Origin: an uncultured bacterium
GTDB lineage: Bacteria; Patescibacteriota; Gracilibacteria; Absconditabacterales; Absconditicoccaceae
Length of the DNA stretch: 64,000 bases
Reading direction: 5' to 3'
Assembly: GCA_937872535.1 (NCBI GenBank)
Contig: CALMTC010000003.1
Location: 1 to 64,000 of the forward strand
The translations under genes were made by a program, and so were the position numbers. The notes beneath the pieces are model-generated. The model saw only the letters and a program-made list of their open reading frames with translations. It did no database searches and had not been told where the DNA came from. Positions 1 to 64,000 of this stretch are shown here, one piece after another; within the stretch, counting starts at the first letter, position 1, and each line of letters opens with the position of its first letter.

Positions 1-83
1 TGATTCATAAGAGAAAAGAGCAATATAAAGTAGTCAGGACTTATAAGTTTATTTTTAGAAATGTCAATCGGTTTTATGGTATA

Positions 84-110
84 AAAAATCTCCCTTATTC
101 GGGAGATTTT
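84..110 (-). terminator. Intrinsic terminator with the stop codon in its loop
   Basis: AAAAATCTCCC at 84-94 pairs with GGGAGATTTT at 101-110. Read on the minus strand it is a stem followed by a T-run. The six-base loop at 95-100 contains the TAA stop (95-97) of the small membrane protein gene, so coding and termination overlap. Confidence 0.75.
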
Positions 111-337
111 GATTCTTTCTCTTTAGAGGGCCTAAAATCGTAGATAATACGAATCATATTTTGGTGTATAGCTAGTTTAAGCTGAGCTTCCAGTTCCTTT
201 TTCTTTGCCTCCTCAAAAAGCTTAGAGTAAGTTTTTGATCTTTTGGGTAAAATTACCCAGCCGACAACAAAACCAACAAACAAGCCAGCAAGAACAGCTA
301 CTCCAAAATACATAGCAATAAAACTAAATTTTTCCAT
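95..337 (-). CDS. Small single-pass membrane protein with coiled-coil-like tail
   Basis: This 80-residue protein has one hydrophobic segment at about residues 5-30, followed by a basic patch (PKRSK) and a charged helical stretch rich in K and E. That layout fits an N-terminal membrane anchor with a short cytoplasmic helix. I chose the ATG at 337 because it places a short N-terminus before the anchor; an in-frame start 45 bases further upstream is possible. It lies downstream of the OLD-family gene on the same strand, separated by about 155 bases. I do not recognise a family and infer no function. Confidence 0.5.
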   Translation of the reverse strand: MEKFSFIAMYFGVAVLAGLFVGFVVGWVILPKRSKTYSKLFEEAKKKELEAQLKLAIHQNMIRIIYDFRPSKEKESKSPE

Positions 338-492
338 CTTTTTTTGTTTTCCTGATACTAATCGAGAAACCAAAAAAGTCAAGCAATTTTTCTGTAGAGA
401 TGCAATTTATTTCATCTAAATTTGCAGTAAATTACATCTATATTTTTTACCAGTTTTTTGAGCAATAATCAGAATAAAAATTTTTTAGTAAT

Positions 493-2466
493 TTATTCAG
501 AAAGGGGAGGGAAAATACTAGAAAAAATATCATCAAAATTTTTTCTATGAATTTCATGTTTTGGATCTGTAAGCCAAGCCTGAAACCTATGCTGACAAAA
601 AGCCACAATTTCATCAAGTCACTTCTCTTCAAGGCCTAAGTAAGTTTCAATATCTCATTTTTTCAGAAAAAAAATTCAGCTCTTATGGAGTTCATCAATA
701 GTTTTAGTAATACGCTGAGAAAGATCAGGAAAATGTCAATCTATACAATTTACCATTTTTTCATACTTATGAGTTTTACGATAGATTCTATAAGGAAGAT
801 AGTGATGTCCTTCAATTTTTTTACAACTCATAGCTACTTGATGAAAATCCACATCTTTAAGTTCTTCTCTAATATTGTCCCAGTCTCCAATAAAAAACGA
901 CTGTAATCCAAATTTTTTCAAAAATTTTCTCCACATTTTATAAGAACCCTTACCGTTTACATTCATGATTTCATAGTTTCTAATGCGAGCCTTCCAGTCA
1001 TCAGATTCAGAAGCCAAATGATTCAGATAAAAGTTGAAAAAATACTCATCAGTTTCACCCTCACACATAATAATCGTATCTACGAAAAACATTTTTGAAG
1101 AGTTCGTAAATTTTAGCATCTGAACCAAATTTGACTCTTGTTCAAGATAATATTGCTGAGGGCTAACGATGTGAGTAAAATTATGTTTTCGATAAAATCT
1201 GTAGACATTATTGATATTTTGCTCATTGACCATAATCGGAGAGTGAGTAGCGATAATAAACTGAATATTAAGTTTTTGAGAAATATCGTCAATGAGAGCT
1301 ACAAACTGCTTCTGAAGCTGAGGATGAAGATGTAATTCTGGCTCATCAATAACCATCAAGCCATTTTGCAAATCAAATCAATAAATCGAAAAAATCATAA
1401 TTAAAAGAGATTTTTCTCAGCTACTCAAATCGTTAATTTCAAACTCTTTTCCTTGTTTATCCGCAAGTCAAAACCAATAAGTTCTTCACTGATCCTTCTC
1501 CTCAAAATGTGTCACAAATGAAACTCCCAAATATTCCTTTGTAAAATGATTAATAAGCCTCATCAAAGGAGAGTGCAAAATTTGTTCATGATCCAGAAAA
1601 ATAGTTTTTCAAGTAGTTTTATCATAGTGACAAACCAGTTTATTTTTTGCAAGTTCAAATCAGAGAGGTCTTGTAGCTTGCGTTTTAGTATTTTCATAAA
1701 AAAGCTGTCGCTCTAGATTTTCATGATTTGGAGCTAAAGAAGCAGTCAAAGAATTATCAAGTACACTATAATTTCTATAAGAACCAATAATTCCAAAAGT
1801 ATTTTTCATTTTATACCAAAATTTTTTATCTGGCTTTTTCTCAAAAAGATTATAAATCTCTATACATTCCTGAATTAAATCAAAATATTCAAGATAATCA
1901 AACAAAAAACTCAATTCTGGAGTACTCACTTTTCTATCCAAAACGAACTCTTGAGTTTTTTCGTCAAGATAAAAATGAAGCTGAAGAACAGTAAAGCGTC
2001 TCAAATTTTCAAGAGTTACTTCTGGAAAAACAATACCAAAAGAGGAGTAACGATCGATCAAATCATTGATCTGTTGGCGAAATTTAACTAAAAAAGCAAT
2101 ATTATCAAAATCATTGTCGCTCAATTTCATCGTCAACCAGACATCACTAGGTTTATCCAGATAATGAATATGTTTTTTCAAAAAATGATAATGGCGATGA
2201 GCAAGATATAAAGCTTTTTTTTTATCTTCTGGAGTAGTAGATTTTTTAACAAGATCTGGAGAATATTCAAATTCCTTAAAAATTCCAACCTTCAAAATTT
2301 GATTTATAATTTCCAGAAAATTACTTTTTCAAGCTCAGTTTGGACCAATCAGAATATTAGTAACTCCCTTATCAGAAGGTAAAAAATGGACTCCTTCAAA
2401 GGGATCTTCTGAAGTCAAATACTTGAAACTAAGAATATTAGATATTTTTATCGACTGAATCTGCAT
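493..2466 (-). CDS. OLD-family (AAA15) ATPase with C-terminal TOPRIM nuclease domain
   Basis: This 657-residue protein has an ABC-type ATPase in front of a TOPRIM domain. Visible motifs are Walker A GPNGAGKS (about residues 42-49; two glycines are TGA codons), the signature SSGEKSLL (about 348), Walker B MVIDEPELHLHP (about 371) and the H-loop histidine in ATHSP (about 408). The TOPRIM motifs follow: CEGETD (about 468-473) and the acidic pair in GDWDN (about 528-530). OLD proteins are ATP-regulated nucleases; GajA of the Gabija anti-phage system belongs to this family. No UvrD-like partner is next to it here, so a class 1, stand-alone OLD is the safer reading. Other AAA15 ATPases remain possible, but the TOPRIM motifs make nuclease activity likely. 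Confidence 0.88.
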
Positions 2467-2776
2467 AGTTAATGACTTCGAAGTAAATTTTTCTAGCTAA
2501 AGTATGAGAAAAAACCCAAATTTGTCAAATAAATAAACGATAATACAAGAGGAAATCATAGAAATCCATAGATTCTCTAGTTTCTAAGTTTATCGAAGGG
2601 GAAAGTTGATTTTCCACACCAAATAACTAAAAAAATCACATAAAAATTTTCCATTCGATGCAAAAGGTTCCCGATATAAATCGGGATAAACTCCTACTTA
2701 TTTTTCTTCTCTTTGATTGAAAAATAAACCTACCTGCGGCAAGCAGGTACTCATCTTTTATTCTGGTTTTCAAATC
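2467..2776. other. Intergenic stretch with palindromes
   Basis: No gene is supported between the divergent OLD-family and GIY-YIG genes. Two perfect hairpins stand out: TCCCGAT/ATCGGGA at 2669-2686, and TACCTGC/GCAGGTA at 2731-2749. The second belongs to a palindrome type that recurs nested inside other repeats of the window (near 33.6 and 35.4 kb). A half-copy of the CGAAGGG repeat core may lie near 2594-2605. Promoters for both neighbours presumably lie here, but I cannot assign them with confidence. Confidence 0.6.
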
Positions 2777-3127
2777 ATGAACTGGTTCATCTACATACTA
2801 GAATGCTCAGATAAAAGCTTATATACCTGAATCACTACCGATCTAGACAGGAGACTTACCGAACACAACTCAATGAAATGAGGTGCCAAATACACCAAAC
2901 CCAGACAACCAGTAAAAATACTACGATCTCAAGCTGTAGAAAACAGAAAATTAGCCTCACAATGAGAACATTTCATCAAAAAAATGACCAAATCAGAAAA
3001 AAATAAGCTGATAGATAATAAAAGAGATAGTGAATTAGTAAAAAAACTAAGAAATAAAAAATCTCTGGTTATCAAAGCCACTCCATTCCCTGAGCCTGTC
3101 GAAGGAAAGGACAGTCATTGAGAATAG
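2777..3127 (+). CDS. GIY-YIG (UPF0213-like) nuclease domain protein, tail formed by repeats
   Basis: This 116-residue protein starts with a GIY-YIG module: WFIYILECSD, then YTGITTDLDRRLTEH, then GGAKYTK, matching the UPF0213/YhbQ pattern with the catalytic tyrosines and arginine. Two of the glycines, including the one in YTGIT, are TGA codons. The family's helical end is present as IKKMTKSEKNKLI. Family members usually stop near 85-100 residues. Here the frame continues into the intergenic repeat at 3086-3108, which supplies PFPEPVEG and so the last residues, and it stops at a TAG in the next repeat. The protein could act in DNA repair or processing, but small GIY-YIG proteins are poorly defined. 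Confidence 0.8.
3086..3108. repeat. Palindromic repeat, CCCTGAGCCTGTCGAAGGG family
   Basis: This is the first copy of an imperfect palindrome that recurs at 28337, 33566, 35323 and 36396. The core arms are TTCCCT and AGGGAA-like. This copy lies inside the 3' end of the GIY-YIG reading frame. Confidence 0.8.
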
Positions 3128-3210
3128 AACGAAGTGATATATGGCAATCCATAATTGAAATCAAATATCCCATAGATTGCTTCGTCGTCATACTTCCTTC
3201 TCGCAACGAC
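3114..3210. repeat. About 100-bp inverted-repeat intergenic element, copy 1
   Basis: The segment starts GTCATTGAGA and ends TCGCAACGAC, with internal ATGGCAATCCATA and ATAGATTGC blocks. It aligns with the element at 35351-35456, in the same orientation and again directly after a CCCTGAGCCTGTCGAAGGG copy. Similar GTCATTGCGA...TCGCAATGAC elements are known in many bacterial genomes. They are non-coding and probably MITE-like. Confidence 0.75.
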
Positions 3211-3394
3211 AAGCTTTAAAGTACAAAAAAGTATATCCAGCCAGCAAGACTGCTTGCTTTAGGCGAGGGTTTATAGTATAAAACAGATTTATTACTTTAT
3301 AAATAATCCCCACCATTTTCATTTGAATTTGAAAAACAAATAAATAAAAAACTAATGTCGACCAATTTATGAAATATGCAAAATCTCTCCATGA

Positions 3395-3469
3395 GCTTTT
3401 GTAGTTTAATGGATAGAACGACCCTCTCCTAAGGGGTAGATACAGGTTCGATTCCTGTCAAGAGTACCA
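3395..3469 (+). tRNA. tRNA-Arg (anticodon CCU)
   Basis: A complete cloverleaf can be folded. The acceptor GCTTTTG (3395-3401) pairs with CAAGAGT (3459-3465, with G-U pairs), the D-arm holds AATGGAT, the anticodon stem is ACCCT/GGGGT, and the T-arm is CAGG-TTCGATT-CCTG. The anticodon CCT sits at 3428-3430 and reads AGG. The 3' CCA is encoded at 3467-3469. It lies just upstream of rpsO. Confidence 0.93.
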
Positions 3470-3564
3470 TTTTTGTCGACGATATCCCAAAAGGCCTCCG
3501 TGCTTTCGTAATCGTTAGACCATTTTACAACCTTTTTTACATTTCTTAACTCAATCATTGAAAA

Positions 3565-3834
3565 ATGTCACAACCAATCGATCAAAAAAAGCTTGGACAA
3601 GTAAAAAGACATGATTCTGACAGCGGTTCTCCAGAAGTGCAGATCGCTCATCTCAATCACGAAATTGATCTACTTCAAGCTCATCTCAACATGCACAAAC
3701 ATGATGTTGATGCTAAAAGAAGCCTACTCAAAAAAGTAGCAAGAAGAAGAAAACATGTTAAATACCTCAAAGAGCATGATCTTGAAAGATTCTCAGCTGT
3801 AGGTAAAAAGCTAGGTCTCAAAGATGCTGCTTAA
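3565..3834 (+). CDS. rpsO: 30S ribosomal protein S15
   Basis: This 89-residue protein is the normal S15 length and matches the family throughout: the DSGSPEVQIAHL segment, then HKHDVDAKRSLLKKVARRRKH, then YLKEHDLERF. S15 binds the central domain of 16S rRNA early in 30S assembly and, in many bacteria, represses its own mRNA. The 95-base leader after the tRNA gene may hold such an operator, but I cannot draw a convincing structure. It contains no in-frame TGA. The S1-domain gene follows 74 bases downstream. Confidence 0.97.
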   Translation: MSQPIDQKKLGQVKRHDSDSGSPEVQIAHLNHEIDLLQAHLNMHKHDVDAKRSLLKKVARRRKHVKYLKEHDLERFSAVGKKLGLKDAA

Positions 3835-3908
3835 AACTTAAAAAATTATTGTCTGGCTTTCATTCATAAAAAATTATTTTTTACATTTTTACACTTTATA
3901 TTACTAAC

Positions 3909-5075
3909 ATGGCTAAAAAAGCAAAAAGCTCATCATATGTTTCTGAGCTCAATATACCAAAAATAAGAGAAGGCCAAAAAATCAAAGGAACTGTTCTCAA
4001 AAAAGTTTCTGATAGTATTCTTGTTGACTGTGAATGAGGAATTTTTACAGGTATCATCTTATCAAAAGAAGTAAAAGATCTCGAAAGAAATAACGTAAAC
4101 CTCACTCCTGGTGCAGAAATAGAAGCAGAAATCATAAATCCAAGCATCAGACACGAACATGGTTTTTTCATTATCTCTATATCAAAACTTCTTCAAGTTG
4201 ATATCTGGAAAGGTATTTTGGAAAAAGCAGAAAGTAAAGAAGTATTTACAGTGGTTCCTACAGAAGCAAATCTCGGAGGTCTCCTTGTGGATATGCATGG
4301 TATCAAATGATTTATACCGCTTTCTCAGCTAGCTCCTGTTCATTACCCTAGAGTTGAAGATGGAGATCAAGAAAAAATCTTTGACAAACTTCTCAACCTC
4401 ATTGGTCAAGAATTCAAAGTAAGAGTAATAAACATCGACGAAGAAGAAAAAAGAATTATTCTTTCTGAAAGAGAAGCTCTCAAAGAAGAAAGAGATGCTA
4501 TTCTTTCTACTCTCAAAATTGGAAATGAATACGAAGGACAAGTCAGCGGAATCTCATCATATGGACTTTTTGTTACAATTGGTGGAGGTATCGAAGGACT
4601 CGTTCACATCTCAGAAATTACATACGGACATGTCAATGACATCGATAGACTTGCAAAAGTTGGAGAAAAAATGAAAGTCGAAGTGATTGGTCTCGAAGAT
4701 GGGAAAATCTCTCTTTCAAGCAAGAAATTGAGAAAAGATCCTTGGAGTATCATTCCAGAAAAATATTCAGTATGAGATGTTATTGAAGGACAAGTCGTCA
4801 GATTCGTACCGTACGGAGTATTCATCAGGATTTATGAAGATATCAATGGTCTTATCCATATCAGTGAACTTGCAGACAAAAATGTGAGCAATCCAATTGA
4901 TATCGTTAAGCCAGGACAAATCATCAGAGCTAAAATTATCCTTCTTGATCCTAAAAACAGAAAAATTTGACTTAGTATCAAAGCAGCTGAAGAAAATGGA
5001 TCAAAGACAGAAGCAGCTCCAGCAGCGGAAAAAAAGACAACTGTTACTAAAAAAACTGCAAAAGCAACTGCATAA
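3909..5075 (+). CDS. S1 RNA-binding domain protein (ribosomal protein S1-like)
   Basis: This 388-residue protein consists of about four consecutive S1/OB-fold repeats, near residues 20-90, 105-185, 205-275 and 290-360. The last two carry the clearest signatures (YEGQVSGISSYGLFV...GLVHISEI and IEGQVVRFVPYGVFI...GLIHISEL). The tail is lysine- and alanine-rich and probably disordered. Proteins of this make-up help mRNA binding at the 30S subunit. Canonical S1 usually has six repeats, so this is a short form, as is common in reduced genomes. It lies 74 bases after rpsO and ends at a strong terminator, so the two may be co-transcribed. Confidence 0.9.
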
Positions 5076-5089
5076 TAATAAACTAAAGT

Positions 5090-5116
5090 CTCAAGAGAAA
5101 TCTTGAGGCTTTTTTT
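5090..5116 (+). terminator. Intrinsic terminator after the S1-domain gene
   Basis: CTCAAGA (5090-5096), a GAAA loop and TCTTGAG (5101-5107) are followed by seven T residues. Confidence 0.9.
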
Positions 5117-5175
5117 ATCATTTCAACTAGAAGCTCAGCATCAAAAAAATATAATGAGATAAATTTTTATACCAA

Positions 5176-6105
5176 ATGTATCACCAAATGGAAATCACAA
5201 ACAAAAAAGTCCAGCGAATACATATGAGCGAACCCAAAGCAGAAGAAATAGAAGAGCTAACAAACCAACTTGATATGCATGAGATCATGCTCAATAATTT
5301 ATTAGATTTCAATGCAGAACAAAAAGTAGAACGCTATAAAAATAATCTTCTCTTTGTACTCAATATCCCCAAACACGACGAAAACTCAAACAAATATATA
5401 ATCAACCAGATTCATATTATTCTTGGAAAAAACTACATTATAACAATGATAAAACATAAATCTGGAAACTTAAAAGGTCTTTTCGATTATTATCAGAAAA
5501 AAATCAAAGTCGGAACCAAACATACTCCAGTACGATTCTTACATAAAATCTTGGAAGTAATTTACAATAACACAATCAAAGCTCTTACAAATATAGACAA
5601 AGAAATTACAGCAATCCAAAATAATCTTGTTAGTAAAAAACACCTCAATAAAAAAATTTTTGAAGATCTCATGACCCAAAAATTAAATCTGATTTTCTTC
5701 AAATATAAATTTCAACCTCAAAAAGAAATATTGTGAGAATCTCAGATTTTATTGGAAAAATTCTTTTGACCAGATCAACAAAAAATCTATATCAATGATC
5801 TAGAGTCTAAATTAGATAAAATCATCTACACCACAGCACTTCTCTACGAGAACATTGAATCAATGAGCGACACCTATAATGCTATCGTAAATATCGAGAT
5901 CAATAAGCTAATAACGCTACTGACTATTTATACAGTAATTCTTTGAACAATTAATCTCGTGGCATGAATCTACGGCATGAATCTTACACTACCATTCTCA
6001 GAAAATGAACTTGCATTCTTCTTTATAATAGGAATTATGATAGCAATTTGATTAAGTATACGATTACTTCTCAAAAAAAGATATACACCAACTATTTATC
6101 GTTAA
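5176..6105 (+). CDS. corA: CorA-type divalent metal transporter
   Basis: This 309-residue protein has a long helical cytoplasmic domain and two C-terminal membrane segments (about residues 250-272 and 280-302). The CorA selectivity signature GMN appears as YGMN at the end of the first segment. CorA proteins form pentamers that carry Mg2+ (also Co2+ or Ni2+) across the inner membrane. The length is close to the family norm. The start at 5176 gives MYHQMEI; a start at the second methionine (5188) is equally plausible. The gene heads a tight run with the DsbB-like and glycosyltransferase genes. Confidence 0.92.
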
Positions 6106-6117
6106 AACAGTAACCAG

Positions 6118-6591
6118 ATGAAAAATTTTTTAGAAAAATATGGTCTTTGGATTATTTTTATTCAAGCTCTTTTAGCAATGCTTGGCTCTCTCTATTATGG
6201 ACGATATGGAGATCCCATAGAACAAATTTTTACAGGAGATTTTTTTAATCCAGACAACGGTTTTACACCTTGCGAACTTTGTCGATATGCTAGGATTTTA
6301 ATGTATCCGATAGTTTTGAGCTCACTCATTGCAATTATAAAAAAAGATTTTAGAATAGTCGACTATATTATTCCAATTTGAATTCTAGGAACAATATTAG
6401 AAATATACCACTACACACTCCAAAAATTCCTGATTACAACATCTTTCTTCTGTACCCGCGCCAATCCTTGTACAGCACTCGAAGTTGATTATTTTGGTTT
6501 CATTACAATACCATTTCTTTGCCTTATAGCCTTTATCGTAATTCTCACAACAAGTCTACTCATAAAAAAATTTGTCTCATCATCTGACTAA
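6118..6591 (+). CDS. DsbB/BdbC-like disulfide bond formation protein
   Basis: This 157-residue protein shows four hydrophobic segments. A CELC motif follows the first loop and a second cysteine pair sits in the later external loop (FFCTRANPC). That is the DsbB/BdbC arrangement: one pair exchanges electrons with a quinone and the other re-oxidises a periplasmic thiol oxidase. Start is 12 bases after corA and the stop is 3 bases before the next gene, so these form an operon. It implies that exported proteins in this cell are disulfide bonded, which agrees with the Cys-rich segment in the 1500-residue surface protein. Confidence 0.85.
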
Positions 6592-6594
6592 AAT

Positions 6595-7362
6595 ATGAGT
6601 CCTACCGAAATTCTATTTACCAAATTATATAAAAAAAATTATCTGGATGCTATCACAGATATCATTTCATTCTACGAAAAAAATCACTACGGTTTGGTCA
6701 ATTTTCTCTATTTTGCAAATACTTCACTCAATAATAGTTTTGAAAATCAAAAGAACGAACCAGAAAAAAAATATTTTAATGCACTGATTCAGTGAGATTT
6801 TTTACTACCAGACGGAATAGCTCTCCATCTGCGAGCCAAAGCATACCAACGAAAACATAACCTCCCAAGGACTTGACTATCAAATTTAAACTGAACAGAT
6901 TTTATACCAAAGTTCCTCGAATTTCTCTGAAAAACTCAAAAAATCAGCCTTATTTTATACGGAGCCAGTGAAAAAACATTAGAAAAAGCATCTCTAGAAC
7001 TTAAAAAACAAGGATACAACATTATTCATCAGCAAAACGGCTATGAAGAATTGAATCTATCTGAAATTAATATCCCTAAAGAAACAATAGGTGTTCTACT
7101 GATTGCTCGTGGTTCACCTCGTCAAGAAAATCGGTCCCTCGATCATAAAAACATCATCAAAGAAAAAAGAATTTTAGCATTTACAGTATGAGGTCTTCTA
7201 GACTTCATTGCAAAATCAGAAAAAAGAGCTCCTAAACGAGTAAGAATAATACATTGTGAACGACTACGAAGATTTATCAAAAATCCGTCCAAAAACCGAA
7301 GAAAATTTATGGCAAGTTTTTCTCTTTTCTCCACGATAATCAGGAAAATTATATTGAATTAA
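6595..7362 (+). CDS. WecG/TagA/CpsF family glycosyltransferase (GT26)
   Basis: This 255-residue protein has the GT26 landmarks in order: the PDGIALHLRAK segment (about residue 73), a Rossmann-like LYGASEKTLEKA block, an NGYEE segment, ARGSPRQE, VGGLLDF, and RAPKRVRIIHCERLRRFIKNP at the end. Family members transfer an N-acetyl-mannosamine-type sugar to a lipid-linked acceptor in teichoic acid, enterobacterial common antigen or capsule synthesis. The sugar and acceptor cannot be inferred here. It follows the DsbB-like gene by 3 bases and probably shares its transcript. Confidence 0.88.
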
Positions 7363-7420
7363 AGCCCGTAATCACTACAAACAAAAAAACTATTTTATTC
7401 ATTAACTGGTCCATTTTCCT

Positions 7421-9427
7421 ATGAGACTACAACAAAAAAAAATTCTTTATCTGCCAGAAGAGCAGAAAATATCACTTATAAAAAAATGCTGAGATAATGA
7501 CATTATTATAAAAGCAGATATTTTTATTCTAGCCGACAAATTTGTTGACTACCAAAAAGATATCATCTCAGACTGCCTAGGGACACTCGAAGAAGAGCTC
7601 AGTAAAGAAGATCTCGATAATAAAAAAGTCAAAAAAATTTTTGAACAAGAGCTTCAAAATTTGAATTCAAAACTTTCAGTATACGCAGATAAAATCAAAA
7701 CCACAAAAAAATTTCATATTAAAGGAATTATTCATATTTTCGAAGACCAAAACTATATGGCATCATTGATCTGAGATGTCAGTGTTTTAATTCTCAGAAA
7801 CAATAAAGTATACTACTCACTCAGCAACGGTAATGATGAGCTAGCAAAAATAGATCTTTTTTCCGACTTTATCGAAGGAGAAGTCCAAGTAAACGATGAA
7901 ATCATTACAATTTGAACAAATTTGAATACAGTAATTGACCAAGACGACATAAAAGAGCTCAGCGAAATACTCAGAGCAGAAAATGACAACCATCTCGATT
8001 TTATGAATGAACTTATTCTCACCAGAATCGGAGAAGATCAGCTTGGATTTTTAATAGCAGAAAAAATAAGTTATCAAGGATGAGAAAGAAAAAGTGCTAA
8101 GGAAGGAGGCTCAAATCAAAAAATCACAAGAGACCTAAAAAATACGCTCATCAAAAATAAATTATCTATCATTATTACCAGTTTTACACTTTTAGCACTA
8201 TTTCTTCTTTATAATCTTTTTCAAAATTTCAGTTCTATAAATACCGGTGGAGCTATTATAAACTGATCTGGAGCTATTATCGATATAAGTATCGAAGAAA
8301 TCAAGAAAGAAATTGCAATTTTTCAAAAATTAGATTCTGCTTCTGATGACAAGATACAAAAATATCAAGACATCATGGATAACCTCACTCTTCTCGAAAA
8401 AAATAATAAACGACCAAATGATGTTGTAGAGCTGAAAAAGATTCTTAACATCGAATATTCAAAAGGTTTCAATATCATTGTTCTCAATGACTTATCAGCC
8501 GATCAGATTATTTCTTTCAACGACCAAGAAATACAAGGTCTAGGAACACCAACATCAATAGTTTTTGATAGAAATCCATCAGTCTGATGAACAAATGGAG
8601 CATTGCTAAGTATCGTAAATAACGACATCAGAGGCTCATTAGTAAGATTTTGACTCCAAACAGCACTCGATGAATGTACCAATAATATATCAAAAAATGG
8701 ACTTTACTGCTTCTCAAATGCTGGTCTTATTTATAACATAACTAGATCTTGAATTGAACCAGTAACAAATAAAGTAGGAAGCTTCCCAGCTATAGAAAAA
8801 CTTGGAACTTATTGAAAAGGAAATCTTTATGTTTTGACTAATGATCCTAGCTACACATCAAGTTGAGCTTATATTATCAGATATCAAAATAATCTTTGAT
8901 CACAAGCTTCATTTCAAGAGGGAACAAATAACACAATTCAAGCAGATATTCTTTCAGGATGACTTTCTATCAAATCTGGATTTTCAAGTTTTGCTATTGA
9001 TTCTACTTTCCTCTGACGATCAAAAGCAGACAAAAAACTTTATCAGTTTCGAAGAGATTGAGCTTCTACCCAGCTCAGCGCTCGCTCTATCAAACTACTT
9101 GGTGGAGACAAAATAGGAGAACAATACTCAGACAGTATAAAAGTACTAAGCTACCTAAATATAAATTTCGTATATCTTTTTGATAAAAAAAATCAATCAT
9201 TCACAATTTACAAATCAAATCCAGTAAAATCAAACGATCGTTTTACTACAAATTACAATCTAGAATATGTAATGAGGATAAAATTTGATCTCTGACAAAA
9301 TACAAAAATTATAGACGCGACAATTGGGCAGCAATGAGAAAGACAAGAATTACTTGTTCTATCAAACAAAGGAGTAGCAAAAATAAAACTTTATGAATTT
9401 CTTGATACACTAGCTCCAGTTAAATAA
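7421..9427 (+). CDS. Membrane protein with PP2C-like N-terminal domain
   Basis: This 668-residue protein has three parts. Residues 1-200 resemble a degenerate PPM/PP2C phosphatase fold: GDVSVLILRNNKVYYSLSN resembles the family's GDSRAYLIRNG strand and FIEGEVQVNDEIITIGT the strand after it. The acidic metal-binding residues of active enzymes are not evident. A membrane segment lies near residues 247-267, and the remaining 400 residues look extracellular and rich in beta strands. The design suggests a signalling or structural envelope protein with an inactive phosphatase-like domain. The PP2C reading rests on pattern alone. Confidence 0.55.
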
Positions 9428-9477
9428 ACAATGAAAAATAAAGCAACCTGCTTTTATGTCATAAGTATATCAAGCCA

Positions 9478-11127
9478 ATGAAATCTGAACAAGTAAGAAA
9501 TTTACGAAAAAAATTTCGAGAAGAGACCGAACAGAATCACAAAGAAGTTCAGCCTTGTTCTCTTGTACCAAGTTCTCAAGACAAGACAGTAATTTTCAAT
9601 ACTTCTGGAATGCAACAGCTTGTTCCTTATCTTACAGGAAAAGAACATCCATTGGGAAAAAGATTATTCAATATTCAAAGATGCGTAAGAACAAACGACA
9701 TAGAAGATATAGGAGATGAAAGACATCTTTCTATGTTTGAAATGATGGGAAACCGATCACTTGGAAATTATTTTAAAAAAGAAAGTCTCAAACGATCTAT
9801 TCACTTTTTGACAAAAGAATTACAAATTCCGATAGAAAAAATTGGAGCTACTATATTTATAGGAGGCAATGGAATCGCTAAAGACCTTGAAGCTAAGGAG
9901 ATTTTGCTCGCCAATGGAATTAGTCCTGATAAAATAAGAGAACTCGATGAGGACAATTTTCGATGACCTCCAGGGGCAGTATGACCTTGTGGACCTTGTT
10001 GTGAGATTTTCGTAGATAGAGGAGAGGCTTACTGACCAGCAGATCGAAATATTGGTACCAATGATAGATATACAGAAGTTTGGAACAATGTTTTTATGGA
10101 ATTTTACAAAGACGATCAAGGTAACTATACCAAACTCAAACAACAAAATGTAGATACTGGTATGGGGCTAGAAAGACTTTGCATGTTTTTGCAAAACAAA
10201 GAAACAATTTTTGAAACAGATATTTTTGAAGAAATCATCAAAACTATTGAAAAAAATACAGAATCTACTTACCCAGCTTATAACCAAAAAGAAGAAGAGT
10301 GGTGAGCTTTTGAAAAAAGACAAGTCAAAAGTTTTAGAATAGTTTGTGACCATATCAGAGCCAGTTGTTTTCTTCTCATGGACTGAGTTATCCCTTCAAA
10401 TGAAGGAAGATGATATGTTTTGAGAAGACTAATAAGAAGAATGTACTATCATACAATGATTTTATCAAACGAGAAAAAAAATGGTGAAGGAAAAACACTT
10501 TCTTTTGATGAAATTAAAAATCTGGTTACTGCAATAGTTTCAAAATTTAGTAGCGCATACCCAGAGCTTATCAGACAATCTGATTCAATCACAAAAGAAC
10601 TCTCAAAAGAAATTGAGAATTTCAAGGCAACCATCAAAAGAGGTGAAAAACAGCTCAACGATATTCTTGATGGAAACGAGAAAAAAATAATTTCTGGAGC
10701 AGAAGCTTTTACGCTCTATGATTCTTACGGATTTCCAGTAGAACTGACCATAGAAATAGCCAAAATGCAATGAATAGAAGTAGATCTTATCTGATTTGAA
10801 AAAGAGCTTGAAAAAGCCAGAGAAAAATCTCGTAGCTGAGCCAGCTCTATGTTCAAAAAAACAGTTGATCGAGCACAATTTTTAGAAGGCATACCAACCA
10901 CAGAATTTGTAGGATATCATTCAGAAGAAAATGCAGAAATGAAACTTTTAAAAAAAATAGAATTGGAAGAAAATACAGTACTCATTTTTGATAAAACACC
11001 ATTCTATGCTCAGTGAGGCTGACAGACAGGAGACTTTTGAACAATAGTCGATAACGATGGGACAACATACCAAATTTCAGATGTACAAAAATACGAAGGA
11101 GTATTCTTACATTTTATCAAAAAATAA
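9478..11127 (+). CDS. alaS: Alanyl-tRNA synthetase, catalytic half only (editing and C-Ala domains absent)
   Basis: This 549-residue enzyme attaches alanine to tRNA-Ala. The class II catalytic core is clear: FNTSGMQQLVPYLTG, KRLFNIQRCVRTNDIEDIG, FEMMGN, GPCGPCCEIFVD, WNNVFMEF, DTGMGLERL. The tRNA-recognition region follows with NEGRGYVLRRLIRR. The frame then reaches the beta-barrel motif YAQGGGQTGDFG near residue 515 and ends at a TAA shortly after. In full-length enzymes (about 850-960 residues) the editing domain with its NHSATH metal site begins right there, followed by C-Ala. None of that is encoded downstream, where an unrelated membrane protein starts 9 bases on. It is a real truncation relative to typical bacterial AlaRS. 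Confidence 0.93.
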
Positions 11128-11135
11128 AATAAAAA

Positions 11136-11546
11136 ATGGTGATTCAGCTCTGGATTATTGTTCTCGTAACGATAGTTTGTAGCATCATATCTTTCATTCG
11201 ATACAGCAACTATGGTCGATGACTTTTATGGCTCCAAAATATGGAATTCGGAGCAAGAAAATTAAAACAAATCAGAAAAAAAACTCGAGAATCATTCATG
11301 ATAGTTTCAATTGGTAATTTTGTATCAATTACAGCACTATCAAGTATTGTTAATCAAATAAGCGACCAATCAATAGTAAATTTCTTAACAGTCTCAATAA
11401 AAATGCGAATAGCTCTCATTGTAGTACCACTCTATATCATACTGGTCTATCGAGAAACCAAACCCATAAAGATTTTTTTCATCACTGTCGGCCATTACGG
11501 AACTATTTTGATCACTGCAAGTATTTTACTCGGTCTTTTTTCATAA
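11136..11546 (+). CDS. Uncharacterised multi-pass membrane protein
   Basis: This 136-residue protein has about four hydrophobic segments (near residues 5-20, 52-72, 80-105 and 112-134), with a basic stretch ARKLKQIRKKTRE between the first two. I do not recognise a family. It sits 9 bases after alaS and 3 bases before the SpoU methyltransferase gene, so it is probably expressed with them. Confidence 0.6.
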
Positions 11547-11548
11547 AA

Positions 11549-12007
11549 ATGAATCGAATCATCGTAGAAAATATTCGTAGTGCATTCAATGTTGGAAACA
11601 TCATAAGAACTGCTGATGCTCTCAACTACGGAGTAATAATTTCAGGCTATAGTCCCCATCCAGATACAGAGCCCAAAGTCCTCAAATCCTCACTAGGAGG
11701 AGAAAAAAATATCCCAATAAAACATTTTCGAAACACGAAAGAAGCAATCACATTTTGTAAAGAAAAAAATATTATTCTGATTGCTGCCGAAAAAACCGAA
11801 AAATCTCTACCTCTACAAAATATAAAAATTCCATCCTGACCATTTGCAATCATCATGGGTAATGAAGTAACTGGAGTAAGTGAAGAATCTCTAGAACAAG
11901 CAAATCAAATAGTCCACATACCAATGAAAGGAAAAAAAGAGTCACTCAATGTAGGACAAGCAGCAGCCATTTTTGCACGACATCTTTCATCTCACTTACA
12001 ACAGTAA
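11549..12007 (+). CDS. SpoU/TrmH-family RNA 2'-O-methyltransferase
   Basis: This 152-residue protein is a minimal SPOUT methyltransferase. It carries all three SpoU motifs: NIRSAFNVGNIIRTADALN near the N-terminus (catalytic arginine), IIMGNEVTGVSEE (about residue 104), and IPMKGKKESLNVGQAAAI at the end, which makes the knotted AdoMet site. Family members methylate a ribose in tRNA or 23S rRNA. The short length, without an N-terminal substrate-binding domain, resembles TrmL or small TrmH forms, so the target RNA is open. Confidence 0.88.
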
Positions 12008-12010
12008 ATC

Positions 12011-12640
12011 ATGTCATCAAAATATCCCAAAGCCTTCACGATGGTAGAACTCATAGTAGTCATTGTTATTTTAGGAATTATAGCACTTCTGAGCCAAAGC
12101 AACTTCGATCTCAAAAATAAAGAAAGAACACTTTCTCAAGCATGTGCTACAGCTCTTTATGGTGAAATCAGAAATTTTTTCGACGAGATACAAAATAGTA
12201 AATGAGTTTTTCTAAGCTGAGAAACTTTTTTCCCAGAAGAGTATAGTATCACCATATCACCAGATAATCAAAATATTTCTTTATGATTTACAAAAAATGG
12301 AGTAACGAATACTTTCAAAACATTTTCACTATCAGGAAAAAATCTCCGAAATATAAATTATTGTACCAAAAGCAATTATTCTCTAAGATTATCATGAGAA
12401 GATACTCAACTCATACTACAAAAAGAGTTTAAAAACACAATTTTAAAACCTTGATTTTTTATTTCAGGAACAACAAATACTATTACCTGAGAAATAAAAT
12501 TTGAATGGTGTTCACCAGAGAACGAATCATGTAAAGAGATATTTCTTCGACAACGAGACAAAAGATTAAATAAAATAAACTGATCATCATGTCAAGGAAA
12601 TTGAACCGGTGGCCAATGTTTTAATCGAATAAGTCAATAA
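12011..12640 (+). CDS. Type IV pilin-like (prepilin) protein
   Basis: This 209-residue protein opens with a short basic leader and the prepilin N-methylation motif KAFTMVELIVVIVILGIIA, with the conserved glutamate at +5 of the mature protein. Alanine replaces the usual glycine before the cleavage site. The rest is beta-rich with several cysteines (INYCTKS, WCSPENESC, SSCQGNGTGGQC), which agrees with the upstream disulfide-forming protein. It may be a minor pilin or pseudopilin. No other pilus assembly genes are in the window. Confidence 0.8.
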
Positions 12641-12642
12641 AA

Positions 12643-13464
12643 ATGGCTACCAACCCTCTTCTCTTTTATCAGCTCATGAACTATCCCATTCCAAGAGAGG
12701 AGGAATTTTTCTACTACGAAAAAGAAAAAAATCTTGATCAAGAACCAGACAAAAAATTTTCTCGAGAAATCCAAAATATATTTCGAAACGACTATCTCCC
12801 ACAAATTAAAAAAATTCAAAATCTGCTTAAATATATTCCTTTTATAGAACAAGCCTACCTTTGTAATTCAATGAGTTTCAATGCACTCACAGAAAAATCA
12901 GACATCGACCTATTTATCATTACTAATCAAAAAAGAATCTGGCAGTGTAGATTTCGATCCGTATTTCTATTTCGAATAGCTGGATTAAAAAGATCAAAAA
13001 AAAATAAAACAAAAAAAGTTTGTCTGTCTTTTTACGTAACGAGTGATAATACAAATCTTTATCCAATTAAACTCGCAAACAGCGATATTTATCTAACCTA
13101 CTGGCTAGCACATCTTATTCCAATCTATACGACCAAGCCAGATGAAATTAATAAAATTCGAGAATCAAATAAACGGCTTCATCACTATCTCCCAAACCAC
13201 CCACTTCATCAAACAATATTTGCAGACATTGAACTCATAAAAAATAACTATAAAATAACCAAACGATATGAAAAAAATAATTCTGGTCGACGAGGCAGCA
13301 TGATAGAAATAATCATCAAAAATATTCGACTACCAGTACTTTTTTTCAAAAAGAAACAGCTTAAACAAGAATGAGAAGGGATTATAATAAGCAATTCTAT
13401 GCTAAAATTTCATCATGACCAGAGAAAAAAAATAGCCTATCTCTTCAAGATAAATAACAAGTAG
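12643..13464 (+). CDS. Nucleotidyltransferase-fold protein
   Basis: This 273-residue protein contains CNSMSFNALTEKSDIDLFIIT near residue 75. This is a form of the GS-x(n)-SDIDLxV motif of the Pol beta/MNT nucleotidyltransferase superfamily, with both metal-binding aspartates present. The rest is helical and basic. The substrate is unknown: candidates include tRNA, antibiotics or proteins. It starts 3 bases after the pilin gene and is the last gene before the ftsA promoter region. Confidence 0.65.
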
Positions 13465-13577
13465 ATAACCATTAGTTATCAAAATTTCATGAACCAAAAA
13501 CAGTGAAACCAAAAAATAGCTAAAAATAGACATTTTCAATCAAGAACCATTGGTTATCACAAAAGATTTTCTAGAGT

Positions 13578-13605
13578 TTGTTTTTAATTACCAGCTTACT
13601 ATAGT
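13578..13605 (+). promoter_or_regulatory. Promoter of ftsA (TTGTTT-16-TATAGT)
   Basis: A -35-like TTGTTT at 13578-13583 and a -10-like TATAGT at 13600-13605 are separated by 16 bases. The 15 bases from TATAGT onward (TATAGTGGGGGAGAA) are identical to those of the secA promoter at 29659. No transcription start can be confirmed. Confidence 0.6.
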
Positions 13606-13636
13606 GGGGGAGAAGAAAAAATTTTTATCCCCTTTT
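13606..13636 (+). promoter_or_regulatory. Possible attenuator hairpin in the ftsA leader
   Basis: GGGG at 13606-13609 can pair with CCCC at 13629-13632, with an inner AAAAA/TTTTT stem, and the 3' side is followed by TTTT. The layout resembles an intrinsic terminator 11 bases before the ftsA start, so it could attenuate transcription or hide the start region. Confidence 0.45.
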
Positions 13637-13646
13637 ATTTACGGCA

Positions 13647-14822
13647 ATGCAAAACATAAAAGCCGTTTTCGATATTTGAAATGGTTTCATCAAAGGAGCT
13701 ATCTTCGCACAAGACGAGTGAAAAAATGTTCTCCTTCTCAAAGAAATGGTAAAAACCAAAGGTATGCGTAAAGGAAAAATTCTGGATTCAGAAGATTTCA
13801 TCATATCAATTAATACGATCATAGAAACTTTCATCAAAAAATTAGGTGGTGAATTTATAGATGAAGTATATATCGGAATCTCTCATCCTGAAATGATTAT
13901 ATCAAGAATGAGTGAACAAAAGAGAGTAATGACAGATATCATAAAAAATGAAGATGTTGATCATTTATCAAGAATAATCTCAGAAATAAGTCAAAAAAAC
14001 AACTATGAAACATTAAAAATTCTGCCTGTTTACTGGCTTATAGATGAAAACAAAAAAGAAAAAGATCCTGTATGACTCCAGTGAAAAAGATTAGAATTAG
14101 TTGCTGATGTCTTCTATATACCAAAAAATTTCTACAATAATCTCATAGAAGTATTTGAAAAACTCAATCTCAATATTATTGATATTGTTCCAAATATTTT
14201 AGCTGCAAGTGAGTCAGCTCTTGATTTTGATCTCAAAGATCTAGGAACAGTGCTCATAGATATAGGTACAAATCAAACTAGTTTTGTAGTGTATGAAGAG
14301 TGATTTCCTCTTTCTTACTGAGTGATACCTATCGGTTGAGAAGATGTCACCAAGGACATATCTATCTGCTTACAAATAGATATCAAAGAAGCAGAAGAGA
14401 TAAAAAAGGAAAAAGGAATGCTTTCGGCAGAAGATCAAAAAATATCTCCTACAGAAGAAACTGAAATATGATATCTGAGCAGCATTATTACAGCAAGATA
14501 TGAAGAAATTTTTAATAAGATCCAAAAAAATCTTCATAAGATTTGAAAAGATGGAAGGTTGCCAGGATGAGTAATTTTAATGTGAGGAGGAGCAAAAGCA
14601 GAAAATTTAGATCAATTTGCTAAACATATCTTCAAGTTAGCAACCTTTTATGGAAAAGATAAGCAAATGAGTTTATGAGAATTAAGTAACAATTTACAGT
14701 TCATAAACATCATTTGAAACTACATTCGATCAAATAAATATGTAGAAAGTAGAAAATCTTCACTCAGACTAAACTTCGACTTTTTCGGAAAAATAGGAAA
14801 ATTCATCAAAGAAATTTTTTAA
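13647..14822 (+). CDS. ftsA: Cell division protein FtsA
   Basis: This 391-residue actin-like ATPase anchors FtsZ to the membrane. The phosphate-1 motif VFDIGNGFIKGAI (about residue 7), the 1C subdomain region, phosphate-2 DIGTNQTSFVVYEEG (about 207) and the adenosine loop VILMGGGAKAEN (about 310) are all visible, several glycines being TGA codons. The end is an amphipathic helix (FDFFGKIGKFIKEIF), the usual membrane-targeting tail. The start at 13647 gives MQNIKAVFDIG, the expected spacing before phosphate-1. ftsZ follows 19 bases downstream, the classic division operon. Confidence 0.93.
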
Positions 14823-14841
14823 CACTTAAATTCACAAACAA

Positions 14842-16017
14842 ATGGTATTGGTAGATGTAAGACCTGATTTCGTTCCTTGAGCAAGAATCAAAGTAATTGG
14901 TGTCGGTGGAGGAGGAAATAATGCAGTACTCAGAATGATAGACGAATGATTAGAAGGAGTAGAATTCATAGCAGTCAACACAGATGCTCAAGCGCTAGCA
15001 AGTAGTCCAGCAGACAAAAAGATCAATATCTGATTAAATCTTACAAAAGGTCTCTGAGCTGGAGCTAATCCAGATGTAGGAAGAAAAGCTGCTGAAGAAA
15101 ATGCTGATGATTTCAAATTTCTATTTCAGGATACTGATATGGTTTTCATTACTGCTGGAATGTGAGGTGGAACTGGAACAGGAGCTGCACCAGTTATCGC
15201 TCAGATAGCTAGAGAAATGGGAATTCTAACAGTATGAGTTATCACCAAACCTTTCAGTTTTGAAGGGAAGAAAAGAGAAGCAAATGCCTCAGAATGACTT
15301 ATGAAAATGAAACAGTCAGTTGATACACTTATCATCGTACCAAACGATAAAATTTTCAATGTTGTTGATAAAAAAACTACCTTTAAACAAGCGTTTAATA
15401 TGATTGATAAGATCTTAATGCTTTGAGTTCAAGGTATCACAGACCTTATCGTAAAACCTGGTATGATCAACATCGATTTCGCTGATATTAGAGTGACAAT
15501 GTCTGGATCTGGAACAGCTCTTCTTGGAATTGGATATGCTGATGGAGAGACAAGAGCTGTAGACGCGGCCAAAAGAGCCATAGAGAATCCGCTTCTCGAG
15601 ACTAATCTCGACGGAGCTAAAAATATCATATTTGCAGTAACAGGATGAGAAGATTTGACTCCAATAGAAGTCAACGAAGCAGCTAAAGTTATCGCTGATA
15701 TTGCTGATCCAGATGCTAATATTATTTGGTGAATGACTCTCGATGAAAGCTACAATGGTGAGATCAAAGTCACTATCATAGCAACTGGTTTCGAAGAACA
15801 AAGCCAAGATAGCATTTTAAGACCATCTCCAAGAGACGCACTCTGAAGAAAAGGAGGATTTGGAGAAAATCAGATTTCAAGAGTTCTCAACGCTACTAAA
15901 GTAACAGCCAGCGACGATACAAACGATGAATATTTCAAAGAAAAATTGGAAATAGAAGAGGATTCTGACATCCCAGCTATTCTAAGAAATAGCTCTTTCA
16001 GCAACAAAAAAATCTAA
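14842..16017 (+). CDS. ftsZ: Cell division protein FtsZ
   Basis: This 391-residue tubulin homologue polymerises with GTP into the division ring. Residues 17-28 carry IKVIGVGGGGNN, residues 107-116 the tubulin signature GGGTGTGAAP (one glycine as TGA), and KPFSFEGKKR and NIDFADIR follow. The C-terminal peptide that binds FtsA is recognisable as DIPAILRN. Length is normal. Because the core motifs are so strict, this gene is one of the best proofs in the window that TGA means glycine. Confidence 0.98.
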
Positions 16018-16030
16018 AAAATATCAAAAG

Positions 16031-16059
16031 TTGACAAATCAAGCCATTTTTTATACACT
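16031..16059 (+). promoter_or_regulatory. Candidate promoter of atpC
   Basis: A consensus TTGACA lies at 16031-16036, followed by TATACACT around 16052-16059 (spacing 15-17 bases depending on the register chosen). It lies just after ftsZ and 41 bases before the atpC start. Confidence 0.5.
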
Positions 16060-16100
16060 CAAGATATGAAAAAATTTAATGTCTGCTTACAAATACCAAA

Positions 16101-16574
16101 ATGAACTGTAAAATTTCAAGTCCTGAAAATATTTTCTTTGAAGGTAAAATAAAACAAATCACACTTCCAACGGAACAAGGAGAAATAAGTTTTCTTCCAG
16201 GTCAAAATCCTATAGTAACAGTTCTCAAACCAGGAATAGTAAAAATTTCACCTGAAGAAACACAAAAAAATAACCATCTCCAGAATAATAATTTTTTACA
16301 TGAAAAGGGGAAAATTCTTATCAGTGTCTGAAAAGGTATGATTTTCATCGACTGACAAAATATAATGGTACTTACTTCCGCGGTCACCACATCTCCCAAA
16401 GAATCAGAAGAAAAACTCAAAGAAATGAAAAATCAGCTAGAAATTAAAGTAAATGATCTGAAAAAGAAGGGAAGCATCGAAGATATAGAAAAGTCAATGA
16501 TCACACTAGAAAAAATCAATGCTGATATGAGACTTCTCAAAATCTGAAAAATGAAAAAAACTCAATCTCAATAG
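16101..16574 (+). CDS. atpC: F-type ATP synthase epsilon subunit-like protein
   Basis: This 157-residue protein matches the epsilon N-terminal beta-sandwich: KISSPENIFFEGKIKQITLPTEQGEISFLPGQNPIV, followed by a strand region and a C-terminal helical hairpin (ESEEKLKEMKNQLEIKVNDLKKK). Epsilon links the rotor to the c-ring and inhibits ATP hydrolysis. It is alone: no other atp genes are in the window, whereas atpC usually ends the atp operon. The C-terminal helices are longer than in a typical 135-residue epsilon. Confidence 0.8.
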
Positions 16575-16601
16575 GAACCTCATAGTATAAAATATTTTCT
16601 A

Positions 16602-16629
16602 AAAAATCTCGATCACAGTCGAGATTTTT
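16602..16629 (+). terminator. Intrinsic terminator after atpC
   Basis: AAAAATCTCGA (16602-16612) and TCGAGATTTTT (16619-16629) form a perfect stem around TCACAG, ending in a T-run. Confidence 0.88.
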
Positions 16630-16689
16630 TTCGATGGAAAAAAAGAGTTTTTTAGCTATAGTGAAGACTATTTAGCTCATCGTAAACCA

Positions 16690-17757
16690 ATGAAATACTG
16701 TGCAATTTTATGAAAACATAGACTTTTATCTAAAGAAGAGCTCTATCTCTGCAAACCTACCAATATTATCACTCAAGGAAATATAATTTTTTTCGAAACA
16801 GAACAGCCAGAACTACTCAGCCATCTAGGAGGAATCATCAAATACTGACGCATTTGTAAACTCGAAGACTGTATCCATCATCCCAAATTTTGAGAAATTG
16901 CTGGAGTATCAGACAAAAATATAGGAATGTTTCTTAAAAAAAATCATGGCCTCAAGAGATTTAAGATAACAGACTCAATCTCAACTGACAGAGAAATAAA
17001 AGAAGATTGAATAGAACTTATTCAGATTAACCAAGAAGAAATTTCTGAAGAAACTGAGATAGCCCTCATTGACCATTACCAAGATATAGAGCTTTTCGAG
17101 ACCATAGACTTTGGGAAACCATCAAACGGAATGACAGTAGGAATGATGCCAGCCAAGCTCACCCAGATTCTGCTCAATATCTGAATAGGATACCGACAAG
17201 AAATTCACAACCAATCAGCTTGAGAAAATTTTACAGTCTATGATCCTTTTTGTGGCTTTTGAACGACCTGATTCATAGCAAACCATCTCAATTACAATTT
17301 TATTGGCTCAGATATCAATATCACTGAAACCAAAAAAAATCTCGGTCGACGAACAAAGACCAAATACTACAAAGAAAAAGCTTTTACTCTGGTAAAACAT
17401 GATAACAATCTTGCCTTCTCTGAGTCAGTATTAAAAAAATCTAATCTAATCGTCTCAGAAGGTTGGCTCGGTCCAATTATTCATCATTCTACTTCTCAAA
17501 GACAGCTTGAAATCAATGAAGAAATAATCTTCAAACTCTATAAAAACTTTTTCACCAACACCAATAACTTTTTTGATGAAATTACAGGCGTCATTACTAT
17601 ACCAAACTACATAGATTTTCCATCTACTCTTGGTAAAAAAATTTCATATCTGCTAGAAAGTCGATGACGAGAAGTTAAGCTTCTCAAACAAATCTATCAA
17701 AGACCAAAACAAAAAGTAGGAAGACAAATATGCCTTTTCCACAAAGATAAGAAATAG
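16690..17757 (+). CDS. Trm11-like AdoMet-dependent RNA/DNA methyltransferase
   Basis: This 355-residue protein has a Rossmann methyltransferase core near residue 185: FTVYDPFCGFGTTGFIANHL then FIGSDIN, matching motif I and the acidic residue that binds the AdoMet ribose in the Trm11/UPF0020 group. The catalytic motif position reads IVSEGWLGP instead of the standard DPPYG. That resembles variant forms seen in CPR bacteria but departs from experimentally studied enzymes. The N-terminal 150 residues could be a diverged THUMP-like RNA-binding region. A tRNA guanosine N2-methyltransferase is the best guess. Confidence 0.65.
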
Positions 17758-17797
17758 CCAGAATAAAATTTTTTAATAGATTGTAAAAAGAATAAAA

Positions 17798-19291
17798 ATG
17801 CGTTTCCATATTCTCATTTTTGGTTGCCAAATGAACTACTCAGATAGCGCCAGGATAAAAGCAATTTTAACCAATGCTGGCATGAGTTATACCGATTCAA
17901 TAGACGATGCTGATATAGTAATTTTTGATACTTGTTCTGTGAGACAAAAATCAGAAGATAAAGTTTTTGGAAAACTATGAGAGATACCAGCATCCAAAAA
18001 AATATGGCTAACGGGGTGTATGATCCAGCACAATATGAGAAACGCCAAGATCCAAAATGAAGTCAACGATAAAAAAGTCAACGAACAGATGAAACTTGGA
18101 AATTTCGTCTGATGAGTAAAAACGCTCGAACCAGAAATCATTTGATTTACCAACCAAGAAATCGAGAAAGTCAGCCATTCAAAAGAACAAAGTGGTAATA
18201 TAGTTTACATAAACCACGCTTTCAATCCGATGTTTGTAAAAATGCAAACAGAATTTCCAAATGTCGAACTTTTTTTCAGAATCGATGACACCTGATTTTT
18301 ACCAAGAATCATAGAAAAACTTGGCTACCAAGTAAACCACGACATCGATGTTACGAACGAATATTCTGGAATTTTACCACACGGCACAAATCAACTTTTC
18401 AAAGAAAACACCAAAACTGCTTACATACCAATTTCGACTGGGTGCAGCCAATTTTGTGCATACTGTATTGTCCCATACGCGAGAGGTCTAGAAAAAAATC
18501 GCCCCGTCGACGAGATCATCAAAGAAGCCGAATTTCACCTCAGCCAAGGAATCGAAGAAATTGTTCTGCTAGGACAAATTGTCAACAAACACCCAGATTT
18601 TGTGACTATTATGAAAAAAATTTTACCTCTGCCGTGACTAAAGTGGCTCAGATACACCTCTCCTTATCCGACTTTTTACTCACCGGAGCTACTCAAACTT
18701 CACGAAACAGAAGAAAAACTTTGTCCTCATATTCATATGCCACTTCAATCATGATCCGATCCGATTCTCAAGAAAATGTTTAGAGGTTACACAGCAGAGC
18801 AGTTCAAAAGTTTTGTAGATAATATTAGAAATCTCAAAAGACCAATCAGCATCACGACCGACATCATTATTGGCTTTCCAGATGAGACAGAAGAAGATTT
18901 TGAAAAAAGTTTAGAAATGATAGACTATGCCAAGTTTGATATGATTTATATGGGAATTTATTCTCCAAGACCATGAACTCTAGGAGCTAGAAAATATCCA
19001 GACAATATTCCCAAAGCCACCAAGAAAGAAAGACGAAACCGTATGAATGATAGACTTCTGGCTGTCTCATGAAGAAATAACGAAGCAGAAGTGAACACTG
19101 TCAAAGAAATTATCATCAATAAAGTCGACCCCGATTTCGTAACTGGCTATACAGAAAATATGAAAACAGTCATCATCAAAAAAACTCCAGAAAATCAAAA
19201 TTCCTTTGAAACAATCAAACTATGACACTTTCTCACTGTAAAAATCATATACACCGAAAGTCTAAAACTTTTCGCTGACTTGCAACATTAA
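17798..19291 (+). CDS. miaB: tRNA-2-methylthio-N6-dimethylallyladenosine synthase
   Basis: This 497-residue radical SAM methylthiotransferase modifies A37 in tRNAs reading UNN codons. The UPF0004 domain cysteines are present (GCQMNYSDS at residue 10, then DTCSVRQKSED and TGCM), and the radical SAM cluster motif CSQFCAYC lies at residues 216-223. IVPYARG and the C-terminal TRAM-like strand region follow. An inserted stretch of about 70 residues lies within the UPF0004 half (about 95-165), making the protein longer than the usual 440-450. Confidence 0.93.
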
Positions 19292-19318
19292 ATCAATTTC
19301 CTATACTCAAGTGGAAAC

Positions 19319-19380
19319 GTTCCCTGAGATGCCTCCCTTCCGAAGGTTTACCTGCCAAAGATAGGGAAATCGAAGAGAAC
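19319..19380. repeat. Degenerate palindromic repeat
   Basis: The block starts GTTCCCTGAG and ends ATCGAAGAGAAC, with CCGAAGG and TACCTGCC inside. It looks like a decayed copy of the CCCTGAGCCTGTCGAAGGG repeat carrying a nested insertion. Confidence 0.5.
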
Positions 19381-19422
19381 TTATAATAGTCAATTAAAAA
19401 TTTTTATTCCTGACTACTTCTT

Positions 19423-19761
19423 ATGAAAACATTTTTCCTCATAGTAACAATAACTATTCTAGGTCTTCTTTGATTTGGTTTTTACAAACACGATTTCAAT
19501 ATACAAAGCTACACAGCATACCGATCAGCTCAGACTCTAGATTCAATCATGGAAAAAGCATCTCCCAGCAGACCAGTATCGCTTATCGAGCTTTTCTATA
19601 ATACCGACCTCGAAAAAACCAAAATAATCTCATCTGGAGAGATCATAGAAAGTTCATCTGGCTCACTCATTATCTCTACAGGTTCGACTTCTGAAGAAAA
19701 AGTACTCACCGACCAGGAAAAAATTCAGCTCAGACTTCAACAGATAAAAAATAGCCAATAA
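19423..19761 (+). CDS. Small membrane-anchored protein
   Basis: This 112-residue protein begins with a hydrophobic segment (about residues 3-20), then a polar region rich in serine, threonine and glutamate. It could be an exported anchored protein or a small periplasmic factor. I do not recognise a family. A copy of the recurring A/T motif (AAAAATTTTTATTCCTG) lies directly upstream, and the SufB/D-like gene follows after 81 bases. Confidence 0.5.
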
Positions 19762-19842
19762 AGTAAACACTGAATTAAAAATTCCATATGACTATAAATT
19801 CAAAAGTCTTTATATCAATAACTTTTCTAGTACTTACTAAAA

Positions 19843-20517
19843 ATGCTTCACCATATCATCAACGAAAAAAATATCAGCCTCCTAGAAAATCAGAAGCAAA
19901 ACCAGATACTAGAAGAGCTTCACGATTTTTCAACAGAAAAAAAGATTTCCATACCATCAGCAAGCTCTCTGAGTTATCTCATCATACTAGATAGCTCGTC
20001 AGCTGATATAGAAATCATCCACAGCGAATCTCACACCAACAGTTCAATCTATGCCATAGTCTTTTCCGAACCAGAAAAAAAATCAAAACTCTCACTCCAA
20101 AGCACTATCAAAGCATCTCATTGCACATCGACTATCCATATCATCTCAGTCTGAACCAACCATAGCGACCTCGACATCAAAGCCTGAATCACGATAGAAA
20201 AAGATATAGAAAAATGAGAATGACATCTTACAGAAGACAATCTTATACTATGAAAAAAAGTAAAAATTAAATCTCTGCCTTTGCTCGACATCCAATCAAA
20301 CGATGTAAAAGCTTCTCATTGAGCAAAAATTCACCAATTTGATCCTTCAAAAATTTTTTACATGACTTCAAAAGGATTATCTAAAAAACAAGCAGAAAAA
20401 TTACTGTTGGAAGGAATAATAACCAACGCTTTTGAAAACTTTTCTCCAGAAAACAATGAGACTCTTTCAAATCTAAAAGATAAGATTTTAGCACAATTAC
20501 TAAAAAATTCAGAATAA
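19843..20517 (+). CDS. SufB/SufD-family protein (short)
   Basis: This 224-residue protein matches the SufBD beta-helix core, best near its end: DVKASHGAKIHQFDPSKIFYMTSKGLSKKQAEKLLLEG. The histidine and the serine-rich strand before it are typical. SufB and SufD form, with the ATPase SufC, the scaffold that builds Fe-S clusters. It is shorter than a usual SufD (about 400) because the N-terminal helical part is missing. An in-frame TAG sits just upstream of the ATG, so the start is firm. sufC lies about 3.7 kb away on the opposite strand. MiaB, an Fe-S enzyme, is a nearby neighbour. Confidence 0.75.
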
Positions 20518-20545
20518 AAATTTTATATTTTTTTCAAAAAAATTC

Positions 20546-21202
20546 ATGCCTTCTCTACAGCACATTATTAATTTTGTACAAGCTGACATGAATGAAGTAT
20601 GTACAGCCCACGATTTTGCGCATATTCAAAGAGTAGTTCGCAATGCAGAAAAAATAATTGCCACAGAAAACAATCCAAACATAAATAAATTTGTAGCTCT
20701 AGCTTCTGCTTACTTACATGAATATTTTGACGAAAAATTTTGGAATAAAGATCAACTAGAAACAAGAGCCGTTGCCTTAGATATTTTTTTAGCTGAAATA
20801 GGAATAACTCCTGACGATCACGAACACATCATCCATATAATTAAACATGTCTGATATGGTAAAAGTCTAACCAGATCTAATGATTTCCCATACACAATCG
20901 AATTTCAAATAGTGGAAGATGCTGACAGACTAGATGCTATTGGTGCGATAGCAATTGCAAGAACTTTTGCCTACGGTGGTAAAAAATGAAGATCAATATA
21001 CGATCCAAACATCCCTATAAAAAAAATTGAAAATGATGAACAATACAGAGATGGAAACAGTCCATCTCTCAACCATTTTTGGGAAAAACTCCTTTTACTA
21101 AAAGATTTAATGCACACCGAAACAGCAAAAAAAATAGCACAATCTAGACACGACTACATGAACAATTTCGTCAATCAATTTCTCAAAGAATGGAATGAAT
21201 AA
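20546..21202 (+). CDS. HD-domain phosphohydrolase (YedJ-like)
   Basis: This 218-residue protein carries [10 protein letters not shown] at residue 22 (first metal ligands), [10 protein letters not shown] near 56 (where most family members have HD) and [22 protein letters not shown] near 132, the YedJ-type signature. Such enzymes hydrolyse phosphate esters of nucleotides, with unknown physiological substrates. The HD-to-HE change in the second motif could alter metal binding. An IS1595-type element is inserted directly after its TAA stop, with the target duplication starting at the next base. Confidence 0.8.
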
Positions 21203-21210
21203 AAATTTAT
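21203..21210. repeat. 8-bp target site duplication, left
   Basis: AAATTTAT here is repeated exactly at 23234-23241, on the other side of the insertion element. Confidence 0.92.
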
Positions 21211-21232
21211 GGTAATTATATACAAGTTTACA
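21211..21232. repeat. Left terminal inverted repeat of the IS
   Basis: It starts GGTAATTATATAC and differs from the complement of the right end at two of 22 positions. Confidence 0.92.
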
Positions 21233-21249
21233 GTTTCAAGTAAAAAAAG

Positions 21250-21272
21250 AAAGGCTTTTTAGCCTTTTTTTT
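21250..21272. terminator. Bidirectional terminator inside the left IS end
   Basis: AAAGGCT (21250-21256) pairs with AGCCTTT (21261-21267), with T-runs on both strands. The TAA stop of the P63C gene (21259-21261) straddles the loop and stem. The hairpin would insulate the element from its host flank. Confidence 0.8.
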
Positions 21273-22245
21273 CTTTTGGGTTATATTCTATTGCTTTCGA
21301 TAGTTTTTGATTGAAATCCGATAACTTGCTTTTGTCTACTGGCTCTACTGTGTGTCATTTCTCATCAAATACAAATGGTAGCGGATATATTCAAGCTTTC
21401 CTTTGATTAAGCTGTTCAAATCTCATCCACATATCTTTCATATTATCCGATAAACGGAAGATAGTAATAATTTCTGTTATCTGATCTTGTAAATGTTTCG
21501 TCCCAACATCCTCAGTTAAAGATTGATGAAATCTTTGTGTGTAATTTCATTGTTTATTTTTTGGGGTATTCTTTTTCAATTCTTCTATTACTCACTTTGG
21601 TAGCTGATTGTAAATTAGTGTATTTGTTCGTGTTCCTATTACAGATGGTCTACTTTTTATTCAATTCACTGTAAAGTCCCAACCGTTCAATCTAAATAGT
21701 TCTTTGTAAAAAGCATCTGGAAACCTTTTTTGTCGTGGTAGTAATTCTTCGCTAATATATACTTTCAATATTTTCTGTAATTCGTCTTTTTCTCTATCAT
21801 ATTGATAACCTGTTGCTTCGTCTACTAAAGCAATAATTCATATTTTTGCAAATGAACGCATTAGTATTTCTGACTGTTCTGCTATCATTTCTTGCCTACT
21901 AGAAAGTTTTATATGTTTTCTAGCCTCAAGAAAAGCATCACAAATATCAACAAGAGTTGTTGCTTCGTATCAGTTTATTTTTGACTTTCATAAATAACAC
22001 TCAATAGGTGCAAAGTGGTCCGCTGATTTTTCGCTATATATAAATGGTTTTAAAGAATTTTGATCTAAATATCTAGCTAATCTGGTCCCCGATGTTCTTT
22101 TCCCTTCCTCTCCTTCATCTACCATCTTTAACGACTCTTGCATTCAACGTCAAGATAATACCCTAGTTCAATCATCTAGTACATAACAAGGTATTTTGTA
22201 ACCATTCAAATCTAACTCTCACTGATAAGCAATTTTTTTAGCCAT
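21259..22245 (-). CDS. P63C-domain protein, IS passenger gene
   Basis: This 328-residue protein contains the P63C domain near residues 185-205 (LPRQKRFPDAFYKELFRLNGW), a region found in phage and mobile-element proteins and thought to bind DNA. The N-terminal part has the look of an AP2/Bro-like antirepressor-type region (GYKIPCYVLDDGTRVLSGRGMQESL). Its ATG overlaps the transposase stop by eight bases, so translation is probably coupled. It lies wholly inside the IS and is passenger DNA. A role in regulating transposition or in immunity to other copies is only a guess. Confidence 0.82.
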
Positions 22246-23155
22246 TTATAAGTTGTTTATAAGATAAACGATTGTCACATTGGGATAAAAGTACATTAAA
22301 TCTCTCTACTTCTGACAGGTCACGTGAATTATATCTAAATACAAATTCATCAACGTACTTTTGAAGGTGTTTTTTAGATGTGAAGTGATAGATACCAAGT
22401 ATTCCTCTCTTCAAAAGACTCCAAAATCCTTCTATTGTATTAGTATAAGCATCTCATCTGCCATATTCTCAAGATCAATGATTCACCATAGCGTGTTTAT
22501 ACATCTTTTTTACGGTATTGTATCAAAGCCATTCATCAGTATAGAGAGAAGCGGTTGATTTGATATTTCTGATTACTTCTTTCGTTAAAGTCTTTGCTTG
22601 TGTATCTTTAACAGTATTAGCAATAAGCTTTCAACCTCTCTCTATCATTCATACAACAGGTGTTTTGTCTTTATTGCTCCTACCTTGAGAGTTCAAAACC
22701 TTCTTATCTGTGTGTCTGTTTTTATTCTTTCATCAAACATAGGTTTCATCTATTTCTACTTTTCAATCAAGCATTCAATCATCAGAGATTCAAAAACACT
22801 TTCTTATTCTTTGAAGTATAAACCAAGCTGTTTTTTGTGTGATGTCCAAATCTCTTGATAATTGCATAGAAGAAATACCCTTTTTATGTGAAGTAATTAG
22901 CCAAATAGCCATAAACCATTTTTGAAGGGGAATTTTTGTATTATCAAACATTGTTCACGTTCTCACATTGAAATACTTTCAAGAATTCTTACATCTGTAC
23001 TTGTGGTTTTTACAAACATATACTTTTGAAAGAACATCAAAAGGACTGACTATACGTCAGTTCCATCTTACTTGCTCCAAATGTTCAATACATTCCTCTT
23101 CTGAGGAAAATGTATTGATAAGTTCGATAATTGAGTTGAAATCTTTATTGATCAT
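22238..23155 (-). CDS. IS1595-family (ISXO2-like) DDE transposase
   Basis: This 305-residue enzyme cuts and joins the ends of the element. It has an N-terminal part with paired cysteines (C48, C55), a helix-turn-helix-like region near residues 92-115 and the ISXO2-type catalytic domain: D136 in VEIDETYVGG, D207 in TDEW and E242 in NTIEGFWSLLKR. Length and motif spacing fit active members. About sixteen glycines are TGA codons, including two adjacent ones in the VGG after the first aspartate. The reading frame is intact. Confidence 0.95.
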
Positions 23156-23182
23156 TATATACTATCATTGATAAACAACAAC

Positions 23183-23210
23183 AGTATATGCTTTGTTTAC
23201 ATAAAATCAA
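23183..23210 (-). promoter_or_regulatory. Promoter of the transposase operon
   Basis: On the minus strand TTGATT (23210-23205) and TATACT (23188-23183) are spaced by 16 bases, 28 bases before the transposase ATG and just inside the right terminal repeat. Confidence 0.6.
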
Positions 23211-23211
23211 G

Positions 23212-23233
23212 TGTAAATTTATATATAATTACC
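23212..23233. repeat. Right terminal inverted repeat of the IS
   Basis: Its complement starts GGTAATTATATAT and matches the left end at 20 of 22 positions. Confidence 0.92.
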
Positions 23234-23241
23234 AAATTTAT
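23234..23241. repeat. 8-bp target site duplication, right
   Basis: AAATTTAT is identical to the left copy at 21203-21210. Confidence 0.92.
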
Positions 23242-23255
23242 AATCTGGTTGTTTC

Positions 23256-24170
23256 TTATCAAATAATGCTTTGCAATCTCTCAAAAATTATCCCTGCATC
23301 AAATTGAGCATTTTCGTAAAGATACTCAGAAAGCCTCGTAGTTACTCAGTCAAGTTTTGGTTGAAGAAAGTGAATAGTTCCAGTGAATCCAGCAAGACGA
23401 GCCTTGAGTTCCAGATGGTTGTGATAGCCATACTCTTCGGTACCGTCAAAGACAAAAATAAGTTTCTCAGCACGAGAAATTTTTTCTTGGGCAGAGGAGT
23501 CTACAGTAAACAAGAACTGGTGAGAAAGAAAAAATCAGACATCATAGCCTTTGTCTTGTAAACCACTCACAGCCTCCAGACAAGCAGATCAAACCGATCA
23601 GAGAGCCACTACAAAAGTTTTTGACCCTTTGATACCAAGTCCAGAAAAGTCAATCAGACGACCACTACCAAGATAATCTATTTTTTTCTCGAAAAAATTA
23701 TCAGCAAATTCCTGATAAGGCAATCTGATATAAGTTTTCTTCTGAGTCAAAAACTGTTCAAAAGAATTTTTATCAAACGGCTCACACAGTGAAAATCAAA
23801 GCGTTTCCATGATAGAAATATCGCTATAGTCTGGCTGCAATTTATGAAGCAACCCCGAAACTCCTGTTCATAAATTCAAAACTGTCACCTGATCAGTTTT
23901 TCTCAAAGCCGGTAAAAAATATAAAAAACTTAGCTTTTCAATAACTAACAAAATACGACCATGAGTCTTCATAAAATGAGCTAAAGTTCAGCCATAAGAA
24001 AAATCCATTCCAAGCTCACCCAGAGAAAAAACCTGAGTACGCTTAAACTGTCCAGAAAAATTTTTTGCCAGATGATCTTCAGCCACAATAGCATCAAAAA
24101 AATTTTTTCCATCAAGTAACCCTCAAAAAGTTCACTGTTTAACATACTCATAGAGATTGAAAAAATGCAT
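23256..24170 (-). CDS. Transketolase-like protein (pyrimidine-binding and C-terminal halves)
   Basis: This 304-residue protein resembles the second half of a TPP-dependent transketolase or E1-beta subunit. LGTGVSGLLHKLQPDYSDISIM, followed by LGFSLCEPFDKNSFEQFL and KKTYIRLPYQEF, follows the family's pattern of a PaD-like loop and a PvyiRlpr strand. KTFVVALGSVG...LEAVSGLQDKGYDVGFF fits the C-terminal domain. No partner carrying the TPP-phosphate domain is in the window, so whether it is catalytic is unclear. It lies 15 bases after sufC on the same strand. The assignment is by pattern and moderately sure. Confidence 0.5.
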
Positions 24171-24185
24171 TTCTAGTGAAAAAAA

Positions 24186-24920
24186 TTATAAAGCAGAAAA
24201 ACCAGACTCTTTGACAGAATGAACAAGATCAACAAGTCATTCTTTGACAAGTTTTCCTTCCTGAAGAACAAAAACCCAATCTACAGGAATGAAATCAAGA
24301 ATGCTAAAGTAATGAGTGATGACGATAAACGAATTTTCTGGGCTATTATAAGCATTCATCATCTGAGCCACCGACTTAAAAGCATCGACATCCAGACCAC
24401 TATCAACTTCATCGAGAAAAATAGTACGAGGCTGTAAAAGTTTGATCTGTAAAATCTCAATTTTTCTTTTTTCACCTCAGCTAAAACCAACATTCAAATC
24501 TCTTCGTAGAAATTCTTTATCAATCCCAAGCTCAACCAAAAGTGGCTCAATTATTCTCTTAAACGACAAAAAAGATTCTTGTTTACCGTGTTTGGTGCTA
24601 TAAATCGTTCTCAAAAACTCAAAAAGTTTTACTCCTGCAATCTCTGGAATAGTCTGAAAAGCCAAAAAAATTCCTTTCTGAGCTCTCTCATCAGGACTCA
24701 TTTCAGAAACATTTTCACCATCAATAAAAATATCACCTCAAACAAGCTGATAACTTGGGTGTCCCATCACCGACAAAGCCAAAGACGACTTACCAGAACC
24801 ATTTTTCCCCAGCAAACAATAATTTTTCCCTGATTCAAACTTCAAGCTAACATCACTCAAAACTCTCTTTCCTTCTACCTCTACCGATATATTTTTCAAC
24901 TCTATCATCATTTTCTTCAA
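24186..24920 (-). CDS. sufC: Fe-S cluster assembly ATPase SufC
   Basis: This 244-residue ABC ATPase powers the SufBCD scaffold. Walker A is LLGKNGSGKSSLA (about residue 36), the region typical of SufC reads GIFLAFQTIPEIAGV, the signature is NVGFSGGEKRKIEI (about 146), Walker B is TIFLDEVDSGLDVDA and the H-loop VITHY. Length is normal. The first ATG gives MKKMMIELKN; the start may be the methionine four or five codons in. The SufB/D-like partner is at 19843 on the other strand. Confidence 0.93.
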
Positions 24921-25000
24921 AAATAAACTATCTCAACTATACAAAAAAGCAAACCAAAATCCACCTTTATAATTGCACATCAAGTTTCTAGAAAAAAATC

Positions 25001-25258
25001 ATTCAACTAGAAAACAATGCCGTTTATATCGTCAGAATCGATACTCAAAGCAAGATAAAAATAAAAGAGACCAAAGAATTCGACTGGGTCCCTCAGGGGA
25101 GGAGAATTCTTCGTCAACCAACCATAATAGAAACAAGAAAAATGTATGACTATAAACGGCTAGAGTTTTTTTGATTTCTTTTTTGTGTCAATGACAAGTT
25201 CGACGACCAAGAAAAATTTTTTATTTTCTTGGATGAGAGAACCATACCGATGATTTAA
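25001..25258 (+). CDS. Possible small protein without a standard start codon
   Basis: An open frame of about 85 residues runs from a TAG upstream (24989-24991) to a TAA at 25256. The translation looks protein-like, with aromatic and charged residues evenly placed (DWVPQGRRILRQPTI, FFGFLFCVND, FFIFLDERT). There is no ATG, GTG or TTG near the 5' end; ATT at 25001 or ATC at 24998 would have to serve. A TATAAT lies at about 24968. It may be a real gene with a rare start, or a remnant. No family is recognised. Confidence 0.3.
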
Positions 25259-25385
25259 TCGGTACAAAAAAGAAATGCCACCCGGCGAGGGTTTATATTA
25301 TTTTATTGAAAAAAATTTTCTAATATAATTTTTATGACAATAAGAAAGCTTACTTACGGACAAATACAAAATACTCATCTTCAAG

Positions 25386-26096
25386 TTAGAAAAAATCTAA
25401 CAGCCAAAGTAGTCCATAAATTAAAGGAATATGGAGTAAATAAATCCAAAGTGACCTTTCTCCAACTCGAGCCAACCAGCCCAGCCTCGGATACCTTCAG
25501 CCCAATAGTTTTTCAACCAGATTATGACTTTTCAAGAAAACAGCTATCAGATAGCCGATAAGAACATAGCCAAACCAAGGCAAAAGAGGGTAGTAATCAA
25601 ACGATTGAAAAGATGCCCATCTGAAACCCAACGGTAAAAATAAAACAGAGACAAAAAAAGTTTTTCCAGTCAAGTAAACTCCAGTCATGAGACAGCCAAA
25701 AACTAAGGCAGAAATAAGCAAAGAAGGAAGCCTCACAACCCATGGTAACAAAATAAACGACAAAGCAAAAAAGTGAAGAATTCCAAACCAAACAGTCCGT
25801 TCAGGAGAAAAAAAATATGAGCCTAGAGTTATCAAAAAAGCCGCTAAAAAAATCTGCCAAGCTCTTCTATAATACTGTTTGAGAGAAAAAGATTTTTTCT
25901 CATAAGAAAGTCAAAAAGCTAAGCCAGAAATAAGTAAAAATAAAAGAGCAGCTGAGCGACCTACCCAGAAAAAAACAGTTTGATATCCCTGAAAACTTTC
26001 CCAGTGAAAAAAAGAAGTACTCATAAAATAAAAATGAAAAACAGCCATAAAAATGACAGCAATTCATCTGAGTAAATCGACAGATTGATATCTCAT
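25386..26096 (-). CDS. DUF1624-type (heparan-alpha-glucosaminide N-acetyltransferase-like) membrane protein
   Basis: This 236-residue protein has about seven hydrophobic segments. It opens with RYQSVDLLRGIAVIFMAVFHF, the family's DLLRG motif with the histidine thought to accept the acyl group, and later has YYPLLPWFGYVLIGY and GERSLWIYLLHIPLIYG. These are hallmarks of the acyltransferase-3/DUF1624 superfamily, which moves acyl groups across the membrane to sugars. The acceptor here is unknown, perhaps a surface glycan. It is the last gene of a minus-strand run after greA. Confidence 0.8.
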
Positions 26097-26111
26097 CACC
26101 TGAAAAAATCA

Positions 26112-26139
26112 TAAAAAAAGACAGAGATCTTTTTCTCTG
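26112..26139 (-). terminator. Terminator after greA
   Basis: On the minus strand CAGAGA (26139-26134) pairs with TCTCTG (26127-26122), followed by a T-rich run. Confidence 0.7.
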
Positions 26140-26157
26140 CCCTTCAAAAAAAGTCAA

Positions 26158-26640
26158 TTATTTAATATCCAAAATCTTCACATCAAATCTTCATCTATCA
26201 GCTCTTACTTTACAGATATCACCAACTTTTTTTCCTTTGATAGCTTCACCAATTGGTGACTCAAAAGAGATTTCGATAGGATCAGTCAAAACTTCTACCT
26301 CTCCAGTACCGACCAAATTACAAACATATTTTTTCCCATTATCAAGTTCAATAGTAACCTGAGAACCATATCTCACTTCCTTAGATCACTTAACTTTTTT
26401 TTCATCAATAATTTCTACATTTTTGAGCAAGAATTCAATTTCTGTAATTCTAGCTTCTGTAAGTTCTTGTTCCATGATCGCTGTATCATATTCAGCATTT
26501 TCAGAAATATCTCCTTGTCCAAGAGCATCTTTCAATCTGACCATCACAGAAGGCAACTTTTCATCTCTCAAAAGATGAAGCTCAGCAACTAGTTTCTCGT
26601 ATCACTCTTTCGTTAAATATTGTTTTTCTATTTTTTCCAT
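26158..26640 (-). CDS. greA: Transcription elongation factor GreA
   Basis: This 160-residue protein has the normal GreA length. The N-terminal coiled coil carries the acidic tip (GDISENAEYDTA), which inserts into the secondary channel of RNA polymerase and stimulates cleavage of backtracked RNA. The C-terminal FKBP-like domain shows YGSQVTIEL and the closing ISFESPIGEAIKGKKVGD. The start ATG at 26640 gives MEKIEKQYLTKEGYEKL, matching the family's first helix. Confidence 0.95.
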
Positions 26641-26676
26641 ACTTCTAATAGTATCATAAAATAAAGTAAAAAGTTA

Positions 26677-26994
26677 TTAATCAGCCATTCGTTCTTTCAA
26701 ATGATCAAAAGCATGAGCTACCAGATCTTGAACACTGCGAAAAGGCTTGTTTCAAGTAGAATAGTCAAACTGTTTACCATCGATTACAAACTGAAAATGA
26801 CCATCAAATCTATCATCTTCAAGCTTTTTTACACTTACCTTGATAGTAATTTCAGCACCCTCCTTTGAAAAAATTTTTTTAAAATAAGAGTCCATCTTAT
26901 GAGTAATATGGTGTTCCACATACTCTTGAATACTAGGTTTCAAAACATCAGACACAGAATCAAAATGATAAGTCACATGAAGATTTTTATTCAT
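26677..26994 (-). CDS. hpf: Ribosome hibernation promoting factor (short HPF)
   Basis: This 105-residue protein matches the sigma-54 modulation/HPF family: an N-terminal helix-strand (VEHHITHKMDSYFKKIF), then ITIKVSVKKLEDDRFDGHFQFVIDG, and a C-terminal helix LVAHAFDHLKERM. Short HPF binds the decoding centre of idle 70S ribosomes. It lacks the dimerising C-terminal domain of the long form. It is 36 bases upstream of greA on the same strand. Confidence 0.78.
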
Positions 26995-27128
26995 GATGTT
27001 TTTAAGATAAGAAATAAACTTTTATACCAAGGTTCACTACCAACTATAGCAAATCAAAATCCAAATGCAAAACAAAAATATACCAAGCTTTCATTTGAAA
27101 ATAATTTTTTTTTGAGTACATTTCTCCT

Positions 27129-28316
27129 ATGAAATTCTACCAAATCGATAAATTTTTTACTCTGGTTTCCATATGATTGATAAAAATATACCAAAAAACC
27201 CTCTCACCAGATAAAGGAATTTTTTCCTATCGACTCAAAGGCACAGTTTGCGTCCACGAGCCACACTGCAGCCAATATTCCATCAATGCTTTCCAAAGAT
27301 ACGGTTTTATAAAGTGACTACGAAAAACTATGGACAGAGTATCAAGATGCACTCCAGCCTCTCAGACCAAATACGACCCAGATCACTATCGTGTCATTTT
27401 TTTCTCAAGTGCTCCTATCGGAGTTCCTTTTCTGGAAAAATTAGCCTCAGATCCGAGATTTGAACTAGTATGAGTCGTGACTCAGCCAGACAAGCCAGCT
27501 GGTAGAGGATTGCACCTCCAGCCAAATATTATCAAAACCACAGCCCAAAAAATCGGTCTACCAGAAGAAAAGATTTTCACTCCTGAAAAAATAAATCCTG
27601 ATAAATCACCAGAATGAAAAATTTTTTATGAAAATATAAAAAAACAGAATGCAGATTTTTTTGTAGTCATAGCTTATGGAAAAATCATCCCTCAGTCAGT
27701 TCTGGACATACCTCGTATCGCTCCGATCAATGTCCATGGCTCAATTTTACCAGAATATCGCTGAGCTTCACCAATCCAGTCAGTTCTACTCGACGAAAAA
27801 ACCGAGACAGGCATCACCATCATGGCGATGGACGCGACACTCGACACAGGTGACATCATCAGCATTTTGAAATTTCCCCTCTCTCTTTCAGATACGAGCC
27901 GTGAAATCATCTCAGCTATCCAGTCAAAGTGACCAGATTTTTTAGCTGATTCACTCGAAGAGTTTGCAAAAGGTCACCTTATCAGAAAAGCCCAAGAAGA
28001 AAGCAAAGCCACTTTTTGTACCAAAATAGAAAAAGAAGACTGACTGATTTCGATCGACTGAGATCCACTCCAAAAAGTTTTCAGCAAGTACAAAGCATTT
28101 ATTCTGCGACCAAAAATTTTTTTCATCTACCAAGATAAATCATTCATCATCGAATGACTATCAGTTTCACCAGAAATCTACGAAAAAAATAAATCAACCC
28201 CACTCATCGACTCCTCTCGAAACCTCAATCCAGCAATCAATGAAATCACCATCAAGCCCGAAGGTAAAAAAACGATGGATCGACCTAGTTTTCTGAACGG
28301 TTACATCAAAAACTAG
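27129..28316 (+). CDS. fmt: YidD-Fmt fusion: membrane-insertion factor domain joined to methionyl-tRNA formyltransferase
   Basis: One uninterrupted 395-residue frame joins two families. Residues 1-85 are YidD-like: [14 protein letters not shown], then [23 protein letters not shown] and RVSRCTP. From residue 88 the frame is Fmt: [29 protein letters not shown], the catalytic [15 protein letters not shown] and [15 protein letters not shown]-terminal beta-barrel ends the protein. Fmt formylates Met-tRNA for initiation; YidD assists YidC-mediated membrane insertion. There is almost no linker between the domains. Either this links initiation with insertion physically, or it arose by loss of a stop codon between neighbouring genes. 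I checked every codon in frame and found no shift. Confidence 0.9.
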
Positions 28317-28336
28317 CAATCCAGATATAAGACTTC

Positions 28337-28362
28337 GGTCCCTGAGCCCGTCGAAGGGAACC
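28337..28362. repeat. Palindromic repeat, CCCTGAGCCTGTCGAAGGG family
   Basis: This copy has arms GGTCCCT and AGGGAACC and a GAGCCCGTCGA centre, in the spacer between the YidD-Fmt and DUF192 genes. Confidence 0.85.
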
Positions 28363-28396
28363 TTCTCCTTAAATAATTTATCCCCAAAACAAAAAA

Positions 28397-28909
28397 ATGT
28401 TTTATCGCATACTTCTTCTCATCATGCTACTTTCCATTATCTCACGAACCACATTTCTCATTCTCTGAGTATCACCAGCTTTTCCTACAAAAACTATTGC
28501 TCCATCTTCAAAAATTTCTTCTCTGGAAACTGCTATAAATTTACCAACAAGCCAACTTTGTATCAACAAAAATTGTTTCACCGTCCGACTCGCTTCTAGT
28601 GACTCAGACAGACAAAAAGGTCTCATGTTCCAAAAATCTCTCCCTGAAAACGCTGGTATGCTTTTTGTCTTCGAACAATCTGGTATTTATCCTTTTTGGA
28701 TGAAAAATACTCTCATTCCACTCGATATGCTTCGAATAGACTCATCTCAAAAAATAGTCCACATAGCTTCAGCCGTCCAGCCTTGTCTCTCAGATCCTTG
28801 CGCTGTCATCGACCCAGCGACATGAGCTCAGTTTGTTCTGGAGCTTTCCAGCTGAGTAACTCAAAAATTTGGCATCAAGATAGGCGACACAATACAGCTC
28901 AGAAAATAA
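28397..28909 (+). CDS. DUF192 protein, exported
   Basis: This 170-residue protein starts with a hydrophobic signal-like segment (residues 2-22), then a variable region, then the DUF192 domain: VRLASSDSDRQKGLMFQ, GMLFVFEQSGIYPFWMKNTLIPLDM and IVHIASAVQPC. The WMKNTLIPLD motif is diagnostic. DUF192 is a small beta-barrel, usually periplasmic, with no firm biochemical role. Cysteines at LCINKNC and QPCLSDPC could form disulfides. Confidence 0.88.
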
Positions 28910-28981
28910 ACTTGACTTATTCGACAAAAAATCTAAAAGAACAGGACCCGCTATTGGGTTCACAAATAAAAAAAAGCATAT

Positions 28982-29575
28982 ATGAATGCAGCGAAAAAAA
29001 AACCAGAAGGATCTTCAAAAAATCCAAACAAAAAAATTGAAGAATTTCTAAAACATCCAACTAAAGAGATGTTAAAAAAAATTCAACAAAATTATCGATT
29101 AGAAATTCTCCAAGAGATTCTAACCGAAACAGGACAGAAAGACAAACACAAAGTATTTGCCAGTTTCTCATTCGAAGACTGGTTACTCGTTTATCTGAGT
29201 AAAGAAAATAAAGATTTCGAGTTTATTGCAATCCAGCAAATGAAAGCGATGGAATCTGAAAATCAAAACTTTGACGAATGGATTCAACTAGAAAAACACT
29301 ATGAAGAAATGGGAAATTTTTTGAGAAGTTTAGCCTTAGAAAAAACTATCAAGTCAGCTGAGACATTCGGTGAAATTGAGATTATTCTCTCAATCATATC
29401 AAATTTAGCAGACTGCCCGGAAAAAGAAAAAACAGCCACCATTGAAAAAGGACGACTATTAGCAAAAGATCCTTGTGATTGGCTCACAATCGTAGAATAC
29501 AGCGAAGACCAACAAGATTGGAAAAAAGCTGAATCACTCAAATTAAGTGACTACAACTATCAAATGAATTTTTAA
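28982..29575 (+). CDS. Uncharacterised helical protein
   Basis: This 197-residue protein is nearly all helix, highly charged, with a lysine-rich N-terminus and repeated pairs of short helices reminiscent of TPR or HEAT-like repeats (FDEWIQLEKHYEEMGNFLRS, GEIEIILSIISNLADC). No signal peptide or membrane segment is seen. I do not recognise a family. A strong terminator follows immediately, and it ends the transcription unit before the secA promoter. Confidence 0.6.
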   Translation: MNAAKKKPEGSSKNPNKKIEEFLKHPTKEMLKKIQQNYRLEILQEILTETGQKDKHKVFASFSFEDWLLVYLSKENKDFEFIAIQQMKAMESENQNFDEWIQLEKHYEEMGNFLRSLALEKTIKSAETFGEIEIILSIISNLADCPEKEKTATIEKGRLLAKDPCDWLTIVEYSEDQQDWKKAESLKLSDYNYQMNF

Positions 29576-29582
29576 AATCTTA

Positions 29583-29608
29583 AGAGACAGGATTACTGTC
29601 TCTTTTTC
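29583..29608 (+). terminator. Intrinsic terminator
   Basis: AGAGACAG (29583-29590) and CTGTCTCT (29596-29603) form a perfect stem around GATTA, followed by a T-rich run. Confidence 0.9.
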
Positions 29609-29636
29609 TTTATCCTCAAAAAAATAGCACCTTAGA

Positions 29637-29664
29637 TTGAAAGCTGCTCAGTTTTTAGTATAGT
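29637..29664 (+). promoter_or_regulatory. Promoter of the secA leader (TTGAAA-16-TATAGT)
   Basis: TTGAAA at 29637-29642 and TATAGT at 29659-29664 are spaced by 16 bases. The sequence from the -10 onward (TATAGTGGGGGAGAA) is identical to the one before ftsA. Confidence 0.65.
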
Positions 29665-29670
29665 GGGGGA

Positions 29671-29790
29671 GAAAGCAGAAAATTTCATTACAAGGAAGTA
29701 CTGAAAAAGTCATGAACTAGTAAAGAACCTGTGAATTGCAACAATAGTGAGTTCCTATTTCAGCACTTCCTTGTGTCTCTCTTCATCGCG
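29671..29790 (+). ncRNA. Structured leader or small RNA upstream of secA
   Basis: A long interrupted hairpin can be drawn. ACAAGGAAGT (29690-29699) pairs with ACTTCCTTGT (29765-29774), CTGAAA (29701-29706) with TTTCAG (29758-29763), and GAACT (29714-29718) with AGTTC (29750-29754). An apical loop of about 31 bases remains. A promoter lies just upstream and secA starts 66 bases after the region. No open reading frame explains it. It could be a cis-acting secA leader or a free RNA of 6S-like shape. The conserved SRP RNA tip (GGAA loop with the AGCAG side) is absent. Confidence 0.5.
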
Positions 29791-29855
29791 TTCAAAAAAA
29801 CTTCTTTTCAATTATTTTTTGCCCTTATTCATCGTTTACTTAAAAAAACAAGACA

Positions 29856-32800
29856 ATGATAAATCGAATTATGTCAGTTTTGACCTGAGATTACAACGCT
29901 AAGGAGATCAAAAAGCTAGCTCCATTGGTTCAAAGAATCTATCATTTTGACAAAGAATATACCAGTCTCTCAGACAGCGAGATCAAAGCTTTGACAGAAA
30001 AATTCAAGGCTAGAATCCAGGCAGGGGAGACGACAGACGACATTTTACCAGAAGCTTTTGCAGCTCTGATCCAGGCTTGTAAAAGAATGCAGGGTGAAGA
30101 ATTTGAAGTAAAAGGCCAATTGCTCAAATGGAATATGGTTCCATACGAATCTCAGCTCATCTGAGGAATGATTTTGCATCAGGGGAAAATCTCTGAGATG
30201 AAAACAGGAGAAGGAAAAACTCTCGTAGCGACCTTGCCAGCTTATCTCAATGCTCTAGAATGAAAATGAGTTCATGTCGTCACAGTCAATGACTACCTTG
30301 CTTCTCGTGATAGTGAATGGATGGCTCATCTTTTCAATTGGCTTTGACTCAGCGTCGGAAATGTGACTAAATCTACACCACTTGCCAATAGAAGAGCAGA
30401 ATACGAAAAAGACATCACTTATGTGGAAAATTCAGAACTCGGGTTTGACTATCTCAGAGACAATCTCACCAGATCCATTTCTCAGAGAAATGTAACTTGG
30501 AGACCTCTTCACTATGCTATTGTCGATGAAGTAGATAGTATTTTTATCGATGAAGCAAGAACTCCGCTCATCATTTCAGAACCTTACGAAGAAACTACAG
30601 ACAAATATGTTTTTTATGCGAATCTCGTCAAGCGTCTTACTCCAGCCACTGGAAAGAAAAAAGTTTCTCAGTGATTTCTCAAAGAACTTATCTCTGACGA
30701 AAAACAAACAGTAGAAGAAAACGGAGACTACTATGTCGATGAAAAGACGAAAACTACAAGTCTCACATCAGCTGGTATCGCCAAGCTAGAGCAGTGGCTC
30801 AAAGTAGAAAATCTCTACAGAGATCTAGGTTACCAAGAAATTCACCATATCGAAAGTGCACTCAAAGCCTTTTCTTGCTACCACAAAGACAAAGAATACA
30901 TCATCGTAAATGGCGAAATTTTGATCGTTGATGAACACACTGGTCGTACGATGCCAGGAAGAAGATTTTCTGATTGACTTCACCAAGCTATCGAAGCCAA
31001 AGAAAATGTAGCAATCCAGAAAGAATCGAGAACTTTAGCGACAGTTACCTACCAAAATTTCTTCAAAAACTACAAAAAACTTTCTGGAATGACAGGAACA
31101 GCTACTACTGAAGGTGAAGAATTTGAAAAAATTTATAATCTGGCTGTTATTGCAATCCCAACCAACAAACCAGTCATCAGAGTCGATAAAAACGATAAAG
31201 TTTTTTTCAATCAAACAGCAAAACGAAATGCCGTCATGAGTGCTATCAAGTTTCATCACGAGATGGGGCAACCTATCTTGATCGGAACATCATCAATCGC
31301 TACTTCAGAATTTGTTTCATCTCTTCTCACAAAGTCAAACATCATTCACAGCGTCCTCAATGCTAAATACCACGAACAAGAAGCTAAAATAGTTTCAAAT
31401 GCTGGAAAAGAAAAAAGTATCGTCGTCGCCACCAATATGGCTGGTCGTGGTACAGATATCAAACTTTCTCCTGAGCTCAATCCAAAAATAGCTTCCAACT
31501 ATGCCAAACGAATAGCTCAGCAGCTCAAGGGAAATACTTTTAGCTCGACAGCTCCAGCCTGAGTAATAGCTTACTTGTACTCAAAAGACGAGACAGAACT
31601 TACTCTCGAAGCTATCAAAAACGAATTTAGCCTCACAGACGACCAGATCAGACAAGCAGAAAAAAACTGGACGACAGCCTGAGATATCGAGCTTAAGATT
31701 TTGTTCAATAGCAAGAAAAAAAGCAACGATACAGTCTACGCCACTATCCATGTAAAACCAGCTCAGAGCAATCCAGACATGATAGAAAAAGATTTTCATT
31801 ACGGTCTTTTTATTCTCGGTACAGAAAAACATGAATCAAGGCGTATCGACAATCAGCTCCGTGGTCGTGCCGGAAGACAGGGAGATGCAGGAATTTCAGT
31901 TTTTTTCGTATCATTGGACGATGAAATTATGAGAAAAATGGGCGGAGAAAGAATTCAGTGAATCGCTTCTATGCTCCTCAGTAAAAAAGAACTCGAAGAA
32001 CTTGAACTCACTCAGAAACAGTTTACCAACTCGATCGAAAGAGCTCAGAAACAAATGGAATGATGGCACTTTAGCATCAGAAAACATCTTTTTGAATACG
32101 ATTCAGTGATCAACAGACAAAGACAGAGAATGTATGGAAAACGCGACGACATTTTAATGAGAGCAGAAGCAGTAGATGAAGAAACCAGAAAACAATTTGT
32201 AGCTGACAGTATAGTAGAAATCAAAGGATTCATCGCGGATGTCACCAAAAAAATTCTTCTCGATTACACAGCACTTTCTTACTCGACCGAAGAATTGACC
32301 AACACGATCGAAAAAGAATTTGGGCTTACTTTGTCAGCATCTGACATAGAAAAAACTAAAAATCTGGATGAACTTCAGACATATCTCATAGACGAAGTCA
32401 GAGCTTACTTCACAGCTCAGTTCTCGACTCTAGAGCTCAATCAGCAGATCGATCTTATAAAAAATGTCTACCTCACGATCATCGACAAATATCGAATCGA
32501 TCACATCGACGACATGCAAAACCTCAGAGATCAAGTCGGTCTTTACGGTTATGCTCAAGTCGATCCACTCATTATCTACAAAAAAGAAGCCTTTGAAAAA
32601 TTTGAAAACCTGCTTAATAATATCAAACAGCACACTATCAGCACGCTTCTCAAAACAGATTTTTCTCTCCTCAAGCAATCTCATCTCCCTGCCAATCAGA
32701 TCACCATGGAAGATAACTCTCTCATCAACGAGCTGATGCATCAGATCAATCCAGATCTTCAGGAGATGCCCATCTACCAGCCTCAAAAGCTACTACAAAA

Positions 32801-32954
32801 TTCGACTCACTCTGATGACGCTGTAGAAATCATCGATCTCAACCAGAAATCAAACTTCCAAACCATTCCACCAGAAAACAAAAAAATCAGACCAAACGAC
32901 CCTTGTCGATGCGGAAGTGGTAAAAAATTCAAAAAATGTCATGGTGCGAAATAA
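29856..32954 (+). CDS. secA: Preprotein translocase ATPase SecA
   Basis: This 1032-residue motor drives proteins through SecYEG. Visible are Walker A MKTGEGKT (about 115-122), NDYLASRD, the DEAD-type box DEVD (224-227), the DEHTGR motif, [19 protein letters not shown] and [10 protein letters not shown] in the second nucleotide domain, and the helical scaffold. The C-terminus is a SEC-C zinc motif, [14 protein letters not shown], which binds SecB or ribosomes in other bacteria. The protein is longer than the usual 840-900; extra sequence lies mostly in the second ATPase domain and before the zinc tail. The start gives [21 protein letters not shown]. Confidence 0.97.
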
Positions 32955-32985
32955 AAATTTTTTATTCTGATAACTACAAAGAGGA

Positions 32986-33558
32986 ATGACAGAAGAAACC
33001 AACCTTACTGAAGAAAATATACCATCAGAAAACGACTCAGCTCAAGCCAATCAGCCATCATACGAAGAGCTGGTAGCTAAAGTTTCCGAGCTAGAAAACG
33101 AGAAAAAAAAGTTTGAAGAGATCGGAAAAAAAGCTCAGCACGATTATATTATGCTCAAGTATGAGTTTGACAGTCTGATCAACAGACTCGAAAAAACAGA
33201 AAAAGAGCTCAAGACATCTACGATGATAGCAAATCTGAAAAAAATCATCCCTTTTGTCGAAGAGCTCAGACAGACCATCGAGCATACTCCAGCTGAAATT
33301 GCTGACAATTCTCGAACACAGTGAATCAAACTCGTTTACGAAAAAACTCTCAAGACACTAGAAACGATGTGAGTCTACCAGATCGAAAGCATCGGACTCG
33401 AACCAGATGCCGAGCTTCACGAACCAGTTGGAGTCGAACCTACCGAAGATCCAGCTCTGAAGTGAAAAATCACGAAAGAATTTGAAAGAGGTTATATCTT
33501 GAAAAATGGAGACGAAAAAAACATTATCAAAACTGCCAAAGTTATCGTAGCTCAATAA
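32986..33558 (+). CDS. grpE: Nucleotide exchange factor GrpE
   Basis: This 190-residue protein has a disordered acidic N-terminus, a long coiled coil (about residues 25-90) and the C-terminal beta-wing with the conserved LEPDAELHEPVGVEPTEDP and KGKITKEFERGYILKNG. GrpE releases ADP from DnaK. No dnaK or dnaJ lies in the window. The start is preceded by AGAGGA, one of the few Shine-Dalgarno-like sites seen here. It follows secA by 31 bases, separated by a copy of the A/T motif. Confidence 0.92.
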
Positions 33559-33565
33559 ATCAATC

Positions 33566-33610
33566 GTTCCCTGAGCCTGCCTGCGGTAGGCAAGACCTGT
33601 CGAAGGGAAA
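33566..33610. repeat. Palindromic repeat with a nested second palindrome
   Basis: The outer arms are GTTCCCTGAG and TGTCGAAGGGAA of the common repeat. The middle is interrupted by CCTGCGGTAGGCAAGA, related to the free-standing palindrome at 2731-2749. This is direct evidence for one repeat inserted into another. Confidence 0.8.
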
Positions 33611-33634
33611 TTTTATTTTCTGCCAAAAATCATA

Positions 33635-34003
33635 ATGCAATTCAAAGACTATCTCGAACAATCAGAAAAAACTCTTTCAAAAAACGATCCTATAGACCTC
33701 ACAGCTCACCAGCAAAAGCTTCTTCACGGAGCGATTGGACTTTCTACAGAAGCTAACGAAATTCTCGATCAGCTCAAAAAACATATCTACTACGGAAAAG
33801 AGCTCGACATCGTAAACATCAAAGAAGAGCTAGGAGATCTTTTCCGATACATGGCAATTTTTTATAGAGAACTTGGTCTCGATATGGAGCAGACTCTTCA
33901 CGACAACATCGAGAAACTCAGAAAAAGATACGGAGAAAAATTCGACGCTCACAAAGCTATCCACAGAGATACGGCCAACGAACTCAATCATATTTCATCA
34001 TAA
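33635..34003 (+). CDS. MazG-like nucleotide pyrophosphohydrolase
   Basis: This 122-residue protein belongs to the all-alpha NTP pyrophosphatase group. The metal-binding pattern is visible as GLSTEANEILDQLKK (EANE) and NIKEELGDLFRYMAIF (EELGD), with the closing helix DNIEKLRKRYGEKF. Such enzymes remove aberrant nucleoside triphosphates or lower (p)ppGpp. Single-domain forms like this are common in phages and small genomes. It precedes map by 9 bases. Confidence 0.88.
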   Translation: MQFKDYLEQSEKTLSKNDPIDLTAHQQKLLHGAIGLSTEANEILDQLKKHIYYGKELDIVNIKEELGDLFRYMAIFYRELGLDMEQTLHDNIEKLRKRYGEKFDAHKAIHRDTANELNHISS

Positions 34004-34012
34004 GAAAAAACC

Positions 34013-34798
34013 ATGTCTCACTCCAAAAAACCTAAAATTATTATAAAAACCCCCGAAGAAATAAAAAATCTCAGAGAGTGAGGTAAATATCACGCTGAGC
34101 TTTTACAGATGATCAGAGCAGCTGCCAAGCCAGGAGTTTCTCTGATAGAGCTAGAAAACATCTCAGCCAACTACATAGCCAAGTATCCAAATCTCAAAGG
34201 CTCATTCAAAAACTACAACGGATTTCCAGCCAATCTCTGCCTCTCTATCAACGACTGTATTGTCCACGGAATTCCCGATAAAACCATTCTCAAAGAATGA
34301 GATTTACTGAAGATTGACCTGGGAATTACTTATCAGAAAACCATAGTCGACGCAGCCATTAGCCACATAGTTGGCGGAGATCATACCAACAAACTAGCCT
34401 CCGATCTCAGCGAAGCGACCAAAAACTGACTCGATGCTTGCATTCATTTAGTACAGCCAGAGAAAAAAATTTCCGAGTACTCTCAAGCGATTTATTCGTT
34501 CATCACTGAGAGAAATTTTTCGATCATCAGAAGTCTCACCGGGCATGGAGTAGGGCGTTTTGTTCATGAAGATCCACCGATCTATAATTTTCCGCATCCC
34601 AAAATGGCAAATATTTCTTTTCTGGAAAATATGGTAGTCGCCATCGAGCCAATCACCGCCATCACTTCGACCGATTTCAAAGAAAAACCAGGCAACGAGC
34701 GAAATCTCTACACCAAAAATGGAGATCTCTGATGTCAACGAGAATATACGCTGCTTGTCACCAAAAATGGTCCAGAAATTCTGGCTGGTTTACCATAA
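34013..34798 (+). CDS. map: Methionine aminopeptidase
   Basis: This 261-residue enzyme removes the initiator methionine after deformylation. Metal ligands are visible: D in KIDLG, D eleven residues later in IVDAA, H in GHGVGRFVHEDP, E in AIEP and E in REYTLLVT. SINDCIVHGIP is the conserved substrate-pocket segment. Length is standard for type I. It follows the MazG-like gene and precedes ruvC by 21 bases. Together with the Fmt domain it covers both ends of N-terminal methionine handling in this window. Confidence 0.95.
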
Positions 34799-34819
34799 TT
34801 TTTAGCATTTTTCATACCC

Positions 34820-35296
34820 ATGATACTCGGCATCGATCCAGGAGTTCGCAAACTTGGTTACGCTCTGATCACCAAAGAAAAAAAAATAATCGACGCTGGG
34901 ATTCTCCTCCTCGAAGAAAAAAATCTCACCAGAGAAAAATATTTCAAAAGAATACTCGAAATTAGTAGTTTTTTCGACACTTTTTTTTCATCTCATCCAG
35001 AAATTAAATCGATCTCCATCGAAAAACTTTTTTTCACCCATTCCAATCAATCAAACGCCGAATTCGTCTACGGCATTAGAGCAATTCTAATCGAAAAAGC
35101 CATGAAACTATGAATCTCAGTATACGAATTTTCCCCTATCGAACTGAAAAAAAATATTACTGGTAACTGAAAAGCCGAAAAAATTCTCGTCCAATCGATG
35201 ATTATGAAAATTTTCAACCTCACAAAACTTCCCGAATTCAACGACACCGCCGACGCCCTCTGACTCGCTTACCTCTGACTCCAAAAAACAAAATAA
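34820..35296 (+). CDS. ruvC: Holliday junction resolvase RuvC
   Basis: This 158-residue endonuclease cuts four-way junctions symmetrically. The four acidic catalytic residues are recognisable: D in MILGIDPG, E in SISIEKLFF, and the paired aspartates in NDTADALGLAY near the C-terminus. The family's HSNQSNAEFVYG region is present. Normal length. RuvA and RuvB are not in the window. Confidence 0.95.
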
Positions 35297-35322
35297 TTTT
35301 CACTTCGTTCTCTAAATCTATT

Positions 35323-35347
35323 GTTCCCTGAGCCTGTCGAAGGGAAT
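35323..35347. repeat. Palindromic repeat, CCCTGAGCCTGTCGAAGGG family
   Basis: A nearly perfect copy with arms GTTCCCT and AGGGAAT, directly followed by the larger inverted-repeat element, as at 3086-3210. Confidence 0.88.
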
Positions 35348-35350
35348 TCA

Positions 35351-35456
35351 GTCATTGCGAATTGAACAAAGCCTGCCTATCGCAGACAGGTGATATGTGG
35401 CAATCCATAGTCGAAATCAAGTATCGGATAGATTACCGCGCTACGCTCGCAATGAC
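35351..35456. repeat. About 100-bp inverted-repeat intergenic element, copy 2
   Basis: Perfect terminal inverted repeats GTCATTGCGA and TCGCAATGAC bound a segment with ATGTGGCAATCCATA and GGATAGATTACC. It matches the element at 3114-3210. A palindrome CCTGCCTATCGCAGACAGG at about 35372-35390 interrupts the left arm and is absent from copy 1. Confidence 0.85.
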
Positions 35457-35603
35457 AACTTTACACATTCACCAGAAATTAAATTTTTTGAAGATTTAGA
35501 GATTTTTTAGAGTAAAAAAAGTTACTTTATAATGATGAAAAGCTTGAACAAGTAGACAAAAAAACTAGAGTAAAGTGAATTTTATTCTTTCATCAAATCA
35601 AAA

Positions 35604-36383
35604 ATGGAAAACAAAGGTATCATCAAAACTGTGATTATCTCTTGAGCAATTATTATTTCAGCATTTTTGATCTCTCAGACAGGAGTTTATATTAAGGATA
35701 CTTCCAATAATCAGCTTCCCAAAAATCTCATCTCAAACACTATCAGCGTCAACGGAGAAGGAAAAATTTTTGCAAAGCCAGATATGGTGATTTTGACCAT
35801 CGCAGCCAGCGAACAAGGAAAAACTACGCAAGAAGCTCAAAAAAAAACCAACGATAAATTAGCTCAGATTCAGCAAATTTTAGCTAAGAAGGGTATTTCA
35901 AAAGATGATATCCAGACGAGCAATATTTCAATGTACCCAGAATATAACTACGAAAATAATTCTAGCAAAATGGTAGGTTACAGATCAAACCACACATTGA
36001 CGATCAAAATCAAGAAAATTACAGATGAAAAAAATGGTTCTGACATCATTGATGAAGTATCAAAAATAGGTGACATTCAGCTCCAAAACATCCAATACGA
36101 CATAGAAGATAAAGCAAAACTCTTTACAGAAGCTCGTAAACTCGCTTACCAAAAAGCTTTCACCAAAGCTCAAGAAATCGCAGCCATCAGCCAAGTAAAA
36201 CTCAGTAAACCGCTCTCTATCGCAGAACAACAAACCAATATTTTCTCTCCTCAGCCAATGTACAGAAATATCATGAGCGCAAAAGCAGAAATGGCAACCG
36301 ACGCCGTAGCTCCTACAGCCGATATCTCTGTCGGTCAGCTCGAATTCAGCATCAATCTCGATATCGTCTACACTATCGAATAA
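35604..36383 (+). CDS. SIMPL (DUF541) domain exported protein
   Basis: This 259-residue protein has an N-terminal membrane anchor or signal (residues 7-28), then a SIMPL domain beginning TISVNGEGKIFAKPDMVILTI, with QTSNISMYPEYNY and a C-terminal strand GQLEFSINLDIVYTIE. SIMPL proteins are periplasmic or surface beta-rich proteins of uncertain function, sometimes tied to oxidative stress or signalling. It precedes the SPFH gene by about 80 bases. Confidence 0.87.
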
Positions 36384-36395
36384 TCACATTGTATA

Positions 36396-36420
36396 GTTCC
36401 CTGAGCCTGCCGAAGGGAAC
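36396..36420. repeat. Palindromic repeat, CCCTGAGCCTGTCGAAGGG family
   Basis: The arms GTTCCCT and AGGGAAC are perfect inverted repeats around GAGCCTGCCGA. It lies 12 bases after the SIMPL stop, and a copy of the A/T motif begins 10 bases further on. Confidence 0.9.
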
Positions 36421-36466
36421 TATTTACTAAAAAAATTTTTTATTCTGCTAAAAACCAATCAAAAAC

Positions 36467-37324
36467 ATGGAAATCTTAGAAAAAATCATTGCTAAATTTT
36501 CTCGACGAAAAGTATCAATTACATTACTCATCGTGATTTTTTTCATCTCATTCATAAATCAGTTTTATTTTATCGTACAGCCAGGAGAAAAAGCATTTTT
36601 AGTAAGACTATGAGCTGTCAGTCAGACAATTTATGACAATGGTTTCTATCTGAAACTTCCATTCATCGAACGCGTCGTGACTATGTCGATCCAGACTCAA
36701 AAATACCAAGTCGAAGCGGATGCAGCTTCAAAAGATCTGCAAAATATCAAGACAGATGTAGCTTTGAACTTTAGAATCAACCCCGCGAGCGTCGGAGCTT
36801 TGTTTCAGCAAGTTTGAACGATCGAAGACATCGCCTTCAAGATCATCGGTCCAGCTATCCAGGAAACAGTAAAAGCTACTACAGCTAAATTTACAGCAGA
36901 GGAGCTTATCACAAAGAGAGAAACAGTAAGTTCAGAGATGAAAACTTTTATGAAAACAAAACTAGAAAATTTTGGGATAGTAGTAGAAGATATCAACATC
37001 GTGAATTTCAATTTCAGCGAAGATTTTGACAAAGCGATCGAAAGCAAGGTAAGAGCAGAGCAGGATGCTCTCACAGAAAAAAACAAACTCGAACAGATTA
37101 AGTACGAAGCTCAGCAAGCCATCGAAAAAGCTAGAGGAGCTTCTGAAGCGACTCTCCTTCGCGCAAAAGCAGAAGCAGAAGCCATTAGAATCCAGTCTCA
37201 AGCCATCCAGCAAAATGGTGGTGCCAACTATGTCAATCTCAAATGGATAGAAAAGCGAAACGGACAGCTCCCATCTACACAGCTAGGTGGCAATACTCCA
37301 GTGATTTTTAACCCTAGCAGATAA
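36467..37324 (+). CDS. Prohibitin-like SPFH/band-7 protein
   Basis: This 285-residue protein has an N-terminal membrane segment (about residues 17-38), an SPFH domain (FIVQPGEKAFLVRLGAV...GFYLKLPFIERVV...LNFRINPASV) and a long coiled coil with many alanine, glutamate and lysine residues (AEQDALTEKNKLEQIKYEAQQAIEKARG). Prohibitins form ring scaffolds that hold and regulate membrane proteases. A second SPFH protein of a different subtype is at 52668. The HIT hydrolase gene follows after 5 bases. Confidence 0.9.
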
Positions 37325-37329
37325 AAAAT

Positions 37330-37791
37330 ATGTCAGAAAAAAGTATTTTTACCCGCATCGCCGAAGGAGAAATCCCAGCAGCCAAAATCCGAGAAGACGA
37401 GCAATTTTTCGCTATCCTAGACCTATTTCCAACCACCAGAGGGATGACACTCGTCATCCCCAAAAAACAAATCCCTTCAGATATTTTTTTGATGGACGAT
37501 CTTTTTTATAGCGACTATCTACTAGCCACCAAAAAAGTCGTCGAAATCCTCAAAAAATGATTCTGAGTCAGCAGAGTAGGAGCCATCATCGAAGGCATGG
37601 AAATCAATCACGCCCACATCAAACTCTACCCACTCCGAGGAGTCGGCGAAGAACGAAAACCCATGACTGGCTGACCAGCTACTCTCCGATTCGACATCTA
37701 TCCAGGTTATATGCAAAGCGGCCACGGCCCTCAGCAAAACCTCTCCGACCTCCAATCTCTCGCCGACGAAATAATTTCTAAAAATAAATAA
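37330..37791 (+). CDS. HIT-family nucleotide hydrolase
   Basis: This 153-residue protein matches the HINT branch: SIFTRIAEGEIPAAKIREDEQFFAILDLFP and TLVIPKKQ, then the active-site histidine triad in INHAHIKLYP. HIT enzymes cleave nucleoside phosphoramidates or dinucleotides. It ends the run of genes before the accessory island. Confidence 0.88.
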
Positions 37792-37854
37792 TCAAAAAAA
37801 ATTTTTATTCTGGCTAATCTCATGAAAAATATAAGAACAATCTAAGCGCTACTT

Positions 37855-38010
37855 ATGCTAACCACTATGGTTCTCATTATCTGACTTCGTTTTCTTATTA
37901 CTTCAAATAAAATTTTTATCATCAGCACCATTATTTGTCTGATTCTTTTCAATATCTCTTTCATCTCTCTAGCAAAAAAATTTGCCAACTGAGACCACAA
38001 AAAAACATAA
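37855..38010 (+). CDS. Short two-pass membrane peptide (possibly a remnant)
   Basis: A 51-residue frame encodes two hydrophobic stretches. An upstream ATG at 37822 is in the same frame but cut by a TAA, so this may be the tail of a broken gene. The reading frame of the following RhuM relic continues directly after this stop. No family is recognised. Confidence 0.3.
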
Positions 38011-38163
38011 ATCAAACAGATTTCTCAGCTCGTAATTAGAAATAATTTACCACAACACATAGGTAATATTTTCAAAACATTAGAACTAAACAAAAAATCA
38101 GTTAGTTCCATTTTAGAACATACTGCCAAAGATGGTAAAACCTACAAAGTAAACTTTATTTAG
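38011..38163 (+). pseudogene. RhuM-family fragment
   Basis: About 50 codons resemble the N-terminal DNA-binding part of RhuM: HIGNIFKTLELNKKSVSSILEHTAKDGKTYKVNFI. In full proteins this continues into YNLDMIISIGYRV, but here a TAG follows. The segment parallels residues 45-90 of the intact RhuM-Fic gene at 40784, and the two DNA segments share stretches such as GAACTAAACAAAAAAT. It is a relic, immediately before the PemK toxin gene. Confidence 0.65.
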
Positions 38164-38167
38164 AAAC

Positions 38168-38593
38168 ATGATGTCAGAAATGAATTACAATAAAGATTTC
38201 AATTGACGAAATACAGATAAACAATTGGTAGACAAAAGACCTATTATACATGGGAAAGTAGGACAAATTTGGCACTGTAAAATGGGGACAAATGTATGAA
38301 GCGAAATTGACGGGAAAGCTTGATATCTAAGACCTATTCTGATATTAGCAATCATGGGAAATATGATACTCATAGCACCAACTACAACACAAAAAAGAAA
38401 TTTACCGTTTTTCATACCAATTACCTCAGTTGATTTTGGTCAAGACAAAGATAATAATAAGATAAACTCTTATGCCATACTATCACAGTGCAAAACTATA
38501 GACAGCAGAAGGCTAATTAAACACAAATACACCATAAACAAAGATGAACTTAAACTAATAAAAAAGCTACTCATTGATTTTATCAACAAGTAG
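38168..38593 (+). CDS. PemK/MazF-like type II toxin
   Basis: This 141-residue protein shows the MazF/PemK fold signatures: GKVGQIWHCKMGTNVGSEIDGKAGYLRPILIL, a middle strand ILIAPTTTQKRN, and the LSQCKTIDSRRLI segment, which corresponds to the family's Q-R-x-D-x-R-L strand. Most MazF-type toxins are sequence-specific mRNA interferases. No adjacent antitoxin gene is visible: the gene before it is a RhuM relic, the one after it an exported protein. It may be an orphan, or neutralised from elsewhere. The first of three nearby methionines (38168, 38171, 38180) is given as the start. Confidence 0.85.
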
Positions 38594-38609
38594 CTCTTAT
38601 AATTATTGT

Positions 38610-38652
38610 CGCCCCGCATTACTACGGGGTTAGGGACTTTCCTAAGAAAGTA
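38610..38652. other. Double hairpin after the PemK gene
   Basis: CCCCG (38612-38616) pairs with CGGGG (38625-38629). A second stem, ACTTTC (38636-38641) with GAAAGT (38646-38651), follows six bases later. Neither is followed by a T-run, so this is not an ordinary terminator. It is GC-rich against the local background and could be a mobile-element end or a small structured RNA. Confidence 0.45.
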
Positions 38653-38719
38653 TTGTACACTGACTATAAAGAAAATTATCAATAAATCAAGTTTTTATAC
38701 CTTCAAAAAAATAAATACT

Positions 38720-39763
38720 ATGAAAAAATTCCTTATAATTCTTTTAATCCTGCTTTGACTTGCCACAGGCTATCGAGGTTACAAGACCGACTGGAGTTTC
38801 CAGCCGATGAGTTTTTTTGAGCAAACGGGGAACGTGATCACAGGAAGTATGAGTGGAGAAATAACTTTACCTAAAACTCTATCTTGACAACCCAACGACG
38901 AAGTTTGAATTAAAAAAAATCAGGAAATTATAGAATCAGTAAAGAATGATTCAAATAAAAAAATAGTTACACCAACGAAAGAAAAACGCGCTCTTCTAGA
39001 CACATTACAAACTAAGCATGAAAATAAACCAGACATTACAAAAGCTTTTATTCAGGAAATAGAAAAAAACTTCAATGAAATTGATAAAGAACCGTTTTAC
39101 AACGAAGAATCTGTGAATGAAGCACGACCAACCCTGGTGTGAAACGTTTCATATTTCAATAATATAAATATAACAAATACAGAAAAAATATGAGAATTTG
39201 AGCAGTATTTCAACATAGTGACAAATAGTTGAACAAAGAAAGTATATCCATATTTCGTCTCTGAACGATGAAAAAAAGTATGATCTTGCAAAGAAATATT
39301 AAAAAACGAGGATCCTTACTTTCATCCTGAGTGTCGACCAAAAGAGATTGCACAAATAGACAACGTTTCACCTCGTGCTAAATATGTTGTTTCTGAATAT
39401 AGTTGCTATGAATGCTATGACAATACAACAAAAGAAATGTTATCTCTAACGGATGGAAGTAAAATACTCACCCGAGCCTCCACATACGAGAACGGAAATA
39501 AGATGCAACGAACTCCATCTTGAGATCAATTTATTTTTGCTCAACTTGAAGATTGAGATGAAAGTAAATGAAGATTAAATATAACAGAAAAATGAAATTT
39601 CCCCAAACTAATCAAACTATCAAATGATATAATAATAAGTTTATATGTAGATAAATTTTATATCTACGTAAAAGTCATTCCTGAAAGCAAAACACTAGCT
39701 ACTACAGATGAAAACTACAGTATTAAAATTTATGATCTAAGTTCTCTCAAACAAGTTTATTAA
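38720..39763 (+). CDS. Exported protein, paralogue 1 of a duplicated unit
   Basis: This 347-residue protein begins MKKFLIILLILLGLATGYRG, a signal or membrane anchor, followed by YKTDWSFQPMSFF. The first 30 residues are nearly identical to the gene at 41815, at protein and DNA level, after which the two diverge completely. The middle is helical and charged, and the C-terminal half is beta-rich with a cysteine pair (SEYSCYECYDN). Both paralogues are followed by proS sequence. No family is recognised. Confidence 0.6.
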
Positions 39764-39780
39764 ATAATTCACAACTCACC

Positions 39781-39977
39781 ATGTCTCTCACCTATTACAC
39801 CTCGCAACTCCGACTTCTCAGCTCGATATAACGAACTTGTAGAACAGTCTTTTGATTAGTTCAAAATTCCGCAGTTCGCGGATGTATGGTTATCAAACCG
39901 TACTGATATGCTATCCGAGAAAATATGCAAAAATTTCTCGATCAGTCATTTAAAGTGACAAATCACCGACAGAATGA
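39781..39977 (+). pseudogene. proS 5' fragment (duplication relic)
   Basis: About 190 bases align with the start of the intact proS at 42793, beginning TCTCAGCTCGATATAA and running to AAATTTCTCGATCAG and just beyond. Frameshifts and stop codons prevent translation. Alignment ends near 39977, where unrelated sequence starts. It represents a second copy of the 5' end of prolyl-tRNA synthetase. Confidence 0.85.
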
Positions 39978-40203
39978 TGAGTAACGAAAGAAACGCTTTC
40001 ATCAATCCCATTAAATGTATCATGAGACCTCATAGAGTTTTGCTGAGCATCTGTGAAAATAAAATCAAAACAACCTTGAGAAAATAACGAAACAACAATC
40101 AGAAAATCACTATTCACAGGAAAATATAATGAAAATGAGTGTAAAATACTCACGAGAAAGCAATGAAATATGGAAATTTCTGTAATTTCAAATCAAAAAG
40201 CAA

Positions 40204-40742
40204 TTGAACTATGAGATCAAAAAAAGCAAACGTGCAAAAAACGTGAGCATCAAAATAGAACCATGATTGCTAACATTAATCATTCCTTTTCAAAAACTCT
40301 CGAAGAGTGAATGGCTTTTTTGCATAAAAAAGCAAAACGAATCCTCAAATATTTTCATATCCTGCAAAAACCAAGAGTCGCAAAAGTCAGAAAACCAAGA
40401 AAAAATACTGCAGAAGAAAAAATTTACAAAGCAGAAGCGGAAAAATACTTCGCCGAAAACTGTCCGATCCGAGCAAAAAAAATGGGTGTGTCCTACAACA
40501 AAATCTTCGTCAAAGCCCACAAGTCGAGACGATGATCATGCAGCAGCCTCTGAAATTTGAACTTCAACTGCTACCTGATGAAATTCCCACCCCACATCAT
40601 CGACTATGTGATCGTCCACGAACTCGCCCATCTCACCGAAATGAACCACTCCAAAGATTTCCGAGCCCTCGTAGAAAAATTCTACCCCGACTATAAAAAA
40701 GCCAAACAGTTTCTGAGGAATAAACAGGTCGGAATAGAATAA
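40204..40742 (+). pseudogene. YgjP-type (DUF45) metallopeptidase, frameshifted in a T-run
   Basis: Two overlapping frames together spell a YgjP/DUF45 metallopeptidase. The first (from a TTG at 40204) gives YEIKKSKRAKNVSIKIEPG and LIIPFQKLSKSEW. The second gives FLHKKAKRILKYF, then KSRRGSCSSLGNLNFN and VIVHELAHLTEMNHSKDF with the HEXXH-type zinc site. The switch falls in a run of six T residues (40316-40321); one extra T would restore a single frame. It is a genuine indel mutation, an assembly error, or a slippage site. The region 39978-40203 before it shows no clear gene. Confidence 0.78.
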
Positions 40743-40783
40743 CTTTGAATTGAAAAAACAGCGGTAATTACTATTTTTATTGT

Positions 40784-41779
40784 ATGAAAAAAGAATTTCC
40801 TATCAAACTCTATAAATCACCTGATGGAGCAATCAATATAGATGTGAAAATCGAAGGTGAGACTATCTGGCTATCACAAGAACAGATAGCAACAATTTTT
40901 GGTGTAAACAGACAAGCGATCACAAAACATATCAACAATATCTTAAAAGAATGAGAACTAAACAAAAAATGAACTAGTTCCATTTTGGAACAAGTTCAAA
41001 CAGAGGGTAAGAGAAGAGTTATAAGACAAGTACAATTTTACAACCTCGATATGATAATCTCTATCTGATATCGCGTCAATTCAAAAAAAGCAACTCATTT
41101 CCGTATCCGAGCAACATCAGTTTTAAAAAATCACATCATCAAAGGTTATTCTATCAATCAAAATAGACTGCAACAGACAGGCATTTCAGACCTTCAGGCA
41201 TCATTGGAAATCGTCAAACGCGCACTCAAAAGTTGAGAACTCACCAACGATGAATCCCGTGGTCTTGCCGAACTCATGGTTACGTATATCCCTAGCTTAA
41301 TAACACTCAATCAATATGATACAGACTCTTTGCCCAAACAGTGAAAAACAAGCAAACAAAAATATATCATCGATCACAACGAAGCTCAAGAAGTCCTAGC
41401 AAAACTCAAACAAACCATGATCCAGAAATGAGAAGCAACAGACTTATTTGCTCTCTCAAGATGAGCCGGCCTTGATGCAATCTTTGGTGCAATATATCAA
41501 GGTTTCAACAAACAACAGCTCTATCCAACGGTAGAAGAAAAAGCAGCAAACTTACTCTATCTCGTTATCAAAAACCATCCATTTGCTGACGGTAATAAAA
41601 GATCAGGAGCATTTCTCTTCGTTCGATATCTATCAAAAAATTGAATCCTGACAAACAAAAACGGAATCAATAAAATCAGTGAACAAACACTGGTCGCACT
41701 CGCATTATTAGTCGCCACCAGCAACCCCAAAGAAAAAGAACTCATCATCAAACTCACCATGGCCTTATTGGAAGAATAA
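40784..41779 (+). CDS. RhuM-Fic/Doc fusion protein
   Basis: This 331-residue protein joins two modules. The N-terminal RhuM-type domain (about 1-110) has IWLSQEQIATIFGVNRQAITKHINNIL, a helix-turn-helix-like stretch, and VQFYNLDMIISIGYRVNSKKA. The C-terminal Fic/Doc domain carries the active-site motif HPFADGNKRSGA (about 265-276). Fic enzymes transfer AMP or phosphate groups to target proteins; Doc acts as a toxin on EF-Tu. Such fusions are called virulence RhuM/Fic proteins and are common on mobile DNA. No antitoxin is adjacent. It lies between the two copies of the duplicated unit. Confidence 0.92.
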
Positions 41780-41814
41780 CTATAGTTTTTTACCAACTAA
41801 ACACCCCACCTACC

Positions 41815-42732
41815 ATGAAAAAACTCCTCATAATTCTTTTAATCCTGCTTCTCATTGCCGCGGGCTATCGAGGATGGAAGACGAGTTGGACGTTTCAGCC
41901 GATGGTGTCACTAATAAACATCTTTTCTCAAACAGGGACACAAGAACTCAGCTGAGAAGCTACTTTAAGCGGCAACGAGCTTTCATCGGATGAAACAATG
42001 AGCTGATCAGCAGTTTCAAGTTGAATACTAATATCACACAATGACCTCCCAGAGAATTGCAAAGAACGAAAAACATATCAGATCAAAGAAGCTTGATTTC
42101 AATTTGAATATCCAACGTGTTGGGGCATTGTGAACGAACAAGCAATCTCTGAGAAAGATATGTGCATGAATGATACCGACATGTGAGAGGAAAGGAATTG
42201 TGAGATTTATAGCAAGATGAAGAAAAATTTCACGATATCATTTTGAAAAAGCAATCTAGAAGTGCAAACACATAATAAATTAATTAAATATGAGCAATAC
42301 CGAGCCTGAGATATCTGAGCTATGTCAGCATGATGTAAAAAGAATTGTATAAAGTTTTATAATTCATGTCCAAATGGTTCTTGTTGAGATATGGCTTTTT
42401 CGGTTCATCTTGATATGACCAAATTTATTACCAACAACTCTCAGATTATAGCATGACTGGCATTTAATGAACAAAAGCACTGCATTATTGGAGTAAAAAG
42501 CTGAACACAGGAAGAAGATCAAACAATAAAATTTTGTAACTATAAACCATTCATATATTACAATGATCGAGTACTACAAAATCCATGAAAAGAAGAGCAG
42601 CGATCCAAAATGGCAGAAGAGAAAATCAATGACGTTAATGCAAAACGAGAAAATAACGACTTCTGACCAGAATGAAAACAAAGTATTGCTATGCTTAAAA
42701 AATTCTATGACAGCATTCAAGAAATTAAATAA
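41815..42732 (+). CDS. Exported protein, paralogue 2 of a duplicated unit
   Basis: This 305-residue protein begins MKKLLIILLILLLIAAGYRG and SWTFQPM, matching the first paralogue at 38720, then diverges. The mature part has several cysteines (ENCKERKTYQ, YPTCWGIV, DMCMND, SAGCKKNCIKF, SCPNGSCGD), which suggests disulfide-bonded export. No family is recognised. It directly precedes intact proS. Confidence 0.6.
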
Positions 42733-42742
42733 TTTAAACCAT

Positions 42743-42788
42743 ATCTCTCATTTTTTATCTCTCATTTTTTATCTCTCATCTCCTATCT
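42743..42788. repeat. 14-bp tandem repeat before proS
   Basis: ATCTCTCATTTTTT is repeated twice exactly, then once with changes (ATCTCTCATCTCCT) and a partial fourth copy. The array ends five bases before the proS ATG, so copy number could affect translation. Confidence 0.85.
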
Positions 42789-42792
42789 AACA

Positions 42793-44352
<1,560 letters not shown>

Positions 44353-44376
44353 AAATTTTATTATTTAAAAAACAAC

Positions 44377-44718
44377 ATGCTTCATTCAAAAATAAGACAA
44401 AAAATTACTAAGAATCAAACTCATTTCATGCCACAGTAGAGAATGAATCTAAAGAACTGAAAAGAAATAGAAGAACATTTAAAGAACAAAGAGATACAAG
44501 AAATCATTAATGACAAAGAATTGTTAGAATTTTATAGCTTTGATGATATTCATAGCGAAAAGCATGAGAATTTGCTTCGAAAAAATTTCTCAAAATATAA
44601 AGAAATCTTAAAATTCTGTATAAAAAGATCAAAGAGAAAAAGGAATGTGCAAATTACGCACATCTTTTTTTTAATTAACTTGATTTCACATAATAAATTT
44701 AATATAAATTCATTATAA
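44377..44718 (+). pseudogene. Uncertain reading frame, possibly a broken gene
   Basis: An ATG at 44377 opens a frame cut by a TAG at 44437; the same frame resumes at an ATG at 44443 and runs 91 codons. The translation is helical and lysine-rich (GKEIEEHLKNKEIQEIINDKELLEFY). Its last third crosses a strong terminator hairpin (44645-44672), so the end is suspect. It may be a degraded gene or chance coding. Confidence 0.25.
44645..44672 (+). terminator. Intrinsic terminator
   Basis: ATGTGC (44645-44650) pairs with GCACAT (44658-44663), followed by C and eight T residues. It closes the proS transcription unit before the toxin-antitoxin promoter. Confidence 0.85.
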
Positions 44719-44727
44719 ATTTATATT
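44680..44727 (+). promoter_or_regulatory. Toxin-antitoxin promoter with operator palindrome
   Basis: TTGATT (44680-44685) and TATAAA (44703-44708) are spaced by 17 bases. A perfect inverted repeat, AATATAAATT (44701-44710) and AATTTATATT (44718-44727), overlaps the -10 box. This is the layout expected for autorepression by a Phd-type antitoxin. Confidence 0.7.
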
Positions 44728-44738
44728 CTCTATAAAAA

Positions 44739-45005
44739 ATGTTGACGACATCAAGTATAATTGGAATAAGTGAACTAAGAACACAAACTACAAGCGTATT
44801 GAAAAAACTGAAAAAACAATGATCACTTATTGCAGTAAGTAACAATAAGCCTATTTTTGTTGTAGTTTCACCAGAAAAGTGGGACGAAATTTCAGATGAA
44901 ACAGTAGAATTTGCACCATTACCAAAAAGTGAAATTACAAAAGAAATGCTTGAAAAAATAGCAAAAACAAAACAAAAAAACAAGAAAGATTTTACGAATC
45001 TTTAA
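44739..45005 (+). CDS. Phd/YefM-type antitoxin
   Basis: This 88-residue protein has the Phd/YefM N-terminal fold: GISELRTQTTSVLKKLKK, then SLIAVSNNKPIFVVVSPEKWDEI, a DNA-binding dimer domain. The lysine-rich C-terminal tail is the part that usually wraps the toxin. The toxin gene starts 10 bases downstream. It should neutralise that toxin and repress the operon through the palindrome upstream. Confidence 0.85.
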
Positions 45006-45015
45006 AGTGAAAAGC

Positions 45016-45264
45016 ATGAAAATACCACTACAAATTATAGAAGACGATGAAGTAGAATCTTATATCATAAAAAGAAATCTTTCTAAGCAATATACAAAAT
45101 CTAAACAACTGATTCTTTCATGAGACATTTGATGAACAAAATTTTGAATTAAAGAACCTAAACAACTAAATATTCGATATTTTAGAATCAACAAACAATA
45201 TAGAGCAATAGGATACTGGGAAAATCAAACCTTCATAGTTTCTTACATTGACGATCACCAGTAA
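45016..45264 (+). CDS. RelE/ParE-superfamily toxin
   Basis: This 82-residue protein follows the antitoxin by 10 bases. The pattern QLNIRYFRINKQYRAIGYW and FIVSYIDDHQ is the C-terminal half of the RelE/ParE fold, with arginines in the place of catalytic or structural residues. RelE types cut mRNA on the ribosome; ParE types poison gyrase. The sequence cannot separate the two, although the RINKQYRAI strand is more RelE/YoeB-like. Confidence 0.8.
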
Positions 45265-45351
45265 ATTTAAAAATTCAATTACATAAAAAATCATTGCTTT
45301 TCTATACAAAAAACATACTCTAGACATACTTTAGATATATTTTTCTATACA

Positions 45352-45582
45352 ATGACTACAACAATGATTTCGATAAAAACAAAGCCTGAAATCAAAAAAA
45401 AGGCGATGAAATATTTTGAGGAAAATCTTTGAATCAGCTTATCAGCTTGAATCAACATTTTTTTGCACCATATAGCACAAGGAAAAAAGATGGATTTCTC
45501 ACTTTCAGATGAAAACAATAACTGGATTGAAGCAAACGAACCAGCAGAAAAAGTTGTTGATTTTTTGAAAAAAATTAAATAG
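45352..45582 (+). CDS. RelB/DinJ-family antitoxin, orphan
   Basis: This 76-residue protein matches RelB/DinJ ribbon-helix-helix antitoxins: MISIKTKPEIKKKAMKYFEENLGISLSAGINIFLHHI, then a short acidic tail. Such proteins pair with YafQ/RelE toxins. No toxin gene follows in the next 240 bases, so it is an orphan unless it crosstalks with the toxin 88 bases upstream. Confidence 0.8.
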
Positions 45583-45824
45583 TTGATAATGAGACTAAAT
45601 TAATTGATTTTCACAAGGAATTACAAATTTTTTGGATCAATTATAATTACCGTGTCCAAAGAAATAAATATTTCAATGATATTTTTCAGGTAAAAATCAA
45701 TTGAAGTATATAATAAAATTAAGTTATAAAAGGAAAAAACAGAATAGTCAGTTTGGTCATAATGCTACTGAGTAGAGAAAAAAAACTTTAAACATATTAA
45801 AATTTTATTTTCTATTTTTTGAAT
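45583..45824. other. Gene-free spacer
   Basis: I see no gene, structured RNA or repeat in these 242 bases. The toxin partner expected after a DinJ-like antitoxin is absent here. Confidence 0.6.
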
Positions 45825-46793
45825 ATGAATATTCCATGAAGTAACAATATAGAAATAGAAAAAAAATACATAGATTTATTTTCATCAGCAAAATTACTTT
45901 CTGAAGAAAAACTAAAAAACATGAAAGAGAATTTAGAATGAGAACATATATTTACTTTTTCATTTAGAAATAAAGAATATTCTATTTGATATGTAAACTG
46001 AAAACCATTTATTTCTGTTGAAATTTCTGCAGAATTACGATCAGATTTATCTGAAGTTGAAAAAAATAAATTTCAAAAAAACGAGAAAAAATGGTATTTT
46101 CAAAATTTTTGAGAATTACCTTTAAAAGAAGAAAGTGAAATTCAAGAAGAATACATCGTTTCAGATTCAAGAAGAATTTTTCCAGAAAATCAACTTTGAA
46201 TAAAGCAATTAAGAGAATTATCTTTAAACGAATGCGTTACTTTAATTAAAAACAAAAAAATACTACTTTACACTTGAGCTTGAATTTCAATTGCTTCAGG
46301 AATTCACGATATGAAAACTTTAAAACAAAAATTATGAATAAATATAAACGAGGATAATTTTTTAAGAACTTTTGCATGAGACCCAGAAAAAGCTTTTGAA
46401 CCTTGGCAACATTTTATTTACACTTCCAAATATAATTCACCAACTAAAGCCCATTATGCTCTAAAAGAGATATCGAAAAAACTTTGATGCCAAATTTTCA
46501 CTGAAAATAGTGATTTTTTACAAAAAAACACATGAATAGAAGATCTACCAATTTCTTGACCATGGATAAGAAAAAATATTTCACCAGAACAGATAAAAAA
46601 AATAGATTATATTCTTACATTTTGATTAAGTTTTGATGATAGATGATTTTTATATTGGTATAAAAAAATCAATCCAAATTGAAAAATCATTGCATTCAAC
46701 TTATCAAAACCAAGTTATTTATGAAAAGAGGATTTTTTATTAAAATGAGATATCCAAGAAACGATTGTCAAATTAAATTATAAAATTCTTTAA
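45825..46793 (+). CDS. Sirtuin-like (SIR2-fold) protein with altered active site
   Basis: This 322-residue protein has an unknown N-terminal region (about 1-140) followed by a SIR2 fold: LLYTGAGISIASGIHD (NAD+ loop, about 150), AHYALKEISKK, FTENSDFLQKNTG (in place of TQNiDxLHxxAG), LTFGLSFDD, and a closing KGDIQETI. The catalytic histidine expected in the family's (E)LHG motif is missing. SIR2 folds lacking deacetylase residues often act as NADases in anti-phage defence, which is one possible role in this accessory island. No standard defence partner is next to it, so this is inference. About 22 glycines are TGA codons. Confidence 0.72.
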
Positions 46794-47012
46794 ACAATTT
46801 ATTCACTTGCACATTAACCTTTTTGGAAAAAATTGTCATTCCTTATGAAGGAAGCAAAAACCGACGAAGAGTCAGAGTTTGAGAACTCAGAATCCTTTTC
46901 GAAAAACTTTCAGATTGAAAAATCATTATTCGTAAAATTTGATCAAGATGAGATATTTACAAGTAAAAAAACAACATGTTCCATGGATAATGCGAGTGAT
47001 GAAAAAAACAAT

Positions 47013-47036
47013 AAAAAAACCTTGGAAACTCCAAGG
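47013..47036 (-). terminator. Terminator of the 182-residue protein gene
   Basis: On the minus strand CCTTGGA (47036-47030) pairs with TCCAAGG (47026-47020) followed by seven T residues, four bases after the TAA stop. Confidence 0.85.
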
Positions 47037-47039
47037 GTT

Positions 47040-47588
47040 TTAGATCTTTTGAAAGCTAACTCCCAAGTCGGAAATAGCTTTTTTTTGAATACTAACATGT
47101 AATTTAATGAATCTACCTACCTGGTCTTCATTAACCAAATGCCAAACAAATAGTTTTTCTAATTGTTCTCTTCTCTCCAGCCAAACAGCTACTGAACTAG
47201 TAAAAAGCCCAAGCTCATTACCAAGAAAAATGTTATAAATAGTAGCTCTCTCACCGGGAATACTTCTGTTTATCACTTTTTTATGTTCACCAGATGAGGT
47301 GATTGATTCACAAAAAGCATTCAAAGCTCTCATTTCCTTTTTTAATCCGGCTTTCTTAAACAAAATAGATAGTTCAATAAGTTCAGATACTCTCTGGCTC
47401 CACGGAGATCGTAGATTAAAAAACTCAACAACAGCAAGCACATAATTAGAAATATTCTCAAACTTTTGTAATGCCTGAGCATACGCCCTCAATTCGGGCA
47501 AAATGCCTCTAAGTACTCGCTTTGCAACCAGCTTTGGAACCAGTTTTATAGCTAATTTAGAAAGCATTTTTTTTATACTATTAATCAT
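47040..47588 (-). CDS. Uncharacterised helical protein
   Basis: This 182-residue protein is predicted mostly helical, with a strongly basic N-terminus (KKMLSKLAIKLVPKLVAKRVLRG) that is amphipathic and could bind membranes, and a central SPWSQRVSELIELSILFKKAGL segment. It uses ordinary glycine codons only, with no TGA in frame. That differs from most neighbours and may hint at an unusual composition or origin. I do not recognise a family. Confidence 0.6.
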   Translation of the reverse strand: MINSIKKMLSKLAIKLVPKLVAKRVLRGILPELRAYAQALQKFENISNYVLAVVEFFNLRSPWSQRVSELIELSILFKKAGLKKEMRALNAFCESITSSGEHKKVINRSIPGERATIYNIFLGNELGLFTSSVAVWLERREQLEKLFVWHLVNEDQVGRFIKLHVSIQKKAISDLGVSFQKI

Positions 47589-47730
47589 TTTTTTATTTTT
47601 TTGTCCTTAGTGACAAACAGTTCATAAATTTTTTTCAAAAAAAGTCAATAAAAATTAAGTTTGCTATCACACTCATAATAAATAATCTTAAAGATGTACT
47701 CAAATAAAATTTATTTTTTCAAAAAACACC

Positions 47731-48249
47731 ATGAAAAATAATATTCTGATAATCATTGCAATTGTCCTTATCTTAATAGGTGGAGGAGTTTTTTATAAGT
47801 TGTGAGAAAACCAGAAAAATAACTGAGAAGGAGAAACGACACAATCAGGAGAACAAAGCACTATAGCAGCTCCAGAGTGAAAAAAACTTGGTCAGTATCG
47901 AAGATTAGAAAGTAATTTATATACAGTAAACAAAAAAGACAGCGAGAATTATGAGATCTGTATAACCTGAAAACCAGATGTTTGTATTAGTTTATTGCAG
48001 TTTGGTTGACCGTTCGAGTTATACTATAGCACGATAGTTCCAGCAGAAGAAAAACAGCCTGAACAAAGCATCAATTCTACTATCCAGTGAAAAAAAGAGC
48101 GAAAATGCGTCCCTCACATAGAAACTGAAATCTGTTTCAATGAAAATACAAATTGAACACTAATCATGGTAGTGAGCGACCTGAGAGGAGAGTGATTCTT
48201 TTGATGAGAATATGATCCCAAAGATATCTTAAGAAATATAGATTTCTAA
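47731..48249 (+). CDS. Exported or anchored protein
   Basis: This 172-residue protein begins with MKNNILIIIAIVLILIGGGVFYKL, a membrane anchor, then a low-complexity linker rich in G, E, T and Q, and a small C-terminal domain with cysteines (YEICITGKPDVCISLL and ERKCVPHIETEICFN). It resembles other anchored, disulfide-rich proteins of the window. The family is unknown. A bidirectional terminator follows. Confidence 0.55.
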
Positions 48250-48252
48250 TCA

Positions 48253-48277
48253 AAAAAACTCCCTTCAGGGAGTTTTT
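48253..48277. terminator. Bidirectional terminator between convergent genes
   Basis: AAAAACTCCC and GGGAGTTTTTTT form a stem around TTCA, with T-runs on both strands. Confidence 0.9.
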
Positions 48278-48296
48278 TTATTTTTTTAAAGCCATT

Positions 48297-48572
48297 CTAG
48301 CAACCACAGCTTCCACCACAGCAAGAATCTCAGTCTTTACTGTTTTTACATTCACCATCTTCACAATCGCATTCTCCACAGCCATCCTCACCATGAGAAT
48401 GACCATGATTAGCCTCACCTTCCACCAAACTATCAATAAAACCATCCAGAAGGATAGAAAGAACATCTTCATCTTTTTCAATAGGCTTTCCAACCATATC
48501 AGAAAAAATAGTCTTTATTTTCTGGAAAGATTCATATAATTCAGGAGAAAGTTCTATAGTTTTGTTAGTCAT
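48297..48572 (-). CDS. Small protein with His/Cys-rich metal-binding-like tail
   Basis: This 91-residue protein has an ordinary helical N-terminal half (LSPELYESFQKIKTIFSD) and then a tail with alternating histidine and cysteine: NHGHSHGEDGCGECDCEDGEC followed by CCGGSCGC. Ten cysteines and three histidines in 37 residues suggest metal binding, as in metallothioneins or HypA/SlyD-like tails. No known family is matched. The gene ends in TAG and one of its tail glycines is a TGA codon. The start at 48572 gives MTNKTIELS; a longer form starting upstream is possible. Confidence 0.62.
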
Positions 48573-48730
48573 AAGTAATGAAAAAATCAGAGATAAAACT
48601 AGAGAAAAGAGTAGTTTTGTGGAGAAGAAATGCAAGTCAAGATACAAAAAAGTAAATCACTTGAAATCCCAAGTAATTTAACCATAATTCTTAAAAGAAA
48701 AGGTAGAAAATATTTAGTAGAAAAGCCATA

Positions 48731-51289
48731 ATGAACAAAAAAACAATTATCACACAAGACTATAAAGATACAATCATATTTGCAAATCAGATAGCAGTTA
48801 CTTTAGGGAAAAAATCCCTTTCTGCTGAGATATTACTATTAGCTAGCTACCTATTTACTCAGCAATATGAAGGTTTTCATATTTTTCGAAAAATGTTAGG
48901 TATTACAAAAAATGAAATCATAGATACTTATATCAAAAAAAATATTAATTTTCCTGAAAACTATAAAGAAAAAACCAAAGAAAAACCATTACAAAAAAAA
49001 TTAGAAAATGAGGTTTCGCCAGAAAAAAGAGATTTTTTTTATATCATCAATAGATCAGTAGAGCATCTATCAGGAGATCTAAAAAAACACCTTATAGCAA
49101 ATAATATAGATGTCAACTCATTGCAAACCAAATCGAGAATTTTGACCACTAATCAAGCTATCAAACAAATGGGGATAGTTGCATTTATTAGTTTAATTTC
49201 TAAACTCATCAAAGCAATGAATTTAGATCCTAATAGCATCTCAATGGCACACTTTGAACCAAAAGAACATATAGACCAATTACTTAATTCTCTCGACCAT
49301 GACATAGCCGACAAGGGAGATGAAAATAATGAAAATACAAGCAATGTAACCACTTCGCAAAACAACAAAGATGAAAAAAAACTTACCATAGAATATTTTG
49401 GAACAGATCTTACCAAAGAAACTAAAGACGGAGTGATCGACCCGGTTATCTGAAGAGATAAAGAAATCGAGCAAGTAATCTTCACACTTTTGAGAAAAAC
49501 AAAAAATAACCCACTGCTTATCGGAGAAGCTGGAGTCTGAAAAACAGCCATTGTAGAAGGATTAGCAAAAAAAATCCTTTTAGGTGAAGTTCCAGAAAAA
49601 TTAAAAAATAAAAAAATTTTTATGCTGGATATGGGTTCACTGGTTGCTGGTACCAAATATAGAGGAGAATTTGAAGCGAGATTAAAATCTATCTTGGAAG
49701 AAGCAGCAGATATTACAAATAATATCATTCTTTTCATAGACGAGCTTCACACCATTGTAGGATCTGGAAACTCAGAAGGAAGTTCAGATGCTGCCAATAT
49801 GCTCAAACCACTGCTTGCAAGAGGAAAAATAAAACTCATAGGAGCGACCACTTTTGATGAGTATCAAAAATACATCGAAAAAGATGCAGCTCTCAAGAGA
49901 AGATTCCAAGAAATAACAGTAAACGAGCCATCTACAAACGACACAATCAGCATTCTAAAATGACTGAGACAAAATTTCGAAGATCACCACGGAGTTTCAA
50001 TAAGCGATGAAAGTATTGAAAATGCAGTAACACTATCAAAAAGATATATTCTCAATAAACAACTTCCTGATAAAGCAATCGATATTATAGATGAAGCTGC
50101 TGCGAGAAAATCAACAATCAATGAAAAACTCGAAAATGATGAAGATTACCAAAAATACGAAGCAGACCTTGAGGTAATTCATGTAAAACTTGAAAAAGCT
50201 ATCGAAAAACAAGATTACTTCTGAGCTGCTGAACTCAAAGAAGAGGAAGAAAATATTAAGAAATTGATGAAAACAGTGAGAAATAAAAAAAATCTACCAG
50301 CTCACCTCAGACCAGAAATCAATAAAAATGATATAGGAATAGTACTTGCTGACAAAATCTGAATCCCAGCCACCATGGTCACCGAGACTGAAATTGCAAG
50401 ATTAAAAAGACTAGAAAGTGATCTTTCTCATAAAATTCATGGACAAAAAGAAGCTGTAGATGCTGTAGTAAAATCCATAAAAAGAAATAGACTTTCTATT
50501 ATTTCTAGAAACAAACCAATTGCATCATTTCTTTTTCTCGGCCCATCAGGAGTTGGTAAAACTTACCTAGCAAAAACCATTGCCAAAGAATATTTTGGTG
50601 ATGAAAAAGCTCTGATCAGAGTCGATATGTCAGAATTTATGGAAAAATATTCAGTTTCCAAACTCATCGGATCTGCTCCTGGGTATGTTGGATATGAAGA
50701 GGGTGGCATCCTTACTGAATCAGTAAGAAGAAAACCTTATTCAGTCGTTCTTTTTGACGAAATCGAAAAAGCATCAAAAGATGTACTGAATATTCTTCTT
50801 CAAATCTTAGACGAAGGACACCTCAAAGACAGTAAAGGAAGACGAGTTGATTTCAAAAGTACAATCCTTATATTGACCTCAAATCTTGGCTCAGAAGAAT
50901 TTGCAAAAAAAATAAGTAAAATCTGATTCGAGACACATGACAAATCAACAAGCGATCAAAAAAGTTTTGAGACAACCAAGACTAAAGTAATGGAGCATGT
51001 AAAGAATTTCATGAGTCCAGAACTCTTAAACAGACTCGACCACAATATCATCTTCAAACCTCTCAGCAAAGAAGTTCTCAACGAAATATTCCAACAAAAA
51101 CTCAGTGAATTTGAAAAAGCTCGAAAAATAAAAGAAGAAATTAAAATACCAAACTTCTCAGCCAAAAAAAGAGAAGAAATTATCGACAAAATATACGACC
51201 CACAATTCTGAGCAAGACCTATTGAAAGATATATCTATGATGAAGTCGAACCTAAAATCATAGAACAAATCATGAAAAATTCAGACTAA
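48731..51289 (+). CDS. clpC: AAA+ protease ATPase ClpC
   Basis: This 852-residue unfoldase has a degenerate N domain (1-230), then two AAA+ modules. The first has Walker A GEAGVGKT (about 265), [12 protein letters not shown] and RRFQEI. Between them lies a short UVR-like coiled stretch ([22 protein letters not shown]) rather than the long ClpB middle domain. The second has Walker A GPSGVGKT (604-611) and [10 protein letters not shown]. An IGF tripeptide at 731-733 sits where ClpC/ClpA carry the loop that docks on ClpP; its glycine is a TGA codon. These features favour ClpC over ClpB. clpP is not in the window. Confidence 0.9.
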
Positions 51290-51317
51290 ATCTTTTAAAA
51301 TACAATCCAAAGATCTC

Positions 51318-52100
51318 ATGTCAGAAAACACAAACATGGAAGAAAGTCAAAGCATCTCGCTAAAACCAAAAAAAAAATACTATGTAAGTAAAAAAGAAAA
51401 ACTTCTTGAAGAAAGAAAGAAAAATTTTAAAGAAAAATTTACATTCTGGTTAATATCAGGAATTTTTCTGCTAACAACACTTACTATTTGAACCTATTGC
51501 ATATCAATTCTCTTCTGAGATACATTTATAGATTGGTGAACAATTAAAGCAAGAAAAGCTTCTCTCCAAGGAGAAGAGCAAAGTAAAATTGAAGAGCTTA
51601 TAACAATGTCATGAAAGAAAATGGAAAGCGCACCTCTCAACGAATGAGAAGACGGCAAAGTAATAATTTCTGCAGAAGAAACCATAGATCCTTCAATGAG
51701 CTGATTATCAGAAACAGAAAAAATAGTCTCTCATTTTTATGAGGCAATAAACGAACAAGACTTTGAAAAAGTCATGGAAACATTTGCTCCCTGAACAAGA
51801 AATACACCAACAATTCAAAACTACTTTAGCACACCAGCTCTACAAACATTCGTAAAAAACCTAAAATCACCAATTAAATTAAGTAATATTCATTCAGAAG
51901 ACACAAGTAAAACAAATCAAAAGAAAGTTTCTTATACAATTACCTATGAACTCCTTAATAATGAATCACCCTTCTCAGAAGATCGATCTATAACTCTAAG
52001 ACAAAAAGATAACCAACGAAATATAGCTGAAATGACCTGTCTCACAAAATGATGTTCAAGACTTCCATTCTTCAATCCAGCCAAATATGAAATCAAGTAA
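51318..52100 (+). CDS. Single-pass membrane protein
   Basis: This 260-residue protein has a basic cytoplasmic N-terminus (KPKKKYYVSKKEKLLEERKKNFKEK), one membrane segment (about residues 43-65) and an extracellular domain of about 190 residues that looks like an NTF2-like or similar small fold (IVSHFYEAINEQDFEKVMETFAPGTRN is a typical NTF2-like opening). It follows clpC by 28 bases. The function is unknown. Confidence 0.55.
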
Positions 52101-52109
52101 CTATAAATG

Positions 52110-52140
52110 AGAATCATCAGAATAGATGGTTCTTTTTTTA
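52110..52140 (+). terminator. Intrinsic terminator
   Basis: AGAATCATC and GATGGTTCT (one T-G pair) form a stem around AGAATA (52119-52124), followed by a T-run. Confidence 0.85.
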
Positions 52141-52281
52141 TTTTAAAAAACCAGAATAATTATTTTTTTAAGAGGATTATTTTTTTCTTTTTTTTGTCCA
52201 TAGTTTTCATAAGAGATAATCAATAAAACCCAAATCGTGATGATGACGACGAGTACTTTTACACCTTTCTTGTATAGTACG

Positions 52282-52638
52282 ATGAAAAAAGACTTCACAG
52301 AATGAATATCACGACAAAAAGCCAAAGAGCTTTCTAGCACTGTTTTGAACAACCGAAACGATCACTACGAAAATTGTTTAGTACAAGAACTCTGTTTGAC
52401 TTCACTCAATGTAACAAACGCTATAGCTGAGTGATTCGATCAACCAGGGAAAACAGAGCTGATCTGCTCCTTAAGAGAAGCGAAAACATTGTTATCTCGT
52501 TTCCGCTCACTAACAAGTGTAGCACAAAGTTGTCAATTATTAGACAGAAAAACGAGCGACCAATGGATCGACTCGTCTGTAGGAATCAGTAAACTAATAG
52601 GGGGGTTTATGAAAAAAATGACAGAACAGCAAAACTAA
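52282..52638 (+). CDS. Four helix bundle protein (23S rRNA IVS-type)
   Basis: This 118-residue protein matches the four-helix bundle family often annotated from 23S rRNA intervening sequences: LVQELCLTSLNVTNAIAEGFDQPGKTELICSLREAKTLLSRFRSLT. CPR genomes carry many stand-alone copies. The function is unknown, although the fold is tied to nucleic-acid contexts. No rRNA gene is near. Confidence 0.75.
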
Positions 52639-52667
52639 AAAATCAAAACTCGTCGTCTCATCTTTAA

Positions 52668-53528
52668 TTATTTTTGCGCTTCAGAAATCATACTTGCCAT
52701 TTTACCTTCCAAATTTTCATTAACAAAGATCACTTTACTATTATTAGTATAACCTATTTTTTCAAGTGTTTCAATTCTCGAAGAAGCAAGCAAGAAATCG
52801 AGAATTTTTTCACCTCTCAAATTATTATCACTAGCCTTAATTTCCTCTATAGATTGTTTAAATCCTTTAGCGATCGCTTCTCTTTGTAAAGCCATACCTT
52901 CTCAGAGGAGGAGTTTTACCTGTTTATCAGCCTCAGCTTTGAGAATATCAGATTGCTTCTGAGCTTCCGCATTTTTGATCACAGCAAGTTTATTTTTTTC
53001 TGATGCAATAACATTATTCATCGCTTCAACAACTTTAGGATCAAGAACAATATCTTTCACCTGTACACTATCAAGCTCCATACCAAACTCTTGGAGTTTT
53101 TGAGCCAAAATAATCTTTATTTCATCACCAATCTCATTTCTTTTACCAAAAATCTCATCATGTTCAAAAACATAAATCTTAGCTCTTAATTGCTCTTCTA
53201 CCATAGCTCTAATAACTTTAATAGTATCATCAACACTAAAAAGAGAATCAGCAATAGCTTTATCATCATTCTTTACTCTAAAAATCACATTAAGTTCAAC
53301 AGTAGTTTTTACATTATCTCTCGTAATTCCATCTACTCTGACATCAAGATTAGTCATAGAAAGCCTTTGTTTAATAGTTCGTTCAATAAACGGAATAGTA
53401 AAATTAATTCATTCTCTCAAAACTCTGCTAATCTTACCAAGTCTCAAAACAACCAAAGCTTGCTGGGGTTTTACAATTTTAACACCCATAATCACCAAAA
53501 CCAAAACCACTAAGACAACAAATTCCAT
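52668..53528 (-). CDS. SPFH/band-7 (stomatin/QmcA-like) protein
   Basis: This 286-residue protein has an N-terminal membrane segment (residues 2-18), then an SPFH domain: GVKIVKPQQALVVLRLGKISRVL, GINFTIPFIERT and the stomatin motif LDVRVDGITRDNVKTTVELNVIFRV. A coiled coil follows (NNVIASEKNKLAVIKNAEAQKQSDILKAEADKQ). It is of the QmcA/stomatin subtype, unlike the prohibitin-like SPFH gene at 36467. It likely organises membrane microdomains or membrane proteases. Confidence 0.92.
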
Positions 53529-53625
53529 CTTTAAATCAGAAGAAAGTAAAATAAATACAAAATAAGCATAAAATTAAGAAATGCAAACACAACTAAAGAA
53601 AAAAAGCTGAAAATGAGATCATTTT

Positions 53626-53655
53626 TTGACAAAAAAATTTTTTTTATCATAATAA
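53626..53655 (+). promoter_or_regulatory. Candidate promoter of the 735-residue protein gene
   Basis: TTGACA at 53626-53631 and TAATAA at 53650-53655 (18-base spacing) lie upstream of the gene. The TTTTTTGACAAAAAAA context is shared with the 1500-residue protein's promoter at 56525. Confidence 0.5.
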
Positions 53656-53692
53656 ACATGAAAAAAACTTTAATCTGTCAATTAGAGAAATT

Positions 53693-55900
53693 ATGGAGTC
53701 AAAATATGGGTTTAATAGTGAGACAGAAGCAATCATCAGAAACTATACGATACTTTATAAGCTTATTTTCAAGCTCAGTATTTTTGTAATTCTTTTTTGA
53801 GCCAGTCTAGCTTTGAATATTTCAATTTTTCTACGTTATGATACTACAGCAGCTCTTTCTAACAATATATCAATGTCTACCTCATCAGGCAATGCTTTCT
53901 TGGCTCGCAATCCTGAGCTCCAAAAAGTCCTTTCTGAAGAAAATTTTGATCTGATGATTCACAATGGCTACCTAGGAACAATCGATAAAACAATTCAATC
54001 TTCAGATAATTTACTTTTTTATAAAAATTTCGCTCTACCAAATACAGTCTCTTTCAATTATAAACTGCCACTGAATTCATTAGCATCATTTACCAATCCA
54101 AACTACGATCCAGCTCAATTATCCCTTTTCTTAGATAACATAGTTCTCATCGATAACTCCAGCATACCAAAACAAGAAAAATTCAAACTTCTACCACTTG
54201 ATACAAGTCTTGATATAAAAATTTTTTTCTGATTATCGTGCATAAAAAACCCATTAAATAAGTTCAATATTGTCTGTCAACAAAAAATACGCGAATTTAA
54301 TCAGAAATTCTTTGTATATGATCTATCAAAAAGCAGATCTGATGTAAGAACTATTTTCGATTCTATAAAAACAGATCCTGAAGCCAAAAAATCCTTTTGT
54401 AATAGCTTAAAAGCCTATGTAAATTATTCAAATGATACAGATCAAATCATAGAGTGAATGATGGGGGAGTGCGATATGAGAAATTTTTTCAATACAATAA
54501 AAGGATTTATCTGATTACAAACAGAAATAAAAAATAATTTTTTTGATGTAAGCACCTATTTTGACAAAAAACTGAATGAAACTAAACTTTTATCAATGAT
54601 GCAAAGACTCTATAAAAATCTTAAACAAAGAAAGATAGATGAAAAAGAACTTTCAATTTATATAGAATTTACAAGAAAAATCCTCAAAGAGAGCAATCGT
54701 CTCATAGACCAATTTTATATTGATCTGCTTTTTACTTTTAATAATGCCTACCTTTTACCACTCATCACCACTAACCAAAGCGCCGGAGGAGTGAACAACA
54801 CAAAAATACTATCAGATTTCAATCAACAAATCAGACAGCTCAATATAGGAGACAAAATCCTTTGATTTTCTGGTCTCAATGAACTTATACTTCAAACAGG
54901 ACTAATAAACTATTTTACAGTAAATACATCAATTAGTTCTTGAGTAATAGAAACTCTTTCTGGAACGACAAACTATTTCCAAGAACTAAGCTATTTGCGT
55001 CTTACCAAACAAGAAATTCAATGAGAAAAATGAAATTTTGAAGGCATCATTCAAATGCCAATCACATCAACGATTAAACAAGCTAAAGTCAATTTTAGTG
55101 CTGATCTCAAAGTCTCTCCAGCCACTATCACAGCAATAGAAGTAGAAAACTATAATCAACTTAATGAGCTACTTAATACTTTCGTCCAAAATGGAAAAAG
55201 AACAATACCAGAAATATACAACACATTTCTCACTCAGATTGACCTCTACAAACCATGAAATTCAACACTAGGAGATATATGTAATCAACTAAAAAAGAAC
55301 GAATCTTATCTCCAAATTTCATTATCTGCTTGCTCTCCAAGCATACTATCATTTACAGATAAGAAAACCTCATTTTCACTCACAATGAGTCAACGAACAA
55401 TCAATAAAATTTCTACACCAAAAACTGAAATACAAGAAGCATTATCTCAAAGTATCATAGGAATATCTCTTCAAGAAATAGATCCAGTAGAATTTCTGAG
55501 AACATTGACAAATTTCGAACCAACACCTCAAATTACAAACGATCAAGCTGCAACAATACAAAATGAAGCAAGCTTTGTATATGACCTTCTATGACGCTAC
55601 TTCCAAATCACTCCAGAAGAAGTATGAAAAATAGGAAACAACTTCCTTGTTAAATTTACAATAAATAACATTTCTTTCATTTGAGTATTTGAATCGAAAA
55701 CAAATAGCATTTCTTCATTGTTTTTCAGTCAAAAAAACGACCAAGGACAGCCGATAAAAATCAATGGGGTAGTTCTCAAGTTTTCGACAGAAAACACAAT
55801 CGATCTGAATAATTTTGCATTAGATCCATTCAACTATATCAAAGAAAAAGATCCAATATCAGCGCTCGAATACGAAAAAATTATATGACCATCTCAATAA
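53693..55900 (+). CDS. Large membrane-anchored extracellular protein
   Basis: This 735-residue protein has one membrane segment near residues 24-46 after a charged cytoplasmic end, and the remaining 690 residues are predicted outside. They are rich in asparagine, serine and threonine, and mix helical stretches with beta regions. No known domain is recognised. The size and topology suggest an envelope or surface structural protein. The frame passes many in-frame TGA glycines without a break. Confidence 0.6.
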
Positions 55901-55922
55901 AAAATTATTTTCTGATAACTAA

Positions 55923-55950
55923 AAAAATCCTCTAAAGATAGAGGATTTTT
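55923..55950. terminator. Bidirectional terminator between convergent genes
   Basis: AAAATCCTCTA and TAGAGGATTTT form a stem around AAGA, with A and T runs on the two sides. Confidence 0.88.
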
Positions 55951-55961
55951 CATTAAATATT

Positions 55962-56450
55962 TTATTGAGGATCTTTTCCCATTCGGAGATTAGAAGTAAC
56001 AAGTTCTGGTCTCCCAGCTTGTTTCAAGTATAAGAAAAGTTGCATACGATATCCCACCAAGTTTTTGAGCATAAACAGTATAATTTGCTTTTGCTTTTGT
56101 GGAACTCCACCAAAGAAGGGAATCTCTTTTTCAAAACTCTCAACAGTAAGCTGACCAAAAATATCGCTAATAATAGAAGCTTGCTCGTCCATAGTTTCGA
56201 TAAAATTTCACAAAGTAACATGAGCCTCAGCATGGTCACTATTTTTTTTGAAATGATCCATTGAACCAGTAGCTATCAAAAGAGCATATGAACCTCAAAT
56301 ATGGCTAATATAATGAAGAAGTTCCAAGAGAGATCTTTGACCTTCAGTAGGTTTCCAATCAAGCATCTCAGGGGAAATCTTAGTAGCCAAATGTTTAATA
56401 ATATGAACTTCATGAAGAATCTCCTGCAAAATATCTGTATGAGTAAACAT
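55962..56450 (-). CDS. DinB-like four-helix protein
   Basis: This 162-residue protein resembles the DinB/YfiT superfamily: an N-terminal helix, then RSLLELLHYISHIGGSYALLIATG near residue 40 (with a histidine in the usual metal-ligand position), and a C-terminal RMQLFLYLKQAGRPEL segment. DinB-like proteins bind metals and often act as thiol transferases in bacterial low-molecular-weight thiol pathways. The exact role is unknown here. Confidence 0.7.
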
Positions 56451-56524
56451 CAAAAAAAATTGAAAAAATAAAAAAATAGAACACTCAGAATAGCTATTTT
56501 ACTACAAAAAAACCAGTCATTTTT

Positions 56525-56552
56525 TTGACAAAAAAATGGAAAAAAGTACTAT
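56525..56552 (+). promoter_or_regulatory. Promoter of the 1500-residue surface protein
   Basis: Consensus TTGACA (56525-56530), a 16-base spacer and TACTAT (56547-56552) precede the start codon by about 44 bases. Confidence 0.65.
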
Positions 56553-56595
56553 GTAACAAAGCAGAAATAAACTTTTTATAAAAAAAGAAAAAAAC

Positions 56596-59500
56596 ATGAG
56601 AAAAAAAAGACAAGAACACGCTAATCAGATCAAAATTTTTGTAAAAATAGGAGTAATAATTTTTATAGTATTTTCTAGTATTTCCTTCTTAAAATTAGGA
56701 CAGAAAGTCAGCGCTCGATGATCAAATGATGATTTTTTAGATGAGTCATTTTGGAACAGTTCTCCCTCAAACAGTCAAATAATTGAAGCACTTTATGGAG
56801 ATGGTATAGGAGATAGCGATCGCACCGCTTATACCAAACATCGAGATTCAGTAGGCTGTGACACCAACCTCATGACAATTGTGCCCGTGGACAACTATGA
56901 AAACACTGCTGCAATAGATATGATACCAGCTAGTCCAATGGCAAACACTATCTACCTATTGAACTCTGGAACACACATTATATCGTCAAACATCACAATA
57001 AACGGTAACTGTACAGCTATAGTAGGAACGGGATTAACAAAAATAAGAACTCAAAACCAAATTTCATCTGCCACAATCGATGTAAACTGAAATTTCTGAA
57101 TTTTGGACAATCTCGATCTTCACGCAAACGAGAATGGGATAGGAGGACAACATCCAGCAAACAATACAGGAATTTATGAAAACTGAATCAACTGAGCAAG
57201 AAATAGTTTTAATAATATCGCTCTCACATTTTTCAGTACTCATTGATTATTCATCGGAGGGACAGGAAATTCAGCAATCACAAATATCTCATGAAATAAT
57301 AACGCGATCACAATAGGAATTGAATCAGAAAAGACTGTCCTGCAAAATATCTTTATAAATAACAACCAAGCCGAAGCTATCAGCATCAAAAATTCATCAG
57401 GAGGAATAATAGAAAACATTCAGGGTAGTAGCACAGTAAGTTTAGTAAAAATAGAATCGAGCAGCAATCTGATTTTTTCATGAATCACATTAGACACAGC
57501 AACTTATGGTTTCATTATAGAGAATTCTACAGGTCTCATCATAGAAAATTTTTCTCTTTTTGCTTTACAAGAAGGTTTTTCTCTGATAAATAACGATATT
57601 TTATCACTACAATCATGAACCCTCTCAAGTAATATAATATGAATAAATGACAACAGTAGCTCATTATTCATAAGCGGCTTGAGCATAAGTAACTCTACTA
57701 ACATAGACTGAGCAATAAAACTACAATGAGGAGGCTATGGCAATAAAGGATATTTTATAGCAACAGGACTAATTCTCAGCAATAACCTAGAAGGGATAAA
57801 CATACAACAACCAAGAGATACCTTCTCAGTTTTTGATTTCACAGTAACCAATCAATCACAATGAAAAGTCTTCAATTTCAATGCCTGACCACTATCATGA
57901 TGAATCACAATTAACAGTGGTACAATCACAAATTCTCCCAATATAGGAATTATGGTAGATCCTACATGAGTTTCAGATAGTTTCGTAAACATAAAAAATA
58001 TATATGCAGAAAATCTTGACGCCTGAATCAATATATCAGCAGGAAGTAACCCAACTATAGAAATTATTCTAGAAAATATCACATTAAGTTGACTTACCAC
58101 AGAAAGCATAATTTTATCACAGATATCAAAATTAACAGCATCTTGAATATCGATAGCAAACGCTCCTTATGGAGTTGTAGTAAACCAGAATCCACTAAAC
58201 GGAGTGAGTATTACTAATTCAATATTTCAAAATATGCCTTGAGCTTCTGATGCAGCGATAAGTATTCTATGAACCGCTTGAGCAGGAAGCGGAGTAATAA
58301 TAGATAATGTAATAATTTCATGAATAGCAACACAAGGAATATACCTAAATGGTCTACAAAATTTCACAATAAAAAATTCTTTTATCAATAATATTGGATG
58401 ACCTGGATGATTAATACTAATCAATAGCAAAAACACGACAATAGAAAATAACACAATAAGAAACAGCAACTACGGAATACTACTAGGAACAACCATCATT
58501 CTACCAGATGACACAGTGCTAATCAGGAATAATATTATATACCAAAACACAGCAATCTGAATAAAATTATGAGGTACAAACAGAGCATTCGTAGATAACA
58601 ATTATATATTTGGCAATAATCTATGAATTTGACTACAAAGCTCCACAAATCCTAGCAACATAACTGTATCAAATAATCAGATTTTTAGAAATGGAAATGG
58701 AATAGAGTGTGAGTCAAGCGATAGCAGTTTAATACAAAATAATTCAATCTATAGTAACGACCAAAATTGAGTAACACTCAATAATTGTTTAAACACACTT
58801 TTCAATCAAAATAAAATTTACAATAATGCAAACACAATCTCCAAACAATGAACAACGGCCTGAACAAAATATTACGGAGAAAATATTTTTTTCTGAAATG
58901 ACAACGGAAACACTCATCCAGGAACACCAGGAAATTGATCAGACATAGAAGTAATAGCAGCCTGACGAGCAAATGGTTCAATTTCTGGTACAGACGAACG
59001 CATGAGATGCAGCTATACATCAAGAATGTCAGATAATTTTTTTACCACCTGTGATTGTAGCGAACGCTGAACAGCAGGGACAGACTTGTTTACAAATACA
59101 GGAGAAATTTATGTATGAGTCCATATCCCTTACCAAGTGACGGGCTACATCATGAACGACACAGCGATAGGAACTCAGTTCAATACAGGATTTACACAAA
59201 CAAACTACATATGAAACAGATGGGCTCAAGCAGACGCAATCGATTTCAGTATCTGTAAAACAGGTCTCAATTATAGCAATCAAACAACCTCATTCGAAAT
59301 TCGATACGAAAATAATGGTCTCACTCCTGCGATTTGATATTATCTCAATGATCTTTTTCATACGGGATTACTTTTTTCCACCTCTTCAATAGCACCAACA
59401 ATCCAAATAGGGAAAGAAAGTAATTTTCTGCTAGCACCTGCTTGGAACGGAAATCTAGAAACACTGGTTATCACTTGAACAATTGAAACATGAGCAGCTA

Positions 59501-61098
59501 TTTTATGATGAGATCCTTTGATCAACGAAGCCCGAATTAGTTTATGAATAGGAGGCCCAGCGATAGTCAGCCGATCTTGATTTTTCTCATACAACGCCCC
59601 CACAGATTTTGATTTAGCTATTACATCTACAGCCACTCCCGTCAGCATAACTTGTGAATGAGACGCAGAATTTACATTTAATTACATCAACAATTGACCA
59701 GCTCCAGTAACCGATATTTTTCTAAACTTCTGAGTTGGCAGTGGTTTTCAAACATGATTCTTTACACCAGCGATCTCCTTTTCTCAATGAGCACCATTTG
59801 GAATAACATGAGATGTTTGTTTTGATGATTATCTTTTAGAAACAGGAGCATACTACAATGAATTAGAAATACGATCACAAAATAATTTTTGATCGGATTT
59901 TTTTGGGGTAATGACCTGAGCTTTATGATATACCTGACCTTTCGAAGAAACAAGTGAATTTTGGTTAGATTATTGTATAAATGATCTATGAAACATAGAC
60001 TTTAAGTCGTGCTTGCTAAATGTATTCAATATAGACATAACCACAATTCCAAACTGTGGAACAAAGTGATACATACAACAAATATGAACATTATATCCTG
60101 GTCAAACAGGACAAGTAAAATTCATAGGCCACGTAGTAGCTGACGGAGATTTAACTGTTACAGCAGCCATAATAAACACAAGCTGATCAGACATACTCCC
60201 AACAAATAATACAACAAGCAAATTAGTAAAGTTTAACGCTTGTACAACGCCGGGCGGAGGAGTCATGAACGGCGGAGGAGGACAAGTTTCAGTAGCATGT
60301 GGAAATTGAATACTGACACTAGGAGAACAGTGCGACGACGGCAACAAAATAGATTGAGACGGCTGTTCATCACAGTGTAAAGAGGAAATGATTACCAATA
60401 AAGCTCAAAATTCATTTGAACAAAAGTTTAATACAACGAAACACAGTACATGACCGACTATGAATTGTTCATACAGCGATGTACCATATTCAAAACTCAA
60501 CTTTTTCGACCTAAAAAATCATCGAGCAAGCAATTACATTTCCGTCTTAAAAAATAACTGTATCGTACAAGGGAAAAATGAAACAGAATTTTCACCAGAA
60601 GATGCAATTACAATAGGAGAAATTATGAAAATATATGTCAAACTACGATGAATAAAAAATTATTTCTGATTCATATCGGAAAAACAATCAATAGAGACGC
60701 CACAATTCTTAAGAAATTCACATCGATCAGCCATATATCTCATCCAAGCACAAAGACTTTGATTTTTGGATACATTAACAGCAAATAAAAAATATATAGA
60801 TCCACAACAAGCAATAAGCAGACAAGAAGCAATTAAATTAATGATGCAATTTTACAACGCAATTCATCCAGTAGAAATCAAAGACTACGGTTCTCCTTAT
60901 GCAGATGTAACCAATACCAAAGGGAAATACTACAAATTCATCTCCACAGCAACACATCTAGGATTCATATCGGGATTCACCAAAGACTGAAAAAGATATT
61001 TCAACCCGACCCAAACACTCACAAGAGCAGAACTAAGCAAAATAGTCGGCCTGCCATTCCAAGATCTCTTACTTATTCCTCAAGAAAACGGCAAATAA
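56596..61098 (+). CDS. 1500-residue surface protein: beta-helix repeats, Cys-rich repeat and SLH-like end
   Basis: The first 40 residues hold a basic start and a membrane or signal segment. A long stretch (about 120-760) consists of parallel beta-helix repeats with recurring short strands such as NITINGN, IIENIQGSS, VVNQNPLNGVSI and IENNTIRNSNYGI, the architecture of adhesins and polysaccharide-active enzymes. Beta-sandwich regions of conserved-repeat type follow (about 860-1200). Near residue 1240 a Cys-rich DUF4215-type repeat appears: CGNGILTLGEQCDDGN...DGDGCSSQC. The last 200 residues carry two SLH-like segments (ISRQEAIKLMMQFYN and LTRAELSKIV). It is probably exported and wall-bound, with a role in attachment or host contact. 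Confidence 0.85.
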
Positions 61099-61201
61099 AT
61101 ACATAAAAAATAAAAATTTTTATTCTGACAATATAAAAAATTTGGAAAACATTTGGTTTTATCACAGTTTTTTGGTAGATAAAATATAAATTTCTTTTCT
61201 T

Positions 61202-61543
61202 TTGATAGTAAGGCGTTTTATTTCGATTTATACGATTTATTTTCGTCCATTTTTTGTAAGATCCTTAAGTAAAATAATTATATCGAGCCTTCTTGTATCT
61301 CTTTGCGTGGGATTTATCGTCATAATATATTCAGTAGAACCTGATTTGGCAAAAATGATCAAAGAAAATATATGACGAATATGATCAGGTATTGGAAATT
61401 GTATAGTATTTTTTGGTATCGTCCCTGCCCTGTGACAATTAATTCGCCTATGCGGATATTTCACCATCCCATCCATGATATCAAATATAATGTCCATCAT
61501 GCTACGATATAATTATATAAAACTTTGCCAACCAAAACAATAA
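61202..61543 (+). CDS. Possible small membrane protein with TTG start
   Basis: A 113-residue frame from a TTG at 61202 contains two hydrophobic stretches (IIISSLLVSLCVGFIVIIYS and GNCIVFFGIVPALG) between charged segments. The distribution of charges fits a membrane protein. No ATG exists near the start and no family is recognised, so this is uncertain. Confidence 0.4.
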
Positions 61544-61689
61544 TTCTCAATATTAATCAATCACAATTCGCAACATAAACTTCGCCGACCAATTTTAATC
61601 CACACCTTTTTTAATCATACCTTGCACAAGATATATTGTATAACCTTGCAGATAGTATTAAAAATTTGTGCAATATTATTATCATAGGC

Positions 61690-62280
61690 TTATTTTTTGT
61701 TTTTGATTATATCCTTACAAATATTGTAAAATTCTTGTTCATTTAAAATATTTTTCATCTTATTAACGAGGGTGCAACAGAAAACGATATTTCATTTGAT
61801 GTATCACTTTGCAGGATCGAGCCTATCACAAGAAATCTGCATTTTAGTTTTATCAGAAAAATTTCATTCTTTGAAATAAACAAATCAGTATTCCATAGGA
61901 TATCATGTGTAGTAACATTTGCCTTTTTGTTGATGTCGCATGTTAAGAAGTTCAGTTTCGGTTACACTAAACGTGAGGTTTCTCTTCTTAGCTCATCATT
62001 CAAGTTGTTTATAAATGAGGGATATAGCTCCTTCCACGCTTGTTCTTTTATCTCCCCTTTTTGCATATATTCTTTTTTTCTTGCACTCTTTACATTCATA
62101 TAAATAACGATACTTTCATACCCGGTAATTTTTCAATCGGTGTATAACAAAATCTGTGGGATGTTTATCTATTCCACAGATTTTACAAGGATAGGGATCG
62201 TTCGAAAATACACGACTCTCTCGTCTTTTTTTGCTTTCCTCTGCTTTTTTTTTTGCTATTTCAGAATCGTCAATATACAT
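61690..62280 (-). CDS. HNH-type endonuclease with N-terminal zinc-finger region
   Basis: This 196-residue protein has an N-terminal part with two CxxC pairs (CKIC and CKEC, about residues 32 and 64) that may bind zinc. The C-terminal half follows the HNH pattern: CYYTGYPMEYG, then ISCDRLDPAKGYIKGNIVFCC and NKMKNI, resembling the CxxTG, SxDRxxxxxGYxxxNI and NxxK signature of phage-type HNH nucleases. The histidine of the classic first motif is replaced by D or S. It stands alone and could be a selfish nuclease or phage remnant. Confidence 0.72.
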
Positions 62281-62476
62281 CTTTATGTGAATAGTGTTAT
62301 GAACTAATATTTCAATAAATGTTTAACTTTATCAAAAAAGAATGCAATATGTTTGCTCATTTTTTTGTAATTTTGCACAAGGGAACGATGCGATATTATT
62401 GATATATCTTATAATATTTTAATCGAGTTCAATTTTACTGTTCTGCAAAAAAACCATTCCGATAGAAAAACTCAGC

Positions 62477-62785
62477 TTAGCTCTGAAGCTTGACAATAGC
62501 GGCATTAATAGCTTCAATATTAGCTCAGATAACAGTCTCAATAAGCTCACCGTCTTTAAAAAATTTAATGGTCGGCATAGCAGAAATATCTTGCTGTTGA
62601 GCTAAATTCATCTCAGCATCAACATCTACCTTAAAAAAAGTTACTTTACCTGCAAGTTTACTCGCTAGTTCTTCAAGATAAGGTTTAAGCATTTTACACG
62701 GACCACATCGATCAGCATAAAAATCAACAACAAAAGCTCCAGTTTGAATAGATTGAGAAAAAGTAGTTTGTGTAAGATTTTGCAT
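62477..62785 (-). CDS. trxA: Thioredoxin
   Basis: This 102-residue protein has the full thioredoxin fold: the redox motif as DRCGPC (arginine for the usual tryptophan), FFKVDVDAEMNLAQQQDI, and the cis-proline loop AMPTIKFFKDGE. It reduces protein disulfides in the cytoplasm. It lies downstream of the HxlR regulator gene on the same strand and could work with it and the divergent nitroreductase in redox control. Confidence 0.93.
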
Positions 62786-62872
62786 ACTATTTGAGTAAGA
62801 AGAGATAAATCAATATAATTTTTTAAAAGTTTTCAACACTCGGCTTAGGAGAAAATAACTCCTCCCCTCCTT

Positions 62873-63178
62873 TTAACAATGACAAGACGCAAATTTATCA
62901 ATAACTTCAGCCACTGCTCTACCGTGAGAAGTTAAGAAATATCTAATCTGAATAGGCTTCTCAGAAATAATTCTCCTCTCCACAAGCTGAGCAAGCGTAA
63001 GCTCATCAAGCCTTTGAGAAATAATTTTGGCACTAGGAGATCAGACTTTTATTCTAATAGTAGAAAAAGTATCTACTCCTTCATCAAGTGCCTTTATTAA
63101 AAATATCACCCACTTTTTACCTAAAAGTTCAAAAAGCTTAGCAGTTTGAGGACATTTATAGACTGGCGGTTTCACCAT
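62873..63178 (-). CDS. HxlR-family winged-helix regulator
   Basis: This 101-residue protein matches HxlR regulators: CPQTAKLFELLGKKWVIFLIKAL, the winged helix TFSTIRIKVGSPSAKIISQRLDEL and the wing IRYFLTSHGRAV. Cysteines near both ends (C9, and CHC at the C-terminus) could sense thiol-reactive compounds. It is divergent to the nitroreductase gene with a 142-base spacer, the typical layout for an HxlR regulator controlling a neighbouring redox enzyme. Confidence 0.9.
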
Positions 63179-63320
63179 GTAATAATCAAACCAGGATAAA
63201 ATTTTTTTTATTATAGAGAAATAGTTTTTTTTTGCAAATAATATATTTTATAAATTGAATTGATTTTTTAAACTAATTTGATTATAAGAACAATATTTAT
63301 CATTTATACACTACTCTACA

Positions 63321-63959
63321 ATGAAAAACCAAGTAATAAAAGCCCTCAATCGACGCTATGCCACTAAAAACTTTGACTCAAGTAAAAAAGTTACAGACAA
63401 TGATCTGGAAATCATTTTAGAGGCTGCCAGACTAACAGCTTCGTCGTTCTGATTACAGCCTTATGAAATTCTAGTAATTAAGAACCAAGCAACCAGAGAA
63501 AAACTTAGACATGCAAGTTACGGACAATCTCAAATCACAGAAGCAAGCCACCTTATTGTACTAGCAACCAGAACCGATATCAATGATAATCTAGTAGAAA
63601 AATACATAGAAAACATATCAATGACTCGCAATATGCCATTAGAAAATCTAGAAAGCTTCAGTGAAATGATAAAGAATAGTCTCAAACACCTCGATGATGA
63701 ATGAAAAATCAAACGAGCACAAAAACAAACTTACATAGTATTAGGAAATATGCTGACTACTCTAGCTCTCTTAGAAATAGATGCTACACCAATGGAAGGA
63801 TTTGCAGTGAAAGAATACGATGAAATTCTCAATCTGAAAGAAAAAAATCTGACCGCTACTCTCGTCTTACCAGTATGATTTCGTTCTCAGCAAGATCCTT
63901 ATATCTCTCTGAAAAAAGTAAGAAAAACACCAAACGAAATTATCAAATTTATAGACTAA
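63321..63959 (+). CDS. Nitroreductase family protein (NfsB-like)
   Basis: This 212-residue FMN-dependent oxidoreductase opens with [17 protein letters not shown] (FMN phosphate contacts), then [21 protein letters not shown], and ends with VLPVGFRSQQDP, all typical of NfsB-like enzymes of 200-220 residues. It reduces nitro groups or quinones with NAD(P)H. It is likely regulated by the divergent HxlR protein. A terminator closes the window. Confidence 0.92.
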
Positions 63960-63964
63960 AATTT

Positions 63965-63997
63965 GCCCCTCCTCTCTTACGAGAAGGGGTTTTTTTA
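63965..63997 (+). terminator. Intrinsic terminator after the nitroreductase gene
   Basis: CCCCT and AAGGGG arms with an inner CTC/GAG stem precede a run of seven T residues. Confidence 0.85.
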
Positions 63998-64000
63998 ATA

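Follow-up and report, generated by a model that had tools for sequence, protein, structure and literature searches.

The 64,000-nucleotide stretch of DNA analysed here (the window) carries an intact IS1595-type element of 2023 bp (21211-23233), and the second of its two proteins ends in a conserved tail of ~17 residues, LSxFNxxLKxALxxNP, which also ends most of the passenger proteins in sister elements. This shared tail is the part that a specialist would find surprising. We see an even chance that this clade of IS1595 elements is a two-part machine, consisting of a transposase and a partner that is recognised by a 17-residue tag and onto which unrelated antirepressor-type domains have been grafted; the window copy would have crossed into another genetic code and been recoded with the tag kept.

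The element is bounded by inverted ends, GGTAATTATATA, that agree at 20/22 positions: the left end at 21211-21232 (GGTAATTATATACAAGTTTACA), with the same ends in relatives, and the right end, on the transposase side, at 23212-23233 (the complement of GGTAATTATATATAAATTTACA). The target duplication on both sides is exact and 8 bp long (AAATTTAT, at 21203-21210 and 23234-23241). GG-terminated ends with an 8-bp duplication are characteristic of the IS1595 family, and identical ends and 8-bp duplications are found in independent relatives (L055, GGTAATTATATATAAATTTACACC; L042; L040; others). We also searched the window for every GG...CC pair with a spacing of 0.5-5 kb and an exact 8-bp flank. The single further pair with agreement of at least 12/22, located at 29311-34054 (15/22), is a chance product of low-complexity sequence, and we rejected it as a second element.

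On the left the element is flanked by an intact host gene for an HD-type phosphohydrolase (20546-21202, plus strand; NF007515, E 3.4e-25, under that model's cut-off), whose TAA stop codon is at 21200-21202. The left duplication starts at the very next base. The first-pass annotation had put the insertion at the base after the stop, which is correct for the start of the duplication but not for the insertion joint, 8 bp further on. The element lies between two convergent host genes, neither of which is broken, and both of its own genes are on the minus strand, opposing the HD gene. A bidirectional terminator-like hairpin (21245-21272) is located just past the P63C gene, inside the element; four terminator-like sites were found in the region, versus 0.7 expected in shuffles. 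The empty allele of the insertion site would read AATAAAAATTTATAATCTGG.

The transposase gene (22238-23155, minus strand, TAA stop) encodes 305 aa of the IS1595-type DDE class. The protein matches Pfam PF12762 (E 7.6e-46) and NCBIfam NF033547 (E 2.6e-63, 213.8 bits versus a cut-off of 75), and its DDE_Tnp_IS1595 domain has the catalytic residues D136, D207 and E242. Ends, flanks, catalytic residues and the PF12762 match all bear out the earlier description of a complete 2023-bp element with 20/22 ends, an 8-bp duplication and a DDE transposase. The N-terminal zinc ribbon scores 20.9 bits versus a cut-off of 25.4; a zinc ribbon is present in all IS1595 subgroups except IS1016 (PMC8101967). For the model of a relative's transposase the best structural match is a retroviral integrase (Z 11.9, 126 residues at 3.7 Å). 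With a catalytic fold of the retroviral-integrase type (Z up to 11.9), DDE cutting and joining of DNA is safe to assume, and the window transposase presumably cuts the GG...CC ends by this chemistry.

The second gene (21259-22245, minus strand, TAA stop) encodes a P63C-domain protein of 328 aa (PF10546, E 2.9e-30, 105.2 bits versus a curated cut-off of 26.1; PHROG 2384, E 2.2e-91). Its start overlaps the stop of the transposase gene by 8 nt (ATGGCTAA, 22238-22245, minus strand), so the two proteins are probably made together by translational coupling. Relatives with other passengers mostly have the same 8-nt (ATGGxTAA) or a 4-nt (ATGA) overlap, whatever the passenger. Among 60 downstream ORFs the passenger slot is occupied by P63C (21), RhuM (12), KilA-N (6), Bro-N (3) and other proteins (18), and the passengers of sister elements are mutually unrelated (P63C, RhuM, KilA-N and orphans of 39-90 aa). 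The open literature that we searched makes no link of P63C, RhuM or KilA-N to IS1595 elements, nor did it yield the passenger set of P63C, RhuM, KilA-N and orphans. The predicted structure of the window P63C is poor (pTM 0.44), and this low-confidence model gave no match in a PDB comparison.

P63C proteins are also encoded by phages and plasmids (PF10546, PHROG 2384). The protein of Javan441, a Streptococcus satellite phage, is 58% identical to that of the window, and the similarity of the phage proteins extends over the whole length up to ~residue 283. Unlike the window protein, the phage copies have neither the C-terminal tail nor a transposase neighbour, and the tail is absent from the P63C proteins without a transposase (Javan441, L134, L137-L139 and L141). 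Viral contigs L302-L307 and L134 encode a P63C that is 69% identical to the window's, again without a transposase; L134, the only one examined over its full length, is tail-less. The C-terminal parts of P63C in L199 (Javan441), L037 and L043 carry sliding-clamp-like motifs (QLSLF, QLSMF and QLKLF), a sequence likeness that might reflect a link to replication.

In the window the conserved tail comprises residues 308-328 of P63C (LSDFNQKLSKAIEYNPKEKKG; 21262-21324, minus strand). P63C proteins align with a conserved end, LSDFNxxLKxALxxNPK, and RhuM, KilA-N and several orphan passengers have this same ending. We built a profile from the P63C tails alone and ran it on the 11,490 frames of all collected loci (E<0.01). 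In the non-P63C loci it detected 28/102 frames adjoining the transposase versus 5/6504 other frames, and all but one of the five are located downstream of the transposase in the same locus. Across 50 genomes, RhuM and KilA-N proteins are tailed in 15/16 cases beside the transposase and in 0/34 elsewhere (Fisher p 7e-12), the new information being chiefly in the 34 negatives, since most of the 16 were already in the first search. The sole exception among the 16 (L052/L215) has a degenerate end, ALTHNPNK.

In fresh viral contigs the tail is found in 6/15 proteins beside any IS1595 transposase versus 1/79 others (a weak match), and the tail-negatives beside a transposase mostly adjoin enzymes of 27-52% identity. 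Among 59 close relatives the tail is absent at E<0.01 in 18, several of which keep a degenerate form. Distant IS1595 transposases (27-47% identity) with an adjacent P63C have no tail, and the coupling of P63C to these transposases is thus independent of the tail. In a second IS1595 subgroup (L329, L341 and L360), ~40% identical to the window copy, a tail-less P63C directly follows the transposase, with an ATGA overlap seen in the sequences of L329 and L341. L319 and L321 have a variant tail, FDxxLKxLLxVPPP, beside transposases 58% and 52% identical to that of the window, respectively, possibly a case of tail and transposase changing together.

Close transposases can have different passengers, and phages and plasmids are known to encode P63C, RhuM, KilA-N and Bro-N domains. 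The second gene could accordingly be ordinary cargo, swapped by recombination at conserved flanks, with the tail a functionless remnant of the exchange point. However, a remnant would escape the kind of constraint that we observe. Tail identity between families at codon positions 1/2/3 is 0.69/0.80/0.45, that is, near background at the third position, and the stretches flanking the tail on both sides are unrelated; the tail is thus conserved as protein and not as DNA. Moreover, the tail survives as a nearly free-standing peptide in ORFs that follow the transposase in L126 (39 aa) and L070 (56 aa). We therefore hold the cargo explanation to be unlikely. In Chryseobacterium loci an ORF of ~80 aa with a worn tail follows the transposase. 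In a read-through model of the L126 transposase with its tail, the tail is predicted, with moderate confidence (pLDDT about 72), to be a helix. A tblastn comparison of the tail with plasmids gave no match, the query probably being too short for the method.

Could the tail bind a host protein instead, such as a component of the replication machinery, and thereby steer the element to replicating DNA? Some other transposons do use the sliding clamp, and P63C outside the element has clamp-like ends of its own (QLSLF in Javan441). But the tail is limited to proteins beside one transposase clade, with none among the 34 RhuM and KilA-N proteins encoded elsewhere in the same hosts. It also tolerates transfer between phyla (the window element; gammaproteobacterial L048 and L055), which speaks for a partner carried along by the element itself. 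On balance, we judge a host partner to be quite improbable. The distribution of the tail follows the transposase clade; neither host nor phylum nor the remainder of the passenger predicts it, which makes the transposase its likeliest partner. The swappable domains are of phage-antirepressor and DNA-binding kinds, so regulation or target choice would be the likeliest role of the passenger.

Both genes are adapted to a code in which UGA is glycine, as the first reading of the DNA had it. There are 14 in-frame TGA codons in the transposase gene and 12 in the P63C gene, together 26/43 of the element's glycine codons (60%), and in aligned relatives these sites are glycine (GGN) in 64% of cases for the transposase and 74% for P63C. 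The host genome has a tRNA with anticodon UCA (labelled selenocysteine by the program), which together with TGA at glycine sites marks the UGA-glycine code (NCBI table 25), and the other genes of the window use TGA for 373/1038 glycine codons (36%). In the standard code the transposase would be truncated at residue 33 and P63C at residue 9; that the copy is unreadable there was likewise stated correctly. A Sir2-like gene (45819-46793), which lies where the window is most A+T-rich (24% GC), has TGA at 18/19 glycine codons.

Codon use in the window is strand-asymmetric, CTC accounting for 27% of leucine codons in plus-strand genes versus 9% in minus-strand genes, and tests for foreign genes must therefore match strands. 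Foreign codon use as proof of recent arrival was rejected: the difference in CTC, GTC, GCC and AAG is mostly gone when the element is compared with same-strand host genes. The difference left after strand matching is weak (2/107 versus 43/442, p 0.005), as is the difference in the TGA share of glycine codons (60% versus 38% in strand-matched host genes, p 0.014). With strand taken into account, the element uses codons as the host does, apart from a slight excess of TGA.

We scanned 84,980 species genomes with glycine-free peptide patterns, which are hence blind to recoding, and obtained 79 loci, the best being from Bacteroidota (up to 70% identity). The nearest relatives are 65-70% identical at the protein level, have the same ends, come chiefly from Bacteroidota and mostly have glycine at the TGA sites. 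Near-identical copies with GGN at these positions, which would have spoken against the first-pass annotation, were looked for and not found; the 70%-identical copies were. In a tree of 108 proteins the window transposase belongs to a 35-row, mainly Bacteroidota group (SH-aLRT 86) inside a 61-row group (SH-aLRT 99), apart from the Patescibacteria copies, and grouping it with the latter is rejected by the AU test (p = 0.00095). The P63C tree agrees with the transposase tree. Since the transposase is inside a standard-code clade, its line passed from the standard code into the UGA-glycine code at least once; nesting among standard-code relatives with the same ends and duplications makes the recoded state the derived one.

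This is at odds with the earlier view of a lineage-locked family, the nearest kin being standard-code and mainly from Bacteroidota. An old code-25 element that circulates only among UGA-glycine bacteria would account for a copy that is unreadable elsewhere. It would also account for a TGA share above the level of strand-matched host genes, since the copy may have arrived from a different code-25 host that uses TGA more heavily; a genome of that kind exists (77% in the L118 locus of G381). With standard-code Bacteroidota as the nearest kin and no other code-25 copy found, we nevertheless give such an origin little credence, and as a statement about the family it is already contradicted. The TGA excess may suit an earlier stay of the window copy in another code-25 host.

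Within the 49 genomes of the host's order the closest transposase is 29% identical to that of the window, code-25 kin being only distant ones (25-30%), and P63C is absent. Neither the order's remaining 48 genomes nor the viral collection yielded a copy like the window element, and the close DNA matches in other genomes of the family are pieces of chance length only. The host genome has a single fixed insertion, without further copies or solo ends, which settles the copy count that had been called for at one. The expectation of an empty site in close relatives was disappointed: 11 further genomes of the family encode HD homologues, and in the stretches examined the downstream gene is not adjacent to them, so the neighbourhood is not syntenic and no empty site was found. 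That the element has to move inside code-25 lineages can fairly be deduced for the copy as it stands today. Neither a further code-25 copy nor an empty site was found, and the claim is a deduction only.

A better case for movement inside code 25 is G381, a code-25 genome of the same family. It has three ~99% identical copies (L120, L121 and L122) of an IS1016-like element of ~0.77 kb with 14 in-frame TGA codons, which is direct evidence of a recoded insertion sequence multiplying inside the code. The copy in L121 (L121:1-1434) adjoins a CRISPR array with 36-bp repeats of the AAAAAGAAAAGCTCTTAAACAAGAGCATCGAAAC type.

Passenger genes are known in general in the IS1595 family. PMC8101967, which credits the description of the family (PF12762 / NF033547) to Siguier et al. 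2009, states that a member usually has one gene. The window element has the DDE domain, GG-terminated ends and 8-bp duplications in common with the family. It departs from it in a second gene whose product has the shared tail, in the reading of TGA as glycine and in an apparently degenerate zinc ribbon. With its clade transposase, stop/start overlap and C-terminal tail it belongs to what we propose as a tailed-passenger IS1595 group. Tn7-type systems have a separate protein that selects targets or regulates, and the window element may resemble them in that its transposase is paired with an accessory protein, the variable part of which could select the target. Unlike them, it has no AAA+ ATPase and only one small accessory protein, and a 17-residue tail takes the place of folded interaction domains, so the likeness would be one of working only.

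Phages cross between UGA-glycine and standard-code hosts by avoiding TGA stops (PMC10746230). Both genes of the window element end in TAA, a likeness to these phages; unlike them, the element then gathered TGA-glycine codons and lost the way back. Some standard-code relatives have both genes TAA-ended (L039 and L040 among them) and others have a TGA stop in the ATGA overlap; a code-25 cell that took up such an element could translate only the TAA-ended kind correctly from the start. From this one case we infer a stop-codon filter on entry into such cells.

The explanation that we favour, with somewhat better than even confidence, joins these observations. A two-gene IS1595 transposon of a kind found mainly in standard-code Bacteroidota, with TAA-ended genes, would have entered a code-25 Patescibacteria lineage; the nesting comes from the trees, and the direction and route are inferred. 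Its glycine codons would have drifted to TGA until both proteins were unreadable outside the code, and its insertion between convergent genes produced the 8-bp duplication and broke neither gene. The second protein is modular: its N-terminal portion varies and is of the phage-antirepressor type (P63C here; RhuM, KilA-N or a short orphan elsewhere), and its C-terminal tail of ~17 residues is conserved. The tail would bind the transposase or the transposase-DNA complex, tethering a swappable module to it, and the variable part would supply regulation or target choice.

The element appears to show how mobile DNA can pass from standard-code bacteria into a recoded lineage and there become unreadable to the outside, a one-way door that is more informative than a sealed gene pool. 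The shared tail points to an undescribed partner system in a very common family of transposases. If the tag does bind the transposase, P63C, RhuM and KilA-N proteins, whose functions are obscure, would have a role that can be tested where they occur within such elements. The tag would then also offer a means of attaching domains of choice to a transposase.
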